A DNA stretch of 64,000 nt from Tindallia sp. MSAO_Bac2 (GTDB taxonomy: Bacteria; Bacillota; Clostridia; Peptostreptococcales; Tindalliaceae). Position numbers and translations under genes: made by a program. Of the stretch, positions 1 through 64,000 are shown one piece after another. The notes beneath the pieces were generated by a model that worked only from the letters and a program-made list of their open reading frames with translations, did no database searches and had not been told where the DNA came from. Position 1 is the stretch's first letter; each line of letters starts with the position of its first letter. The stretch is taken from assembly GCA_003838145.1 (NCBI GenBank), contig QYZZ01000047.1, positions 1 through 64,000 of the forward strand, given 5' to 3'.

Positions 1-74
1 AAGAAGGAAATCCCACAGCATTATGCATCAAATGCCATGGGATTATGATACCAAAATAGAATAAAAATGAAACA

Positions 75-116
75 GCCTGCGGGTTAGAGTCTTTTTACCC
101 GCCGCAGGCGGTTTTG
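75..116 (+). terminator. Intrinsic terminator of an upstream gene
   Basis: An inverted repeat GCCTGCGGGT / ACCCGCCGCAGGC with a three-base bulge is followed by a T-rich stretch. It ends transcription of a gene lying left of the window. Bases 1-74 contain no reading frame that I can assign to a family. Confidence 0.7.
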
Positions 117-122
117 TTCAAA

Positions 123-161
123 AACATTATTAGTAACATTTGCTCAAATGGAAATAATGTT
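123..161 (+). promoter_or_regulatory. Nested stem-loop upstream of pgk
   Basis: A perfect 9-bp outer stem (AACATTATT/AATAATGTT) encloses an asymmetric internal loop (AGTAA opposite GA) and a perfect 6-bp inner stem (CATTTG/CAAATG) closed by two bases. It is not followed by a T run, so it is not a simple terminator. It lies about 110 bases before the pgk start and may be a leader structure or an operator. Function unknown. Confidence 0.5.
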
Positions 162-271
162 CATGAGAGTTAAGTTTGGGTATCAATTCAAATGAGTTTC
201 AGTACTTGGAGATTGTATTGAAGCAATCAGAAAAAAATTTAATAATTCTTAGAAATATAAGGAGGGAAACA

Positions 272-1471
272 ATGTCGATTCTAAACAAAAGAAAAATGAA
301 AGATATGAATCTGAAAGGCGAAAAAGTACTGGTGCGATGTGATTTTAATGTTCCGATGGATAAGACCGGAAATATTACGGATGACAGCAGAATTAAGGCA
401 TCCTTGCCAACAATAAAGTATCTCTTAAGTGAAAACGCGTCATTAATCCTTATGTCACACCTGGGACGGCCTAAAGGTGAACCAAAGAAAGAATTGACGC
501 TGTTACCAGTGGCTGAAAAAATTAAGGAATTATTGGGTTGCAAGGTGTATTTTGCAGATGATAATGAAGTAACCGGGAAAAATGCAAAAAAAATAGCGGA
601 AGAACTGAAACCTGGCGAAGTGATGCTGCTGCAGAATTTGCGTTTTCGTAAAGAAGAAGAAAAAAACGTTAATTCCTTCACTAAGGAATTAGCTTCGCTC
701 GGCACAGTTTACGTAAACGATGCTTTCGGAACGGCTCACCGTGCCCATTGTTCAACAACGGGACTAGCAGATTTTTTGCCGGCTGCCATGGGATTATTAA
801 TTGAAAAAGAAGTTGACTATATGGGCAAAGCTATGGAAAAACCCGAAAGGCCTTTTGTTGCGATTTTGGGTGGAGCAAAAGTTTCAGATAAAATTGGCGT
901 TATAGAGAATTTAATTGACAAAGTGGATACTCTTTTGATAGGCGGCGGAATGGCGTTTACATTTCTAAAGGCTGAAGGCTTTGAAATTGGCCAGTCATTA
1001 TTGGAAGAAGATAAGATCGAAATGGCCAGTGATTTGATCACCATGGCTGAGAATAAAGGCGTTGATCTTATTCTTCCGGTTGATGTTGTTTCTGCCAGTG
1101 AAGTTTCAGAAAATGCCCGATATGAGATTGCGGAAATACATCAAATGCCTGAAAATGGAATTGGTGTGGATATTGGGCCTAAAACAATTAATCTCTTTGT
1201 AGAAAGAATAGCCGGCGCGAAGACGATTATCTGGAATGGTCCCATGGGGGTCTTTGAAATAGAATTATTCTCCAAAGGCACCAGAGCAGTGGCAGAAGCA
1301 ATGGCTAAAAACCAGGGTATTACCATAGTGGGTGGCGGCGACAGTGCGGCTGCCGTTGAAAAAATGGAGCTAGGGAAAGATATGGCTCATGTTTCAACAG
1401 GTGGTGGAGCATCCCTGGAGTTTTTAGAGGGTAAAGCGCTTCCGGGTATCGAGGCGATTCCCGATAAATAA
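272..1471 (+). CDS. pgk: Phosphoglycerate kinase
   Basis: Cytosolic glycolytic enzyme transferring phosphate from 1,3-bisphosphoglycerate to ADP. The N-terminal lobe has the substrate loop RCDFNVP (near residue 24) and SHLGRPKG; the C-terminal nucleotide lobe has ILGGAKVSDKIG, WNGPMGVFE and the GGGDSAAA loop near the end. The ATG at 272 follows AAGGAGGG by a few bases and gives 399 residues, the usual length; an upstream in-frame start at 176 would add 32 unconserved residues without a ribosome site. It is the first gene of a pgk-tpiA-gpmI-eno operon, with a 42-base gap to tpiA. Confidence 0.97.
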   Translation: MSILNKRKMKDMNLKGEKVLVRCDFNVPMDKTGNITDDSRIKASLPTIKYLLSENASLILMSHLGRPKGEPKKELTLLPVAEKIKELLGCKVYFADDNEVTGKNAKKIAEELKPGEVMLLQNLRFRKEEEKNVNSFTKELASLGTVYVNDAFGTAHRAHCSTTGLADFLPAAMGLLIEKEVDYMGKAMEKPERPFVAILGGAKVSDKIGVIENLIDKVDTLLIGGGMAFTFLKAEGFEIGQSLLEEDKIEMASDLITMAENKGVDLILPVDVVSASEVSENARYEIAEIHQMPENGIGVDIGPKTINLFVERIAGAKTIIWNGPMGVFEIELFSKGTRAVAEAMAKNQGITIVGGGDSAAAVEKMELGKDMAHVSTGGGASLEFLEGKALPGIEAIPDK

Positions 1472-1513
1472 AACTGACGAAATGGTAATTGACGATATAG
1501 AAAGGAGAATTCT

Positions 1514-2260
1514 ATGAGAATTCCACTGATAGCAGGAAACTGGAAAATGAATATGACTTGTGAGTCCGGCAAGAAACTCGCTAAGGCAATTGCTGAAGGT
1601 ATTGGAGATACAGATGTTGAAATAGCCGTATGCTGTCCGTTTCCCATGTTGTTTGGCATTGCAGATGCGTTAAGAGGCACACCCATCAGGCTGGGAGCCC
1701 AAAACATGCACTGGGAAGATTCTGGAGCCTATACTGGTGAAGTGTCAGCAGCAATGTTAACAGAAGCCGGTACAACTTATGTGATCCTTGGCCACTCAGA
1801 ACGAAGACATGTATTTGGAGAATCTGACGAATGGGTGCAAAAGAAGCTTTGCAAAGCTATTGAGTCAGAACTTGTTCCAATTCTGTGCATTGGAGAAACG
1901 CTGGAAGAACGGGAACAGGAACAGACAGAGAATGTATTGGAAAAGCAATTGGAAATGAGTTTAAAAAGCGTTGCTGCGAATAATGCTGAAAGAATAGTAA
2001 TTGCTTATGAACCTGTTTGGGCTATTGGAACCGGCAAAACGGCCACTCCTCAACAGGCAGCCGAAGCTGCTGAGTTTATAAGAAGCTGGCTGGTAAATAA
2101 ATATGACAACGAAGTATCAGAAAAAATTCGGATTCTTTATGGTGGAAGCGTAAAACCGGACAATGCTTCCGAAATAATGGAGTCCGAAGAAATAGATGGT
2201 GCTCTGGTGGGTGGTGCCAGTTTAAAGGTTGAAGATTTTATTGGCATCATAAATTTCTAA
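1514..2260 (+). CDS. tpiA: Triosephosphate isomerase
   Basis: Interconverts dihydroxyacetone phosphate and glyceraldehyde 3-phosphate. The 248-residue protein shows the active-site Asn-Lys in GNWKMN near residue 11, the electrophilic His in GHSERR near 96, the catalytic Glu in the AYEPVWAIGTGK loop near 167, and phosphate-binding YGGSV and GALVGGASL near the C-terminus. The start follows AAAGGAG. It sits between pgk and gpmI in the glycolytic operon. Confidence 0.97.
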   Translation: MRIPLIAGNWKMNMTCESGKKLAKAIAEGIGDTDVEIAVCCPFPMLFGIADALRGTPIRLGAQNMHWEDSGAYTGEVSAAMLTEAGTTYVILGHSERRHVFGESDEWVQKKLCKAIESELVPILCIGETLEEREQEQTENVLEKQLEMSLKSVAANNAERIVIAYEPVWAIGTGKTATPQQAAEAAEFIRSWLVNKYDNEVSEKIRILYGGSVKPDNASEIMESEEIDGALVGGASLKVEDFIGIINF

Positions 2261-2290
2261 GATAGAAAAATGCCGGAAGGAAGATTCACG

Positions 2291-5187
<2,897 letters not shown>

Positions 5188-5198
5188 TACATGATCCG

Positions 5199-5228
5199 AA
5201 AGCCGAAGGCTCTTCCTTCGGCTTTTTC
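5199..5228 (+). terminator. eno: Intrinsic terminator after eno
   Basis: Nine-base stem AGCCGAAGG/CCTTCGGCT with a five-base loop and a run of five T. It ends the glycolytic operon. Confidence 0.9.
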
Positions 5229-5372
5229 ATGTTTGCCCTTGGGTATTTGAATATGATGATCCATTGCCTTTTGTCTTTAAGCCTTTGACATTAATTATCC
5301 ATTATTAATCCTCAATTATCAATTACAACAGACGCATAGCGTCTTTGTCAGCGTCTTTGTCTTAAATGCTTG

Positions 5373-5401
5373 TTGATTTTAAAATACCCCTGTGATAGAA
5401 T
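5373..5401 (+). promoter_or_regulatory. Sigma-A promoter of secG
   Basis: TTGATT, 17-base spacer, TAGAAT. The -10 lies 36 bases before the secG start. The preceding bases 5229-5372 are AT-rich and show only an 11-base direct repeat (GCGTCTTTGTC at 5339 and 5351). Confidence 0.6.
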
Positions 5402-5437
5402 ATCTTTGTTAACGACATAGCATTGGAGGTGTAATGT

Positions 5438-5674
5438 ATGGGTGGTCTAAGGATTTTTCTGATGATATTACAAGTAATCGCTTCTGTTGTACTGATAGCA
5501 AGTATACTTCTTCAGTCTGGAAAAAGTGCAGGTTTATCGGGTTCTATTGCCGGTGGCTCTGAACAGCTCTTCGGTAAAGAAGGAAGAGGTTACGAAGGTG
5601 TTCTTAAAAAAGTAACAACTGCAGGTGCTGTGCTATTCATTATAGTAGCTATCATTCTTGTTGCAATTCAGTAA
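5438..5674 (+). CDS. secG: SecG protein translocase subunit
   Basis: Small membrane subunit of the SecYEG translocon. The 78-residue protein has two hydrophobic helices (about 4-25 and 57-77) separated by the conserved cytoplasmic loop LQSGKSAGLSGSIAGGSEQLFGK. ATG follows GGAGGT by seven bases. secG near eno and rnr is a familiar Firmicutes arrangement. Here it precedes hppA by 45 bases with no terminator visible between them, so they may be cotranscribed. Confidence 0.95.
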   Translation: MGGLRIFLMILQVIASVVLIASILLQSGKSAGLSGSIAGGSEQLFGKEGRGYEGVLKKVTTAGAVLFIIVAIILVAIQ

Positions 5675-5719
5675 TAAGTAATATATGAAATTAAAACTAA
5701 ATAGGAGGGACACAGTAAA

Positions 5720-7729
5720 ATGGGCTATTTTTATGCTGCTCCTGTGGCAGGTATCATTGCACTTATATTTGCATTTATGCTGGCACAGAAAATTGATAAG
5801 GTTGAAGTAGGAACAGATCGAATGAAAGAGATTGCTTCCTACATACATGAAGGGGCGATGACTTTCTTACAGAGAGAGTACAAAACCCTTGTTATTTTTG
5901 TCATAGTTCTGGCCGTCGTGTTAGCTGTAGGCATTAATGTATTGACGGCTATTTGTTTTCTGATTGGTGCCTTGTTTTCAGGGCTTGCTGGTTTTTTTGG
6001 AATGCAGGTGGCTACAAAAGCCAATGTACGTACTGCTAATGCTGCAAAAGAAGGCGGTATGAACAAAGCTCTTTCTGTAGCTTTCTCCGGCGGAGCTGTT
6101 ATGGGCATGTCCGTGGTTGGTTTAGGGCTTCTTGGTGTTGGTGGATTATTCATCTTCCTACATGGAGTTGAAGGACCTGAATCTGCTGCATCAATTATTA
6201 CAGGATTCGCACTTGGTGCTTCATCCATTGCTTTGTTTGGTCGTGTAGGTGGAGGTATTTACACAAAAGCTGCCGATGTTGGAGCTGATCTTGTCGGAAA
6301 AGTTGAAGCAGGCATTCCGGAGGATGACCCAAGAAATCCGGCAGTTATTGCCGATAACGTTGGAGATAATGTTGGGGACGTTGCCGGTATGGGCGCAGAC
6401 CTTTTTGAGTCCTATGTTGGTTCAATTATTTCAGCTATTGCTCTGGGGTTGATAGCCCATGGATTAAATGGTGCCATGTTCCCGTTAATTTTAGCTGCAG
6501 TAGGAATCATTGCATCCATCATCGGTACCTTCTTTGTTAAAGGTGATGATAATACAGACCCGGCAAAAGCACTTCATCGGGGGACCTATGTGAGCGGTAT
6601 TATCACTGTTATTGCAGCTTTTGTATTAAGCCAGTCCCTGTTAAATGGATTAGGTGGATTTTTGGCTGTGGTCATTGGTCTGCTGGTGGGAATTCTGATT
6701 GGTAAAGTGACTGAAATCTATACATCTGGTGAATACGAGGCTGTCAAAAGAATTGCTAAACAGTCTGAAACCGGACCAGCAACAACGATTATCAGTGGTA
6801 TGGCTGTAGGAATGCTATCCACGGTGTGGCCGATTCTGTTTATTGTTGTTGGTATACTTGTTGCCTATGCATCCGCCGGTCTTTATGGAATTGCGTTGGC
6901 TGCAGTGGGAATGCTATCTACTTTGGGAATGACTGTGGCAGTTGATGCTTATGGACCTATTGCGGATAATGCCGGTGGTATTGCAGAGATGTGTGAATTG
7001 CCGCCAGAAGTTAGACAGATTACCGATAAACTGGATGCTGTGGGTAATACTACTGCAGCCATTGGTAAAGGTTTCGCCATTGGTTCTGCAGCACTGACGG
7101 CTCTTGCCCTCTTTGCTACCTACACAGCCGCTGTTGGCCTGTCTTCCATCGACTTAACAGAGCCAACTGTAATCACAGGACTTCTGGTTGGATCAATGCT
7201 GCCATTCCTGTTTTCTGCACTTACTATGGAAGCTGTTGGTAAGGCAGCCAATGAGATGATTGAAGAAGTTAGAAGACAATTTAAGACTATTGATGGTATC
7301 ATGGAAGGAACCGGTAAACCGGACTATGCAACCTGTGTGGATATCAGTACTGCTGCTGCATTGAAGGAAATGGTAATTCCGGGACTGCTGGCAGTGTTGG
7401 CTCCGATTTTAATGGGACTGCTGCTAGGTCCTGCGGCTGTAGGTGGATTATTAGCAGGTGCCTTGGGGGCTGGTGTTCTTCTGGCTATTATGATGGCTAA
7501 TGCCGGCGGTGCATGGGATAATGCGAAGAAATATATTGAAGAAGGACATCATGGCGGAAAAGGAAGTGAATCACATAAAGCTGCTGTAGTTGGTGATACA
7601 GTAGGTGACCCTTTCAAAGACACATCTGGACCTTCGATTAATATTTTGATTAAGTTGATGACTATTGTTTCTGTCGTGTTTGCACCTTTGTTTATTGCCT
7701 TTGGCGGTGCATTGACAAACTTTTTTTAA
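5720..7729 (+). CDS. hppA: Membrane-bound ion-pumping pyrophosphatase (K+-dependent, probably Na+-type)
   Basis: Integral membrane pump coupling pyrophosphate hydrolysis to cation export. The 669-residue protein has about 16 hydrophobic segments. Substrate and metal motifs are present: [30 protein letters not shown] and, near the C-terminus, [36 protein letters not shown] has the Ala that marks K+-dependent enzymes (K+-independent ones have Lys there). DLFESY places a Glu where, as I recall, Na+-pumping enzymes carry it, whereas plant H+ pumps have Gly there. Start follows AGGAGGG. This would let the cell recover energy from biosynthetic pyrophosphate as an ion gradient. Confidence 0.95.
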
Positions 7730-7745
7730 GTAACTTAATTAACGG

Positions 7746-7783
7746 AGTCCTCTTTTGTAATTTGCGAAAGAGGGCTTTTTTTT
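7746..7783 (+). terminator. hppA: Intrinsic terminator after hppA
   Basis: Stem CCTCTTT/AAAGAGG extended by flanking G-C pairs, followed by eight or more T. Confidence 0.85.
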
Positions 7784-7833
7784 ACCTAAAGTGATAGTTG
7801 TCTGGTAATCTCGATGAAATAGAGGTGTATTTT

Positions 7834-8118
7834 ATGGAATTATTTTATTACTTATTCATAAATATATTTGCCTTTATAACCATGGGATGGGATAAAAGAA
7901 GGTCAATAAGAAAAGACTGGAGGGTACCGGAAAAGCATCTATTGTTACTACCATTAATGGGAGCTGCGCCAGGAATTCTTTTGGGAATGTATATCTGGAA
8001 ACATAAGACAAAGAAACCATTGTTTTATATAGGTGTACCTATATTGTATCTTCTACATCGGCTTTTGATTATGCCGACTTTATCCGACGCCCTGTTTTAT
8101 TTGAGAAGCTGGTGGTAA
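7834..8118 (+). CDS. DUF1294 family membrane protein
   Basis: A 94-residue membrane protein of unknown function. It shows the family signature MGWDKRRSIRKDWRVPE followed by LLLLPLMGAAPGILLGMY and a Lys/His-rich KHKTKKPLF loop, with hydrophobic helices at about 3-17, 39-57 and 68-85. The ATG at 7834 follows GAGGTG; twelve more in-frame codons upstream have no ribosome site. It lies alone between the hppA terminator and rnr. I infer no role from its neighbours. Confidence 0.85.
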   Translation: MELFYYLFINIFAFITMGWDKRRSIRKDWRVPEKHLLLLPLMGAAPGILLGMYIWKHKTKKPLFYIGVPILYLLHRLLIMPTLSDALFYLRSWW

Positions 8119-8155
8119 TAATTAACTATAATAACTCAGAAGAGGAGGAACTGTC

Positions 8156-10285
8156 ATTAAAGATGAAATAATATCCTTTATGAAGGAACAGGCGTACCGA
8201 CCATTACTTTTGGATGAACTGATGAATGAGCTGGATATTGATAATGAACAGAAAAAAATGTTTAAACAAATACTGGATGAGATGGAAAAAGATGGCCAGA
8301 TTATGCGTAACCGTCATCAACGATATGGAATTCCCGAAAAAATGGGATATATGACCGGAACTTTAATTGGTCACTGGAAAGGATATGGATTTGTGGATTC
8401 GGAGCATCCGGAAATTAGTTCAGTCTATATTCCTCCAAATATGATGAAAGGTGCATTGCATCAGGATTTTGTCCTTGTAAAAGTTAGATATGAACCCACG
8501 GAAGAATATAAAGCTGAGGGTGAGATAGTGCGCATTCTGAGACGTGGCATGGTGGAAGTAGTTGGAACTTATGAAAAAAGCAAAAAACACGGCTTTTGTG
8601 TGCCTGATGATCAACGCTTCCATGCTGATATTTTCATTCCCGGTAAACAAAACCTTAAAGCTTCCAATGGTCATAAAATTGTTTGTAAAATAACTTCCTG
8701 GCCAGAGAATCGCCGTAATCCGGAAGGAAAAATCATTGAAGTTCTTGGAGATCCACGTCAGCCGGAAACAGACATGAAAGCTATTATCAAGAAGCATCAG
8801 CTTTCGGAAGTATTTCCTAAAAAAGTGTTGAAGGAAGCAGAAAGCACTCCTCAGACAATTACTGACAAAGAAATAGAACAACGCCGGGATTTACGAAATC
8901 TTCGGATGTTTACTATTGACGGAGCCGATGCTAAAGACCTTGATGACGCTGTGTCCATCGAGAAACTAAAAGGAGATATGTATCGTTTAGGAGTTCACAT
9001 TGCAGACGTATCACAGTACGTCCGATCGGGGAGTAGCCTGGATAAAGAGGCTCATAAAAGGGCAACCAGTGTTTATTTGGTGGATCGGGTACTGCCAATG
9101 CTGCCACCTCAACTTTCTAATGGAATATGCAGCTTGAATCCACAGGTGGATCGACTGGCCCTATCAGTTCTGATGGACATCAATCAGGAAGGAAAAGTGA
9201 TTCATCATGATATTGTTGAATCAGTTATTCGAACAGACGCCAGGATGGTTTACGATGATGTAAGTGATATTGTTGAGAATAAAGATGAAACTCTTATGGA
9301 AAAGTATCGTGAATTGACGGAAGATTTTTTTACGATGAAAGATCTTTCCTTAATATTACGCTCTAAAAGAGAGGAACGGGGTGCTATTGATTTTGATTTT
9401 CCAGAATCTAAAGTAGTCCTTGATGATAAAGGGTATCCGGTTGACATTGTTCCTGAAGAACGGAGAACTGCTAATAGAATGATAGAAGAATTTATGCTGG
9501 TTTGCAATGAAACTGTTGCGGAACACTTCTATTGGCTTAAACATCCGTTTATTTACCGGGTACATGAAGATCCGGATCCAGAAAAAATGATGCGATTTAA
9601 TCAATTTATTTTTCATTTTGGATACACTCTTAAAGGTAAACAAAGCGAGGTACACCCTAAAACACTTCAATTGTTACTAAAAGAAGTAGAAGATAAAAAA
9701 GAAGGAAAAGTTATTAATACAATGATGCTGCGCTCTTTAAAAAAAGCTCGTTATACAACGGATCCTTTAGGCCATTACGGGTTGGCAGCTTCCTACTATA
9801 GCCATTTTACTTCGCCAATTCGACGTTATCCAGATCTGGCAATCCACCGAATCATTAAAAATCATTTGAATAGCAAGAAGCAAATTGAAGAATCTGAGGA
9901 TCAGAAAATAACCTCCAGGCTAGAAGAGACAGCCAGACACGCTTCGGAAATGGAACGTAGTGCGGAAGAAGCAGAAAGAGAATCGGTGGATCTGAAAAAG
10001 GCCATTTTTATGTCGGAGCGAATTGGACAGGAATTTTATGGTCTGATTTCCAGCGTAACCTCATTTGGCATTTTCATAGAGCTTGAAAACTCGGTAGAAG
10101 GACTGGTACGGCTTAGTGACATGGACGATGATTATTATCAATATGATCCGGATCACCTGAAACTTACTGGTGAGAGAACGAAAAAAACTTATACCATCGG
10201 AGATGAGGTAAAAGTAAGAATCGACGATGTCAATTTGATGCAAAGAGAGATTAATTTTTCTCTGATTGAAGAGGGTTTAATGTAG
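8156..10285 (+). CDS. rnr: Ribonuclease R, probable ATT start
   Basis: Processive 3'-5' exoribonuclease that degrades structured RNA and works with SmpB-tmRNA in ribosome rescue. Order: N-terminal winged helix (about 10-70), two cold-shock/OB domains (about 75-220), RNB catalytic domain with the Asp cluster DGADAKDLDDAV near residue 255 and HFTSPIRRYPDL near 545, then a C-terminal S1 domain (about 620-709). The AGGAGG at 8143-8148 is seven bases from ATT at 8156, and the eight residues from there to the first ATG (IKDEIISF) resemble the conserved RNase R N-terminus. The first in-frame ATG, at 8180, is 31 bases from that site. If ATT is not used the protein is 701 residues from 8180. Confidence 0.93.
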   Translation: MKDEIISFMKEQAYRPLLLDELMNELDIDNEQKKMFKQILDEMEKDGQIMRNRHQRYGIPEKMGYMTGTLIGHWKGYGFVDSEHPEISSVYIPPNMMKGALHQDFVLVKVRYEPTEEYKAEGEIVRILRRGMVEVVGTYEKSKKHGFCVPDDQRFHADIFIPGKQNLKASNGHKIVCKITSWPENRRNPEGKIIEVLGDPRQPETDMKAIIKKHQLSEVFPKKVLKEAESTPQTITDKEIEQRRDLRNLRMFTIDGADAKDLDDAVSIEKLKGDMYRLGVHIADVSQYVRSGSSLDKEAHKRATSVYLVDRVLPMLPPQLSNGICSLNPQVDRLALSVLMDINQEGKVIHHDIVESVIRTDARMVYDDVSDIVENKDETLMEKYRELTEDFFTMKDLSLILRSKREERGAIDFDFPESKVVLDDKGYPVDIVPEERRTANRMIEEFMLVCNETVAEHFYWLKHPFIYRVHEDPDPEKMMRFNQFIFHFGYTLKGKQSEVHPKTLQLLLKEVEDKKEGKVINTMMLRSLKKARYTTDPLGHYGLAASYYSHFTSPIRRYPDLAIHRIIKNHLNSKKQIEESEDQKITSRLEETARHASEMERSAEEAERESVDLKKAIFMSERIGQEFYGLISSVTSFGIFIELENSVEGLVRLSDMDDDYYQYDPDHLKLTGERTKKTYTIGDEVKVRIDDVNLMQREINFSLIEEGLM

Positions 10286-10295
10286 TTTTAAATGA

Positions 10296-10324
10296 TTGAC
10301 TAACAGCTATAAATGGAGTAATAT
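10296..10324 (+). promoter_or_regulatory. Sigma-A promoter of the nucleoside operon
   Basis: TTGACT, 17-base spacer, TAATAT, placed ten bases after the rnr stop. It reads into the BMP lipoprotein gene, with transcription expected to start near 10331. Confidence 0.75.
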
Positions 10325-10327
10325 TGA

Positions 10328-10364
10328 GTTGGTAGAATAACAATTAGAGAATTGAACTACCAAC
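10328..10364 (+). promoter_or_regulatory. Nested stem-loop at the 5' end of the nucleoside mRNA
   Basis: Perfect 8-bp outer stem GTTGGTAG/CTACCAAC, internal loop AATAA opposite AA, 5-bp inner stem CAATT/AATTG and a four-base loop. It overlaps the expected transcription start. No T run follows. It could protect the mRNA 5' end or act as an operator. The layout resembles the element at 123-161. Confidence 0.55.
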
Positions 10365-10391
10365 AAAAGAGACAAAATAAAGGGGGAATTA

Positions 10392-11552
10392 ATGTTGAAG
10401 AAGTATGGAATTTTGTTATTAATGGTTTTGCTTATTCTGTCACTGGCTGTGACCGGTTGCGGTGGCCCTGATGAGCCTGCTGAACCGACAGACGCAGAAG
10501 AACCGGCAGATACTGGTGAAGAAGTAGACCCAAGCGATGATCAACTGGATATTGTTCTATTGATCAATGGTACTTTGGGAGACAGATCTTTCTTTGACTC
10601 TGCCCACAATGGAATGCAACTAATAGAGCAGGAATTGGGTGCTAATGTTAGAACTATCGAAATGTCTTATGATCAGACTAGCTGGGAACCTACGCTATGG
10701 GACGTTTCTGAGCAGGACTGGGACATTATCGTGCTGGGTACTTGGCAGATGCAGGAGTATCTTGAAGAGATTGCTCCCGAATTCCCGGATAATCGCTACA
10801 TCATTTTTGATACTTCTGTAGACTACAGCCTTGGCGGATTGGACAATGTTTATTCCATTCAGTACAAACAAAACGAAGGTGCATTCTTAGCTGGCGTATT
10901 AGCAGCCCATGTGACTAACTCTGATATGGAATTTGCAGATGACAGTCAAAGCCTGATTGGGTTCCTTGGAGGCATGGACATACCTGTCATTAATGACTTC
11001 CTGGTTGGCTATATTGAAGGTGCCCTTTATGTCGACGAAGATGTTAAAGTTTATGTTTCTTATATTGGCGACTTTTCTGATTCCCCTCGAGGAAAAGAAA
11101 TGGCGCTGGCCCAGTACAATGATGGAGTGGACATTGGCTTTAACGTAGCAGGCCAAGCCGGACTGGGACAAATTGATGCAGCAGAAGAAGTACAAAGATA
11201 TGCCATTGGTGTTGACTCTGACCAGGCTTTGGTATTCGCTGAGACAGATCCGGAAAAAGCAGAATTTGTGTTGACTTCCATGCTGAAGCGAGTGGATAAT
11301 TCTATCCTACGTGCAGTTGAGATGCATATAGAAGGAACCTTGCCATACGGAGAAGCAGAAGCTCTTGGTATTCAGGAGGAAGCTGTCGGATTAGCAAACA
11401 ACGAATTCTATCAGGAAAACGTTGATCAGGAATTAAGAGATTATATCAAGGAAATTGAAGAAATGATTGATGCTGGCGAAATAACTGTAAGATCAGCGTT
11501 GGGAATGTCGACAGAAGAGTTGGATGAACTCAGAGATTCTGTCAGTCCTTAA
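10392..11552 (+). CDS. BMP-family nucleoside-binding lipoprotein
   Basis: Extracellular substrate-binding lipoprotein of a BmpA/YufN-type nucleoside ABC importer. Lys-rich N-terminus, hydrophobic core and lipobox LAVTGC (Cys near residue 23) are followed by a low-complexity acidic Pro/Glu linker (about 26-50). The mature domain has family features NEGAFLAGVLAA, IGFLGGMDIPVINDF and AIGVDSDQA near residue 275. Mature sequence is strongly acidic. ATG follows an AGGGGG site. It heads an operon with its ATPase, two permeases and nucleoside-degrading enzymes, which supports nucleosides as the substrate (inference from family and context). Confidence 0.9.
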   Translation: MLKKYGILLLMVLLILSLAVTGCGGPDEPAEPTDAEEPADTGEEVDPSDDQLDIVLLINGTLGDRSFFDSAHNGMQLIEQELGANVRTIEMSYDQTSWEPTLWDVSEQDWDIIVLGTWQMQEYLEEIAPEFPDNRYIIFDTSVDYSLGGLDNVYSIQYKQNEGAFLAGVLAAHVTNSDMEFADDSQSLIGFLGGMDIPVINDFLVGYIEGALYVDEDVKVYVSYIGDFSDSPRGKEMALAQYNDGVDIGFNVAGQAGLGQIDAAEEVQRYAIGVDSDQALVFAETDPEKAEFVLTSMLKRVDNSILRAVEMHIEGTLPYGEAEALGIQEEAVGLANNEFYQENVDQELRDYIKEIEEMIDAGEITVRSALGMSTEELDELRDSVSP

Positions 11553-11592
11553 TAGAAACTTTATTTAAACTTCATCTGTTTTTCAATTATGG

Positions 11593-11621
11593 GGACAGGC
11601 CAGAACATGTTCTGCCTGTCC
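11593..11621 (+). promoter_or_regulatory. Intercistronic hairpin after the BMP gene
   Basis: Thirteen-base-pair stem: GGACAGG/CCTGTCC stacked on CAGAAC/GTTCTG with one bulged C and a two-base loop. The following T-poor sequence makes it a weak terminator. Its place just after a binding-protein gene suits mRNA 3'-end protection and partial termination. Confidence 0.6.
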
Positions 11622-11644
11622 TCAATTTTACATAATATTAAATG

Positions 11645-11674
11645 AAACTCCCGCCAAATTTGACGGGAGTTTTA
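11645..11674 (+). terminator. Possible attenuator before the ATPase gene
   Basis: Nine-base stem AAACTCCCG/CGGGAGTTT enclosing a further short CAA/TTG pairing, then TTTT. It is the second hairpin between the binding-protein gene and the transporter ATPase and could lower downstream expression. Confidence 0.55.
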
Positions 11675-11698
11675 GAGATGGAGGTGTCACTGGAAATT

Positions 11699-13252
11699 AT
11701 GGAAGAAATACTAAGTATGAAAGGAATTACCAAGGTATATCCAAATGGTGTTATGGCTAATAAAAACGTGGATTTTTCTGTCCGTAAAGGTGAAATTCAT
11801 GCCATTATGGGTGAAAATGGTGCCGGAAAATCAACCTTGATGAAAATTTTGTTCGGTATGGAGCAGCCGGAAGAAGGCGAAATCATTTTCAAAGGAGAAA
11901 AAATCAATATATCATCTCCCAGTGCGGCCATTAATTATGGCATCGGAATGGTGCATCAACATTTTATGCTGGTGCCAAGCCTTACAGTTGCAGAAAATCT
12001 GGTAATAGGAATTGAGCCTAAAAAGAATAATGTTTTTTTTGACTATGATCAGGCGATCAAGATGACAGAAGAAGTTTCCAAGAAATACAATCTGTCAATC
12101 AATCCCAAAGCTGTGGTGGATACACTGGCTGTTGGAAAGAAGCAAAAAATTGAGATATTGAAGGCCCTGGTCCGGGGTGCGGAAATTCTGATCCTGGATG
12201 AACCTACTGCCGTTTTAACGCCACAGGAAACAAAGGAATTATTTGAAGAACTGATAAACCTTAAAAACCAGGGTTTTACCATCATTTTTATATCCCACAA
12301 ACTAAAAGAAGTAAAACAAATAACAGATCGCCTCACGATTCTTCGAAACGGAAGAAGTATGGGTGTTCATGAAACCAAAGATACTAGTGAACAGGAGATA
12401 TCAAATCTAATGGTTGGCCGGGATGTTTTGCTAAAGGTAGATAAAGGTGAAGCAAAGGTTGGAAAACCGGTCCTCAAAACGGAAAAACTTACTTACTACA
12501 GTGATGAAGACAAGCCGGTTGTCAATAAGGTTGATTTAGAGATAAAAAAAGGCCAGATATTGGGGATTGCCGGAGTTGAAGGTAATGGCCAGGGCGAACT
12601 GGTGGATTTGTTAACAGGTATGAAAACACCCTATTCCGGAAGTATCTGGATTAATGAAAAAGATACCACGAACCATTCTGTCAAAGCAGTAAGAAATTTA
12701 AAGGTATCTCATATTCCAGAAGACCGTATGATTTATGGGGTTTCCGGTGATGGAAGCATAGAAGAAAATATTATTTCAGATCGTTTCGACAAGAAAAAAT
12801 ACAACACAGGTGTTCTGATGAATGTAAAGAAACTAACTGAATTAGCCAAGAGTTTAATTGAAGATTATAATATCAGATGCGCTTCGGAAAAACAGCAGGT
12901 GAGAATGCTGTCCGGCGGAAACATACAGAAAGTGGTAGTTGCCCGGGAGTTTTCATCCGAGCCGGAGTTAATCATTGCTAACCAGCCAACAAGAGGCGTT
13001 GATGTTGGGTCCACAGAATTTATACGAAAACAATTAGTTAAATTGAGAGATGAAGGAACAGCGGTTCTTCTTGTTTCTGCGGACCTGAATGAAGTTATGG
13101 AGCTGAGCGACAGCCTGATGGTTATGTATGAAGGTGAAATAGTGGCTTACTTTGAAGATGCCACAGAAGTGACGGAAATGGAGCTGGGCATGTACATGCT
13201 TGGGCTAAAAAGAATGTCTGTTGAGGAACTGGGAGGTGTGATGAGTGGGTAG
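11699..13252 (+). CDS. Nucleoside ABC transporter ATP-binding protein (YufO type)
   Basis: Cytoplasmic ATPase with two fused ABC domains, as in the sugar/nucleoside CUT2-like class. The first half has Walker A GENGAGKSTL, an atypical signature LAVGKKQKIEILKAL and Walker B ILILDEPTAVLTP; the second half has a degenerate Walker A (GVEGNGQGEL), the signature MLSGGNIQKVVVARE and NQPTRGVD. The ATG at 11699 follows GGAGGTG by 12 bases and gives 517 residues; earlier in-frame codons overlap the hairpin. It overlaps the next permease gene by eight bases. Confidence 0.93.
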   Translation: MEEILSMKGITKVYPNGVMANKNVDFSVRKGEIHAIMGENGAGKSTLMKILFGMEQPEEGEIIFKGEKINISSPSAAINYGIGMVHQHFMLVPSLTVAENLVIGIEPKKNNVFFDYDQAIKMTEEVSKKYNLSINPKAVVDTLAVGKKQKIEILKALVRGAEILILDEPTAVLTPQETKELFEELINLKNQGFTIIFISHKLKEVKQITDRLTILRNGRSMGVHETKDTSEQEISNLMVGRDVLLKVDKGEAKVGKPVLKTEKLTYYSDEDKPVVNKVDLEIKKGQILGIAGVEGNGQGELVDLLTGMKTPYSGSIWINEKDTTNHSVKAVRNLKVSHIPEDRMIYGVSGDGSIEENIISDRFDKKKYNTGVLMNVKKLTELAKSLIEDYNIRCASEKQQVRMLSGGNIQKVVVAREFSSEPELIIANQPTRGVDVGSTEFIRKQLVKLRDEGTAVLLVSADLNEVMELSDSLMVMYEGEIVAYFEDATEVTEMELGMYMLGLKRMSVEELGGVMSG

Positions 13253-14324
13253 AAGAGTCTTTTTTGAGGCAGCAAGAACTTTAGTTGCTATAGGTGCTGC
13301 GTTTGTTTTGGCCTTAATCATCATATACTCGGTTAGTGATGATCCTGGATTTGCATTGTATCACTTTGTTGTTGCTCCCTTAAGAACAACGCGTTATATA
13401 GGAAATATTTTAGAAATGGCTATTCCTCTCATTTTTACCGGATTGGCAATGTCTATGATGTTTACGGCCAAACAGTTTAACCTGGGAGCCGAAGGAGGCT
13501 TTTTCATCGGTGCCGTAGCGGCTACTGCAGTTGCCATTTCTTTCGATATGCCGCCTGTCGTCCTTCCTTTTTTTGCCATACTAGCCGGCGGATTGGCCGG
13601 AGGCCTTGGAAGTACAGTGCCGGCCGTATTGAAAGCAAAGCTTAACGCCAGTGAGTTGGTTTCCTCCTTGATGCTTAATTTCATTTTATTCTGGTTTGGA
13701 ATATTCCTTATTAATAATTATTTTCGTGATGAAATGGCTGGAGCCATGGCATCCCACCGTCTTAACCCGGACGCCCGACTCATTAGAATTTTGCCGGGAA
13801 CAAGGCTTCATTTTGGAATCATTATTGCCATCCTGTTCGTTGTTCTTGTTTACTTGTTCCTGTTTCGAACACGTTGGGGATATGCCCTTAGAATGACAGG
13901 ACAGAATATTAAATTTGCCGAATACTCAGGAATAAATACCACAGCCGTCATTATTTATTCACAAATCATTGGTGGATTTCTGGCAGGAATAGGCGGAGCC
14001 GTTGAGCTGCTAGGCATGTACAGTCGTTTTACCTGGTTTCAGTCTCCGGGATATGGATGGGATGGAGTTATCGTTGCCATTATGGCCAGGAACAATCCCC
14101 TCTTAATCCCGGTATTTGCTGTTTTTCTTGGCTATCTGAGAATAGGGGCAGATGTAATGGCAAGATTTTCCGATGTTCCCAGTGAAGTAGTGGCAATTAT
14201 CCAGGGAATTATGATTATGCTGGTAACAGCTGAAAGACTGCTTTCCGGATGGCGGCACCGGGTGGTAGTGAAAGAACAAATGAAGCTGGAACAGCTAAAG
14301 AATGGAGGGGTAAACCATGGGTAG
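13245..14324 (+). CDS. Nucleoside ABC transporter permease (YufP type)
   Basis: Membrane subunit of the BMP-type importer, 359 residues with about nine hydrophobic helices. Family features include GLAMSMMFTAKQFNLGAEGGF near residue 65, KLNASELVSSLMLNFI and GFLAGIGGAVELLGM near 250. The GTG at 13245 is inside the end of the ATPase gene and follows GGGAGGTG. It overlaps the second permease by eight bases, which points to tight translational coupling. Confidence 0.92.
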   Translation: MGRRVFFEAARTLVAIGAAFVLALIIIYSVSDDPGFALYHFVVAPLRTTRYIGNILEMAIPLIFTGLAMSMMFTAKQFNLGAEGGFFIGAVAATAVAISFDMPPVVLPFFAILAGGLAGGLGSTVPAVLKAKLNASELVSSLMLNFILFWFGIFLINNYFRDEMAGAMASHRLNPDARLIRILPGTRLHFGIIIAILFVVLVYLFLFRTRWGYALRMTGQNIKFAEYSGINTTAVIIYSQIIGGFLAGIGGAVELLGMYSRFTWFQSPGYGWDGVIVAIMARNNPLLIPVFAVFLGYLRIGADVMARFSDVPSEVVAIIQGIMIMLVTAERLLSGWRHRVVVKEQMKLEQLKNGGVNHG

Positions 14325-15252
14325 TCTATTTAATCTGATTTTTTCAACAACCTTTGGTTATTCAGTATTAAGAGTAACCACGCCCATTCTTTTTGCTACC
14401 ATTGGTGCCATGATTTCTATCAAGGCAGGCGTTGTTAATATCAGTATGGAAGGTACCATGCTGACAGCTGCCTTAACCGCTGTCGTGATAAGTGGATATA
14501 CCGGCAGCGCATTGGCGGGGCTGATAGGAGCTATACTAATTGGAATGCTGTTGGGGCTAATGCTGGCTTACTTTGCCCTGAATCTGAAAACCAATATTAT
14601 TTTGGCTGCCATCGCTATTAACCTAATGGCATCAGGCGGAACCATCTTCGCCTTATTCGTTATATCCGGTGACAGAGGAATCTCTTCATCTATCAACAGC
14701 CAGATGCTTCCCAGGATTATCATACCTGTATTGGACAGTATTCCTGTATTGGGTGGCATTTTTTCCAATCATAATATATTAACCTATGTTTCTTTAATAT
14801 CCGTGTTTTTTGTTTATGTGTTGCTGTATAAAACTCCATTGGGTTTGAGGATTAGGGCTGTTGGGGAGAATCCAAACGCTGCAGAATCTGTTGGTATAAA
14901 CGTGCGAAAAGTACAGTACATTGCCCTCATTATGAGCGGGGCTTTTGCCGGTTTTGGTGGTGCCTATATGTCCATGGGATATGTTTCCAGGTTTTCGACG
15001 GATATGACCGCTGGCCGTGGATTTATCGCATTGGCAGCTGAAGCTCTGGGTATGGGACGGCCCCTGGGAATTCTGCTGGCTTCCCTACTTTTTGGAGCTG
15101 CCGACGCCCTTTCAAACTCTTTGCAGCGTTTCCGAATTCCATCAGAGTTTGTTCAAATGCTGCCATATATTGTGACTATCCTGGGCTTGATTATTTACGC
15201 TGTTAGACAAACCAACGCATCAAAAAGACATAAAGCGGAGGATCGAGTATGA
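14317..15252 (+). CDS. Nucleoside ABC transporter permease (YufQ type)
   Basis: Second membrane subunit of the importer, 311 residues with eight to nine helices. IKAGVVNISMEGTML near residue 32 and RAVGENPNAAESVGINV near 190 are typical of this permease family; GRGFIALAAEALGMGRP is the conserved cytoplasmic coupling region. ATG follows GGAGGGG. Its stop overlaps the next start as ATGA. Confidence 0.92.
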   Translation: MGSLFNLIFSTTFGYSVLRVTTPILFATIGAMISIKAGVVNISMEGTMLTAALTAVVISGYTGSALAGLIGAILIGMLLGLMLAYFALNLKTNIILAAIAINLMASGGTIFALFVISGDRGISSSINSQMLPRIIIPVLDSIPVLGGIFSNHNILTYVSLISVFFVYVLLYKTPLGLRIRAVGENPNAAESVGINVRKVQYIALIMSGAFAGFGGAYMSMGYVSRFSTDMTAGRGFIALAAEALGMGRPLGILLASLLFGAADALSNSLQRFRIPSEFVQMLPYIVTILGLIIYAVRQTNASKRHKAEDRV

Positions 15253-16178
15253 AAAAACCAATTATTATGGACTGCGATCCGGGGCATGATGATGCCCTGG
15301 CCCTTTTACTGGCCTTTGCCAGTGATGAACTAGACGTTAAGGCTGTAACAACCGTAGGTGGTAACCAAACCAGTGAAAAAACCTTAAATAATGCCATGCG
15401 GGTGCTTAGTTACGCCGGTATTACAGATGTTCCGGTAGCACCGGGTGCCAGCCAACCGCTAATAAGAGAGCTTCAAATTGCTCCCGAGGTTCATGGCGAA
15501 AGCGGTCTGGAAGGCCCGGAGCTGCCGGAGCCGACCTTCGAAGCTTATGATAAAAGTGCCATTGAATTAATGGAAGAAGTGATTATGGCCAGTGAAGAAA
15601 AAATAACGCTGGTTCCCACCGGACCCTTAACAAACATTGCCACACTGCTGTTGACGGTTCCGGAAGCGAAAGACCGAATTGAACGAATATCCCTGATGGG
15701 AGGATCCGCCGTAGGTGGCAACTGGACGCCGGCTGCTGAATTTAATATTCTGGTGGATCCGGAAGCGGCAGATGTGGTTTTTCAAAGTGGTATTCCTATT
15801 ACCATGTGTGGACTGGATGTAACGCATCAGGCTCAGATCTACGACGATGAAATTGAATCCATTCGATCCCAGGGTGGTAAAGTGTCCGTGATGGTGGCCG
15901 AACTGCTGGACTTTTTTGCGAAGTTCCACAAGCAATTGGGCTTTGAAGGCAGCCCTCTTCATGACCCCTGCGCCGTGGCCTGGCTCATTAAACCGGAGCT
16001 TTTCACCTCCAGGCACTTGCACGTGGATATCGAAACCAGGGGAGAATTTACCAGCGGTGCCACGGTGGTGGACTATCGGGGCGTTACCGGCAAACATCCC
16101 AACACAGATGTGGTATATGATGTGGATCGGAAAGCCTTTATTCAATTGCTGATGGATAGCTTTAAAAAATATGATTAA
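15249..16178 (+). CDS. Inosine-uridine-type nucleoside hydrolase 1
   Basis: Hydrolyses the N-glycosidic bond of ribonucleosides to free base and ribose. The N-terminal Ca2+-binding motif DCDPGHDDA (about 8-16), GPLTNIA near 126, MGGSAVGGNW, the AEFNILVDPEAA ribose-binding segment near 165 and the HDPCAVAW motif near 240 are all present. 309 residues, normal length. The ATG overlaps the stop of the permease gene. A second divergent copy follows, so the pair probably divides substrates (for example purine versus pyrimidine); I cannot assign which. Confidence 0.92.
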   Translation: MKKPIIMDCDPGHDDALALLLAFASDELDVKAVTTVGGNQTSEKTLNNAMRVLSYAGITDVPVAPGASQPLIRELQIAPEVHGESGLEGPELPEPTFEAYDKSAIELMEEVIMASEEKITLVPTGPLTNIATLLLTVPEAKDRIERISLMGGSAVGGNWTPAAEFNILVDPEAADVVFQSGIPITMCGLDVTHQAQIYDDEIESIRSQGGKVSVMVAELLDFFAKFHKQLGFEGSPLHDPCAVAWLIKPELFTSRHLHVDIETRGEFTSGATVVDYRGVTGKHPNTDVVYDVDRKAFIQLLMDSFKKYD

Positions 16179-16215
16179 AAGAAGACAGGTAACAGCAGAA
16201 GAGGAGGACCACTGA

Positions 16216-17148
16216 ATGAAAATACCCGTTATAATAGACTGTGATCCAGGCACGGATGATACCATTGCACTGATTATGGCGTTAGCTTCAGAAGCATTGG
16301 ACGTAAAGGCAATTACTACTGTAGCCGGTAATCAAACAGCTGAGAAAACCGCCGTGAACGGACTGAAAATAGTTTCTTTCCTGGATAAGCAGTTACCTGT
16401 TGCCAGAGGTGCCGAAAAACCTATCATGAGACCTTTGGTAACGGCTGGTCACGTTCATGGTGAAACCGGCATGGCCCATGTGGTATTGCCAGAGGCTAAA
16501 AATGATTATCTTGAAACCAAAGCCTGGGACTTGTTTTATAAAATGAGCGTGGAAAGTAACGAAAAAATTCATCTGATCACTTTGGGACCACTTAGCAATG
16601 TCGCCATTGCATTGATGAAATATCCACATCTGAAGGATGGCATTTCCCAAATTACCATGATGGGTGGAGCCGTTGGATATGGTAATGACACACAGGCAGC
16701 AGAATATAACATTTATGCTGACCCGGAGGCTGCCAAAATGGTATTTGAATCCGGCATTCCCATTACCATGGTAGGGCTTGACTGCACTCATCAGGCTTGG
16801 ATTACCCAGAATGAAATTGAAAGCATGGGGAAGCCTTCAAAAGAAAACGGTGTTTGGCTGGCTCAGGAATTGATGCGTCACATCCATGAATTTGCCTCCC
16901 GCTTCGGCTTTGAGGGAGCCATCATGCATGATCCTTCGGCAATTGCCGCTGTCATTGATCCCACACTAATTCAAACGGAAGATTATTTCGTAACCGTAGA
17001 AACGAAGGGAGAACACACTTTGGGCAAAACCGTGGTGGATACCCTGCGTGTTACCGGCCATGAACCGAATGCACAGGTGGCCCTGGACATGGATCGGGAA
17101 CGATTTGTGGAACTGGTGAAAGGATTGATTCAACAGTATGAAATATGA
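16216..17148 (+). CDS. Inosine-uridine-type nucleoside hydrolase 2
   Basis: Second nucleoside hydrolase, 310 residues. It has DCDPGTDDT (Thr in place of His compared with copy 1), GPLSNVA, MMGGAVGYGN, AEYNIYADPEAA and HDPSAIA. The active-site differences from copy 1 suggest a different specificity. The ATG follows GAGGAGG. Its last eleven bases overlap the next gene. Confidence 0.92.
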   Translation: MKIPVIIDCDPGTDDTIALIMALASEALDVKAITTVAGNQTAEKTAVNGLKIVSFLDKQLPVARGAEKPIMRPLVTAGHVHGETGMAHVVLPEAKNDYLETKAWDLFYKMSVESNEKIHLITLGPLSNVAIALMKYPHLKDGISQITMMGGAVGYGNDTQAAEYNIYADPEAAKMVFESGIPITMVGLDCTHQAWITQNEIESMGKPSKENGVWLAQELMRHIHEFASRFGFEGAIMHDPSAIAAVIDPTLIQTEDYFVTVETKGEHTLGKTVVDTLRVTGHEPNAQVALDMDRERFVELVKGLIQQYEI

Positions 17149-18436
17149 TGTTATTTTAAAAAATGCCGGTATTCTTGATGAAGCCGGCTTCTTTACACCT
17201 GAAAAGCATGTTTTGATATTTGCCGGAAAAATAATGGAAATAACGGACAAATGGGAGGAAGAATGGGAAGCTGTTGAAATAATTGATGCTTCTGACCTGG
17301 TTATAAGCCCGGGATTTGTCAACCTGCATACCCATTCTCCCATGAATCTTTTGAGAGGCCTGGCAGAAGACGTCAACATCGATGACTGGTTTAACAAAGA
17401 AATATGGCCTTACGAAAGTAAAATGAACGAAGAAAACGCTTATGCCGGCGCGCTGGCTGCTTGCTGTGAAATGCTTCATCATGGAGTGACTGCTTTTGCT
17501 GATCATTATATGTTTGGTGAACAGGTGATTAAAGCTGTTCAGGAGACGGGGATTCGTTGCGACTTTGCACCGACTGTTTTTGGTGTTTCGCCAAATTTTA
17601 ATAAGGATTTAGAATCGGCACTTCAGCTCATTGAAAAGCATCAGAGAACCAACCCTGCATTATCCTTCAGGCTGGGACCTCACGCGCCTTATACATGCCC
17701 ACCGGAAACCCTGAAAAAAATTGTAGATGAAGCTAAAGGACTTGAAGTCGGTCTGCATATACATTTATCAGAGACGGAGCAGCAGTTAAAGGAAAGTCTG
17801 AGTACCTATGGCAAAACACCTTTTCAAATGCTGTCCGAAGCCGGTGGTTTTGAGTTGCCGCTTATTATTGCCCATGGTCTCTGGATAACAGAAAAAGACC
17901 TTCATTTCCTGGAAGACCAAAGTTATATGGCAGTCAGTCCCAAAACCTACCTGAAATTAGCCATGGGCTCCGGGAAGTTATGGCAATACTGGGATCAGCT
18001 GCCCTTGACCTCCGGAACAGACGGAGCCGCCAGTTCCAATTCTCTGGACCCTCTTGAACAAGTCCGATACTTTGGACTAATGGGAAAGCATATTACAGGT
18101 AATGCAGAAAAATTCAACATGAAAAATCTCTGGAAAATCCTGATGCGGGGTCATTCAGCGCTGCCTTTTGAAAGTGGCAAAATGGGACCCGGATATGTAG
18201 CAGATTTAATCTGCTGGAATCTGAACAGTGTGATGGTATCACCTGTTTATGATCCACTGGCAACCATCCTTTATAGTGCAGATCATTCAAACATAGAACA
18301 TGTGATGGTTAACGGAAAGTGGATGAAACGTGATGGCTCTTTGACACTGGACGAAGGAATGGCACAATTGCTGCTTCGAAAAAACGTCAAGGACGTGATG
18401 GCTAAAGGGAAAGGAAAAGCACAACTGACTTTCTAG
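17138..18436 (+). CDS. Amidohydrolase, cytosine/adenosine deaminase-like (ATZ/TRZ family)
   Basis: Metal-dependent hydrolase likely to deaminate a nucleoside or base. Metal site HTHSP near residue 64, HLSETEQQ near 210, AHGLW near 245 and SGTDGAASSNS near 290 are the family's ligands and substrate loop. 432 residues, close to 5'-methylthioadenosine/S-adenosylhomocysteine deaminases, whose substrate range is wide. It has no strong ribosome site and overlaps the hydrolase by eleven bases, so it is probably translationally coupled. In this operon adenosine, a related nucleoside or its base is the natural guess. Confidence 0.85.
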   Translation: MKYDVILKNAGILDEAGFFTPEKHVLIFAGKIMEITDKWEEEWEAVEIIDASDLVISPGFVNLHTHSPMNLLRGLAEDVNIDDWFNKEIWPYESKMNEENAYAGALAACCEMLHHGVTAFADHYMFGEQVIKAVQETGIRCDFAPTVFGVSPNFNKDLESALQLIEKHQRTNPALSFRLGPHAPYTCPPETLKKIVDEAKGLEVGLHIHLSETEQQLKESLSTYGKTPFQMLSEAGGFELPLIIAHGLWITEKDLHFLEDQSYMAVSPKTYLKLAMGSGKLWQYWDQLPLTSGTDGAASSNSLDPLEQVRYFGLMGKHITGNAEKFNMKNLWKILMRGHSALPFESGKMGPGYVADLICWNLNSVMVSPVYDPLATILYSADHSNIEHVMVNGKWMKRDGSLTLDEGMAQLLLRKNVKDVMAKGKGKAQLTF

Positions 18437-18458
18437 TATCCGAAAGGAGGCAGTTTAA

Positions 18459-19859
18459 ATGAAGGCTCGCCAAATGGAAATGAACCTGATGAAAAATGCT
18501 GTTCCAAAGCTTCTGTCAGAGGAAGAACAGACCTGGGATGCCATTCAGCAGGTGGAAGCCATGGAAGACCAGCGTTTAAAAATGTGGTGGTACAGTGAAG
18601 TGCCCGGTTCCGGCGCACCGGAACGATTAATTATTGCAGCCATGCAGGATATGGAAAACCGGGGCCTGAATGTTACGGCAGCCGAAAATTTTATAGATGA
18701 AGGTTTAAAGGCCTGGGAAACGGGAGATATGGAATCCCTTCATCGAATCACCGCCAGGATTTTTCGTGAATTGTTTCAGGCTCCAAGGAATCATGACGAT
18801 CCCTACTGGCAATATGAAGAGTTCACAAGCTGGAAACAGTATGAAAATAGCGTAGAATTCCCGGCAGAAGAGGCAGTAAACGTTAATAAACAGGATTTCG
18901 TAGATAAAGTACACGCCGGCTGGCTGGCCCAAATCATTGCCGGTGCCATTGGAACTGCCATGGAAGGATATACCACGGATCAACTGCTAAAAGCCTTTGG
19001 CGAAGTAAAGAATTATTTGCGTCAACCCAACACCTTCAATGACGACATCACCTATGAGCTTGCATTTCTAAAAGCCTTCTCGGAAAAGGGTTATAAACTT
19101 ACGGCAGCAGACATAGCCGATGAATGGGTGGCTCTTATTCCCTTTGGATGGTCGGCGGAAGACATTGCTCTTCGAAACCTGAAACTGGGAGTTTATCCAC
19201 CGGAAAGCGGTATTCGCAGCAATCCTTTTTATGAATGGATCGGAGCACAGATGCGGGGCGCTATTTGTGGCATGGTAGCTCCTGGAAACCCACAACAAGC
19301 TGCCAGGCTGGCCTGGATGGATGGATCCATCTCGCATCATAATAATGGCATTATCGGGGAAGTATTCAATGCCATGATGGTATCCATGGCTTTTGTGGAG
19401 AAGGATGTACGGGAAATCCTCTTTCGAAGCATAGACCTGATTCCCAAAACCAGTGAATATTATCAGGTAGTAACATTTGCCCTGCAGCAATGTCAGCATC
19501 ATCATCAATGGCTGGAGGCATGGAGACCCTGTGAAGAAAAATATGCCCGATATAATTGGATTCATGCTTATCCCAACGCAGCGGCAGAAATTATTGCCTT
19601 ATGGTATGGGAATGGGAACTTTAATGAAACCATGGAAATTATTGCCCTGGCAGGTCAGGATGTCGATTGTAATGCGGCCCAGATTGCATCAGTGTTGGGA
19701 ATTATCAACGGTCTTGATGGAATTGACAGTAAGTGGAAGGATCCTATCGGAGATGACTTGGATACTTATGTCCGTGGCATGAAGAAAATGACCATTTCCG
19801 GTTTGGCGGAGTGGACGGTTCAGTCCATCCGGCGAGCAAAGGAGGAAAGTACTCAATGA
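18459..19859 (+). CDS. ADP-ribosylglycohydrolase-family protein with N-terminal extension
   Basis: 466-residue member of the ARH/DraG all-alpha, Mg2+-dependent fold. The catalytic part begins near residue 145 with HAGWLAQIIAGAIGTAMEG, has FNDDITYEL where ADP-ribosyl hydrolases have a D-D-T motif, and AGQDVDCNAAQIA as the second metal motif. The first 140 residues are rich in Trp, Glu and Met and I do not recognise them. Metal-binding acids are kept but neighbours differ from known ADP-ribosyl-protein hydrolases. Location between a deaminase and ribokinase suggests cleavage of a small ribosyl compound. ATG follows AAAGGAGG. Confidence 0.8.
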   Translation: MKARQMEMNLMKNAVPKLLSEEEQTWDAIQQVEAMEDQRLKMWWYSEVPGSGAPERLIIAAMQDMENRGLNVTAAENFIDEGLKAWETGDMESLHRITARIFRELFQAPRNHDDPYWQYEEFTSWKQYENSVEFPAEEAVNVNKQDFVDKVHAGWLAQIIAGAIGTAMEGYTTDQLLKAFGEVKNYLRQPNTFNDDITYELAFLKAFSEKGYKLTAADIADEWVALIPFGWSAEDIALRNLKLGVYPPESGIRSNPFYEWIGAQMRGAICGMVAPGNPQQAARLAWMDGSISHHNNGIIGEVFNAMMVSMAFVEKDVREILFRSIDLIPKTSEYYQVVTFALQQCQHHHQWLEAWRPCEEKYARYNWIHAYPNAAAEIIALWYGNGNFNETMEIIALAGQDVDCNAAQIASVLGIINGLDGIDSKWKDPIGDDLDTYVRGMKKMTISGLAEWTVQSIRRAKEESTQ

Positions 19860-20752
19860 AAATAGCGGTTATCGGCAGCATAAACATGGATTTGGTTTTA
19901 CAGGTACAGCGGTTGCCACAAAAAGGGGAAACCTTGCTGGCAGATCATTTTAAAAAGGTGCCAGGGGGTAAAGGGGCCAATCAGGCCGTTGCCGCCGCCA
20001 GACTGGGTGCAGATGTAACCATGCTGGGTGCCTTGGGTACGGATGGATTTGGAGACGAACTGCTGGAAGGTTTAAAAAAGGAAAGAATAAACACGGATGG
20101 AATCCTGCGGACGGAAACCCCCTCTGGAAATGCCGTTATTACCGTTGATGAACAGGGAAACAATACCATTGTCGTATTTTCCGGCGCAAATTTTGATGTA
20201 ACAGAAAGCTGGGTTTATGATAAACTGGAGTTGCTGCAGGAAGCAGAATGGATCATGTTTCAGCTGGAAACACCAATGGAAACCGTTGAGAAAAGCATTC
20301 AACGACTGAAATCCCAGGATAAAAAAATCCTGCTGAATCCTGCACCAGCCAAAGATCTAGCAGATACTCTTTATCCCATGATTGATATTATCACTCCTAA
20401 CGAAACAGAACTGGCTCTTCTTTCCGGGACAGAAGATATTGAAGCTGGCGCCCGGATTTTACTGAAAAAAGGGGTGCGACAGGTAGTGGTTACCTTGGGT
20501 GAAAAGGGTTCACTGGCGATCAATAAAGAACAAATTATTGAAGGAAAACCTTATCAGGTGAAAGCGGTTGATACCACAGCAGCCGGAGACACTTATAATG
20601 CAGCTCTTTTGATAGCACTAATGGAAGATAAAGGCATGAAGGAAAGCCTTGATTTTGCCAACGCGGCAGGAGCGCTGGCCACTACAAGAATCGGCGCTCA
20701 GAGTTCGTTACCCACCAGGAATGAAGTATTGGAACTGATAAAAAAGGACTGA
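19856..20752 (+). CDS. rbsK: Ribokinase
   Basis: PfkB-family kinase phosphorylating ribose to ribose 5-phosphate. Motifs: VIGSINMDLV at the start, GGKGANQAVAAARLG near residue 41, NPAPAKDL near 160 and the catalytic-base motif DTTAAGDTYNAAL near 240. 298 residues from the ATG at 19856, which overlaps the previous stop (ATGA) and follows AAGGAGG. It completes the operon's logic: ribose released by the hydrolases enters the pentose phosphate pathway. Confidence 0.93.
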   Translation: MKIAVIGSINMDLVLQVQRLPQKGETLLADHFKKVPGGKGANQAVAAARLGADVTMLGALGTDGFGDELLEGLKKERINTDGILRTETPSGNAVITVDEQGNNTIVVFSGANFDVTESWVYDKLELLQEAEWIMFQLETPMETVEKSIQRLKSQDKKILLNPAPAKDLADTLYPMIDIITPNETELALLSGTEDIEAGARILLKKGVRQVVVTLGEKGSLAINKEQIIEGKPYQVKAVDTTAAGDTYNAALLIALMEDKGMKESLDFANAAGALATTRIGAQSSLPTRNEVLELIKKD

Positions 20753-20758
20753 GGTAGA

Positions 20759-21223
20759 ATGGCTGAAAGCATAAAAGTAATAGCACAAAACCGAAAAGCA
20801 CGTCATGATTATTTTATCGAAGAAGTATACGAAACCGGAATAGCTTTAAAAGGAACAGAAGTTAAATCCATTCGTGGAGGAAAAATCAATTTAAAGGATG
20901 GATATGCCCGGGTTGAAAATAGTGAGGTTTTCCTGTATAATGTACATATAAGCCCGTACGAACAGGGGAACATTTTCAACACAGATCCTCTGCGTGTCCG
21001 CAAATTGTTGTTGCATAAAAGGGAAATACGCAAACTCATTGGATATGTCCAGCAAAAAGGTTATTCCCTGATTCCTTTAAGGGTTTATCTGAAGAATGGA
21101 CTGGTCAAGGTGGAGTTAGCTGTAGCCCGTGGAAAAGCAAAATATGACAAAAGACAGGACATCGCCAAACGGGATGCCGACCGTAAGATCCAAAAGGAAC
21201 TTCGGGAACGGCAAAAACAATAG
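20759..21223 (+). CDS. smpB: SsrA-binding protein SmpB
   Basis: Binds tmRNA and places it in the stalled ribosome's A site. 154 residues with [25 protein letters not shown], the DGYARV strand region and the basic C-terminal tail [19 protein letters not shown] that occupies the mRNA channel. It starts six bases after the ribokinase stop, so the nucleoside operon may read into it, and ends three bases before tmRNA. Confidence 0.97.
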
Positions 21224-21225
21224 AA

Positions 21226-21584
21226 GGGGGCGTACTGGTTTCGACGGGGGTTTGGAGTTTTCGGAAGCGAGCCGTGTTTTCGTTTCGGGTACACGTAAAA
21301 GAACGGAACATCTAAAGATAAACGCAGACAATAATTACGCGTTAGCTGCCTAATATAGGGTAGCTCGTTGCGCCTGAATGTCCCGCCATTCAGGGTCGTA
21401 ACGTCATTTAAGCGGGGAACGTCGCAGGGGGTGCCTTGACCTTGCGTTGTACAATTAAGGCTGGTCAAATCCGCAGTTTGCTGCTGAACGGCGGAGGAGA
21501 CGAGATTTAAATCAGCAGCTGCGCTCGGAGAAACCGACGACAAAGAGCCTTCGGACAGGAGTTCGACTCTCCTCGCCTCCACCA
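21226..21584 (+). ncRNA. ssrA: Transfer-messenger RNA
   Basis: tmRNA of 359 bases. The 5' end GGGGGCG pairs with CGCCTCC just before ACCA; the 5' part carries the hallmark TGGTTTCGAC and the 3' part the T-arm GTTCGACTC. The encoded tag begins at GCA (21324) and reads ADNNYALAA then TAA at 21351-21353. The CCA end is encoded. It rescues stalled ribosomes with SmpB, encoded directly upstream, and RNase R encoded about 11 kb upstream. Confidence 0.97.
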
Positions 21585-21626
21585 ATACAAATTATACTGT
21601 TATACGTTGAAGGAAAATTGTCTCTG

Positions 21627-21656
21627 AGCCGTACTGCACTAATCAGTACGGCTTTT
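21627..21656 (+). terminator. ssrA: Intrinsic terminator after ssrA
   Basis: Ten-base perfect stem AGCCGTACTG/CAGTACGGCT with a seven-base loop and TTTT. Confidence 0.88.
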
Positions 21657-21687
21657 AACATACCGATATTTACAAGGAGGATAATTA

Positions 21688-23496
21688 GTGAGCCTTCGGA
21701 ATAATTTGTTGCTCCAAAGTTTAAAAGATTTTAAAAGAAATTACAGAAAATATATTGCTTATGGATTGGTTTTTATGTTTTTGACCAGTTTTGTTTCTTT
21801 GCCTCTTTTGACCTACCTTTTTAATCGCTTGATGATTTCCCTGGGTTCAGGGGTACTGTTAAACCGCGAAGCCTTTCGGATGGTGTTGACCTACCGGGGG
21901 TTGGCTGGTTTAATTCTTATCGCATCTGTAGCTGTCATTATTGTTTTTATTGAGTTAGGGGGACTGATTGTCCTGACTCAAAAAAAATATTTTGAGAAAG
22001 ATGTTTTTATTTCGGAATCAATTTTTACAGCCGTGCGGTCAATACCCAGAATTATTGGTATAGGGATGTTGCACTTAATTTTAGTATTATTAGTCATTGC
22101 ACCACTTATTGATATTCCTGTAGCCCCTGCTATAACAAACGAACTTGAAATACCACCGGTGGTTATGGATGCCATTGAAGACTCACGGATCCTGATGTAT
22201 TTATACCAGGGTGTTTTATTGATGTTCACTATCATCCTATTAAGGTGGATTTTTGCGGTTCATTATATTTTTCTGGAAAAGCTACCGGCCCGAAAAGCAA
22301 TGAAATACAGTTCAGAATTAACGAAAGGCAGAACCATCATCACTCTTATCAGTTTACTGCTCCTGAATGTTATCATTGTGGGAGGAAGCTTTATCCTGTT
22401 TTCAACAGTTTCCTTCATTCCGTCTTATATCGGAATCAGGGCATCGGGTATACTGGAAGCTTATCTACTAACTTTTAACGGTTTTTTGGGGATTTTACTG
22501 GCTATGATTGTAATGCCTATCAATATCATTTATCTTACCAGGCTCTTTTATCATCTTCGAAAGCAAAGTGGTGTTACTGTTGTTGATGATTTAAAAACAA
22601 TCCGCAACCATTTCCTGGAAAAAGTTGAGTGGGTCATCCGAAGGCTGTTTAGAAGAAGGAGAGTACTGCTGGTGTTTATTTTAGGAGTAAACCTGATCGG
22701 TACCTTCATCATTGGTCATTCACTGAATGAAAACTTTATGCATATTGGTCGAGATATTAAAATAGCAGCGCATAGAGGGGATCCGGTTAATGCACCAGAA
22801 AATACCATGAGCGCCGTGCGGGCTGCCCTGGATCAGCAGGCTGATTATATTGAGATCGATGTTCAGCTGTCCAAGGATCATGTGGTCATCTTAAACCATG
22901 ATATGGGTCTGGCCAGAGTAGCCGGCATTCCTGAAAGACCAATTGAGCTGACATATGAAGAATTGTCTCAGCTTGATGTGGGCAGCCATTTTTCCGAAGA
23001 ATTTAAAGGCGAACCGGTGGTTTCTCTTGATGAAGTGTTGGAGGAAATAAAAGGAAAAGCAAAGGTTATTGTAGACGTTAAAGCATATGGTCCAATTGAT
23101 ATACTGGCAGAAGAGGTGGTTCGTTCCATTGAGAGGGCTGATATGATAGAAGACGCTTATGTTCAGTCCTTTGACTATGAGTTTCTGCAAATTGTAAGAC
23201 GGCAGAATCCGGATATTAAGCTTGGTCAGATCATGTACTACGCACTTGGAAACCTTTCACGTCTGGATGTTGATTTTTATGCCATCGATAAAAGCATGCT
23301 GGATCGGGATATCATACGGCAGGCAAGGGCTGATGAACGGGAAGTATGGGTCTGGACTGTCAACGATGAGAAGGACATTCGGGAAGCTTTAATGTATGAC
23401 ATTGACGGCATTATCACGGATTACGTTGACCGGGTGCAGGAAATAATTGGATACGATCCGGAACAAATGGCAGAAAGACTATCGGACAATGAATAA
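21688..23496 (+). CDS. Membrane-anchored glycerophosphodiester phosphodiesterase
   Basis: 602-residue protein. The first about 350 residues form a multi-helix membrane domain of the kind found in front of GDPD enzymes; the rest is a GDPD TIM barrel. Catalytic features: AAHRGDPVNAPENT near residue 360 (His, Arg, Glu), EIDVQLSKD and NHD with the second His. The active site is expected outside, cleaving glycerophosphodiesters or lipid/teichoic-acid-derived substrates to glycerol 3-phosphate. GTG start follows AAGGAGG. Monocistronic, with terminators on both sides. Confidence 0.9.
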   Translation: MSLRNNLLLQSLKDFKRNYRKYIAYGLVFMFLTSFVSLPLLTYLFNRLMISLGSGVLLNREAFRMVLTYRGLAGLILIASVAVIIVFIELGGLIVLTQKKYFEKDVFISESIFTAVRSIPRIIGIGMLHLILVLLVIAPLIDIPVAPAITNELEIPPVVMDAIEDSRILMYLYQGVLLMFTIILLRWIFAVHYIFLEKLPARKAMKYSSELTKGRTIITLISLLLLNVIIVGGSFILFSTVSFIPSYIGIRASGILEAYLLTFNGFLGILLAMIVMPINIIYLTRLFYHLRKQSGVTVVDDLKTIRNHFLEKVEWVIRRLFRRRRVLLVFILGVNLIGTFIIGHSLNENFMHIGRDIKIAAHRGDPVNAPENTMSAVRAALDQQADYIEIDVQLSKDHVVILNHDMGLARVAGIPERPIELTYEELSQLDVGSHFSEEFKGEPVVSLDEVLEEIKGKAKVIVDVKAYGPIDILAEEVVRSIERADMIEDAYVQSFDYEFLQIVRRQNPDIKLGQIMYYALGNLSRLDVDFYAIDKSMLDRDIIRQARADEREVWVWTVNDEKDIREALMYDIDGIITDYVDRVQEIIGYDPEQMAERLSDNE

Positions 23497-23512
23497 TATC
23501 CACATAACGAAT

Positions 23513-23541
23513 AAAACCCACCAAAGAGTGGGTTTTCATTT
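23513..23541. terminator. Bidirectional terminator between convergent genes
   Basis: Stem AAAACCCAC/GTGGGTTTT with a six-base loop. It is T-flanked on both strands, so it can end the phosphodiesterase and the acetyltransferase transcripts. Confidence 0.8.
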
Positions 23542-24078
23542 TTTACTATATCTGTTTTCTTCCTTGATATCAATCAGTTGCTTTTCCATAACAGCCACAT
23601 CGATCCATTCACCGTCAATAGTGCCCTGGTTCTGGTAAACGCCAACAATTCGAAAACCACGGCTTATATATAGTTTTTTTGCCGCTTCGTTATGATCCGG
23701 GGTGAAGAGAACAAGTTTATAAAATTCATTTTCCCTGGCTATATCTTCTAATTTTTCCATTAATATTTTGCCAAGACCTTTACCCCGATGATTCTCTGAT
23801 ATATATACAGAGAAGTCAGCAACACCATCATAAGCAGTACGGTAGTGGAAAGAATTCAAGGAAGCCCAACCCATTATTTCATCCTCATATTCAAGCACAA
23901 TAACTCGATATCGGGGATCTCTTGTCATAAACCATTCTTTCATCTCATCAAGATTTTTATATTCAGATTCCATGGTTGCGTGGCGAGTTGAGATGCCTTG
24001 ATTATAAATTCGGGTAATCGCCGGCAAATCTGCCTTTCGGGCAGAGCGAATCTTATATTCGTTACGGTTATCGGACAA
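23536..24078 (-). CDS. GNAT N-acetyltransferase (phosphinothricin/ArsN1-like)
   Basis: 180-residue acetyl-CoA-dependent transferase. RSARKADLPAITRIYNQGI with following TRHATMES, the FSVYISENHRGKGLG acetyl-CoA loop near residue 100, and LYISRGFRIVGV are typical of the PAT/ArsN1 subgroup that acetylates phosphinothricin- or arsinothricin-like amino acids; the natural substrate cannot be fixed from sequence. TTG start at 24078 lies seven bases after AGGAGGG. Its last 15 or so residues are charged and unconserved. Confidence 0.85.
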   Translation of the reverse strand: MSDNRNEYKIRSARKADLPAITRIYNQGISTRHATMESEYKNLDEMKEWFMTRDPRYRVIVLEYEDEIMGWASLNSFHYRTAYDGVADFSVYISENHRGKGLGKILMEKLEDIARENEFYKLVLFTPDHNEAAKKLYISRGFRIVGVYQNQGTIDGEWIDVAVMEKQLIDIKEENRYSKK

Positions 24079-24120
24079 CTAGATTCCCTCCTGTCAAATA
24101 CATTATAATTATATTTCCTC

Positions 24121-24148
24121 AGTATAACATAAAAATCCAATTCAACAA
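24121..24148 (-). promoter_or_regulatory. Promoter of the acetyltransferase gene
   Basis: On the minus strand: TTGTTG, 16-base spacer, TATACT. Moderately good sigma-A match upstream of the TTG start. Confidence 0.5.
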
Positions 24149-24230
24149 AATAATTTAAAAGCAAACTTGGTAGAATATAGAAAGTATTAAAAAAAACAGA
24201 TAGAAAATACCTAAAAGTACAGATATAAAG

Positions 24231-24259
24231 TTGACATACAGATTTAAGGGTGGTAATAT
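24231..24259 (+). promoter_or_regulatory. Sigma-A promoter of the metY-metA operon
   Basis: TTGACA, 17-base spacer, TAATAT. Transcription should start near 24266, about fifteen bases before the riboswitch. Bases 24149-24230 are AT-rich and show nothing else. Confidence 0.85.
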
Positions 24260-24280
24260 GTTTATCAATTAAATATTTTA

Positions 24281-24381
24281 CTCTTATAAAGAGCGGCGGA
24301 GGGACTGGCCCGATGAAGCCCGGCAACCGGCAGATAATGCACGGTGCTAAATCCTGTAGGTGAATACCTAAGAGATGAGAG
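24281..24381 (+). promoter_or_regulatory. SAM-I (S-box) riboswitch
   Basis: P1 helix CTCTTAT/ATGAGAG, then the S-box core AGAGCGGCGGAGGGACTGGC, GATGAAGCCCGGCAACC and GGTGCTAAATCC. It senses S-adenosylmethionine. High SAM should stabilise P1 and allow the downstream terminator; low SAM lets the P1 3' strand pair into an antiterminator so that metY-metA is transcribed. Confidence 0.95.
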
Positions 24382-24395
24382 ACTCGTAATAATCT

Positions 24396-24427
24396 AACCT
24401 CTTTTGCACCTGCAAGAGAGGTTTTTC
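24396..24427 (+). terminator. Riboswitch-controlled terminator
   Basis: Twelve-pair stem formed by AACCTCTTTTGC and GCAAGAGAGGTT around a four-base loop, followed by five T. It is the expression platform of the SAM riboswitch. Confidence 0.92.
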
Positions 24428-24459
24428 TCATTCTCAAAAAAACAAAGGAGCGATGACAA

Positions 24460-25740
24460 ATGACAAAAAGTGCAAGAAAATTTGACACATTACAAATTCA
24501 TGCAGGACAGGAACCAGACCCGTCAACAGGTTCCAGAGCAGTACCCATTTACCAGACGACATCTTATGTATTTGACAATGTGGATCATGCCGCAAAGCTG
24601 TTTTCACTGGAAGAGGCAGGCAATATATATACCCGCATCATGAACCCAACAACGGATGTTTTTGAAAAAAGAATGGCGGCTCTTGAAGGCGGTGTGGCCG
24701 CTCTGGCCGTTGCCTCGGGTTCTGCGGCGGTGACCTATGCCATTATGAATATTGCTGAAGCAGGGGACGAAATTGTGGCTTCGAATGCACTGTACGGAGG
24801 CACCTATACGCTGCTGGATGCACAGCTGCCAAAATATGGAATCAAAACCATTTTTGTTCAGGCTGATGATCCACAAAACTTTGAAAAAGCCATCAACAAA
24901 AAAACCAAAGCCGTTTATCTGGAAAGTATCGGTAATCCGAATATTAATTTGATTGACCTGGAAGCAGTAGCAGAAATTGCACATCGGCATGGAATACCTG
25001 TTATTATTGACAACACTTTTGCAACTCCCTATCTGTTTCAACCATTGAAGTATGGGGCAGATATTGTGGTTCATTCTGCTACAAAGTTTATCGGAGGGCA
25101 CGGAACCAGTATTGGTGGTGTTATTGTGGACGGAGGTACCTTCGACTGGGAAGAAAGCGGAAAATTTCCTGGGCTGACAGAACCGGATCCGACCTATCAT
25201 GGAATAAGATACACTGAGACCTTCGGACCAGCGGCATATATTGTCAAAACGAGAGTTCAGCTGCTTCGGGATACAGGAGCTGCTCTGAGCCCCTTTAATG
25301 CATTTATGTTCTTACAGGGCCTTGAGACGCTGTCTCTGCGGCTGGAGCGGCATGTGGAGAACACCAGAAAGATTATCTCTTTTCTTAAAAAACACCCGAA
25401 GGTATCATGGGTCAACTATCCGGAGCTGGATGACAGTTCTTATTATGGTCTTTGTCAAAAATATTTTCCAAAAGGCGTGGGATCCATTTTTACCTTTGGA
25501 ATTAAAGGCGGGTTGGAAGCGGGGAAAACATTTATTGATTCATTAGAGATTTTTTCTCTGTTGGCAAACGTTGCAGATGCAAAATCCCTTGTGATTCATC
25601 CTGCCAGCACCACACACGCTCAGTTGACAGAGGAGCAGCAACGAAGTTCCGGCATCAGCCCGGACATGGTTCGTGTTTCTGTTGGTCTGGAAGATGTAGA
25701 AGATCTGATCAATGACTTGGACCAGGCATTAAATAAATGA
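24460..25740 (+). CDS. metY: O-acetylhomoserine sulfhydrylase
   Basis: PLP enzyme making homocysteine from O-acetylhomoserine and sulfide. 426 residues; [11 protein letters not shown] near residue 64, SGSAAVTYA for phosphate binding, [12 protein letters not shown] and the PLP lysine in [12 protein letters not shown] near 210 are diagnostic. The long form with [15 protein letters not shown] near the C-terminus fits MetY rather than cystathionine gamma-synthase. ATG follows AAAGGAG. It is under SAM riboswitch control and coupled to metA. Confidence 0.95.
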
Positions 25741-25757
25741 ACAGGGAGGCAAATACC

Positions 25758-26672
25758 ATGCCAGTAAAAATACCAGATAATCTGCCGGCTTTTGAAACAT
25801 TAAACAATGAAAACATTTTTGTGATGAAAGAAAGCAGAGCGTATTCACAGGATATCAGAGCATTGAAAATCCTCATTCTTAATCTGATGCCAACCAAAAT
25901 AACGACAGAAACCCAGCTTTTGAGGCTGCTGGGTAATTCGCCGCTCCAGGTTGAAGTGACACTCCTGCATCCGGAGACCCATGAATCAAAAAATACACCC
26001 CGGGAACATCTGCAAACCTTCTATAAAACCTTTTCGCAGATTAAGGATGAAAAGTTTGATGGAATGATCGTAACGGGGGCACCCGTTGAAAAGCTGAATT
26101 TTGACGAAGTGCATTACTGGGAAGAGTTGCAAAACATTCTGGAATGGAAACGGACCCACGTTTTTTCCACCGTTTTTATCTGCTGGGCGGCCCAGGCAGC
26201 AATGTATCATTACTTTGGAATACCAAAGTACCCGGTGGACAAAAAAGTATTCGGTGTCTTTAATCATCAGGTTCTTACGCCGAATCATCGATTATTGAGG
26301 GGGTTTGACGATATTGTCTGGGCACCTCACTCCCGGCATACAGAAGTGAGAAGGGAAGATATTGATCCGGTAAAAGAGCTGGAAATTCTTTGTGAATCAG
26401 AAGAAGCAGGAGTATACATTGCTTCCACCGCCAATGGTAAAAGTATTTTCGTCACCGGCCATTCCGAGTATGATCCCCTGACCCTGAAAGCCGAGTATGA
26501 CAGAGACGTGAAAGCCGGCCTAGGGATTGAAGTCCCATGCAATTATTATCCCAATGATGATCCATCCAAGGATCCGGTTGTCACATGGAGAGCACATTCC
26601 AATCTACTGTTCTCCAATTGGCTCAACTACTTTGTATACCAGGAAACCCCCTACGATATCAGCCAAATTTAA
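25758..26672 (+). CDS. metA: Homoserine O-acetyltransferase, MetA type
   Basis: Activates homoserine for methionine synthesis. 304 residues from the ATG at 25758 (after GGGAGGC), the usual size; an earlier in-frame ATG at 25737 adds seven residues. Lys47 in LNLMPTK, catalytic Cys142 in VFICWAAQ and His in FGVFNHQ are present. Residue 111 in TGAPVE is Glu, which in the MetA family marks acetyl-CoA use; the succinyl-CoA enzymes have Gly. That matches the partner MetY, which needs O-acetylhomoserine. Confidence 0.94.
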
Positions 26673-26710
26673 AAAAGAGCCAGAAAAGGCTCATAATTAC
26701 TGAAAAATTA

Positions 26711-26912
26711 TGTAGACATAGTAATTTGATGCGAAAGTATTTAGCGGAGAGCTTGATTGTGTTTTTCGAAAAAGAGAGAAAACTGTTAGAAATCAATGTT
26801 TGAACGCTAGTACCCGCAGGGCACAGGTGAGTTTTGATTTCTGTTTTCGACTTTTCGATTAAAACACACAAGATCGTAGCGTTATTACTGAGCACAAATT
26901 ACTTTGTCTACA
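26711..26912. repeat. MITE-like 202-bp imperfect inverted repeat
   Basis: The ends are TGTAGACATAGTAATTTG and CAAATTACTTTGTCTACA, which are inverted copies matching at 17 of 18 positions. The inner arms are also partly complementary (for example TTG..TGTGTTTT, CGAAAA, GAAAAC and AGAAATCA appear on both arms in inverted order), so the whole unit can fold into one long hairpin. It has no reading frame of its own. It lies between the 3' ends of two convergent genes. A non-autonomous mobile element is the best explanation. Confidence 0.65.
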
Positions 26913-26918
26913 AACATG

Positions 26919-26942
26919 AAAGGAGCCAAGCGGCTCCTTTTT
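26919..26942 (+). terminator. Terminator between metA and the serine operon
   Basis: Nine-base stem AAAGGAGCC/GGCTCCTTT with a four-base loop and a T run on the plus strand. It can end metY-metA transcripts and, more weakly, the convergent serine-group transcript. Confidence 0.8.
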
Positions 26943-28188
26943 AATATTCTTGAAACGGATGCAGAAAAATTCCACTCCTCAACTTTGGCTCAAACCAGGT
27001 GGACTTCGGAGGCATAATCTTATCCTCGTCCGCTACCTGCAATAAATCATCGATGGTGGTGGGATACATGGAAAAAGCCAGTTCCATGTCATTCTGCACC
27101 CGTCGCTCCAATTCTTCAATGCCCCGGATACCACCAACGAAGTCGATGCGCTTATCTGTGCGGGGATCCAGAATTCCCAAAATGGGCTGAAGCAAATAAT
27201 TCTGTAAAATAGAAACATCCAGCTGCTGAATCACATCGTTTTCTGCATAAGTGTGAGGTTTTGCGATCAGCCTATACCAATGGTTGTTCAACAGCATGCC
27301 AAACTCATGCTTTTCTTTGGGCTGATAAGCCTTCTCCACTGGTTCACACTCAAAATGCTGTGAAATCCTGGCAAGCAACTCGTCTACCGACATGCCATTT
27401 AAATCCTTCACTACCCGATTATATTCCATGCAATAAAGATCTTCCTGCGGAAAAGAAACCGCCATCAGAAACTGGCTTTCGTCATTGGGATCCAGATCAG
27501 GATTTTCTTCACGACGCTTTAAACCAATTTTTGCTGCAGAAGCAGTGCGGTGATGTCCGTCGGCAATATAAAGGGCTTCAACATTATTTTTAAAAGTTTC
27601 CGACATACGCTGAACCCATTCTTTATCACTAACAACCCACAGCGTATGCTGAATCTTATCCTCTGTGGTAAAGTCATAAACCGGTTCGTTTTCCTCAGCA
27701 TACTGTCGGATCATTCCGGTAAAGTTTTCTTCGCTTCGATACGTCAGGAAAACCGGTTCCGTATGAGCATCGCATTGATCAAAGTGACGGATTCGATCCT
27801 TTTCTTTTTCCGGCCGGGTAAATTCGTGCTTCTTTATCAGCCCATTTTCATAATCATCAATGGGATGGCAGGCAACAATTCCCAGCTGTTGGCGTCCGTC
27901 CATGCACTGCCGATACAGATAAAAGGAAGGTGATTTATCCTGAATCAGTGTATGTTTTTTTATCATGCTATCAAGGTTTTTCTGAGCCTGCTCATAAACC
28001 TGCTGATCATACTGGTTGGATGCCTGCGGCAGGTCAATTTCCGAGCGAATAACATGTAAAAAACTGTGGGGGTTTCCCTCAGCCATTTTGGCTGCTTCTT
28101 CCGTGTTCATGACATCATAGGGCAGGCAAGCTACCATGGATGCTAAATCAGGAGCCGGACGAAGTGCCTTAAAAGGTCTTATTTTCAT
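26941..28188 (-). CDS. DUF1015 family protein in the serine group
   Basis: 415-residue cytosolic protein of the DUF1015 family, function unproven. It shows MKIRPFKALRP and LPYDVMNTEEA at the N-terminus, LIKKHEFTRPEKEKDR near residue 130 and the family hallmark YIADGHHRTASAAK near 230. The DGHHR signature resembles the active-site loop of ParB/SerK-fold serine kinases (my recollection, not tested). The ATG at 28188 follows AAAGGAG and begins one base beyond the serA stop, so the two are coupled. Genomic association with serA suggests a role in serine metabolism. Confidence 0.85.
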   Translation of the reverse strand: MKIRPFKALRPAPDLASMVACLPYDVMNTEEAAKMAEGNPHSFLHVIRSEIDLPQASNQYDQQVYEQAQKNLDSMIKKHTLIQDKSPSFYLYRQCMDGRQQLGIVACHPIDDYENGLIKKHEFTRPEKEKDRIRHFDQCDAHTEPVFLTYRSEENFTGMIRQYAEENEPVYDFTTEDKIQHTLWVVSDKEWVQRMSETFKNNVEALYIADGHHRTASAAKIGLKRREENPDLDPNDESQFLMAVSFPQEDLYCMEYNRVVKDLNGMSVDELLARISQHFECEPVEKAYQPKEKHEFGMLLNNHWYRLIAKPHTYAENDVIQQLDVSILQNYLLQPILGILDPRTDKRIDFVGGIRGIEELERRVQNDMELAFSMYPTTIDDLLQVADEDKIMPPKSTWFEPKLRSGIFLHPFQEY

Positions 28189-28189
28189 T

Positions 28190-29125
28190 TTATACATGTC
28201 TCCTTTCGCATAAATCCACCAGGATTTCCACCAGCTCATTACCGATGCGTTCCTGAGCTTCAAAGGTATTGGCTCCTATGTGAGGCGAAAATGAAATACG
28301 TTCATTTTCAAGTAGCGCTTTGTTTTCAGGAGGCTCTTTTTCGAAAACATCCAAACCGGCGCCAGCAACGATGCCATCATTAATAGCTTTCAAAAGTGCC
28401 TCTTCGGAAAGAACACCACCGCGTGCACAATTAATAACATATACGCCTTTTTTCATTTTTTGGAATTCAGATTCTCCGAGAATAGGCGGTTTCCCCGGCA
28501 ATGCAGGCACATGCAAGGTAATGAAATCAGAAGTGGAAACGAGAGTGTCCATATCCACCTGTTGAGCGTAATCTTCAGCATCCTGAACATTATAAATTTC
28601 ATAAAACTGAACCTTCATACCAAGAGCGTTTGCTTTGGAGCCAACTTCTCTGCCGATCCGGCCATAACCGATAATACCAAGAGTGCTGTTGAATAACTCC
28701 GTACCTTTGTACTCTTTTTTTGGCCATGCGCCTTTACGCATGGTTACATTAGACCGATGAAGATTACGTGTCAGTGAAAGCATGTGTCCAAGTACCAGTT
28801 CAGCAACTGAGCCAATGCTTGAGTTTGGTGTATTTCTAACTTCAATACCTTTGGATTCAGCATATTTAACGTCAATATTATCCAGTCCGACGCCGGCACG
28901 TACAATCATCTTTAAATTGGAACCTTCCACGGCGTCAATCAAATCCTTGCGAACCTTGGTGGCAGAACGAACTACCAGCACGTGGTAATGCCCCAGTCTT
29001 GTTTTTAATTCATCCGGGCTGTACTTGCTTGTATCCACTTCATAACAAGCCTCCTGCAATAACTTTACGGCGCTTGGTGCAATGTCATCAGCGATTAGTA
29101 CTTTCATTTCGTCCTTCATGCTCAT
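28190..29125 (-). CDS. serA: D-3-phosphoglycerate dehydrogenase, short form
   Basis: NAD-dependent oxidation of 3-phosphoglycerate, first step of serine synthesis. 311 residues: IVRAGVGLDNIDV near residue 75, nucleotide-binding GIIGYGRIGREVG near 150, NCARGGVLSEEAL with the catalytic Arg, and SPHIGANTFEAQ with the His near 285. It stops after the catalytic domains and lacks the C-terminal ACT domain that gives serine feedback in longer forms. ATG is seven bases after AGGAGG. It lies between an aminotransferase and the DUF1015 gene. Confidence 0.93.
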   Translation of the reverse strand: MSMKDEMKVLIADDIAPSAVKLLQEACYEVDTSKYSPDELKTRLGHYHVLVVRSATKVRKDLIDAVEGSNLKMIVRAGVGLDNIDVKYAESKGIEVRNTPNSSIGSVAELVLGHMLSLTRNLHRSNVTMRKGAWPKKEYKGTELFNSTLGIIGYGRIGREVGSKANALGMKVQFYEIYNVQDAEDYAQQVDMDTLVSTSDFITLHVPALPGKPPILGESEFQKMKKGVYVINCARGGVLSEEALLKAINDGIVAGAGLDVFEKEPPENKALLENERISFSPHIGANTFEAQERIGNELVEILVDLCERRHV

Positions 29126-29151
29126 AAAAAAACCTCCTGGTTAAATCAGAT

Positions 29152-30219
29152 TTATTTAATTATATCGTCTATTTCCTTTAGCAGTGCTTTCAAATCTTTT
29201 AAAGTTGTTTCGGCCATGTGAGCAATACGGAAGGTTTTTTCCTTTAATGATCCATATCCATTGGAAATAGAATATCCTCTTTTACCTAACTCTTTGTTTA
29301 AATCGGCCACGCTTATTCCTTTAGTGTTTCTAATGGTAGTCAGGGTGTTGGAAGCATATTGTTCTTCCGGAAAAAGTTCAAATTGCTCTTTGGCCCAGCT
29401 GCGTGTATATTGAGCCATTTTCAGGTGTCGTTGAAAACGATTTTCCAGTCCCTCTTCCAAAATATGATCAAGTTGATAGTCTAACGCAAACATATGAGAC
29501 AAAGAAGGGGTGGATGGATATTGATGATCTTTCTTTTGAATGTATTCATACAATGCCAGCAGATCTAAATAATAACCCCGGTTGGGAACTTCTTTAGCCG
29601 CCTCGAGTGCCTTTTCTGAGATGGAACAGATAGCCAGTCCTGGCGGCAAGCCAAGAGCTTTCTGGGTGGAAGTAATGCAAATATCCACACCAAGACGGTC
29701 TACTTCGATTTTGGTGCCGGCCATGGAGCTGACCGTATCCAGGGTGAAAACTACATCCGGGTATTTTTTAATGACCTCTGCAATGGCTTCCACCGGGTTC
29801 ATGATGCCAGTGGAGGTTTCGTTATGGGTAACGGTGACCAGATCGTATTTTCCGGTTGATAGGGCTTCATCCACCATTTCCGGCGTTGTAGGCTTACCCA
29901 TTTCTGATTCAAACAGGTCTGCCGGCACTCCGTTGGCTTCTGCAATTTCATGCCAACGTTTGCCAAAAGCACCAACAGAAAAAACTGCCGCTCGCTTTCG
30001 GGTACAGGATCGAATGGCGCCTTCCATTAAACCGGTCCCGGATGAAGTGGATAGCAGAATCTGTTTGTCCGTATACATAACCTTCTGCATTTTTTGTGTG
30101 ATGTTACGTTGTAAATCACTGGCTTCCTTTGTTCGATGTCCAATCATCGGGGTTCCCATTTTTTCTAATACATCCGGTGCCACATCTACCGGACCCGGTA
30201 TAAATAATTTTTTATGCAT
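29152..30219 (-). CDS. Class V aminotransferase, probable phosphoserine/serine transaminase
   Basis: PLP enzyme of 355 residues resembling alanine-glyoxylate/serine-pyruvate aminotransferases. It has FIPGPVDVAP at the start, SSGTGLMEGAIRS near residue 58, THNETSTG near 130, and the PLP lysine in ITSTQKALGLPPG near 190. The neighbouring serA makes transamination of 3-phosphohydroxypyruvate the likely reaction, replacing a classical SerC, but a glyoxylate or pyruvate role is possible. ATG follows AGGAGGG. Confidence 0.88.
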   Translation of the reverse strand: MHKKLFIPGPVDVAPDVLEKMGTPMIGHRTKEASDLQRNITQKMQKVMYTDKQILLSTSSGTGLMEGAIRSCTRKRAAVFSVGAFGKRWHEIAEANGVPADLFESEMGKPTTPEMVDEALSTGKYDLVTVTHNETSTGIMNPVEAIAEVIKKYPDVVFTLDTVSSMAGTKIEVDRLGVDICITSTQKALGLPPGLAICSISEKALEAAKEVPNRGYYLDLLALYEYIQKKDHQYPSTPSLSHMFALDYQLDHILEEGLENRFQRHLKMAQYTRSWAKEQFELFPEEQYASNTLTTIRNTKGISVADLNKELGKRGYSISNGYGSLKEKTFRIAHMAETTLKDLKALLKEIDDIIK

Positions 30220-30250
30220 AAAAACCCTCCTTTACTTAAGATGAGATTGT

Positions 30251-30664
30251 TTATTCGATTATGATTTCATACTCAATTAGTCCAGCTTTTTTTAGCATAG
30301 CTGAAACCCCGCAATACTTTTCTTCGGAAAGCTGAACCGCCTTCTCCAGCTTATCCATGGGAAGGTCTTTACCTTTGAAATAATAAGTAACCATGATTTT
30401 GTCATATATTTTGGGATGTTCCTCAGTTAGATTAGCTCCGACTTCCATACGGAAGCCTTCCAACTCCACACGCATTTTCTTTAATATTGACACAACATCA
30501 ATACCGGTGCAGCCAGCAAGGCTGGCCAGCAATAAAGGTTTGGGACGGGCACCTTTACCTTCTCCGCCTACTTCAGGGCTGGCATCCATAATGACATGAT
30601 GACCATCCAAGTTAGCGTCAAAAACCATATTTTCAACCCAAGTACATTCAATTTTTGTATCCAT
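30251..30664 (-). CDS. OsmC family protein
   Basis: 137-residue OsmC/Ohr-fold protein, a family of thiol peroxidases. The two redox cysteines are in LAGCTGIDV near residue 53 and EKYCGVSAM near 117, with the Arg/Glu-rich strand region between. ATG at 30664 follows AAAGGAG; 21 upstream codons of the open frame have no ribosome site. It could be the first gene of the leftward transcript through the aminotransferase and serA, 31 bases apart from the former. Confidence 0.88.
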   Translation of the reverse strand: MDTKIECTWVENMVFDANLDGHHVIMDASPEVGGEGKGARPKPLLLASLAGCTGIDVVSILKKMRVELEGFRMEVGANLTEEHPKIYDKIMVTYYFKGKDLPMDKLEKAVQLSEEKYCGVSAMLKKAGLIEYEIIIE

Positions 30665-30697
30665 AAGTTCACTCCTTTGTTTTAAGATGATGTGATT

Positions 30698-30727
30698 ATT
30701 ATACCGCAATGACTTGGTGTTAAACAA
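30698..30727 (-). promoter_or_regulatory. Promoter of the OsmC/serine group
   Basis: Minus-strand TTGTTT, 18-base spacer, TATAAT. It is divergent from the LacI-locus promoter 60 bases away. Confidence 0.55.
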
Positions 30728-30789
30728 GTCAGACTATTGTAAAACACTGGAAAGACATTGGAATATTCAGAAAAAAACAACAAAACCCT

Positions 30790-30818
30790 TTGACAAACGT
30801 TTGAAAGGGCAATATAAT
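30790..30818 (+). promoter_or_regulatory. Consensus promoter of the sugar operon with operator in the spacer
   Basis: Perfect TTGACA, 17-base spacer, perfect TATAAT. The palindrome CAAACGTTTG (30794-30803) overlaps the -35 and spacer and has the central CG step typical of LacI-family operators, so repressor bound here would block RNA polymerase. Confidence 0.9.
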
Positions 30819-30825
30819 GAAAGTG

Positions 30826-30841
30826 AGGAAACCGATTTCCT
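30826..30841 (+). promoter_or_regulatory. Second LacI-type operator
   Basis: Sixteen-base near-palindrome AGGAAACCGATTTCCT lies just after the transcription start expected from the promoter above and before the regulator's ribosome site. With the first palindrome it suggests autoregulation of the LacI gene and operon. Confidence 0.7.
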
Positions 30842-30858
30842 GAAAGGGTATGATAAAG

Positions 30859-31878
30859 ATGAAAAAAACGATCAACGAAGTGGCAAAGCTGGCAGGTGTT
30901 TCAAAAGCAACGGTTTCCCGTGTTATTAATGAATCAAAGCCAGTGAACCCGGACAAAAAGGAAAAAGTCCTGAAGGCAATCAAAGAACTGGAATTTAGAC
31001 CAAATCCAGTGGCGCGAGGTTTGGTGCATAAAAGAACTGGTCTAATTGGAGTTTTGATTCCGGATATTACAAATCCTTTTTTTGCTGAAATTGTTCGTGG
31101 TATCGAAGGTGTTATTCAGACTCATCAGTTTAACATTATTTTATGCCATACATTTCATAGTCACGAGAAAGAAATGGAACATTTGCATATGTTGCACGAA
31201 AAATATGTGGACGGCATTATTTTTATGACTTCTAAAGTTACAGATGCTCACCGGAAATTTTTTGTTGAAAGCAAGCTGCCTGTCACATTTGTTAATAGGC
31301 GTTGTAGTGATTTGAACAGTTACAGTGTAGATATAAACAATTATCAGGCTGCTTTTGAAATCACCAGCTTTTTTTTAAAACGGGGCCACCGGAAAATTGC
31401 TGTGATTCGTGCACCGCTAACTGATAAGACTTCCGGATATGAACGATTCAGAGGTTATCAGGATGCGCTGAGAGCATACCAGCTACCCATAGATGAAAAC
31501 CTGGTACTTAGAAGTAATTTTAAAGTAGAGAATGCTTATAAAGCAGTTCGTAATTTTCTGGATGGTGGAAATAAAGCTTCGGCTATGGTGGCAACCAGTG
31601 ATTTGATGGCCATTGGTGCAATTAAATGCTTAACGGACCATGGTTACCGGGTGCCGGAAGAAATTGAGGTTTCAGGTTTTGATGATATTCCAATGGCAAC
31701 CTACTACAGACCCTCCATCACCACTATCCATCAACCGATTTTAGATATGGGAAAAACAGCCAGTAAAATGCTTATTGCTAAAATGGAAGGCCGCGGACTT
31801 TTAGAAAAAAACATTGTTTTACCACACACGATTGTTTTTCGTAAAAGCACACTCAAATCACCCATCTCGGAGGTGTAG
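30859..31878 (+). CDS. LacI-family sugar-operon repressor
   Basis: 339-residue DNA-binding regulator. N-terminal helix-turn-helix TINEVAKLAGVSKATVSRVIN with the hinge helix PNPVARGL near residue 50, then a periplasmic-binding-protein-like effector domain starting GLIGVLIPDITNPFF and the C-terminal GFDDIPMATYYRPSITTI. ATG at 30859 is ten bases after AAAGGG; an ATG at 30850 is too close. It precedes the sugar genes and has two palindromes at its own promoter. The effector is likely the imported sugar or its phosphate. Confidence 0.93.
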   Translation: MKKTINEVAKLAGVSKATVSRVINESKPVNPDKKEKVLKAIKELEFRPNPVARGLVHKRTGLIGVLIPDITNPFFAEIVRGIEGVIQTHQFNIILCHTFHSHEKEMEHLHMLHEKYVDGIIFMTSKVTDAHRKFFVESKLPVTFVNRRCSDLNSYSVDINNYQAAFEITSFFLKRGHRKIAVIRAPLTDKTSGYERFRGYQDALRAYQLPIDENLVLRSNFKVENAYKAVRNFLDGGNKASAMVATSDLMAIGAIKCLTDHGYRVPEEIEVSGFDDIPMATYYRPSITTIHQPILDMGKTASKMLIAKMEGRGLLEKNIVLPHTIVFRKSTLKSPISEV

Positions 31879-31881
31879 TGG

Positions 31882-32820
31882 ATGAAGCTGGATGAAAAAA
31901 TAACTTTAAGCGATGGAGATCTGGACGTTGTAACTATGGGTGAACTGCTAATTGACTTTATTTCCACTGAATATGTTGAGGAGTTAAAATCAGCTACTCA
32001 TTTTAAAAAAGTATTTGGTGGTTCGCCCGGAAATATAGCTGTTAATCTTTCGGGAATGGGATTCAAAACTGCGGTCATTGGAAGCGTCGGAAAAGACCAG
32101 TTTGGAGACTACATTAATGAGTTTCTGGAAAGCCGGCATGTAAATATCCAAGGTCTTCAACGGGTTGAGCAAGCAACTTCCATTATTTTTGTAACTAAGA
32201 GCAAGGATAATCCCAAGTACATGCCAGTGCGCAAGGCTGATTACTGCCTGGTAGATGAATCAGTCAACTACCAGCTTGTTGAACGATGCAAAATATTCCA
32301 TTTTACTGCCTGGGCACTTTCTATGCCGGAAATTAGAACTGTAACAATGAGTTTGTTAAATTATGCCAGATCACTTGATAAACTGATTACCTTTGATCCT
32401 AACTACAGGCAAGACCTTTGGGAAAAAAACCATGATGGTGCCGAATGGATACGGAAGTTTGTGATGCCTTTAGTGGATATAATTAAACCCTCGGAAGTTG
32501 ATGCAAAAAATATCTGGGATATTAAAGATTCCATAGAAGAACAACTGACAAATATAAGTAATGATGAAGATATAATGATTGTTTTTACTAAGGGTGAAAA
32601 AGGTCTAACCGCCTACTCCGGGGGAGAATCTGTCTGCCTGCCTTCCAGTGCCAGTACTGTGGTTGATACAACCGGTGCAGGAGATGCATTTTGGGCCGGT
32701 TTTATGGCTTCTATTCTGAAAGGCAATAAAACTCATGATGCCCTGAAACACGGAAGCCAAAGCGCAGGCTACAAATTGGGGTTTATTGGAGCCATTTCTG
32801 ATTTGCCTCTACCGATTTAA
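31882..32820 (+). CDS. PfkB-family sugar kinase, probable fructokinase
   Basis: 312-residue ATP-dependent carbohydrate kinase. GGSPGNIAVNLSGMG near residue 50 contacts sugar, FDPNYRQDLW near 173, and the anion-hole/catalytic-base motif DTTGAGDAFWAGF near 265 are diagnostic; the family pattern is closest to fructokinases. It starts three bases after the repressor gene, with GGAGGTG upstream. Beside a sucrose-phosphate synthase, fructose or fructose-containing sugar handling is likely. Confidence 0.88.
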   Translation: MKLDEKITLSDGDLDVVTMGELLIDFISTEYVEELKSATHFKKVFGGSPGNIAVNLSGMGFKTAVIGSVGKDQFGDYINEFLESRHVNIQGLQRVEQATSIIFVTKSKDNPKYMPVRKADYCLVDESVNYQLVERCKIFHFTAWALSMPEIRTVTMSLLNYARSLDKLITFDPNYRQDLWEKNHDGAEWIRKFVMPLVDIIKPSEVDAKNIWDIKDSIEEQLTNISNDEDIMIVFTKGEKGLTAYSGGESVCLPSSASTVVDTTGAGDAFWAGFMASILKGNKTHDALKHGSQSAGYKLGFIGAISDLPLPI

Positions 32821-32835
32821 TTAGGAGGAAGCCTT

Positions 32836-34326
32836 ATGTATATAGTCATTTTAAACCCGCAGGGTAACTTTGATGCCAGTGATAGCTACTGGACAGAACA
32901 TCCGGATTTTGGTGGACAGCTGGTGTACGTTAAGGAACTTGCTCATGCCCTGATAAACAAAGGTCATGAAGTGGATATTATCACCCGGCAGATAAAAGAT
33001 CCGGAATGGCCGGAGTTTTCAGAAAAAGAAGAGGTATATCCTGGTACAAAACTACGGATCATCCGAATTCCCTTCGGCGGGTATAAATTCCTGCGAAAAG
33101 AAAGATTGTGGTCACATATACCGGAATATGCAGAAGGAATAATTCGTTTTTTTATAAGTGAAAATAAGTGGCCTGATTTTATTACTACTCATTATGGTGA
33201 CGGAGGTATTACCGGTGTAATGTTGAAGGAGGCAACGGGAATTCCGTTTTCTTTTACAGCACACTCCCTAGGAGCTCAAAAATTGGATAAAATGAACATC
33301 CTTCACAATGAATTTGAGGATATGAACTCTCAATATGCCTTTGCAACACGAATTAAGGCTGAACGGCTAACCATGCAAAAAGCTTCAATTAAATTTGTCA
33401 GCACCAGCCAGGAAAAGCTGAATCAATACCGGCATGCTCTATATAATGATATTTTTGAAAAGGAAGATAGTGGTTTTTTCATTGCGCCTCCGGGAGTTAA
33501 TCAAAAGCTATTTTATTTTGAAGAACAGGATTTTGAGAAACTGCAGGTGGTGAAACGTAGGGATTTGGAAGAAAATCGCATAAACAAACCTATGATCATT
33601 GCCTCCAGCAGGTTGGACCCTAAAAAAAATGTCATTGGTCTGGTAAATGCATATGCTAATAGCAGTGAACTACAGGAGAAGTCAAATTTATTGCTTGCTG
33701 TTAGAGGGTCAAAGAACCCGTATCAGGATATTGCTGGGTTAAAAGAAGAAGAAAAGAGCGAAATGAAGAAAATACTTGCAATGATCCGATGTAATAATTT
33801 GAAGGGAAAAATTGCTTTTATTCAATTAAACAGCCAAAAGGAGCTGGCATCCTGTTACAGGGCCTTGGCTTCGCATAATGGGGTATTCAGCCTGACTTCT
33901 CTATATGAACCTTTTGGGCTGGCCACTATAGAAGCCATGGCCTGCGGATTGCCGGTGGTAGTGACTTCCAATGGCGGCGGTCAGGAAATACTGACAGAGG
34001 ATTTTGAAACCTTCGGACTATTGGCAGATCCGGAAAATCCGGTGAAAATAGCTGAAAAACTGCTAATATTGCTGAAACAGCCTGAGAAATGGAACTATTT
34101 TCATCAGCAGGGTCTAAAAAGAGTTAAAGAGCGCTATACATGGCAAGCTACTGCAAAAACCTATGAAGCGGCCATTTCGGAGGTTCTGGCCAGCAACAAC
34201 AAATCGAAATCAATATTGGACAAGAAACCGGATTTTAGTCAGTATCAATCGTGGCTGACTAATCCAACCCGTGAAATGATAGATTTCATTAAAAGTAATA
34301 TAGCTGGAAAGGAGGGGAAAGATTGA
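32836..34326 (+). CDS. Sucrose-phosphate synthase-type glycosyltransferase (GT4)
   Basis: 496-residue GT-B enzyme expected to transfer glucose from a nucleotide sugar to fructose 6-phosphate. NPQGNFDASDSYWTEHPDFG, GGQLVYVKEL, TTHYGDGGITG and FTAHSLGAQK in the acceptor lobe, and SSRLDPKKN and TSLYEPFGLATIEAMACG in the donor lobe, match closely what I remember of the Halothermothrix orenii enzyme. No sucrose-phosphate phosphatase domain is fused and none is adjacent. Starts after TTAGGAGG, coupled to the first permease. Mannosylfructose-phosphate synthase or sucrose synthase are alternatives. Confidence 0.88.
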   Translation: MYIVILNPQGNFDASDSYWTEHPDFGGQLVYVKELAHALINKGHEVDIITRQIKDPEWPEFSEKEEVYPGTKLRIIRIPFGGYKFLRKERLWSHIPEYAEGIIRFFISENKWPDFITTHYGDGGITGVMLKEATGIPFSFTAHSLGAQKLDKMNILHNEFEDMNSQYAFATRIKAERLTMQKASIKFVSTSQEKLNQYRHALYNDIFEKEDSGFFIAPPGVNQKLFYFEEQDFEKLQVVKRRDLEENRINKPMIIASSRLDPKKNVIGLVNAYANSSELQEKSNLLLAVRGSKNPYQDIAGLKEEEKSEMKKILAMIRCNNLKGKIAFIQLNSQKELASCYRALASHNGVFSLTSLYEPFGLATIEAMACGLPVVVTSNGGGQEILTEDFETFGLLADPENPVKIAEKLLILLKQPEKWNYFHQQGLKRVKERYTWQATAKTYEAAISEVLASNNKSKSILDKKPDFSQYQSWLTNPTREMIDFIKSNIAGKEGKD

Positions 34327-35402
34327 AAACTAATCGGAAATCTGACTTGGCTAAAAGGGAAGAAAGAACAGCATATAAGCTGTTACTGCCAGCTCTTATT
34401 ATTCTTCTTTTAATTGCTATTTATCCACTGGGACAGGTTTTTTATACCAGCTTTACAGATCGCCAGTTTGCCAGCGGACAGGAAACAGAGTTTATTGGTT
34501 TTGATAATTACCGCAGATTACTAAGCGTGACGGTGCAACAGCTGGAACCATTGGTGGATGAAGAAACAAACCAGATTGTTATTGATGAGGAAACGGCAAA
34601 AGTAATCTACGAAAGACCCATAGATGTGCTGCCCAGAGAACCGATTCGTTACCGTGAGTACCGGCAGTTTAACCTGATGGGGAATCGTTATGTGCTGGGA
34701 GCAACGGATGTGGACTTCATTGATGCCATTAAAAACACATTGGTATTTACCGTTACTTCAGTTTTTCTGGAGCTGGTGTTGGGGCTGGGTATTGCTCTGG
34801 TGGTGAATAGTAATTTCAAAGGGAAAGGAGTTACCCGGACAGCGATGCTTATTCCCTGGGCAGTCATTACCGTAGTGTCCGCCCGAATGTGGGAGTGGAT
34901 GCTTGCACCTAACCGAACAGGTATGTTTAATATGCTTCTGGATCGTTTTGGCCTGACTGAAGGAAGTATTGCTTTCCTGGCCAGCAGTTCATTTCAACTG
35001 CCTGCCATGATCGCAGTGGATGTCTGGAAAACCACACCATTTATGGCTTTGTTGCTGTTAGCCGGGTTGCAGACGATACCGGATGAGCTATATGAGGCTG
35101 CAGCCATCGACGGTGCCGGACCGGTTAAGCAATTTTTCAGCATCACCTTTCCGCTTTTGAAGCCGGCAATGGCAGTTGCACTGATTTTCAGAACTTTGGA
35201 TGCGCTACGTGTGTTTGATGTTTTTCAGGTACTACTGGGACAAAGCGAGTATTCCATGGCTACCTATAACTATTTTCAGTTAATTGGCAACAGGAATATG
35301 GGATTGGCTTCCGCAATAGGTGTGATTATCTTTATTATAATATTCGGGTTTGCCATCATTTATATTAAATCGTTAGGAGTTGAGATGGATGAGACCTCAT
35401 AA
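34323..35402 (+). CDS. Sugar ABC transporter permease, MalF type
   Basis: 359-residue inner-membrane subunit of a CUT1 importer. After the first helix (about 20-42) there is an extracellular insert of roughly 90 charged residues, then five further helices; the EAA coupling loop is ELYEAAAIDGAGPVKQFFSITFP near residue 255. TTG start at 34323 overlaps the previous stop and follows GGAGGGG. Pairs with the MalG-type permease, binding protein and ATPase of the same locus. Confidence 0.92.
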   Translation: MKTNRKSDLAKREERTAYKLLLPALIILLLIAIYPLGQVFYTSFTDRQFASGQETEFIGFDNYRRLLSVTVQQLEPLVDEETNQIVIDEETAKVIYERPIDVLPREPIRYREYRQFNLMGNRYVLGATDVDFIDAIKNTLVFTVTSVFLELVLGLGIALVVNSNFKGKGVTRTAMLIPWAVITVVSARMWEWMLAPNRTGMFNMLLDRFGLTEGSIAFLASSSFQLPAMIAVDVWKTTPFMALLLLAGLQTIPDELYEAAAIDGAGPVKQFFSITFPLLKPAMAVALIFRTLDALRVFDVFQVLLGQSEYSMATYNYFQLIGNRNMGLASAIGVIIFIIIFGFAIIYIKSLGVEMDETS

Positions 35403-36261
35403 AACCTTTCGCCAAAGATTACTAAAAATAGGATTCTATTTTATTTTACTGATAATTTTTATTTACCTTTTATTTCCGTTTTATTGGGCCGTTAACTCAT
35501 CCCTTAAAACAGAAGCCCAGCTGCAAATGACACCGGCCACCATGGTGCCCCGAGACCCGGCAACGGGTGAATTTGCGCCAACTCTGCAGAATTATCGGGT
35601 GGTTTTCGACAATCAGCAGTTTGTTCGAGGAATCATGAATAGTACCATTATCGCTTTTTCCACCACAGCACTGGCATTGGTTGCTGGATCATTTGCCGCC
35701 TTTGCATTGGGAAAGCTGCGTTTTCGCGGGAAAAAACCAACGCTTTACCTTATTCTTGCTATGACCATGTTTCCTCAGGTAACAGTACTGGCAGGACTTT
35801 ATGCAGTTATACGAACTTTGTCACTGCCGGCATTAATAAGTCTGATACTGTCTTACATGATCTTTACACTGCCATTTACCACCTGGGTATTAACGTCTTT
35901 TTTTCGCGGTCTGCCCATGGCACTGCTGGAATCGGCGCAAGTGGATGGAGCCACACCTTTCCAGACCTTTTATAAAATTATGTTGCCACTAACAGCACCG
36001 GCTCTGGTTACTACAGGATTATTAGCCTTCATTGCCGCCTGGAATGAGTATTTATTTGCTTTAACTTTTACTTCTATTGAACCGACCGCCAGAACAGTGC
36101 CGGTAGCGATTGCCTATTTTACTGGCGCTGTAGCCCGACAGGAACCCTTTGGTGAAATTATGGCAGCCGCTGTATTGGTTACAGTTCCGATTGTTATTTT
36201 GGTGCTGGTCTTCCAGCGCCGCATTGTGGCTGGGTTGACAGCAGGTGCGGTGAAAGGTTGA
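35389..36261 (+). CDS. Sugar ABC transporter permease, MalG type
   Basis: 290-residue partner permease with six helices. EAA loop: LLESAQVDGATPFQTFYKIMLP near residue 180; NSLKTEAQL near the first helix is also typical. The ATG at 35389 lies ten bases after AGGAG and inside the end of the MalF gene; a TTG nine bases earlier is too close to the ribosome site. Confidence 0.92.
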   Translation: MRPHKTFRQRLLKIGFYFILLIIFIYLLFPFYWAVNSSLKTEAQLQMTPATMVPRDPATGEFAPTLQNYRVVFDNQQFVRGIMNSTIIAFSTTALALVAGSFAAFALGKLRFRGKKPTLYLILAMTMFPQVTVLAGLYAVIRTLSLPALISLILSYMIFTLPFTTWVLTSFFRGLPMALLESAQVDGATPFQTFYKIMLPLTAPALVTTGLLAFIAAWNEYLFALTFTSIEPTARTVPVAIAYFTGAVARQEPFGEIMAAAVLVTVPIVILVLVFQRRIVAGLTAGAVKG

Positions 36262-36375
36262 TATAAGGAAATCAAACAGATTCAGAACGTTTTTTAGAAG
36301 GGGGAATGCGGAAAAGAACGCACAGGAATCTGATAATTAATGGTTAAGTAGAATGAAAAAGGGGGATTTTAAGGT

Positions 36376-37719
36376 ATGAATAAAAGAATTTGGTTAAGTG
36401 TGTTAATGGTATTGGTATTGATGTTTGGTTTGCTGGCTGGTTGTGGATCACCGGCTGAAGAACCGGCTGAAGAACCGACAGAAGAGGAACCGGTGGAGGA
36501 GCCATCAGAGGATGAAGTCGTTATAACCGTTGCAGCTGGAGCCGTTGGCCAGGAACTCGAATTAACCCAAATGGCTGCACAAATGTATATGGACGATAAC
36601 CCTGGTGTAATTGTTGAAGTATTGGATACACCAGACCTCGCCCAGGATAGACTTGGACTGTACCTTCAGTTCTTCGAGGCACAGAGCTCAGAAGTGGATG
36701 TTTATCAGATTGACGTTATCTGGCCTGGAGATTTGGAAGAGCACTTTGTAGACTTGTACGACTACGGTGCTGATGCCGTTGTTGGAGACCATTTTCCGGC
36801 TATTGTAGAAAACAATACAGTGGAGGGAAGACTGGTTGCTATTCCTTGGTTCACAGATGCAGGACTGCTGTATTACCGGACCGATTTACTGGAAAAGTAT
36901 GAATTCGATCCTCCTGAAACATGGGAAGAACTGGCACAGCAGGCACAGACCATACAGCAAGGCGAGAGAGATGAAGGAAATCAGGACTTTGTAGGTTTCG
37001 TATGGCAGGGAGATGCCTATGAAGGACTTACCTGCAATGCTCTGGAATGGATTGCATCCAATGACGGAGGAACCATTATCAGTCCTGATGGCCTGATCAC
37101 CATTAATAATGATAATGCTGTTGAAATGATCGATATGGCCGCTACCTGGGTAGGCACCATCTCTCCTGAAGGCGTAACCGGTATGGCAGAAGAAGATGCC
37201 CGTGCTATTTGGCAGGGTGGAAATGCTGCCTTTATGAGGAACTGGCCTTATGCTTATAGCTTGGGACAGGAAGACGACAGTGCCGTCAAAGACCGCTTTG
37301 ATGTAAGTCCACTACCAGCCGGCGCTAACGGAGAGCCTGCTGCAACTCTTGGGGGGTGGCAGCTGGCCGTTAGCAGGTACAGTGAAAACCCCGAAATTGC
37401 AGCTGATGTAGCACTGTTCATGGCTTCCTACGACATGCAAAAAATGAGAGCTGTAGACGGATCTTTGAATCCTACCATTATGGAGCTTTACGAAGATGAT
37501 GATGTACTGGAAGCGGCACCATTCTTCGGAAGTTTATACGACGTTTTCACCAACGCTGTTGCCAGACCATCCACTGCCAGTGCGCCTAACTACAATGCTG
37601 TATCCACGGCTTTCTTCCGTGCCGTGCATAACGTGCTCAACGGAAACACTGATGCTGCCACTGCGCTGGAAGAACTGGAACTTGACCTGCAAGATATTAC
37701 CGGGTTTGATATTGAATAA
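36376..37719 (+). CDS. Sugar-binding lipoprotein of the ABC importer
   Basis: 447-residue extracellular solute-binding protein, family 1. Signal peptide with lipobox LLAGC (Cys near 23), a low-complexity Glu/Pro linker (about 26-48), and the SBP fold with DVYQIDVIWPGDLEEH, PWFTDAGLLYYRTDLLEKY and NAAFMRNWPYAYSL. Very acidic, as in exported proteins of salt-adapted cells. It is in a 114-base gap from the permeases and is followed by a strong hairpin, so its mRNA may be more stable than the rest. Confidence 0.92.
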   Translation: MNKRIWLSVLMVLVLMFGLLAGCGSPAEEPAEEPTEEEPVEEPSEDEVVITVAAGAVGQELELTQMAAQMYMDDNPGVIVEVLDTPDLAQDRLGLYLQFFEAQSSEVDVYQIDVIWPGDLEEHFVDLYDYGADAVVGDHFPAIVENNTVEGRLVAIPWFTDAGLLYYRTDLLEKYEFDPPETWEELAQQAQTIQQGERDEGNQDFVGFVWQGDAYEGLTCNALEWIASNDGGTIISPDGLITINNDNAVEMIDMAATWVGTISPEGVTGMAEEDARAIWQGGNAAFMRNWPYAYSLGQEDDSAVKDRFDVSPLPAGANGEPAATLGGWQLAVSRYSENPEIAADVALFMASYDMQKMRAVDGSLNPTIMELYEDDDVLEAAPFFGSLYDVFTNAVARPSTASAPNYNAVSTAFFRAVHNVLNGNTDAATALEELELDLQDITGFDIE

Positions 37720-37738
37720 ATGGCATAAGTATAATCAA

Positions 37739-37765
37739 AACTGTCCGGCTTCGGGCCGGACAGTT
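37739..37765 (+). promoter_or_regulatory. Intercistronic hairpin after the sugar-binding protein gene
   Basis: Eleven-pair stem AACTGTCCGGC/GCCGGACAGTT with a five-base TTCGG-type loop and only a short T stretch. It probably guards the binding-protein mRNA and partly terminates before the GH65 gene. Confidence 0.7.
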
Positions 37766-37805
37766 CTACATATATAATATAGAATAAAATGGGGGCAGCA
37801 GGTTT

Positions 37806-40181
37806 ATGAAAATTTTGAATCATGATATCTGGAATCATGAAGAAATACATCCCTGGAAAATAGTTGAGAAAACCTATCCGGGAGAACAAAATGCTCTGAA
37901 GGAAACCTTGTTTTCTCAGGGGAACGGATACCTGGGATTTCGGGGAACCTTTGAAGAAGGTTATGACGGTCCGAAGCATTGTTCTATGGAAGGTACCTAT
38001 ATCAATGGTTTCTATGAAAAATCATCTATCCATTATGATGAAACTGCCTTTGGTTATGCCACCCATACAGAAACCATGTTGAACGTTCCGAATAGTAAAA
38101 AAATCTGTATTACTCTGGAAGGAGAACCTTTTAGCCTGGGGACAGGTCAAATAATGGCATATGGACGAGACCTGGACTTTCGTACCGGCATTCTGACCCG
38201 CATGGTAACCTGGAAATCTCCCAGAGGAAAGACATTGCAGTTGAAATGGGAAAGATTGGTGTCCTTTAGCCATCCAAACAAAGCTATTCTAAGATTAAAT
38301 CTTACACCTCTTGATTTTGACGGAGAAATAATCATTAATTCAATGCTGGACGGACATGTGATGAATCAGCAAGCAACGAAAGACCCTCGATTTGGTTCTA
38401 ATCTATGCGGGCAGCCACTTAAAATTTTAGAATCATTCCAAGATGATGAAAACGCTATGTTGTTGCAGCAAACCATTAATTCCGGTCTTATTCTGTTAAG
38501 TGCAGCAACAAACCGGTTGTACACGAACTGCAGCTATCAGGCAGACCAGACTATAAAAGGAAGATTAATGGAAAATGAATATTCCATCCAAGCCAGAAGG
38601 TTTATGGACATTCAATTGGAAAAAGAATTGTTTTACGCTGATGGAAAAATTCAGGAAAAAGATAAATTGATACGATTATGGAAAAGTCAGCAACTTGACA
38701 AAAAGGGTGCCCAGTGGAAAATTTTGAAGGAAAAGCAGGAAGAATGGTTGCAAAATTTTTGGAGCCAAAGAGATGTTCTAATAGAAGGAGACAAAAAGCA
38801 ACAACAGGGAATTCGTTTTAATTTGTTCCATTTGCTACAGTCTACCGGTCAAAACGGAAAAACCAATATTTCTGCGAAAGGGTTGACCGGGGAAGGCTAC
38901 CAGGGGCATTATTTCTGGGATACAGAAATATACATCATGCCCTTTTTCCTTTACACTCAACCCGATATTGCAAGAAAACTGCTGGAATTTCGCTATCATA
39001 TTTTGCCGAAGGCAAGAGAAAGAGCCTGGACACTATTTCGTAAAAAAGGAGCATTGTATCCTTGGAGAACCATTGCTGGAGAAGAATGCTCCTCCTATTT
39101 TCCGGCGGGAACAGCACAGTACCATCTAAATGCTGATATTGCCTACTCTATCAAAAAATATTGGGAAGCCACAGCAGACGAAGATTTTATGCAGACCTAC
39201 GGAGCCGAAATCCTTTTAGAAACCGCACGGATATGGATGTATATTGGTCATTTTTCCTCTGAGAAGGATGGACAGTTTGTCCTTCATACCGTTACGGGAC
39301 CGGATGAATACACTGCATTGGTCAACAACAACTACTTTACTAATCTGATGGTAAGCCAGCATCTGGCCTTTGCCTGCCGCTACAGCCAAGAGCTAAAGTA
39401 TAAAGCACCAACTGTTTTTAGGAAGCTGTCGGAAAAAATCCAACTGGAAGAGGAAGAGTTGCATATTTGGCAAAAAGCCAGTGAAAATATGTATTTTCCG
39501 CCAAAGAATGATAAAGAAATAATTCCGCAGGACGAGAATTTTATGGAAAAAACAGTTTGGAATTTTGCAGATACACCAGCTGATCAGTATCCTTTGTTGC
39601 TCCATTATCATCCTTTGGAAATATACCGGCATCAGGTGTGCAAACAGGCAGACTTAATCCTGGCAATGTTTCTACTTCATCACCGTTTTACACTGGAAGA
39701 AAAAGCGGCTAATGTCCGCTATTATGATGCCATTACGACTCATGATTCATCCCTGTCTACCTGCATTTTCAGCATACTCTATGCGGAAATAGGAGAGATG
39801 GATAAGGCCGAATCATTGTTTCAAGAAAATATTCGTCTGGATTTGGACAATGTACACGATAATACCCATCAGGGCATTCATGCTGCAGCTATGGGTGGTT
39901 CCTGGATGAGTATTGTCAATGGATTTGCCGGAATGCGCACCTGTAGAAATCACATTAGTTTTTCTCCTGTAATACCAAAAAACTGGGATGCTTATGGGTT
40001 TCATATAATGTTTCAGGGTAATGTGATAAAAATAAGAATAACCGGACATGAAACGCGGTATGAATTAATCAGAGGAGAGGGTCTATATATTACACATGAA
40101 GAGCAATCCATTAAGTTAACGGCGGAGTGCCCCATAAAAATCATGGAAAGAGGTGGCGGAAATGGCAGGACTAAAGCTTAA
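37806..40181 (+). CDS. GH65 inverting disaccharide phosphorylase
   Basis: 791-residue glycoside hydrolase family 65 protein. It phosphorolyses an alpha-glucoside to beta-glucose 1-phosphate. N-terminal beta-sandwich begins with NGYLGFRG; the (alpha/alpha)6 catalytic barrel has GHYFWDTEIYIMPFF near residue 375, GEECSS with the expected catalytic acid Glu, and TGPDEYTALVNNNYFTN near 500. Substrate may be trehalose, kojibiose, nigerose, maltose or 2-O-glucosylglycerol; sequence reading alone cannot decide. The neighbouring beta-phosphoglucomutase supports a beta-glucose 1-phosphate product. It overlaps the transporter ATPase gene by 20 bases. Confidence 0.9.
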   Translation: MKILNHDIWNHEEIHPWKIVEKTYPGEQNALKETLFSQGNGYLGFRGTFEEGYDGPKHCSMEGTYINGFYEKSSIHYDETAFGYATHTETMLNVPNSKKICITLEGEPFSLGTGQIMAYGRDLDFRTGILTRMVTWKSPRGKTLQLKWERLVSFSHPNKAILRLNLTPLDFDGEIIINSMLDGHVMNQQATKDPRFGSNLCGQPLKILESFQDDENAMLLQQTINSGLILLSAATNRLYTNCSYQADQTIKGRLMENEYSIQARRFMDIQLEKELFYADGKIQEKDKLIRLWKSQQLDKKGAQWKILKEKQEEWLQNFWSQRDVLIEGDKKQQQGIRFNLFHLLQSTGQNGKTNISAKGLTGEGYQGHYFWDTEIYIMPFFLYTQPDIARKLLEFRYHILPKARERAWTLFRKKGALYPWRTIAGEECSSYFPAGTAQYHLNADIAYSIKKYWEATADEDFMQTYGAEILLETARIWMYIGHFSSEKDGQFVLHTVTGPDEYTALVNNNYFTNLMVSQHLAFACRYSQELKYKAPTVFRKLSEKIQLEEEELHIWQKASENMYFPPKNDKEIIPQDENFMEKTVWNFADTPADQYPLLLHYHPLEIYRHQVCKQADLILAMFLLHHRFTLEEKAANVRYYDAITTHDSSLSTCIFSILYAEIGEMDKAESLFQENIRLDLDNVHDNTHQGIHAAAMGGSWMSIVNGFAGMRTCRNHISFSPVIPKNWDAYGFHIMFQGNVIKIRITGHETRYELIRGEGLYITHEEQSIKLTAECPIKIMERGGGNGRTKA

Positions 40182-41283
40182 TAACGTGAATAAAATTTAT
40201 CCTAACGGATTTCATGCTGTACATGATATGAACCTGGATATAGAGGATAATGAATTTGTTGTCTTTGTCGGGCCATCCGGGTGTGGTAAGTCCACGGCAC
40301 TGAGAATGATCGCAGGACTGGAAGAAATTACCAGCGGGGAGTTATATATTGGTGACCGTCTTGTGAATGACGTCTCACCTAAGGACCGGGATATAGCCAT
40401 GGTATTTCAGAATTATGCCCTATACCCTCATATGACCAACTATGAAAACATGGCTTTCGGCCTTAAACTTCGAAACGTGCCGAAGGACGAAATTGATAAA
40501 AGCGTCAAGTTTGCCGCTGGAATTCTTGGACTGGAAGGGTTGCTGGACCGAAAACCCAAAGAACTTTCCGGAGGTCAGCGACAGCGGATTGCATTGGGCC
40601 GCGCTATTGTCAGAAACCCTCAGGTTTTCCTGATGGACGAACCATTGTCTAATCTTGACGCAAAGCTGAGGGTTCAAACCAGGGCAGAAATCAGCAAACT
40701 TCATCAAAAACTAAAAACCACATTTGTCTACGTTACCCATGACCAGACAGAGGCTATGACCATGGGCACACGCATTGTTGTTTTAAAAGATGGCTATGTG
40801 ATGCAGGTAGACACACCTACAAATCTGTATGAGCATCCTGAGAACATGTTTGTTGGTGGATTTATCGGATCGCCACAAATGAATTTCATTGAAGGGGAAC
40901 TGACTCAGGAAGAGGAGGAGCTGTACTTTGTATATGCTGGAGGAAGAATTGTTCTGCAGAAAGAAAAAGCAGCAAAAATTAAATCATTAGATAGAACAGA
41001 AAAAAAGGTTGTGATGGGGATTCGACCAGAACATCTGGAAGTTGAAACCATAGCCGATGAAAAAAATGAAGCTAATGGGTCTGATGAGAACAAAGCGTTG
41101 GTGGAGGTAACAGAACTGCTTGGATCGGAAACATACCTGTTCTTAAATGTAGAAAATAAAACCGTTGTGGCACGTGTAGACCCATCCATAATCGTATCGG
41201 TTAATGACCATGTATTTATAAAGCCAAGAAAAGAAAAAATGCATTTTTTTGATCCCAAAACTGAAAAGTCACTGTTATTTTAA
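40162..41283 (+). CDS. Sugar ABC transporter ATPase, MsmK/UgpC/MalK type
   Basis: 373-residue cytosolic ATPase. Walker A GPSGCGKST near residue 37, Q-loop MVFQNYALYPHMT, signature LSGGQRQRIALGRA, Walker B VFLMDEPLSNLDAKLR, H-loop VTHDQTEA, then the OB-type regulatory domain with MGIRPEHLEVE. ATG at 40162 follows GAGGTGG; a GTG three codons upstream is less well placed. It supplies energy to the MalF/MalG permeases. Its last nine bases overlap the convergent beta-phosphoglucomutase gene. Confidence 0.94.
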   Translation: MAGLKLNNVNKIYPNGFHAVHDMNLDIEDNEFVVFVGPSGCGKSTALRMIAGLEEITSGELYIGDRLVNDVSPKDRDIAMVFQNYALYPHMTNYENMAFGLKLRNVPKDEIDKSVKFAAGILGLEGLLDRKPKELSGGQRQRIALGRAIVRNPQVFLMDEPLSNLDAKLRVQTRAEISKLHQKLKTTFVYVTHDQTEAMTMGTRIVVLKDGYVMQVDTPTNLYEHPENMFVGGFIGSPQMNFIEGELTQEEEELYFVYAGGRIVLQKEKAAKIKSLDRTEKKVVMGIRPEHLEVETIADEKNEANGSDENKALVEVTELLGSETYLFLNVENKTVVARVDPSIIVSVNDHVFIKPRKEKMHFFDPKTEKSLLF

Positions 41284-41922
41284 GGGTTCTATACTGGACA
41301 TGCTGATGTTTTCAAAATCAGGAAAAACCAGGTCTGCTTTTTCCAGTACTTTGGCATCGCCAATCCCAACAACTTTCATTCCAGCCTTTTTGGCTGCAAT
41401 AATACCTGCTATTGCATCTTCAAAAACAAGGCATTCAGAAGGAGGGCAACCCATACCTTGTGCAGCCAGTAAAAATACTTCCGGATCCGGTTTTGCTTTT
41501 TGTGTCATGGTACCATCGGTTATAAAATCAAAATAATTAAGCATATCCAGTTTTTCCAGAATAGTCTTGGCGTTCTTGCTGGCAGAACCTAAGGCTATTT
41601 TGTATTGTGAGAATTTTATTTCTTCAAAAAAATCCAGTACACCCGGCAAAACGTCCTTTGGACCTAAGTCCTTTAAGTATTCAAGATACCATTCATTTTT
41701 TTTGCTTGCCCAGGCCTTTTTATCAGCTTCTGTTGCATGAATTTTTCCGTCTTTCAGCAATATTTCCAGCGCCTCCATACGGCTGACACCTTTTAATGAC
41801 TCGTTGATTTCAGGACTCAAATAAAAACCGAGTTGATGGGCCAACTTCTTCCACGCATAGTAATGATAAGTTACTGTATCAACAATGACACCATCCAAAT
41901 CAAATATAAAACCGCAAAACAT
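41275..41922 (-). CDS. pgmB: Beta-phosphoglucomutase
   Basis: 215-residue HAD-superfamily enzyme converting beta-glucose 1-phosphate to glucose 6-phosphate. Nucleophile and acid/base Asp in FDLDGVIVDT near residue 7, the cap LKGVSRMEALEILL, Ser in ALGSASKNAK near 115, and KAKPDPEVFLLAA with EDAIAGIIAAKKAG near 165. ATG at 41922 follows AAAGGAG. It faces the sugar operon and removes the product of the GH65 phosphorylase. Confidence 0.93.
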   Translation of the reverse strand: MFCGFIFDLDGVIVDTVTYHYYAWKKLAHQLGFYLSPEINESLKGVSRMEALEILLKDGKIHATEADKKAWASKKNEWYLEYLKDLGPKDVLPGVLDFFEEIKFSQYKIALGSASKNAKTILEKLDMLNYFDFITDGTMTQKAKPDPEVFLLAAQGMGCPPSECLVFEDAIAGIIAAKKAGMKVVGIGDAKVLEKADLVFPDFENISMSSIEPLK

Positions 41923-42039
41923 CAAAACAACTCCTTTCACTTTAATAAGATATGAATGAAAGTGACACAATGCTGTGATATACTATTAAACAGTGATTTG
42001 TGCATTATTATATCACGATGATCAGTGGAGGAAAGAAGT

Positions 42040-43380
42040 ATGATAAAAAAAAACAGATCCCTGACAGCCCAAATTATGATTTTAGCCGGCCCGGCAATCC
42101 TGGAAATGTTAATGCATACTTTGGTTTGGACGGCTGATACAGCCATGGTTGGAAGATTAACGGCAGCTGATATTGCAGCTGTTAATTTGGGCGCTCACAT
42201 TATGTTCACTTCAGCAATGATTTTTGGTGCCCTTGGAACAGGAGCCACAGCTATGGTAGCCAGGCACATTGGAGCCGGAGAAGAACGCGAAGCATCCCGT
42301 CTTGCATCTCAGGCCGTCAGCATTGGAATTATTATCAGCATATTAATCGGTACATCTGGGATGCTTGCATCAAACTGGATATTCGAAAGCTTGGTGGATG
42401 ATCCGGAGGTAGTGGCTTTGGGTTCCATGTATTTGAGAATTGTCATGATTGGTGTATTTTTCCTCATCCCTCAAATGATTGGCAACGCAATCATAAGAGG
42501 AAGTGGAAATACCTTTGTGCCCTTTATATCTGCCCTTGTAGCCAATGTATTTAATATTGCTGCCGACTATGTTCTGATTTTTGGAAAAATGGGTTTCCCA
42601 GCCATGGGTTCCCGTGGTGCCGCAATTGCTACGGGAACAGCTCAAATACTTGGTGCGGCGGTTACTTTTTATTTTCTCTTTAGCCAAAAAGGGAAAATAA
42701 AACTAAAATTGAAAGAAATGCACCATTTTGAACTGGGCAAATTAAAAAAGCTGTATCGGTTAAGTATCCCAGCAGGACTGGAAGTCTTTATGAATGAAGG
42801 CAGCCGTCTTTTATCATCATTTTGGATAGCCCAGTTGGGTACCATCGCTTATGCTGCCCACTCTCTTTCTGTGGCTGCCGAATCTGTTTCTTTTATGCCG
42901 GGCTATGGTTTTGCTGTTGCTGCTGCAACTATGGTAGGTCAGCATATGGGTGCCGGTAACTTGGATATGGCACTTAAGAGTACCAGAAGGTCAATAATCC
43001 TGGCGGCAGCATTCATGGGTTCTATAGGAACACTGTTCTTTGTTTTTCCTTTTCAGATTATGCGGCTTTTCAGCAATCAAATCACTACGGTTCAAGTAGC
43101 GGCAGAATGTCTTCGTATAGGTGCTTTTGAGCAAGTGCCAATAGCTATTGCCATGGTAACCTCCGGAGCGCTTAAAGGAGCTGGTGATACAAAAGGACCC
43201 TTTGGAGTTTCTTTGATTACCAATTTAGGTGTGCGTCTGCCTTTGATTTTTGTTGCAGTTTTTATCCTGGAACTACCGGTAACATATATCTGGTGGATTT
43301 CTGTTGCGCAGTATATACTGGAGGCTCTTCTTATGACTTTACGCTATCGGAGAGGCTATTGGAAAAGCATAAAACTATAA
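42040..43380 (+). CDS. MATE family efflux transporter
   Basis: 446-residue cation-coupled multidrug/metabolite exporter with twelve hydrophobic segments in two homologous halves. ILAGPAILEMLMHTLVWTADTAMVGR starts the first half and IGTGATAMVARHIGAGEEREA the first intracellular loop; the second half has AAATMVGQHMGAGN near residue 300 and ITSGALKGAGDTKGPF-type sequence near 380. ATG at 42040 follows GGAGGAAAG. Shares a 117-base divergent region with pgmB. Substrate unknown. Confidence 0.92.
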   Translation: MIKKNRSLTAQIMILAGPAILEMLMHTLVWTADTAMVGRLTAADIAAVNLGAHIMFTSAMIFGALGTGATAMVARHIGAGEEREASRLASQAVSIGIIISILIGTSGMLASNWIFESLVDDPEVVALGSMYLRIVMIGVFFLIPQMIGNAIIRGSGNTFVPFISALVANVFNIAADYVLIFGKMGFPAMGSRGAAIATGTAQILGAAVTFYFLFSQKGKIKLKLKEMHHFELGKLKKLYRLSIPAGLEVFMNEGSRLLSSFWIAQLGTIAYAAHSLSVAAESVSFMPGYGFAVAAATMVGQHMGAGNLDMALKSTRRSIILAAAFMGSIGTLFFVFPFQIMRLFSNQITTVQVAAECLRIGAFEQVPIAIAMVTSGALKGAGDTKGPFGVSLITNLGVRLPLIFVAVFILELPVTYIWWISVAQYILEALLMTLRYRRGYWKSIKL

Positions 43381-43501
43381 AGAATTTCTTAAAAACTACT
43401 CAACGAATAATACAACTTCTGTTAACTAATCATTACTTTGGGTAATAATACCCACAAGTTTATTTTACTGAATTACTATACTTAAACTCCAGGGGGATGT
43501 C

Positions 43502-44557
43502 ATGCTAAGAGATGCGGTTATAAAAAACGCAAAAATTCTAATAGTGGATGATTTAAAAACAAATATATTTATCATCGAGAAGATGCTTCGTTCTGGTGGT
43601 TATAAAAACTTTCAATCCATTATGGATTCAAGGGAAGCCATACCGGCCTATATTGAAATGAAGCCGGATATTGTTTTGTTGGATTTAATGATGCCACATA
43701 TGGATGGTTTTGAAGTGATGGAGGGACTTCAGAAAATAGAAGCGGATGGTTTTTTGCCAGTACTTGTGTTGACGGCCAATGATGATATGGTTAACCAAAA
43801 CATGGCATTATCAATGGGAGCCAGAGACTTTCTGGGTAAGCCATTTGAAAAAACAGAAACCCTTAACCGAATTCGAAACATATTGGAAACACGAATCCTC
43901 TATAATCAGTTAAATGTTGAAAAAAATAATCTTGAGGAAAAAGTAAACATTAGAACCCGTGAACTGCAGGAATCTCAGATGGAGATGGCCATAAGACTGG
44001 CTAAAGCCGGTGAATTCAGGGACAATGAAACCGGAAATCATGATCTAAGAGTTGGTCTATACGCTGAATGTATAGGTCAAAGCCTGGGAATGAAAGCTTC
44101 TGAAACGGAGAAGCTGAGGTTTACAGTTCCACTGCACGACATAGGTAAAATTGGTATACCGGACAGAATTTTGCTGAAACCTGGAAAACTTACGGATGAT
44201 GAATGGGCAATGATGAAAGATCATACTACAATTGGCGGGCAGATTTTGATTGGAGGTAACTCAGATTTTATTAAAACAGCGGAAGAAATAGCCCTCAGCC
44301 ACCATGAAAAATGGGATGGAAGCGGGTATCCTTGCGGCATACAGGGGAACAAAATCCCTTTAGCAGGGCGTATAGCCGCTATTTGTGATGTGTTCGATGC
44401 GCTTGTGTCAGATCGGCCATATAAAAAGGCATGGCCGATTTCTAAAGCTATTGAAGAAATAAAGTCTCAAAGTGGTAAACACTTTGATCCTGTCCTTGTA
44501 GAAGCATTCCTGCAGGAAATAGATCAGATAATAAAAATACAGCAGACATATCGATAG
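43502..44557 (+). CDS. Response regulator with HD-GYP c-di-GMP phosphodiesterase domain
   Basis: 351 residues: receiver domain (about 10-130, phospho-acceptor Asp61 in DIVLLDLMMP, Lys in FLGKPF), a coiled linker (about 130-170) and an HD-GYP domain with HDIGKIGIPDR near 213 and HHEKWDGSGYP near 273. Such domains hydrolyse cyclic di-GMP to GMP. ATG follows GGGGG. First gene of a thirteen-gene chemosensory cluster; it could be phosphorylated by the CheA encoded downstream, linking the pathway to c-di-GMP level. Confidence 0.92.
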   Translation: MLRDAVIKNAKILIVDDLKTNIFIIEKMLRSGGYKNFQSIMDSREAIPAYIEMKPDIVLLDLMMPHMDGFEVMEGLQKIEADGFLPVLVLTANDDMVNQNMALSMGARDFLGKPFEKTETLNRIRNILETRILYNQLNVEKNNLEEKVNIRTRELQESQMEMAIRLAKAGEFRDNETGNHDLRVGLYAECIGQSLGMKASETEKLRFTVPLHDIGKIGIPDRILLKPGKLTDDEWAMMKDHTTIGGQILIGGNSDFIKTAEEIALSHHEKWDGSGYPCGIQGNKIPLAGRIAAICDVFDALVSDRPYKKAWPISKAIEEIKSQSGKHFDPVLVEAFLQEIDQIIKIQQTYR

Positions 44558-44583
44558 TTTGCACAATTAAGGCGGGTGAAGCA

Positions 44584-44994
44584 ATGCGAGAATATCAGGT
44601 GGAGTTTATATCTGATTTTAAGGAAGCCGACTATTATTCTGTTTTACTGACAACTTACATAGAAAAACACTATGATCACATAACAGCTGAGGAATCCTTT
44701 AATATCAATTTTGCACTCAGAGAATTGCTCAATAATGCCGTAGAACATGGCAATCATAATGATCCAGAGAAAAAAGTCAGATGTATTGTTTCAGGTTCTG
44801 AGAATGGAATAACAATTATTGTTAAAGATGAAGGTGATGGCTTTACAATCCGGGATGTTCAAAGGCAACAGCCAGAACAGGCTGATCTTGAAATCAGAAA
44901 ACGTGGTTTGTGGCTTCTTGACAAACTTGGGTTTACAGTCGAAGTTGAAGGGAATAATGTAACAGCACATTATAACTGGGAGGTAGAAAAATGA
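44584..44994 (+). CDS. RsbW-like anti-sigma serine kinase / ATP-binding protein
   Basis: 136-residue GHKL-fold protein. N-box FALRELLNNAVEHGNHNDP near residue 40 and G-box VKDEGDGFTIRDV near 80 are those of RsbW/SpoIIAB-type kinases; the C-terminal RGLWLLDKLG resembles their G2 region. Such proteins phosphorylate a STAS antagonist and bind a sigma factor or other target. The next gene, overlapping by four bases, is a STAS protein, its expected substrate. No sigma factor gene is nearby. Confidence 0.88.
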   Translation: MREYQVEFISDFKEADYYSVLLTTYIEKHYDHITAEESFNINFALRELLNNAVEHGNHNDPEKKVRCIVSGSENGITIIVKDEGDGFTIRDVQRQQPEQADLEIRKRGLWLLDKLGFTVEVEGNNVTAHYNWEVEK

Positions 44995-45293
44995 AAATAA
45001 CTAAAGATGCAGAAAAGCTGGAATTTTATTTTAACGAGAATATTACCGCTCCAATTGTTAAAGATCTTAAAGAAGAGATTAAAGAAACACTGGAACAAAA
45101 TAATGAATATAATCATGTGGTGGCAAATCTTTCAGAGGTGGATTACATCGATTCAACAGGAATCACTCTGATTATAGGCATCTATAAATCAGTTGAGGAG
45201 TCAGGTAAAAAATTAACTGTAACGGGTGCTAGAGAAGAGATAAAAAATCTATTTAGTATCATCCGCCTGGACGAAATATTTACGGTACAATAA
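44991..45293 (+). CDS. STAS-domain anti-sigma factor antagonist (RsbV/SpoIIAA type)
   Basis: 100-residue single STAS domain. The phosphorylatable Ser55 is in VDYIDSTGITLI. The family binds the RsbW-type kinase when dephosphorylated and releases that kinase's target. ATG overlaps the stop of the kinase gene. Dephosphorylation is presumably by the receiver-PP2C phosphatase encoded at the end of the cluster. Confidence 0.92.
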   Translation: MKITKDAEKLEFYFNENITAPIVKDLKEEIKETLEQNNEYNHVVANLSEVDYIDSTGITLIIGIYKSVEESGKKLTVTGAREEIKNLFSIIRLDEIFTVQ

Positions 45294-45326
45294 TAATCTA
45301 AAGAACCAAAAAGAGGGGTGAACTAA

Positions 45327-48300
45327 TTGATTCATAACGAAGAATTTATTAACGAGTTTATTGAAGAGGCGGAATCCCATCTGCAAATGGTTGAAACTGG
45401 TCTTCTGGCCATGGAAGAGGGAAAAATGAATAAGGAAAACATTAACAACATCTTCCGTTCCATTCACAGTATAAAAGGAACAGCAGGTTTTTTTGGGCTG
45501 GACCGCATTGTAGAACTGGCTCATATCATGGAAAACTTATTGGGCGAAGTCCGTAATGAAAAAATTCAACCGGATTCAGTTATGGTAGACTTACTTCTGA
45601 CTGGAAATGACCAGTTAAAAGCTATGGTGGATGATGTGTTTAACAGCCACGAGTATGACGTCAGTAAATTAGTTGAAAGCATGAGCAACCTGATGGAAGG
45701 AAAAGAAGCAACTTCGAATGATGAAGCCCAAAAAAAAGAATCGGAAACGACGGTCACCAGCACTGAAACGCATGAAACTGTTCTGACGATTAATTCAAAA
45801 CAAAGAGAACAAATTGAAGATGCTAAAAAACACGGGCATTATCTTTACAGAGTTAAAATTGGAATTAATAAGGATATAGGTGCAAAAGAAATAAGTCCGA
45901 TCCGTTTTTTTAAAAAAATACAATCTGTTGGTGAAATTGTGGATTCATACACAGATATAAGCGATATAAAGAGTCTTGATTCTGTTATGGATGCAGATGT
46001 TTATTTTTCATTTGTCTTCACAACGGTTTTGGAAAAGAAATTGTTACCAATAGCCCTTGATATTGAAGATGATACCATAGAAGAATTGAACCTGGATGAA
46101 CAACTCAGTAAAGAACTGATAACAACCCTATCTGAAGATGAAGAAAGCTCTAAAGAAACAGAAGAAACAGAAAATGATGTAACTGAAGAAGCAGAGGTTC
46201 ATTTTGAAGAAGAACAGGATGAACCTAACCAAGAAGAAACATTGGAAGAAGTAACAGAATCACAGGAGATTCAAAGCAGTGCATCGGCAAAAAAACCAGC
46301 GGCAGTGTCTACCGTTGAAGATAGCGTAAGGGTACATGTCTCCTTATTAAATGATTTACTTAATCTGGCCAGCGAAATGGTGTTGGGAAGAAATCAACTG
46401 CTTCGAAACATTGAAGAGCATCGTAAGGAAATATCTGGTCTGGATGCAATACTTCAGAATATCGACAGAGTTACCACTGAGCTTCAGGAGAAAGTAATGC
46501 AAACAAGAATGCAGCCCGTGGGAAATGTTTTTAATAAAATGCCGCGGGTTATTCGTGATTTATCAAAAAAACTTGGTAAAGAAGTAGAATTAAACATTGA
46601 AGGCTCTCATGTTGAGCTGGATAAGTCTATCATTGAATCCCTCAGCGATCCGTTAACACATCTTATTCGAAATGCGGTAGATCACGGATTGGAATCACCA
46701 GATAAACGAAAAAAGTCAGGCAAAACACCATCTGGGCAGGTTGACCTGAAAGCTTACCATGAAAGCGGATATGTTCACATTGACATTGTGGATGATGGAG
46801 CCGGCATTGATGCAGAAAAAATCAAAAACAAGGCACTGGAAAAAGGACTTGTCAGCGAATCAGACCTGAAAAACATGAGTGACCAGGAAATACTTCAGCT
46901 GCTAATGATGCCTGGTTTTTCAACGGCTGAAAAAATCACGGATGTATCTGGTCGTGGAGTTGGTATGGATGTAGTAAAAACAAATATTGAGAAACTTGGC
47001 GGAACCATCGAAATTACCACTAAACTGGGAGAGGGAACCACCTTTAGAATGATACTTCCCTTAACGCTTGCTATAATACCTTCCCTCATCGTAGAAGTGG
47101 ATGAGTTTAAATTTGCCCTCCCTCAGGTAAACCTGCAGGAAATGGTTCGTCTGAAAACTGGAGATGAAACAAAAAAGATTGAATATGTACACAATGCACA
47201 GGTGCTTCGCCTTAGGGGGAAACTTTTGCCAATTGTTCACTTAGGTAAAGTGCTTGGACTCGAAAGCCATAAAATTAAGGAAATAAACCAGGAAATTGAT
47301 GATATAACAAGAATACTGGTACTGAAAGTTGGATCAAAACGTTTTGGTCTGGTGGTGGATCATATCTACGATGAAGAAGAGATTTTAGTTAAACCATTAC
47401 CGAAGTTTTTCAAAAACTGTCAGTGCTATTCTGGTGTGACTATTATGGGAGACGGAAAAACAGCCATGATATTAGATCCTGAAGGAATCGTTGCCAAAGC
47501 TAGCCTGCGATTTATGGATGAACAGACTAAAGCCAGCGAAAGGGAAGCAAGCGCTCAACTTAACGAGCTGAAAGAAATGCAGAATATGTTAATATTCAAA
47601 TGTTCCGGAGAAGAAACCTTTGGTATTGATTTATCGCTGGTTTCCCGTGTTGAGGAAATAAATTCTGATAGTATCGATCATATTGGAAATAAAGAATATA
47701 TTCAGCATCGTGGCGAAGCTCTCCGGGTTGTCAGGCCCGAAAGCTACCTTCCCGTTACGAAAAAAGATAATAATCCAAGGAAACTATATGTGATCATTCC
47801 CAAGCTTGTTAAGAATCCAATTGGAATCATTATTGAAAAAATTCATGATACCATTATGACCAGCATTAAGCTTAACCAGGAGGATATCAAAGGCAAAGGG
47901 CTATTGGGATCAACTATTATAAACGATAAGATCGTTCTATTAATTAATATTTATGAGCTGTTTGAAATGGTATCCCCGGAGGAATACGAAAATCAGAGTC
48001 TGAAAATCAGTTCCAATGACAGGACTATTTTACTTGCAGAAGACACACCTTTTTTTGCCCGCTTAACGAAAAATTATCTTGAATGGGCAGGATATCATGT
48101 TATTTCTGTAATGAATGGCCAGGAAGCCTTGGACGCACTTAAGGAAAAACCTGTTGACCTGGTATTAAGTGATATTCAAATGCCGGTAATGGACGGTCTG
48201 GAATTAGTGAGAAATATTCGAAAAGACCCTGATCTGGCGGCGTTGCCCGTAGTGGCATTAACTTCTATGACCAGTGAAAAAGATCGGGAAATGGGGAAAG

Positions 48301-48395
48301 AAGCTGGTTTTGATTTCTACGAGTTTAAACTGGATAAAGCCACGATTCTTTCAACGTTAAAAAATGCTTTCGAAATGAGAGGTGAAACTGTATGA
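45327..48395 (+). CDS. cheA: Hybrid CheA histidine kinase with two CheW-like domains and C-terminal receiver
   Basis: 1022-residue sensor kinase of a chemosensory array. Hpt domain (about 1-105) with phospho-His47 in RSIHSIKGTAGFFG; a second globular segment and long acidic linker (about 150-330); dimerisation helix pair; HATPase with LIRNAVDHGLESP, DDGAGID and GRGVGMDVV (about 440-590); CheW-like domain (about 595-730); a second, divergent CheW-like domain (about 745-885); and a receiver (about 900-1015) with LSDIQMPVMDG. In ordinary CheA there is one CheW domain and no receiver. TTG start follows GAGGGG. Confidence 0.93.
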   Translation: MIHNEEFINEFIEEAESHLQMVETGLLAMEEGKMNKENINNIFRSIHSIKGTAGFFGLDRIVELAHIMENLLGEVRNEKIQPDSVMVDLLLTGNDQLKAMVDDVFNSHEYDVSKLVESMSNLMEGKEATSNDEAQKKESETTVTSTETHETVLTINSKQREQIEDAKKHGHYLYRVKIGINKDIGAKEISPIRFFKKIQSVGEIVDSYTDISDIKSLDSVMDADVYFSFVFTTVLEKKLLPIALDIEDDTIEELNLDEQLSKELITTLSEDEESSKETEETENDVTEEAEVHFEEEQDEPNQEETLEEVTESQEIQSSASAKKPAAVSTVEDSVRVHVSLLNDLLNLASEMVLGRNQLLRNIEEHRKEISGLDAILQNIDRVTTELQEKVMQTRMQPVGNVFNKMPRVIRDLSKKLGKEVELNIEGSHVELDKSIIESLSDPLTHLIRNAVDHGLESPDKRKKSGKTPSGQVDLKAYHESGYVHIDIVDDGAGIDAEKIKNKALEKGLVSESDLKNMSDQEILQLLMMPGFSTAEKITDVSGRGVGMDVVKTNIEKLGGTIEITTKLGEGTTFRMILPLTLAIIPSLIVEVDEFKFALPQVNLQEMVRLKTGDETKKIEYVHNAQVLRLRGKLLPIVHLGKVLGLESHKIKEINQEIDDITRILVLKVGSKRFGLVVDHIYDEEEILVKPLPKFFKNCQCYSGVTIMGDGKTAMILDPEGIVAKASLRFMDEQTKASEREASAQLNELKEMQNMLIFKCSGEETFGIDLSLVSRVEEINSDSIDHIGNKEYIQHRGEALRVVRPESYLPVTKKDNNPRKLYVIIPKLVKNPIGIIIEKIHDTIMTSIKLNQEDIKGKGLLGSTIINDKIVLLINIYELFEMVSPEEYENQSLKISSNDRTILLAEDTPFFARLTKNYLEWAGYHVISVMNGQEALDALKEKPVDLVLSDIQMPVMDGLELVRNIRKDPDLAALPVVALTSMTSEKDREMGKEAGFDFYEFKLDKATILSTLKNAFEMRGETV

Positions 48396-48826
48396 CTGGA
48401 AAAGCACTGTCATTTTACCTACAAGATAAAATGTTTGGGCTGGATATAAGATTGGTAAAAGAAATAAGTCGTAAAGTTGATTTTAGCGTTGTTCCGGATT
48501 CTGATCCAAATATTGTCGGCTTAATGAATCTTCGTGGTCAGGTTGTTACACTGTTTCATCTTGGAAAAATCCTGGGTCTTGAATCCGATGACCTGGAGCA
48601 GGAAAAAGAATCGGCCTGTATCATCCTGAAAGCATTGCCGAATCAGCCTCATCAAATTGGTTTTTTGATAGACAGAACCGGAGACGTTATTGATATCCAG
48701 GAGGATTGGTGCGAAAAAACACCGGCCAATGTGGAAGAAATAAATGGGGAGTATATTCAGGAAGTTGTCAAATTAAATGAAGAGCTTTTATTAATGTTGG
48801 ATACGGAAGTTGTGTTTGATGCTTAG
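48392..48826 (+). CDS. cheW: CheW coupling protein
   Basis: 144-residue SH3-like scaffold linking CheA to receptors. It has FYLQDKMFGLDIRLVKEI at the start, GLMNLRGQVVTLFHLGKILGLE near residue 48 and GFLIDRTGDVIDI near 87. ATG overlaps the cheA stop (ATGA). No receptor gene lies in the window, so the receptors it couples must be encoded elsewhere. Confidence 0.94.
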   Translation: MTGKALSFYLQDKMFGLDIRLVKEISRKVDFSVVPDSDPNIVGLMNLRGQVVTLFHLGKILGLESDDLEQEKESACIILKALPNQPHQIGFLIDRTGDVIDIQEDWCEKTPANVEEINGEYIQEVVKLNEELLLMLDTEVVFDA

Positions 48827-48856
48827 TTTTATAATATAAATGAATTAGGTGATCTA

Positions 48857-49972
48857 ATGTCAAAACTTAAAGCGTTAGTAGTGGATGATACAATCATATA
48901 TAGGAAAATTTTGACACAGGCTGTAGAAGACACAGGACTTTGTCATGTGGAGAAAACAGCACCAAATGGAGTATTGGCGCTGGAATGGCTTAAACAAAAA
49001 TCCTTTGATGTTGTTTTACTGGATGTTTTTATGCCAGAGTTGGATGGCATTGAAACTCTTAAACGGATTAAAAAGGATTATCCTTCTACAGCCGTAATCA
49101 TGATAAGTGGTGATGGGAACGAAAGTGTTCAGAATACGGTGAAGGCCCTGGAGCTTGGTGCTATGGAATTCATCATGAAGCCCAGCGGAAGCGATCAGGA
49201 TAAGAATATGCAGTCCATCACCAGAACTCTTAAGATACTTTTTGCACAAATACAGATCCATAAATATGAATATGTTAGCGATAAAAAGAAAACGAAACCT
49301 GAGGCCGGTAAAAGAGCTAAACAATCAATCGATGTAAGTCCGGTAAAACCTGCCAGAATACCAATACGAAAAGTAGAAAACTTTGGCACGCCAGATTTAA
49401 TACTGATTGCATCATCAACAGGAGGTCCCATAGCGCTGGAAAAAATATTTACCAAAATCCAGCAGCCGATTAATAAGCCAGTGCTTGTGGTGCAACACAT
49501 GCCACGACATTTCACAAAAGTATTGGCTGAATCACTAAAAAATAAGAGTGGGCTTAATATTGTTGAGGCACAGGATCAGCAGGAAGTTAAATCGAAAGAA
49601 ATTGTAATTGCAGCAGGAGGATTACATATGATTACCGTTTCTGAAAACAATAAAAAGATTCTTAGGCTACTGGATACTCCTATGGTTAACGGCGTCAGAC
49701 CAGCAGCAGATGTTTTGTTTAAAACTATTTCAGAAGAATACAAAGGGCAGCGAATTCTAGTGGTTGTCCTGACAGGGATGGGTAATGACGGGATGCGTGG
49801 AATACAACAACTCAAAAAATCATGTAATGTGCATTGTATTTCTCAAAGTGAGGAAAGCTGTGTTGTTTATGGTATGCCTCGTAGTGTGGAAGAAGCAGGC
49901 TTATCTGATGAAGTGCTTCACCTCGATGATATAGCACAGCAGGTTTTAAAGATAACTGGTAGTGGGAGGTGA
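48857..49972 (+). CDS. cheB: Chemoreceptor methylesterase/deamidase CheB
   Basis: 371 residues: receiver (phospho-Asp56 in DVVLLDVFMP) joined by a basic linker (about 140-170) to the methylesterase domain with the catalytic triad in ASSTGGP (Ser), QHMPRHFT (His) and LTGMGNDGM (Asp). It removes methyl groups added by CheR. The reading frame ends within the ribosome site of cheR. Presence of both CheB and CheR indicates adaptation of methyl-accepting receptors. Confidence 0.95.
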   Translation: MSKLKALVVDDTIIYRKILTQAVEDTGLCHVEKTAPNGVLALEWLKQKSFDVVLLDVFMPELDGIETLKRIKKDYPSTAVIMISGDGNESVQNTVKALELGAMEFIMKPSGSDQDKNMQSITRTLKILFAQIQIHKYEYVSDKKKTKPEAGKRAKQSIDVSPVKPARIPIRKVENFGTPDLILIASSTGGPIALEKIFTKIQQPINKPVLVVQHMPRHFTKVLAESLKNKSGLNIVEAQDQQEVKSKEIVIAAGGLHMITVSENNKKILRLLDTPMVNGVRPAADVLFKTISEEYKGQRILVVVLTGMGNDGMRGIQQLKKSCNVHCISQSEESCVVYGMPRSVEEAGLSDEVLHLDDIAQQVLKITGSGR

Positions 49973-49977
49973 TGCCA

Positions 49978-50823
49978 ATGGTTGCAGCATTGTCAAACAA
50001 GGAATTTAATTTATTTCAAAAATATATTGAGGAACAGTGTGGAATTGCAATTGGAGATGAAAAAGCGTACCTGATAGAAAGCAGGCTGACAAAATTATTA
50101 ATAGAAACCAGGTTGAATACCTTTGAAGAATTATACCAGATGCTTTATCGAAAAAAAGACCCAAAGCTTTCAGAAAAAGTCATTGATGCCATTACCACCA
50201 ACGAAACGCTGTGGTTCCGCGATAAAACACCATGGCTTATCTTGGAAAAAGAGTTACTCCCAACTTATATCGATACAATCCGTAAAACCGGTCAAAAAAT
50301 TAGAATCTGGAGTGCGGCAGCATCATCAGGGCAGGAAGCGTACTCTACAGTAATATCCATTAGTGAGTATCTGAAGAATAATCAGATTAAGGATGTCAGT
50401 CTAAATGATTTTGAAATTATTGGAACAGATATTTCTGCACCGATATTAGAAATTGCCAAAGCTGGGCGATATGACCCCATATCCATTATGCGCGGCCTTG
50501 ATCCAAAGCTAAAAGACAAATATTTTGAAAATGAGGGACGTGTATGGATTTTTAAAGAAGAGTTTAAGAAACATGTTAAATTTCGCAAGTTTAATCTGCA
50601 GGATTCTTTTCATTCAATGGGTAAATTTGATGTGATATTTTGTCGTTATGTTATGATATACTTTTCTCAGGACTTTAAAAGGGAAATGACTAAAAAACTG
50701 GCTCAATCGCTTAAAAAAAATGGTGTTCTTTTTATTGGTAATTCAGAAATATTTCCTGACTATAAAAACTATTTTGATGTCAGACAATTGGATAAAGGTG
50801 TATATTATCAGGTTAAGGGGTGA
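49978..50823 (+). CDS. cheR: Chemoreceptor methyltransferase CheR
   Basis: 281-residue SAM-dependent glutamate methyltransferase. N-terminal helical domain with ESRLTKLL, then TTNETLWFRDKTP, IWSAAASSGQEAYS for SAM binding, GTDISAPILEIAKAGRY and DVIFCRYVMIYFS. ATG at 49978 is seven bases after GGGAGGTG; GTG at 49969 would sit on that site. Overlaps the next gene's leader by a few bases. Confidence 0.94.
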   Translation: MVAALSNKEFNLFQKYIEEQCGIAIGDEKAYLIESRLTKLLIETRLNTFEELYQMLYRKKDPKLSEKVIDAITTNETLWFRDKTPWLILEKELLPTYIDTIRKTGQKIRIWSAAASSGQEAYSTVISISEYLKNNQIKDVSLNDFEIIGTDISAPILEIAKAGRYDPISIMRGLDPKLKDKYFENEGRVWIFKEEFKKHVKFRKFNLQDSFHSMGKFDVIFCRYVMIYFSQDFKREMTKKLAQSLKKNGVLFIGNSEIFPDYKNYFDVRQLDKGVYYQVKG

Positions 50824-50831
50824 ATAAAATA

Positions 50832-51215
50832 ATGAAAATTTTATCTGTAGATGATTCGGCTATTGTGCGAAAAATTATAAGAGGCGCTGTAGAGGTGCTG
50901 AATTATGATTTACTTGAAGCGTCAGATGGGCTTGAAGGTAAAGAAGTACTCCAAAATCATTATGAAGATATTGGGCTTATACTTTTGGATTGGAATATGC
51001 CTGGAATGAACGGAATGGAACTGTTAATGGAAATTAAAAAGGAACCTAAATACAGCAGTATACCAGTTATGATGGTAACTACGGAAAGTGAAAAAGAGAA
51101 TATTGTTAGAGCTATCAAAGCCGGGGCTGTTCATTATGTGGTTAAGCCTTTTACAATGGAAGAACTAATAAAAAAAATACTGGAATGTTTGGGGCAGGGG
51201 GATCAAGATGACTGA
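50832..51215 (+). CDS. CheY-like single-domain response regulator 1
   Basis: 127-residue receiver: acidic pair in SVDDSAIVRKI, phospho-Asp53 in LILLDWNMPG, Thr in MVTTESEKEN, Lys in VVKPFTMEEL. ATG at 50832 is about eleven bases after AAGGGG. With no output domain it should act by binding a partner, probably a non-motor target here because no flagellar gene is nearby. It overlaps the next gene by eight bases. Confidence 0.92.
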   Translation: MKILSVDDSAIVRKIIRGAVEVLNYDLLEASDGLEGKEVLQNHYEDIGLILLDWNMPGMNGMELLMEIKKEPKYSSIPVMMVTTESEKENIVRAIKAGAVHYVVKPFTMEELIKKILECLGQGDQDD

Positions 51216-51699
51216 ACAAGAACAAGCTTATCATCGTGCATTTTCAATAGCTGTATCTGAAGTTATGGGAACCATGACCGGATTTGAAATGGAAGAGGAC
51301 GAAACTTACTCTGATTCGGAAAATGACAGTTGCGATCCAACGGGAAGTGAACCTTGTGAAATTAGTGGGGCTATGGTATTGTTGGGTAAAAAGAATGGTA
51401 TGGCAACTGTGACAATGACACGAATGACAGCATCGGTGCTGGTATCTTATATGACAGGTATTCCATATTATGAGCTGGAAGACAGTGATCTTTTTGATGG
51501 TGTGGCTGAAATGATGAACCTTATGGCTGGTAGAGCAAAAGCATTGCTACGTGAAACCGAGTATTATTTTGAAATTTCACCACCTTTTACCATTGTTGGA
51601 ATTAATCATCATATCGTACATAAAAAACAGGCACAATTAATCCAAAAACGATTTGTTTCCAATGATTTATCATTTATACTGAAAGTATTCCATGTTTAA
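51208..51699 (+). CDS. CheX-like protein 1 (CheC/CheX/FliY phosphatase family)
   Basis: 163-residue protein of the chemotaxis phosphatase fold. Segment DGVAEMMNLMAGRAKALL has the E-x2-N catalytic motif used by CheX/CheC to dephosphorylate CheY. An acidic, Ser-rich insert (about 30-50) includes two Cys. Co-translated with CheY-like regulator 1, its likely partner. Confidence 0.8.
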   Translation: MTEQEQAYHRAFSIAVSEVMGTMTGFEMEEDETYSDSENDSCDPTGSEPCEISGAMVLLGKKNGMATVTMTRMTASVLVSYMTGIPYYELEDSDLFDGVAEMMNLMAGRAKALLRETEYYFEISPPFTIVGINHHIVHKKQAQLIQKRFVSNDLSFILKVFHV

Positions 51700-51743
51700 A
51701 TATCATCATTAAATTCAACTTATTAAATTAGGAGGCGATAATA

Positions 51744-52100
51744 ATGAAAAGAGTATTAATTGTGGATGATTCTCCAATCATTCATAATTTATTAAGGAAA
51801 GTACTGGAAAGAAATGGTTACGAAGTATGTGGCGATGCAAAAAACGGAAAAGAAGGCGTTGATATGTATAAAGATTTAAATCCGGATATTGTCTTTATGG
51901 ATATCACTATGCCGGTAATGGAAGGACTTGATGCAGTTAAGCTGATAAAAGAATTTGATCCTGAAGCAAAAATAATAATGCTTAGTGCCATGGGCGACGA
52001 AGAACTCAAGGAAGAAGCAAAAGGGTTGGGAGTAGACGTTTTTCTGAAAAAACCCTTTGACGATTATAAAATCGTCAGTGCTATCTCAAAAGTAGTATAA
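51744..52100 (+). CDS. cheY: CheY-like response regulator 2
   Basis: 118-residue receiver nearer to classical CheY: LIVDDSPIIHNLL, phospho-Asp53 in VFMDITMPVMEG, SAMGDEE and the Lys in FLKKPFDD. ATG follows AGGAGG. Followed by two CheX-like genes, which probably switch it off. Confidence 0.94.
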   Translation: MKRVLIVDDSPIIHNLLRKVLERNGYEVCGDAKNGKEGVDMYKDLNPDIVFMDITMPVMEGLDAVKLIKEFDPEAKIIMLSAMGDEELKEEAKGLGVDVFLKKPFDDYKIVSAISKVV

Positions 52101-52123
52101 TAAAAACATGAGGAGGAAACTAA

Positions 52124-52603
52124 ATGGATGATCGGTTACGAAAACCTTTTATGGAAAGTACCAAAGATATGATTATGCAAATGGCCTCTGTTGAAATAAA
52201 TGAACAAGGTGAATTTTTAGACCAGACAGAAGACATAAGCTCATATGGAGTTGCAACTCTGGTAACATTCGTTGGAAAGGTAAAAGGAAGATTATTGCTG
52301 GATATGGAACCGGAAGTTGCTTCTGAAATTGTTAAACAGGTTTTAGGCGAGGAACTAAATGATTCCAAAGATGCAACATTTATGGGTATGATTGCCGAAT
52401 TAAATAATATTGTTGGCGGCGATGCGATAACCCGTCTCAATAATGATATGTCCTTTGGGTTACGTCTTGCCTCTCCCGCTGTATTTACAGGAAAAAATGT
52501 TATTATCTCCATTCCTAAGATTCAGTCATCCACCATGGAATGTCAGACGAAATTTGGCAAAATGAGAATCAATATTGCTTTCGAAAGGGGTGGAGAAAAT
52601 TAA
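52124..52603 (+). CDS. CheX-like phosphatase 2
   Basis: 159 residues of the CheX fold. GKVKGRLLLDMEPEVASEIV near residue 47 and MIAELNNIVGGDAITRLN near 88 with the E-x2-N motif. ATG follows AGGAGG. Its stop overlaps the next start as TAATG. Confidence 0.86.
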   Translation: MDDRLRKPFMESTKDMIMQMASVEINEQGEFLDQTEDISSYGVATLVTFVGKVKGRLLLDMEPEVASEIVKQVLGEELNDSKDATFMGMIAELNNIVGGDAITRLNNDMSFGLRLASPAVFTGKNVIISIPKIQSSTMECQTKFGKMRINIAFERGGEN

Positions 52604-53070
52604 TGGATGTTAAATATATTACGCCGTTTTTAGATTCTGTAAAAAACATAATGGAACAATTTGGTTTTGAAAAAGTAGAACGTGGCAGTATTCGAAAGAA
52701 AGACAACATGAATGTAGACATGGATACTATTTCGATTGTTGGCCTGGTAGGTGATGTAAAAGGAAATGTTAGCTATGCTTTTTCTGAAGAAACAGCTAAA
52801 ACCATCATTTCTAAAATGATGATGGGAATGCCGGTGGAAGAGTTGGATGAAATGGCAAGAAGTGCCATGTCTGAATTTGCCAACATGATAACTGGAACTG
52901 CTATTGCGAATCTTTCCGGAATTGAAGAGGTTAATGAGGTAACACCGACCCCACCTTCTATCATTTACGGTAAAGAAATATATATGATCATCACACCAAT
53001 GGAAACCCTTGCTATTGATCTGGAAACAGATGCCGGCAAGATTGAGGTCAATATTGGTCTGGAGATGTAA
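52603..53070 (+). CDS. cheX: CheX-like phosphatase 3
   Basis: 155 residues and the best CheX match of the three: YITPFLDSVKNIM at the start, GDVKGNVSYAFSEETA near residue 48, ARSAMSEFANMITGTAIANL near 85 with E-x2-N, then PPSIIYG. It probably removes phosphate from CheY-like regulator 2 or the CheA receiver. One-base overlap with the previous gene. Confidence 0.9.
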   Translation: MDVKYITPFLDSVKNIMEQFGFEKVERGSIRKKDNMNVDMDTISIVGLVGDVKGNVSYAFSEETAKTIISKMMMGMPVEELDEMARSAMSEFANMITGTAIANLSGIEEVNEVTPTPPSIIYGKEIYMIITPMETLAIDLETDAGKIEVNIGLEM

Positions 53071-53083
53071 GGAGCGCATCGTT

Positions 53084-54229
53084 ATGTATAGAATATTGAT
53101 TGTGGATGACATGCTGGTAAATAGGAAACTTATGAAAAAAGTTTTGAAAGACAGCATTGAAAATGTTTGTTTTTTAGATGCGGAAGATGGGTTTCAGGCT
53201 CTTGAAATTCTGGAACAAGAAGATGTCCACTTAGTAATACTGGATTTAATGATGCCGGGTAAGGATGGATATGAAGTTCTCGAAGAAATGAAACAGCACT
53301 CTCAACACTCGGACATACCCGTAATCGTTAATTCAGCAGTTACGGATATGGAAAGCATTAAAAGGACTCTTGAGTTGGGAGCGATGGATTATTTCACAAA
53401 ACCGATTACTCCTGAACAAATGAAAGTAATTATTCCACTGAAAGCTAATAATGCTTTGAAATTCTATGAACAGAAGAAAGAATTAAAAGAAATTAATTCC
53501 CGAATGAAGAATGAACTTAAAATTGCCAGTTTACTGCAAAGTGCACTTTTTAGAAACAACAAAGATCATGAAAGAATGAATATAACTCAAAAATATATGG
53601 CATGCGATGAACTTGGCGGAGATCTTTTTGACTATGTTGAAATGAATAATCGAAGCTGGTTTATGATTGCAGATATTACAGGTCATGGAGTAGCTGCTTC
53701 TATGGTGGCATCAATGCTAAAAGTGGTGTTCAATCATGCAATAGCTGGCAATGAACAACCCAGTGAAGTGCTTGAGGAAATAAATCTGACATTCTATAAT
53801 CTAATGTCAGATAATACAAGCCTCTGTTTTTCTGTTTTTGTTGGAAAGCTTGAAGATGATACCGTTACATATTCTAATGCGGGACATCCTTATCCTATAT
53901 TAATTCGTAAAGACGGAGCAGAATGGGAACCCCTCAAAGCAAATGGGTATCTCATTGGTCTGTTTAATGATGCGGAGTATGAAGATCATACCACCAGCAT
54001 CTCAAAAGGTGAGGGTATTTTACACTTTACAGACGGACTTTTTGAAAACCCACGGGATCCGGAGGAAAGTAAAAGTCACACAAGTGTCTTGGAGCATGCA
54101 AAGCTGTTGGACAATATAGCCTTAAATAAACCGGAAAATTTCCTTGATCAATTAATGGCATCCTTTGGTAAAACCAATAAAAATCAGCTGGATGATGATA
54201 TAGCTATTATGTATCTGATACGAAAATAG
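53084..54229 (+). CDS. Receiver-PP2C serine phosphatase (RsbU/SpoIIE type)
   Basis: 381 residues: receiver (about 1-125, phospho-Asp54 in LVILDLMMPGKDG, Lys in YFTKPI), a coiled linker (about 130-160) and a PPM/SpoIIE phosphatase domain with DELGGDLFDY near 188, ADITGHGVAASM, HFTDGLFE near 320 and DDDIAIMY at the C-terminus, all metal-binding acids present. ATG follows AAGGAGCG. It should dephosphorylate the STAS protein when its receiver is phosphorylated, tying CheA to the partner switch. Confidence 0.92.
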   Translation: MYRILIVDDMLVNRKLMKKVLKDSIENVCFLDAEDGFQALEILEQEDVHLVILDLMMPGKDGYEVLEEMKQHSQHSDIPVIVNSAVTDMESIKRTLELGAMDYFTKPITPEQMKVIIPLKANNALKFYEQKKELKEINSRMKNELKIASLLQSALFRNNKDHERMNITQKYMACDELGGDLFDYVEMNNRSWFMIADITGHGVAASMVASMLKVVFNHAIAGNEQPSEVLEEINLTFYNLMSDNTSLCFSVFVGKLEDDTVTYSNAGHPYPILIRKDGAEWEPLKANGYLIGLFNDAEYEDHTTSISKGEGILHFTDGLFENPRDPEESKSHTSVLEHAKLLDNIALNKPENFLDQLMASFGKTNKNQLDDDIAIMYLIRK

Positions 54230-54262
54230 TACGAAGTTGATATCCGGAAACAAACATCAAAT

Positions 54263-54298
54263 AAAAAATCAGTCATCAGAAAAGGACTGATTTTTTTG
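54263..54298 (+). terminator. Terminator of the chemosensory cluster
   Basis: Twelve-pair stem AAAAAATCAGTC/GACTGATTTTTT with a ten-base loop and a seven-T run. No other clear terminator lies inside the 43502-54229 cluster. Confidence 0.92.
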
Positions 54299-54371
54299 TT
54301 CCCAAATTCAAACAAAATAAAAGAAATGGCGTAGTATATCATGAAACCTATTATAAATGGAGGAGATTGTC

Positions 54372-54905
54372 ATGGAGAAACGCTTTTACCGATCAAGAGA
54401 AGATAAAAAACTGGCTGGTGTCTGCGGAGGCGTTGCGGAATACTTCGAAGTAGATCCCACTTTAGTTCGTCTCATCTGGGTAGTTTTTACCTTTGCAGGA
54501 GGTGCAGGAGTATTGGCATATATTATTGCTGCCATCATTATGCCGGAAAAACCCTTAAATGCTTCCAAGGCATCCAGCAATAGGGGAACTTATGAAGATG
54601 ACACCTTTATCGAAGTAGTGGAGGAGGACGAAGAAGAAGTTAAGGATGAAGGGTATGGTAAAGAAAAAAAGCAGGAAGATAAGCGAACCAACTTTGAAAA
54701 ACCTGGAGATACCCGAACCCAGGACACCCGAAAAGAATCTCGTGGTGATAACAATAACGTAGCAATAGGTCTGGCACTGGTTGTATTGGGATCGCTCTTT
54801 TTTTTCAGGAATTTTCTTCGAATTCACTGGATCGATTTCAGCTATATTTGGCCGCTGGCACTTATCATCATTGGAGTGTATGTTATTGTAGACCAAAGGA
54901 AGTGA
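54372..54905 (+). CDS. PspC-domain membrane protein
   Basis: 177 residues. N-terminal PspC domain (FYRSREDKKLAGVCGGVAEY, then a helix ending IIAAIIMPEKP), an acidic/charged middle (about 70-120), and a C-terminal pair of helices of the LiaF/DUF5668 kind (LIIIGVYVIVDQRK). Associated with envelope stress in other bacteria. The ATG at 54372 follows GGAGGAG; ATG 54357 lies inside that site. Followed after four bases by a related small protein. Confidence 0.88.
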   Translation: MEKRFYRSREDKKLAGVCGGVAEYFEVDPTLVRLIWVVFTFAGGAGVLAYIIAAIIMPEKPLNASKASSNRGTYEDDTFIEVVEEDEEEVKDEGYGKEKKQEDKRTNFEKPGDTRTQDTRKESRGDNNNVAIGLALVVLGSLFFFRNFLRIHWIDFSYIWPLALIIIGVYVIVDQRK

Positions 54906-54909
54906 TCGT

Positions 54910-55173
54910 ATGAAAAATAGAGACTACACGCCCGGGTTTATTCTTATTGGACTTGGTATCCTGTTTCTTTTAAGAAATTTTGGTTTTATCAGCTTTAGAT
55001 ATCTGTTTCAATTCTGGCCTGTTATGCTTATAATTGCTGGCATTAACCTGATTTTTGAAAAATATCCATATGTTTCCGTTATTACCTGGACTCTTTTTTT
55101 TGTGATAATTATCACTTTAGGAATAATGATAGAACATGGAACCTATATGCCGATGATTCCGTTTCCGTTTTGA
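54910..55173 (+). CDS. Small membrane protein, LiaF/DUF5668-like
   Basis: 87 residues with three hydrophobic segments. YTPGFILIGLGILFLLRNFG and FWPVMLIIAGINLIFE match the C-terminal helices of the preceding PspC protein, so the two may form one complex. Operon with it, then a bidirectional terminator. Confidence 0.85.
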   Translation: MKNRDYTPGFILIGLGILFLLRNFGFISFRYLFQFWPVMLIIAGINLIFEKYPYVSVITWTLFFVIIITLGIMIEHGTYMPMIPFPF

Positions 55174-55197
55174 AGGCTGTTTGAGAAGTTTTGATAT

Positions 55198-55240
55198 AAA
55201 GAAAGACAAGGCCATTTTTTAATAGGCCTTGTCTTTCTTT
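55198..55240. terminator. Bidirectional terminator
   Basis: Sixteen-base perfect stem AAAGAAAGACAAGGCC/GGCCTTGTCTTTCTTT with an eleven-base loop. It serves the two convergent transcripts on either side. Confidence 0.9.
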
Positions 55241-55260
55241 GAGATAGGTTAAATATTAAT

Positions 55261-56346
55261 TTAGAATCTTCCAACGATAACATCATCTTCGCTTATGATA
55301 CCAGCATCAACTAATGCGCGCTGATAAGAAGTTGCTTCTCTTGAAATTCGAACCGTAGCTCCTGAAATACCATCGATAGAATTCTGAACGGTTCTGGTTG
55401 CGCCAGACTCTACATCAACACCAAAGATATTGTCTTCGTTTACTGCCCCTGCAAATCGTTCAACAGACCAGTCTACCAGTGATGTTAACTCTGTGGCGTT
55501 CTGACCAATAAGGGATTCTTCAATTGCTGTGAAGTTGCCAGCCCAACCACCATTTCCGAAGTATCCATAGCTAAGTTCCATCTCTTGTGGATGGCCACCG
55601 GAGAACTCAATACCAAAAGCTTCCATGAATTCCTGTACGGTGGAGTCATTATCAATTCCTTCTAAAATTCCTTGATCATTCACAACATGAGACCAAATAT
55701 CAACATCAAAGATGGTTTTTCCGTCTAACTCATCCCAGCTGTCTGGTCTTAATAAACCGGATCCGGAGGTTAATACTGTTGGAACCATTTCGCCGCTGTC
55801 TACGGTTAATTCGCCCATGCTCATACTAAAGTCATAGTCAGCATCAAATTTGTATTCAAACTGATAACGGGTTACCGGGCATACAAGGGCAATGGCAGCA
55901 GTGTTGTCTTCGCTGACTCCTGCAGCATAGAAGGACATCATATCAGCTGTGTAGATGGTAAACATTGAGTCGCCAGCTTCGTAGTCATCACCTGGAATTG
56001 CTGGACTTGGGTCAACATCGTAATCAACTTCAACAAATGCGTTTCCGCTTTGTCGGGTAGTCCAAAAACCGTCTTTCTGAACGAAGAAAAGCATTTTTGC
56101 ATCAAGAATGGTACCATCATCATCTAACTGTAAAATTGTTTCAATATACTGATTTGCTTCATCGAAGGTTCCACCGCCTGCTTCACCTCTCCATGAATAA
56201 CCAACATAATGACCTGCTAAAGAGCTATTGGTATCATTATTAGCTTCTGCTGGTTGGTCTGTACCAGTTGGGGAACAGGCCGTTGCGAAAAGTAAAACAA
56301 ATAATAACACGATTGATACTACTACACTCATTTTCTTGTTTTTCAA
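55261..56346 (-). CDS. FMN-binding-domain lipoprotein with two flavinylation-type motifs
   Basis: 361-residue exported lipoprotein. Signal peptide and lipobox FATAC (Cys near residue 24), Asn/Thr-rich linker, then two repeat-like halves. The C-terminus has DVESGAT and, 17 residues on, DGISGAT, both matching the D-x2-S-G-A-T motif on which ApbE attaches FMN to Thr. It could carry electrons outside the membrane. TTG start follows GGGGAG; a nearby ATG five codons in is the alternative. No ApbE or partner reductase is in the window. Confidence 0.8.
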   Translation of the reverse strand: MKNKKMSVVVSIVLLFVLLFATACSPTGTDQPAEANNDTNSSLAGHYVGYSWRGEAGGGTFDEANQYIETILQLDDDGTILDAKMLFFVQKDGFWTTRQSGNAFVEVDYDVDPSPAIPGDDYEAGDSMFTIYTADMMSFYAAGVSEDNTAAIALVCPVTRYQFEYKFDADYDFSMSMGELTVDSGEMVPTVLTSGSGLLRPDSWDELDGKTIFDVDIWSHVVNDQGILEGIDNDSTVQEFMEAFGIEFSGGHPQEMELSYGYFGNGGWAGNFTAIEESLIGQNATELTSLVDWSVERFAGAVNEDNIFGVDVESGATRTVQNSIDGISGATVRISREATSYQRALVDAGIISEDDVIVGRF

Positions 56347-56428
56347 ACTAATCTCCCCTTTTCAGATTGTTAAATACATGACAAACTTGGACATAAACAA
56401 ATTGATGATGACTAATTTAAATGTACCA

Positions 56429-56442
56429 TGAAAACGTTTCGC
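56429..56442 (-). promoter_or_regulatory. cre-like CcpA/LacI-family site
   Basis: TGAAAACGTTTCGC matches the cre consensus (TGWAARCGYTWNCW) except near its 3' end and is flanked by TGTAC and GTACA inverted bases. It lies about 85 bases before the lipoprotein start, where it could impose carbon control. Confidence 0.4.
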
Positions 56443-56512
56443 CATGTACACCTGCTATCTGTAATAAGTCCTTTTGAAAAGGGACAAATATCCTTCGAGG
56501 CCTATATTTGTT

Positions 56513-57148
56513 TTATTTCAACATTTTCATTCGTTGCCAGTACATAGCTGCTTCTGTTCGGTTCGTGGCATTCAATTTTTTTAAAAGCTTGCTAACATTA
56601 TTACGCACTGTTTTTTCTGAAAGCATCATTAGTTCGCTGATCTCCCGGTTGGTTTTGCCCTGGCTTACCAGTTCCATGATTTCTTTTTCCTGCTGACTTA
56701 AATATTCATGCTGCGGCTGTTCATCTTTTACGGAGTTCATTATTTTACTCATAATAATAGGATCCATGGCTGGTTTACCGGCTGCAACGTCCTTTAAAGC
56801 CGTTACAATATTCTCGCTTGCAACGCTTTTAAGCAAATAACCGTCGGCTCCGGCTTTAATGGCTTCTATCACAATGGAATCTTCAGCAAAAGCAGACAAA
56901 ATCATTACTTTAATGGACGCATTCTGTTTTTTGATTTCACGGCAGCCAGAGGCACCATCACCATCCGGCAGCTTAATATCCAGCAACACAACATCTGGCT
57001 TGGAACTCTTAATACTGGTATATGCTTCTTTCAATGTACCTGCCTGACCGCACACGGAAATACCATCACTGTTTTCTATAAGGCTGGCAATGCCAGAACG
57101 AACAATGGCATGATCATCCACTAAAAAAACACGAATATCCTTACTCAT
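56513..57148 (-). CDS. NarL/LuxR-family response regulator
   Basis: 211-residue regulator: receiver with FLVDDHAIVRSG, phospho-Asp in DVVLLDIKLPDGDG near 56 and Lys in GYLLKSVASENI, then LuxR-type HTH (about 145-205) with EIMELVSQGKTNREISELM and TVRNNVSKLLKKL. ATG at 57148 follows GGAGGAG and overlaps the neighbouring kinase's end. Its cognate kinase gene appears broken. Confidence 0.93.
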   Translation of the reverse strand: MSKDIRVFLVDDHAIVRSGIASLIENSDGISVCGQAGTLKEAYTSIKSSKPDVVLLDIKLPDGDGASGCREIKKQNASIKVMILSAFAEDSIVIEAIKAGADGYLLKSVASENIVTALKDVAAGKPAMDPIIMSKIMNSVKDEQPQHEYLSQQEKEIMELVSQGKTNREISELMMLSEKTVRNNVSKLLKKLNATNRTEAAMYWQRMKMLK

Positions 57149-58542
57149 CACTTATCTCCTCCCAGGGTACGCTAATAGTAACGCTTGTTCCATTCTGATT
57201 GCTTTTTATGTTTATCTTTCCTTTAATAGAGGATGCCCGGTCCTCCATATTTTTTAACCCATAATGCTGTTCGCTTTCATCAGCTCCAGTGTCAAAGCCT
57301 ACTCCATTGTCTGTCACACTGATGGTGAGGCTGGTCATGGTGGAGCGGACGATAAGCCTTACCAGACTGGCTTTAGAATGTTTAAAAGCATTCCAAAGCG
57401 CTTCCTGCACAATGTAATATAGTTGTGCCATTTTAAATTTTGAAAGAGAGCCGTAAGTAAAATCCGGCATCTGATCAAGAAAATCAACAGGCAGACCCCA
57501 CTTCCTGCTAAACTGATCAGCCAGTTCTCTCAGTTCGTGCTGAAGGTTTTCAATTTGAATAATTGGTTCTGGTTCTCGCTCAATGTAAGACCTCATTTGT
57601 TCTGCAATCCAGTCAAGATCACTCCTGATTTTTTTTGAGACTTTCAATTTTACTCGCATCATCCTCTTTTCGAATACTTTCATTGATTTGTAATCCGATA
57701 ACAAACATATGCTGAAGGATAACATCATGAATTTCACGGCCAAGCTCGTTACGATGCTGATGAATTACCTGCTTTTGGGTAAGGCGATCCAATCTCCGCT
57801 TGGTTTCCCATTCAAAAATCCGAATCAGAATAACCACGAAAATGGTTATTGTGACAGCAGAAAAAGCCCTACCTATTTCTACCGGGAAACCAAATATGGA
57901 AAAAAACGTCATGCGGTTTATAATATTGGCTGGGAAAAAGCTTTTCTGGCTGACAACAAGTCCTGCCAGGATGCCATATAATATGAAGAAAAAACCTAAC
58001 ACCCTCATTTTAATGGTGACGGATTTCAGCATAAGAGTATCTGTATCCGCAGCATGATAAAAAAGAGCAATACCGGAAATCAGCGCACCGGGAAATCCAA
58101 TGAAATAACGACTGAACGCATCTTCAACAAAAAGCCAATGAAGATCATTAAGACCATAAAAGGAAAAGAGTAGTACAAAAGCGCTGGCCCAAATACCATA
58201 AATGATCATCGGCAGTTTATTTAAAGCTTGTTTCAAGGAAGAATTCCAGTAGATCAAATGAGAACCAAACAACCATAGAAAAACGAAGGATAAACCGTTG
58301 ACAAAGCTTCCCGCAACCAGCAATTGTCGGTGGAGCTCCGGAACAAGTCCGGATATGCGAAGCATAATGATCTATTCAGTAGTACCATGAATAATACCAA
58401 ACCCACCCAGATATGGAAGGGCAGCCTGTAAAGGAAATTTGCTTTTATAGCGATTGCTCTGCAATAGAGAGGCCACTCCCATTATAAAAAAGGCCAATCC
58501 ATAAATAAAGAAAAGAAATACATACGCATTATCTGTATACAT
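57141..58542 (-). pseudogene. NarL-type histidine kinase gene with an in-frame stop and a frameshift
   Basis: A sensor kinase reads through if two lesions are ignored. Starting at 58542, 56 codons of membrane domain (…GGFGIIHGTTE) reach a TAG at 58372-58374 where the family has Trp; the same frame continues through further helices and the HisKA_3 phospho-His region REIHDVILQHMF. At an 8-A tract (57629-57636) the frame shifts by one base; seven A would restore continuity into SDLDWIAEQM. The rest has the HATPase motifs YIVQEALWNAFKHS and DNGVGFD. Both breaks could be real decay, or one could be an error. Confidence 0.8.
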
Positions 58543-58764
58543 GATAAATCATCCTGTCCTTGAGAATTACAATCATTATACATTATATTGATGTATATAG
58601 AAATAAATCATTTTACAATAATATACAGTAAACAAAAGTTTTTTGAACTGTCTTTTATTGCGATGCTCGCAGATAAAAACTGATAATAAGATATCATAAG
58701 TAAAAGGAAAACGAATGCCGCTGCGATTGGAGACGGACAATTCAGAAAGTTGAAACAACATTTC

Positions 58765-58793
58765 TTGACAGCGAGCCCATTGCATACTATACT
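58765..58793 (+). promoter_or_regulatory. Sigma-A promoter of gltB
   Basis: Perfect TTGACA, 17-base spacer, TATACT. The 324-base gap 58543-58866 otherwise shows AT-rich sequence, a small GCGA/TCGC hairpin near 58660 and no convincing gene. Confidence 0.88.
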
Positions 58794-58866
58794 TGTTAAA
58801 ATTCATATTTATTCATATTGTATTATTTGTTTGATAACGATTTTTCAATGATAGGAGAGGATGTAA

Positions 58867-61800
58867 ATGGGACAACCGGGACTGCCTCAAAAGCAGGGTT
58901 TATATGACCCGGCAATGGAGAAAAGCAACTGTGGTGTTGGTTTTGTGGTTCAGATGAAAAACCAGGCTTCTCACGAAATAGTGAAGCAGGGATTGGCAAT
59001 TTTGCATAAACTGAAACATCGTGGAGCTGTGGGCGCGGATGCCACCACCGGCGATGGTGCCGGCATGATGGTACAGATACCGCATGATTTTTTCAGCTCC
59101 ATCCAGGATGAATTAGGTTTTGATCTGCCAGGATCAGGTGCTTATGCCGTTGGAATGGTTTTTCTCCCCAGGGAGCCTAATGCAGCTCTCTACTGTCAAG
59201 GGGTTTTTGAAAAGGTAATAAAGGAAGAAGAACTGCAATTAATGGGCTGGAGGGAAGTGCCTGTGGAGCAGGAAGCCTGCGGCATATCGGCCAGAGCCAC
59301 CAGACCATCAGTGATGCAGGTCTTTGTTCAACGTGGAAAACAGGACGCAGACAGTTTTGAGCGAAAACTGCTGATGGTGCGAAAACAGGTACAGCTGAGG
59401 ATTGTCAATTCACAGCGCCCCTATACGGAGTACTTCTTTGTGTGCAGTCTTTCAGCCAGAACCATGGTTTATAAAGGGCAGATCCTGGGATATAAGCTTC
59501 AGGATTTTTATCCGGACTTAAAGGACCCATCCTTTAAATCCGCCGTGGCGATTGTTCATGAGCGTTACAGCACCAATACCTTCCCTTCCTGGAAAATGGC
59601 GCACCCCTACCGCTATATTGCCCATAATGGTGAAATAAACACCATTACTGGTAATGTGAACTGGATGAATGCCCGAGAAGGTGTGATGAAATCCGATCTT
59701 TTTGGCGAAGAATTCGATAAAATACTACCGGTAATCGAGCCCTCCGGCAGTGATTCTGCCAGCCTTGACAATACCTTTGAATTCTTTGTGTCCAATGGCA
59801 TTTCTTTGGAGCATGCCATGATGATGCTGATCCCGGAAGCATGGCAGGATAATAAATCCATGCCGGCTGAATTGCAGGCATTTTACGAATACCATGCAAG
59901 GCTGATGCAACCCTGGGATGGACCGGCCACCATTGCTTTTACGGATGGAAGAAAAGTGGGCATCGCTGTAGATCGAAACGGACTCAGACCCTGCCGTTAC
60001 TGGATAACGGATAAGGATATTTTTGTAATGGCCTCCGAAACCGGCGTTTTGGACGAAACACCGGAGCATATCGTGGAAAAAGGCGGTATGCAGCCAGGCC
60101 ACCTGATGATACTTGATCTGGAGGAAGGTGAGCTTCTTCGAAACGAAGCAGTAAAAGCCAAAGTAGCCAAGGAACATGCTTACGAACCATGGATCAGTGA
60201 AAATCGTATTTCCATGAAAGAAATGGATGAATACCCGGACCCACGTCCCATGAACCCGGATTTATTGCGTAAAAAGCAAAAAACCTTCGGATATACCAAA
60301 GAAGAAATCAAATATATTTTGACACCTATGGCTAAAAATGGCGAAGAAAACATTGGCGCCATGGGGATGGATATTCCACTGGCGGTATTGTCGAAAGAAC
60401 CTCAGCTGCTGTTCAACTATTTCCGACAAAAATTCGCACAGGTAACCAATCCGGCCATCGATTCCATTCGTGAGAAAAAAGCCATGTCTTTGGTTCAGTT
60501 TCTGGGCAACCACGGCCTTCTGGTGGACAAAGTAGAAATACCAAATAAAAAAGGCTATATCCGAATTGACAGCCCGGTGCTGTTGAATCACGAACTGGAA
60601 GGACTTCGGCATTTGTATACGGATGACTTTAAAACCGTTACCCTACCCATTACCTTCCAGACCGACGGCGGACCTGACCGGCTTCGTACTGCTTTGGATA
60701 ATCTGTGCCAGAGAGCTGAGGAAAACATTCTTCAGGGACATAATATCCTGATTTTAAGCGATCGCAATATCGATTATTACAATGCGCCAATTCCAAGCCT
60801 CCTGGCGGTAAGTGCGGTTCATCAGCATTTGGTGAAATGCAAGCTTAGAACTAAGGCGGATTTAATCGTAGAAACCGGGGACGCCAGAGACGTAATGCAT
60901 TTGGCCTTGCTCATTGGATTTGGTGCAACGGCGCTGAACCCATATATAGCCTATGAAACCATCGGAATAGAGAATCAGGAAGAAATCAGTCTTTACTGCC
61001 GTGCCCTGGAAAAAGGACTGCTGAAGATTATCGCCAAAATGGGTATTTCAACCCTGCAGAGCTACCAGGGGGCCCAAACCTTTGAAATAATCGGTATTTC
61101 CGATGAAGTGGTGGAAACCTACTTCCCGGGTACTGCCGCCCGTATTTCCGGTATAGGGCTACAGGAAATTGCTGAAGAATGCCTGAAGCGTCATAAGCCG
61201 GCCTATAGCATCACGGAAGTCCAACGAGGGGATTTACAGTTAGGTGGAGAGCTTTTCTGGAAGGAAGGCAGAGAATCCCATATTTTCAATCCTCAACGGG
61301 TCAATATGCTGCAAAAGGCGGCCAGCCTAAACAGCTATGAAGCCTATAGGGAACTATCCGACGATATTCATCACCATCGGCAACCGGCAGAAACCCTTCG
61401 TGGGTTGCTGAATTTTCACTCAGGACAATCCATACCCCTTGAAGAAGTGGAACCGGTGGAAAACATCCGGAAACGTTTCACCTCTGGTGCAGTCTCATTT
61501 GGTTCTATCAGTAAAGAAGCCCACGAAACCATGGCCATTGCCATGAACCGGATGGGCGCCAAAAGCAACAGCGGAGAAGGCGGTGAAAACCCGGTTCGTT
61601 ATTTTAAGGACATTCACGGAAACCAGCTGAAAAGTGCTTCCAAGCAGGTGGCCTCCGGCCGTTTTGGCGTAACGACCCATTATCTGGTAAATGCAGATGA
61701 AATACAGATCAAAGTGGGCCAGGGAGCTAAGCCGGGCGAAGGCGGCCATCTGCCTGGTGATAAAGTAACGGTGGAAATTGCGGAAGTGCGCCATTCTTTA

Positions 61801-63351
61801 CCGGGAATCGATTTAATTTCTCCGCCGCCCCACCATGATGTTTATTCAATCGAAGATTTAGCGCAGTTAATTTTTGACCTGAAAAACGCTAATCCCAAAG
61901 CCCGGATTAATGTGAAACTGGTGGCCTCCAGCGGCGTTGGCACCGTTGCGGCCGGTGTGGCCAAAGCTCATGCAGATGCTATACTCATCAGCGGCCATGA
62001 TGGTGGCACCGGAGCTTCCGCCTTCAGCTCCATGAAGCATGTGGGCATTCCCTGGGAGCTGGGAGTGGCAGAAGTTCAGCAAACCTTAATGCTGAACAAT
62101 TTACGAAGCCGCGTGATCTTTCAAACAGACGGAAAGCTCTGTACAGGCAGAGATGCAGTGGTAGCTGCTTTACTGGGCGCCGAGGAATATGGATTTACTA
62201 CCGCTGCTATGATTGCCAGCGGCTGCACCATGTGTCGTCAGTGTCACCGCAACAAATGCCCAGTAGGAATTGCCACTCAGGATGAAAACCTGAGGAAGAA
62301 ATACGCCGGAAGACTGGAATACCTGGAAAACTATTTCACCTTTGTGGCCATGGAAATGAGAGAAATCATGGCTCAGCTGGGATACCGGAAGGTTGACGAT
62401 ATGATCGGCCAGACCGAAAGTCTTCGACTGCGCAAGGATATTCAGGGTAAAGCATCCCTGCTGGACCTGTCAGACCTGTTGTATGCACCTGAACTGCCGG
62501 CATCCATTCAACCAAGATGCACTACAGCCCAGGATCATGGCCTGGAAGAAGTACTGGACCTTCAGCTTCTGGAGTTGGCATCAGAAAGTCTGGAAAAAAG
62601 AAAACCAGTAGAGGGCGAATACCCGGTATGCAATACAGACAGGGCTGTTGGAACCATGTTAAGCGGTGAAATTGCCAAGAGATATGGACAGGCTGGCCTG
62701 GAAGATGATACCATCAGGCTTAAATGTCATGGTTCAGCCGGGCAAAGCTTTGGAGCCTTTGCAGTGAAAGGCCTGACTTTGACTCTGACAGGAGACGCCA
62801 ACGATTACCTGGGAAAAGGCCTCAGCGGTGGAAAAATTATTGTAAAACCTGAGGAAGGCGTTGGATTTGATCCTTCTCAGAACTGGGTTGCAGGAAATAC
62901 ATTGCTGTACGGGGCAACAGATGGAGAAGTGTATCTACAGGGCCAGGCAGGACACCGATTTGCTGTTCGTAACTCTGGGGCCATCGCCGTGGTAGAAGGC
63001 ATTGGAAGCCATGGTTGCGAATACATGACCGGTGGAGTTGTTGTGGTTTTGGGTCCGGTGGGAGATAATTTTGGTGCCGGCATGAGCGGTGGTATGGCAT
63101 TCTTACTGGACGAAGACGGAAACCTCAGTTCAAGGATCAATGAAGATCTGATAGAGCTGATGGAGATAAAAGATACCAGTCATCAGGAAACCCTGAAAAA
63201 ATGCCTGGAAAAACACCTTGAATACACGAAAAGTCCAAAGGCTCAGAAATTGCTGAAAGACTGGAATAAGAACCTTTCCAAATTTAAACTGGCAGTATCA
63301 CCAATATATTTATCAAAAAAAGCCTTGCTTTTTGAGAAGAATGTGATATAA
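58867..63351 (+). CDS. gltB: Glutamate synthase large subunit
   Basis: 1494-residue multidomain enzyme making glutamate from glutamine and 2-oxoglutarate. A short propeptide (1-21) is removed to expose the nucleophile Cys22 in SNCGVGF; amidotransferase domain (about 22-420); central domain; FMN/synthase domain (about 800-1190) with GAKPGEGGHLPGDK and SGHDGGTGAS; a [3Fe-4S] cluster motif C-x5-C-x4-C near 1120; and a C-terminal GXGXG beta-helix. Start follows AGGAGAGG. No NADPH-supplying small subunit (gltD) follows; glnA does. Confidence 0.95.
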   Translation: MGQPGLPQKQGLYDPAMEKSNCGVGFVVQMKNQASHEIVKQGLAILHKLKHRGAVGADATTGDGAGMMVQIPHDFFSSIQDELGFDLPGSGAYAVGMVFLPREPNAALYCQGVFEKVIKEEELQLMGWREVPVEQEACGISARATRPSVMQVFVQRGKQDADSFERKLLMVRKQVQLRIVNSQRPYTEYFFVCSLSARTMVYKGQILGYKLQDFYPDLKDPSFKSAVAIVHERYSTNTFPSWKMAHPYRYIAHNGEINTITGNVNWMNAREGVMKSDLFGEEFDKILPVIEPSGSDSASLDNTFEFFVSNGISLEHAMMMLIPEAWQDNKSMPAELQAFYEYHARLMQPWDGPATIAFTDGRKVGIAVDRNGLRPCRYWITDKDIFVMASETGVLDETPEHIVEKGGMQPGHLMILDLEEGELLRNEAVKAKVAKEHAYEPWISENRISMKEMDEYPDPRPMNPDLLRKKQKTFGYTKEEIKYILTPMAKNGEENIGAMGMDIPLAVLSKEPQLLFNYFRQKFAQVTNPAIDSIREKKAMSLVQFLGNHGLLVDKVEIPNKKGYIRIDSPVLLNHELEGLRHLYTDDFKTVTLPITFQTDGGPDRLRTALDNLCQRAEENILQGHNILILSDRNIDYYNAPIPSLLAVSAVHQHLVKCKLRTKADLIVETGDARDVMHLALLIGFGATALNPYIAYETIGIENQEEISLYCRALEKGLLKIIAKMGISTLQSYQGAQTFEIIGISDEVVETYFPGTAARISGIGLQEIAEECLKRHKPAYSITEVQRGDLQLGGELFWKEGRESHIFNPQRVNMLQKAASLNSYEAYRELSDDIHHHRQPAETLRGLLNFHSGQSIPLEEVEPVENIRKRFTSGAVSFGSISKEAHETMAIAMNRMGAKSNSGEGGENPVRYFKDIHGNQLKSASKQVASGRFGVTTHYLVNADEIQIKVGQGAKPGEGGHLPGDKVTVEIAEVRHSLPGIDLISPPPHHDVYSIEDLAQLIFDLKNANPKARINVKLVASSGVGTVAAGVAKAHADAILISGHDGGTGASAFSSMKHVGIPWELGVAEVQQTLMLNNLRSRVIFQTDGKLCTGRDAVVAALLGAEEYGFTTAAMIASGCTMCRQCHRNKCPVGIATQDENLRKKYAGRLEYLENYFTFVAMEMREIMAQLGYRKVDDMIGQTESLRLRKDIQGKASLLDLSDLLYAPELPASIQPRCTTAQDHGLEEVLDLQLLELASESLEKRKPVEGEYPVCNTDRAVGTMLSGEIAKRYGQAGLEDDTIRLKCHGSAGQSFGAFAVKGLTLTLTGDANDYLGKGLSGGKIIVKPEEGVGFDPSQNWVAGNTLLYGATDGEVYLQGQAGHRFAVRNSGAIAVVEGIGSHGCEYMTGGVVVVLGPVGDNFGAGMSGGMAFLLDEDGNLSSRINEDLIELMEIKDTSHQETLKKCLEKHLEYTKSPKAQKLLKDWNKNLSKFKLAVSPIYLSKKALLFEKNVI

Positions 63352-63378
63352 TTCCAATAATTAAATAATTGCAAGAAC

Positions 63379-63438
63379 AACGGCGTTCTTATTCACTGGC
63401 GGATTATTCTGCTTCAGTGTCTGAGCGCCGTTTTTTTT
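63379..63438 (+). terminator. Terminator/attenuator between gltB and glnA
   Basis: Stem AACGGCG(T)TC/GAGCGCCGTT with one mismatch, an inner CACTG/CAGTG pairing and eight T. The long loop and its place before glnA allow for regulated read-through; I see no known riboswitch in it. Confidence 0.8.
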
Positions 63439-63477
63439 ATTAGTTGCTCACCAACAAATTTTAAGGAGGCTGTTACC

Positions 63478-64000
63478 ATGCAAAAACTATCCAAAGAAGA
63501 TGTAATGAAGCAAGTAAGAGAAAATAATGTGAAATTTATCAGACTGCAGTTTACAGACATACTGGGAACGATGAAAAATGTTGCCATCACAGAAAGCCAA
63601 CTGGAAAAAGCCCTGAATAATGAGTGTATGTTTGACGGATCGTCCATCGAAGGATTTGTTCGAATTGAAGAATCGGATATGTATCTTCGTCCGGATCCAT
63701 CCACCTATGTAGAGTTTCCCTGGAGGCCACAGCATGACGGTGTGGCTCGCTTAATCTGTGATGTATATCAGCCGGATGGTAATGCATTTCCCGGAGATCC
63801 GAGAAATGTACTGAAGCGGGTACTGGATGAAGCAGCAGAAATGGGTTATACCTTTAATGTTGGACCGGAATGTGAATTTTTCCTGTTCCAGAAAGATGAA
63901 AATGGGTATCCTACAACCGAAACCCATGATCAGGCAGGTTACTTTGATTTAGGGCCGGTAGACCATGGTGAGGATGCACGAAGAGACATGTGTTTATTGC
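63478..64000 (+). CDS. glnA: Glutamine synthetase type I, 5' part (cut by window end)
   Basis: ATP-dependent ammonia assimilation. The visible 174 codons start with [18 protein letters not shown] and include [21 protein letters not shown] near residue 52, the beta-grasp domain and the first metal motif NVGPECEFF near 125. The frame is still open at base 64000. ATG follows AAGGAGG. Together with gltB this forms the GS-GOGAT pair. Confidence 0.95.

Follow-up and report, generated by a model that had tools for sequence, protein, structure and literature searches.

A 466-residue protein encoded in a contig of Tindallia sp. MSAO_Bac2 is most likely, judging from its operon context, a riboside hydrolase. 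We put at about 0.74 the probability that it is a binuclear-metal hydrolase of the ADP-ribosylglycohydrolase (ARH) fold that cuts an imported small riboside and delivers free ribose to a coupled ribokinase. The DNA analyzed, hereafter the window, is a stretch of 64,000 nucleotides (contig QYZZ01000047.1, positions 1 to 64,000, forward strand).

The open reading frame lies on the plus strand at 18459-19859, as the first-pass annotation of the window had described it, and is preceded by a good ribosome binding site, AAAGGAGG, at 18443-18450. It is separated by 22 bp from an upstream amidohydrolase gene, and its stop codon overlaps the start of the ribokinase gene in the sequence ATGA (19856-19859). 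The earlier placement of the gene in a nucleoside operon ahead of a ribokinase was borne out by its neighbors, which also include a Bmp-type transporter and two nucleoside hydrolases:

10392..11552, plus strand: Bmp/PnrA-type substrate-binding lipoprotein
11642..13252, plus strand: ABC transporter ATPase with two ABC domains (listed start; the true one is probably further downstream)
13245..14324, plus strand: ABC permease A (BPD_transp_2)
14317..15252, plus strand: ABC permease B (BPD_transp_2)
15249..16178, plus strand: IU-type nucleoside hydrolase 1 (463 bits, exceeding the NCBIfam RihA cut-off)
16216..17148, plus strand: IU-type nucleoside hydrolase 2
17138..18436, plus strand: amidohydrolase of the nucleoside/TRZ-ATZ deaminase type
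18459..19859, plus strand: the 466-aa protein of this study, an N-terminal helical module followed by an ARH-fold domain
19856..20752, plus strand: ribokinase (TIGR02152, 339.7 bits, cut-off 299.65)

The listed ribokinase reading frame starts at 19811, and it is the ATG at 19856 that overlaps the ARH stop codon; SmpB and tmRNA follow downstream. The nearest solved relative of the binding lipoprotein is T. pallidum TmpC (2fqw, E 4.9e-33), and we take the ligands of PnrA/TmpC to be purine nucleosides. A terminator-like hairpin of 12 pairs is found between the binding-protein and ATPase genes (11645-11672), where it perhaps limits read-through and so favors overproduction of the binding protein. 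An ordinary SAM riboswitch (24281-24381, 85.2 bits) lies upstream of the gene at 24460-25740.

The only Pfam-A family in the protein is PF03747 (residues 154-423, 155.1 bits, E 4.1e-45; curated cut-off 26.2 bits). An AlphaFold2 model of the whole protein, built from 21 aligned sequences, had a pLDDT of 93.3 and a pTM of 0.92, and its residues 139-464 superposed on ARH3 with a Z of 30.2 (rmsd 2.7, 296 aligned, 16% identity); the model likewise matched MJ1187 (1t5j; Z 29.6, rmsd 2.7, 286 aligned, 20% identity) and DraG (Z 27.8, rmsd 3.0, 280 aligned). The first-pass annotation had called the protein an ARH-family enzyme and had proposed a structure comparison to ARH1, ARH3, and DraG, which returned the ARH fold with Z values of 26-30. 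Residues 140-461 can be assigned with confidence to an ARH domain, and the protein belongs to the ADP_ribosyl_GH / ARH fold superfamily. Alignment by sequence to characterized ARHs was marginal (E 0.1-0.2). In NCBIfam there was a sub-threshold match alone, to the Tri1 ADP-ribosylarginine hydrolase family NF041672, and with 15.6 bits against a curated cut-off of 490 the protein falls outside that family; the IU-type nucleoside hydrolase family PF01156 gave no match to it at E up to 1. The features discussed below are as follows:

18459..18878, plus strand: conserved helical N-terminal module, residues 1-140, of no known family
18588..18623, plus strand: clade-specific motif W.S.VPGS.AP[ED], residues 44-55 (WYSEVPGSGAPE)
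18876..19841, plus strand: ARH fold domain (PF03747), residues 140-461
18963..18965, plus strand: Glu169, candidate equivalent of the ARH3 Glu-flap residue Glu41 by its position before the DD motif
19038..19052, plus strand: NDDIT, residues 194-198, counterpart of the ARH [S/T]DDT metal motif
19659..19670, plus strand: DVDC, residues 401-404, counterpart of the ARH D.D[S/T] metal motif

The metal motif of ARH1 reads E...SDDT...DSDS and that of ARH3 E...[T/S]DDT...DTDT (PMC6309922). One Mg of ARH3 is held by Thr76, Asp77, Asp78, and Asp316 and the other by Asp314, Asp316, and Thr317 (PMC8141533), with Glu41 as the Glu-flap residue (PMC7050489). In place of the ARH1/ARH3 subclass motif E...[S/T]DDT...D.D[S/T], the window's protein reads E169...NDDI...DVDC: the Glu and aspartates are kept, Asn and Cys take the place of the Ser/Thr ligands, and Ile that of the Thr following the DD pair, with C404 aligned to Thr317 of ARH3. 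NDD (194-196) and QDVDCNAA (400-407), the aspartates of which had been noted early on, are retained across most of the clade; N194, D195, D196, D401, D403, and C404 are each found in 30 or 31 of 31 rows, locus L122 being the exception, and E169 is replaced by Ala in all three rows of the neighboring hut group in which the position is visible. The first-pass annotation had also stressed the altered D-D-T context, which is indeed changed (NDDI, DVDC) but is not peculiar to this protein. Altered contexts are common to other ARH branches (DDDTNY...DTDCN and PNDDLD...DTDCT), and the change is therefore no argument for a new substrate. In ARH1, Gly130 and His163 hold the ADP-ribose pyrophosphate (PMC6309922); the residues aligned with them, G262 and H293, are kept in 31 and 30, respectively, of the 31 rows of the family alignment. 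The sequence is therefore compatible with an ADP-ribosyl substrate, and the retention of the two residues could point to a substrate that bears phosphate.

The boundary between module and ARH domain falls at about residue 140, with the ARH fold aligning from residue 139-144, and the N-terminal part is as unrecognized as was first thought: no Pfam or NCBIfam model matches its approximately 140 residues, and a profile search against PDB sequences gave a best E of only 0.12. Modeled alone, the module reached a pLDDT of 87 and a pTM of 0.64, and this model found no significant structural match in Foldseek (best E 1.6) and a best VIA Z of 6.2, which is under the meaningful level for a helical bundle. 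A known fold was rejected on these grounds, weak VIA matches (Z up to 6.2) being typical of helical bundles; the VIA list from the whole model hardly probes the N-terminal part. The module is nonetheless a real protein segment and is conserved among relatives, with 15 invariant columns among 17 sequences (e.g., W44, S46, V48, P49, G50, and S51). Profile-profile comparison detected it (residues about 42-135) in two neighboring sister groups of ARHs, the hut and gly groups (probability 98.0 and 97.0), with which W44, G69, L94, and A108 are shared while most of the remaining motif differs there; in six other ARH groups the same comparison gave no confident match (best E 0.012). Of 398 genomes sampled from the phylum, 15, counting the window's own, were matched by a profile of the N-terminal part: nine matches were strong (E 1e-30 or better), five were weak and correspond to the hut and gly groups, and one further match (E 4e-4) may be due to chance.

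A scan of GTDB contigs returned 20 relatives that are 40-85% identical to the protein, 18 of which match from residue 1 or 2, with the remaining two (L046 and L049), which lie against a contig edge, matching from residue 122. Among 291 genomes sampled from the window's class, 67 gave some match, yet the match begins at residue 1 or 2 in just five places; nearly all others begin past residue 120 and represent other ARHs. The window's genome holds one copy of the family; a second ARH of 259 aa in this genome (L201:6417-7196, G000:C6) has the canonical FTDDSV...GGDSDT. In a tree of 81 rows that was built by a quick method and without bootstrap, the 35 family rows form one clade (SH-aLRT 100), the first branches of which are L073 and L075, and the early branches L050, L070, L071, L073, and L075 combine transporter and enzyme without a nucleoside hydrolase. 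One family copy in a transporter operon (L122:227-1660) lacks the VPGS motif and some of its metal ligands (D195N, D401E), and its genome carries a second, intact copy (L033), located after another amidohydrolase. The family member at L037 comes from Caldanaerobacter subterraneus, which can be cultured.

Gene neighborhoods were compared between 35 family loci (the window, L031-L051, L068-L075, L083-L085, L122, and L127) and 36 loci that encode other ARHs, picked in rank order from the class-wide matches, with flanks as far as the contigs reach in both sets; the family loci are not independent, as L041-L044 nearly duplicate one another and a single genome contributed both L033 and L122. Within 9 kb on the same strand, 26 of the 35 family loci encode a Bmp-type transporter versus 0 of the 36 others, and a ribokinase is encoded in 18 of 35 versus 3 of 36, although the ribokinase of L070 may belong to an adjoining sugar operon. 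Five of the nine family loci lacking the transporter end within 1.8 kb upstream (L040, L046, L049, L072, and L127), while L033, L035, L038, and L039 are truly without it; the ribokinase is absent from 17 of the 35, some of them cut by contig ends, and neither partner adjoins the ARH gene in four loci. No nucleoside hydrolase was seen in half of the transporter loci (13 of 26) within the available flanks, some of which are short. The order transporter-ARH-RbsK without a nucleoside hydrolase occurs in L041, L042, and L045, and a minimal operon, LacI-SBP-ABC-Perm-Perm-ARH-RbsK, with a ribokinase above cut-off (325.6 bits), was found later in L198, which is outside the 35-locus count. A Rhizobium plasmid carries SBP-ABC-Perm-Perm-ARH, in which the ARH is annotated as 'hypothetical protein' and no ribokinase lies alongside. 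Upstream of the transporter-ARH-ribokinase operon, L045 also encodes a CehA/McbA-type metallohydrolase (over cut-off) with a signal-like N-terminus, a homologue of which is present in L042, and a small DUF4430 protein; an AraC regulator is encoded on the opposite strand near this operon in L042 and L045.

In loci where transporter, enzyme, and ribokinase occur together without a nucleoside hydrolase, the ARH enzyme is the sole visible candidate for the release of ribose. In the route that we propose, a riboside would be imported by the binding protein, ATPase, and permeases, as their homology to PnrA/TmpC suggests, and its ribose 2'- and 3'-hydroxyls would be placed at two metals held by N194, D195, D196, D401, D403, and C404, with E169 as a putative gate or acid, roles predicted from the aligned ARH residues. 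Judging from context, the aglycone and ribose would then be released, and the ribokinase, going by its family, would convert ribose to ribose 5-phosphate. Given that the N-terminal module is conserved and clade-specific, its role is probably to shape the pocket on the aglycone or 5' side.

Characterized ARHs are alpha-selective (PMC7050489), and ARH3 has a small-molecule substrate, alpha-NAD+, in which it cleaves the N-glycosidic bond (PMC8319183). By analogy, our preferred sub-hypothesis, to which we give roughly even chances should the main reading hold, is that the enzyme handles alpha-ribosides. We prefer it because known ARHs cut alpha-linkages and the IU-type nucleoside hydrolases, metal-dependent enzymes that convert ribosides to ribose and base, prefer beta-nucleosides; alpha-selectivity would explain the presence of a third hydrolase beside two of the beta type. 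Alternatively, the substrate may be a beta-riboside that both nucleoside hydrolases refuse, such as nicotinamide riboside. A lead toward that compound comes from L038 and L039, the only two lineages in which an isochorismatase-family protein is encoded 15-16 bp upstream of the ARH gene; the L038 protein scores 72.9 bits with PF00857 and just 32.9 of 174 bits with the nicotinamidase model. Other clues to the substrate were pursued and set aside. Rfam searches at gathering scores found one tmRNA, three T-boxes, and one TPP element in 24 loci, none of them linked to the ARH gene, and in the window gave the tmRNA and SAM element only, neither of which hints at a substrate. In L072 (5782-8750), the ARH gene is followed on the same strand by DUF3842 and an ECF transporter S component; alpha-ribazole as the substrate stays speculative, as a search for this order in 38 genomes led to other family members (in G557, G369, and G1088) that adjoin a Bmp transporter instead.

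The first-pass annotation had suggested that an O- or N-ribosyl small molecule, rather than ADP-ribosyl proteins, is the substrate. The small ribosyl substrate fits the transporter and ribokinase counts and the minimal operons without a nucleoside hydrolase, whereas the dismissal of ADP-ribosyl substrates is weakened by the retained pyrophosphate-site residues. A genuine (ADP-ribosyl)hydrolase that regulates its operon and has ADP-ribosylated proteins or adducts of ADP-ribose as its substrates would account for the ARH fold, the kept metal aspartates, and the match of G262 and H293 to the pyrophosphate-binding residues of ARH1, but we consider it unlikely given the linkage to a transporter and a ribokinase, the marginal alignment to characterized ARHs, and the canonical second ARH elsewhere in the genome. 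The residues aligned with the pyrophosphate ligands would equally suit intracellular cleavage of a phosphorylated riboside (a nucleotide or ribose-5-phosphate glycoside) that yields ribose 5-phosphate directly. This is quite improbable: the coupled ribokinase requires free ribose, PnrA/TmpC, the nearest solved relative of the binding protein, presumably binds nucleosides, and the CehA/McbA-type metallohydrolase before the transporter in L045 and its homologue in L042 would fit dephosphorylation outside the cell. Replacement of two metal ligands by Asn and Cys and the further degradation of the L122 copy would be expected of a catalytically inactive sensor or scaffold of the pathway, to which we assign very little weight since D195, D196, D401, and D403 hardly vary across deep branches.

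Should the clade indeed consist of riboside hydrolases, its 'ADP-ribosylglycohydrolase' and 'hypothetical' labels would be misleading, ARH proteins being usually annotated as protein de-ADP-ribosylases, and an import-hydrolyze-phosphorylate route for ribosides would become testable. In the open-licence literature searched, we found few or no papers that join ADP-ribosylglycohydrolase with ribokinase, an operon or transporter, nucleoside hydrolase, or the BMP family; among them, PMC10819704 deals with yegTUV and PMC10434189 proved unrelated.

Related ARHs were found in other catabolic settings. In L077 (8052-12610) and L079 (2924-12811), a sister-group ARH is directly followed by HutH (TIGR01225, 706-709 bits) and HutU (TIGR01228, 955-967 bits), and the same order is seen in L078 (4320-9046), judged by eye from N-termini; L079 adds LacI and a ribokinase (by similarity), an SBP_bac_1 binding protein, and a sugar-type transporter. 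Linkage to these enzymes (histidine ammonia-lyase and urocanate hydratase) makes a ribosyl-histidine pathway a candidate; the fourth hut-group member, L121, has no Hut gene alongside within 3.7 kb. L080 and L081 adjoin an apparent sugar-type transporter (by eye). Among four annotated plasmid regions, that of Mycolicibacterium has a more distant ARH in the order LacI-ARH-ABC-ribokinase (annotated ribokinase, sugar-type ABC transporter) and that of Deinococcus has ARH-ribokinase-ARH with a sugar ABC transporter; those of Enterobacter and Agrobacterium have ARH and transporter genes and no annotated ribokinase. Four consecutive ARH-like genes occur in L196 (3375-17893, G557:C9) and L197 (2265-16874, G1097:C1) in runs that include LacI, ribokinase, sugar-type ABC transporter, and citrate lyase genes (L197 by eye); in L196, CitC, CitD, CitF, CitX, and CitG score above NCBIfam cut-offs and CitE below. 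Such runs suggest either that the substrate is citrate-like and ribosylated or that the ARHs act on the prosthetic group of citrate lyase. In the actinomycete loci L125 (7514-15345) and L126 (8232-14284), ARH paralogues stand in a row with a ribokinase-like gene, and L125 also has a CaiB-type CoA-transferase and a CitE/RipC-like lyase, both under curated cut-offs. A broader and more doubtful reading is that the ARH branch including this clade comprises small-molecule riboside hydrolases, probably alpha-selective, that are partnered by importers and ribokinases and tuned to their aglycones, which might be bases or nicotinamide-like rings here, histidine or imidazole with HutH and HutU, and citrate-like acids with citrate lyase. 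If true, this would imply that N- and O-ribosides exist in nature as pools on which bacteria feed.

Compared with ARH3, ARH1, and DraG, the protein shares the fold, the metal aspartates, the Glu before the DD motif, and the pyrophosphate-site Gly and His, but it has NDDI and DVDC for [S/T]DDT and D.D[S/T], about 13-16% identity, an additional 140-residue N-terminal module, and an operon for riboside import and ribokinase. The nearest solved sequence is that of MJ1187 (1t5j; profile E 2.8e-7), an uncharacterized archaeal ARH-like protein that is shorter (313 aa), aligns to residues 144-459 only, and reads TDDT and DTDS. The IU-type nucleoside hydrolases (RihA/RihC), two of which are encoded in the window's operon, presumably catalyze the same type of reaction, yet they belong to the unrelated family PF01156 and are beta-selective. 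E. coli yegTUV, the genes of which are stated to be of unknown function in PMC10819704, resembles the window's operon in combining a transporter, an ARH (YegU), and a PfkB-type sugar kinase, whereas YegU has 334 aa and a very long branch in the tree and the transporter is of the MFS type; the reading proposed here, if true, would provide a concrete hypothesis for this system.
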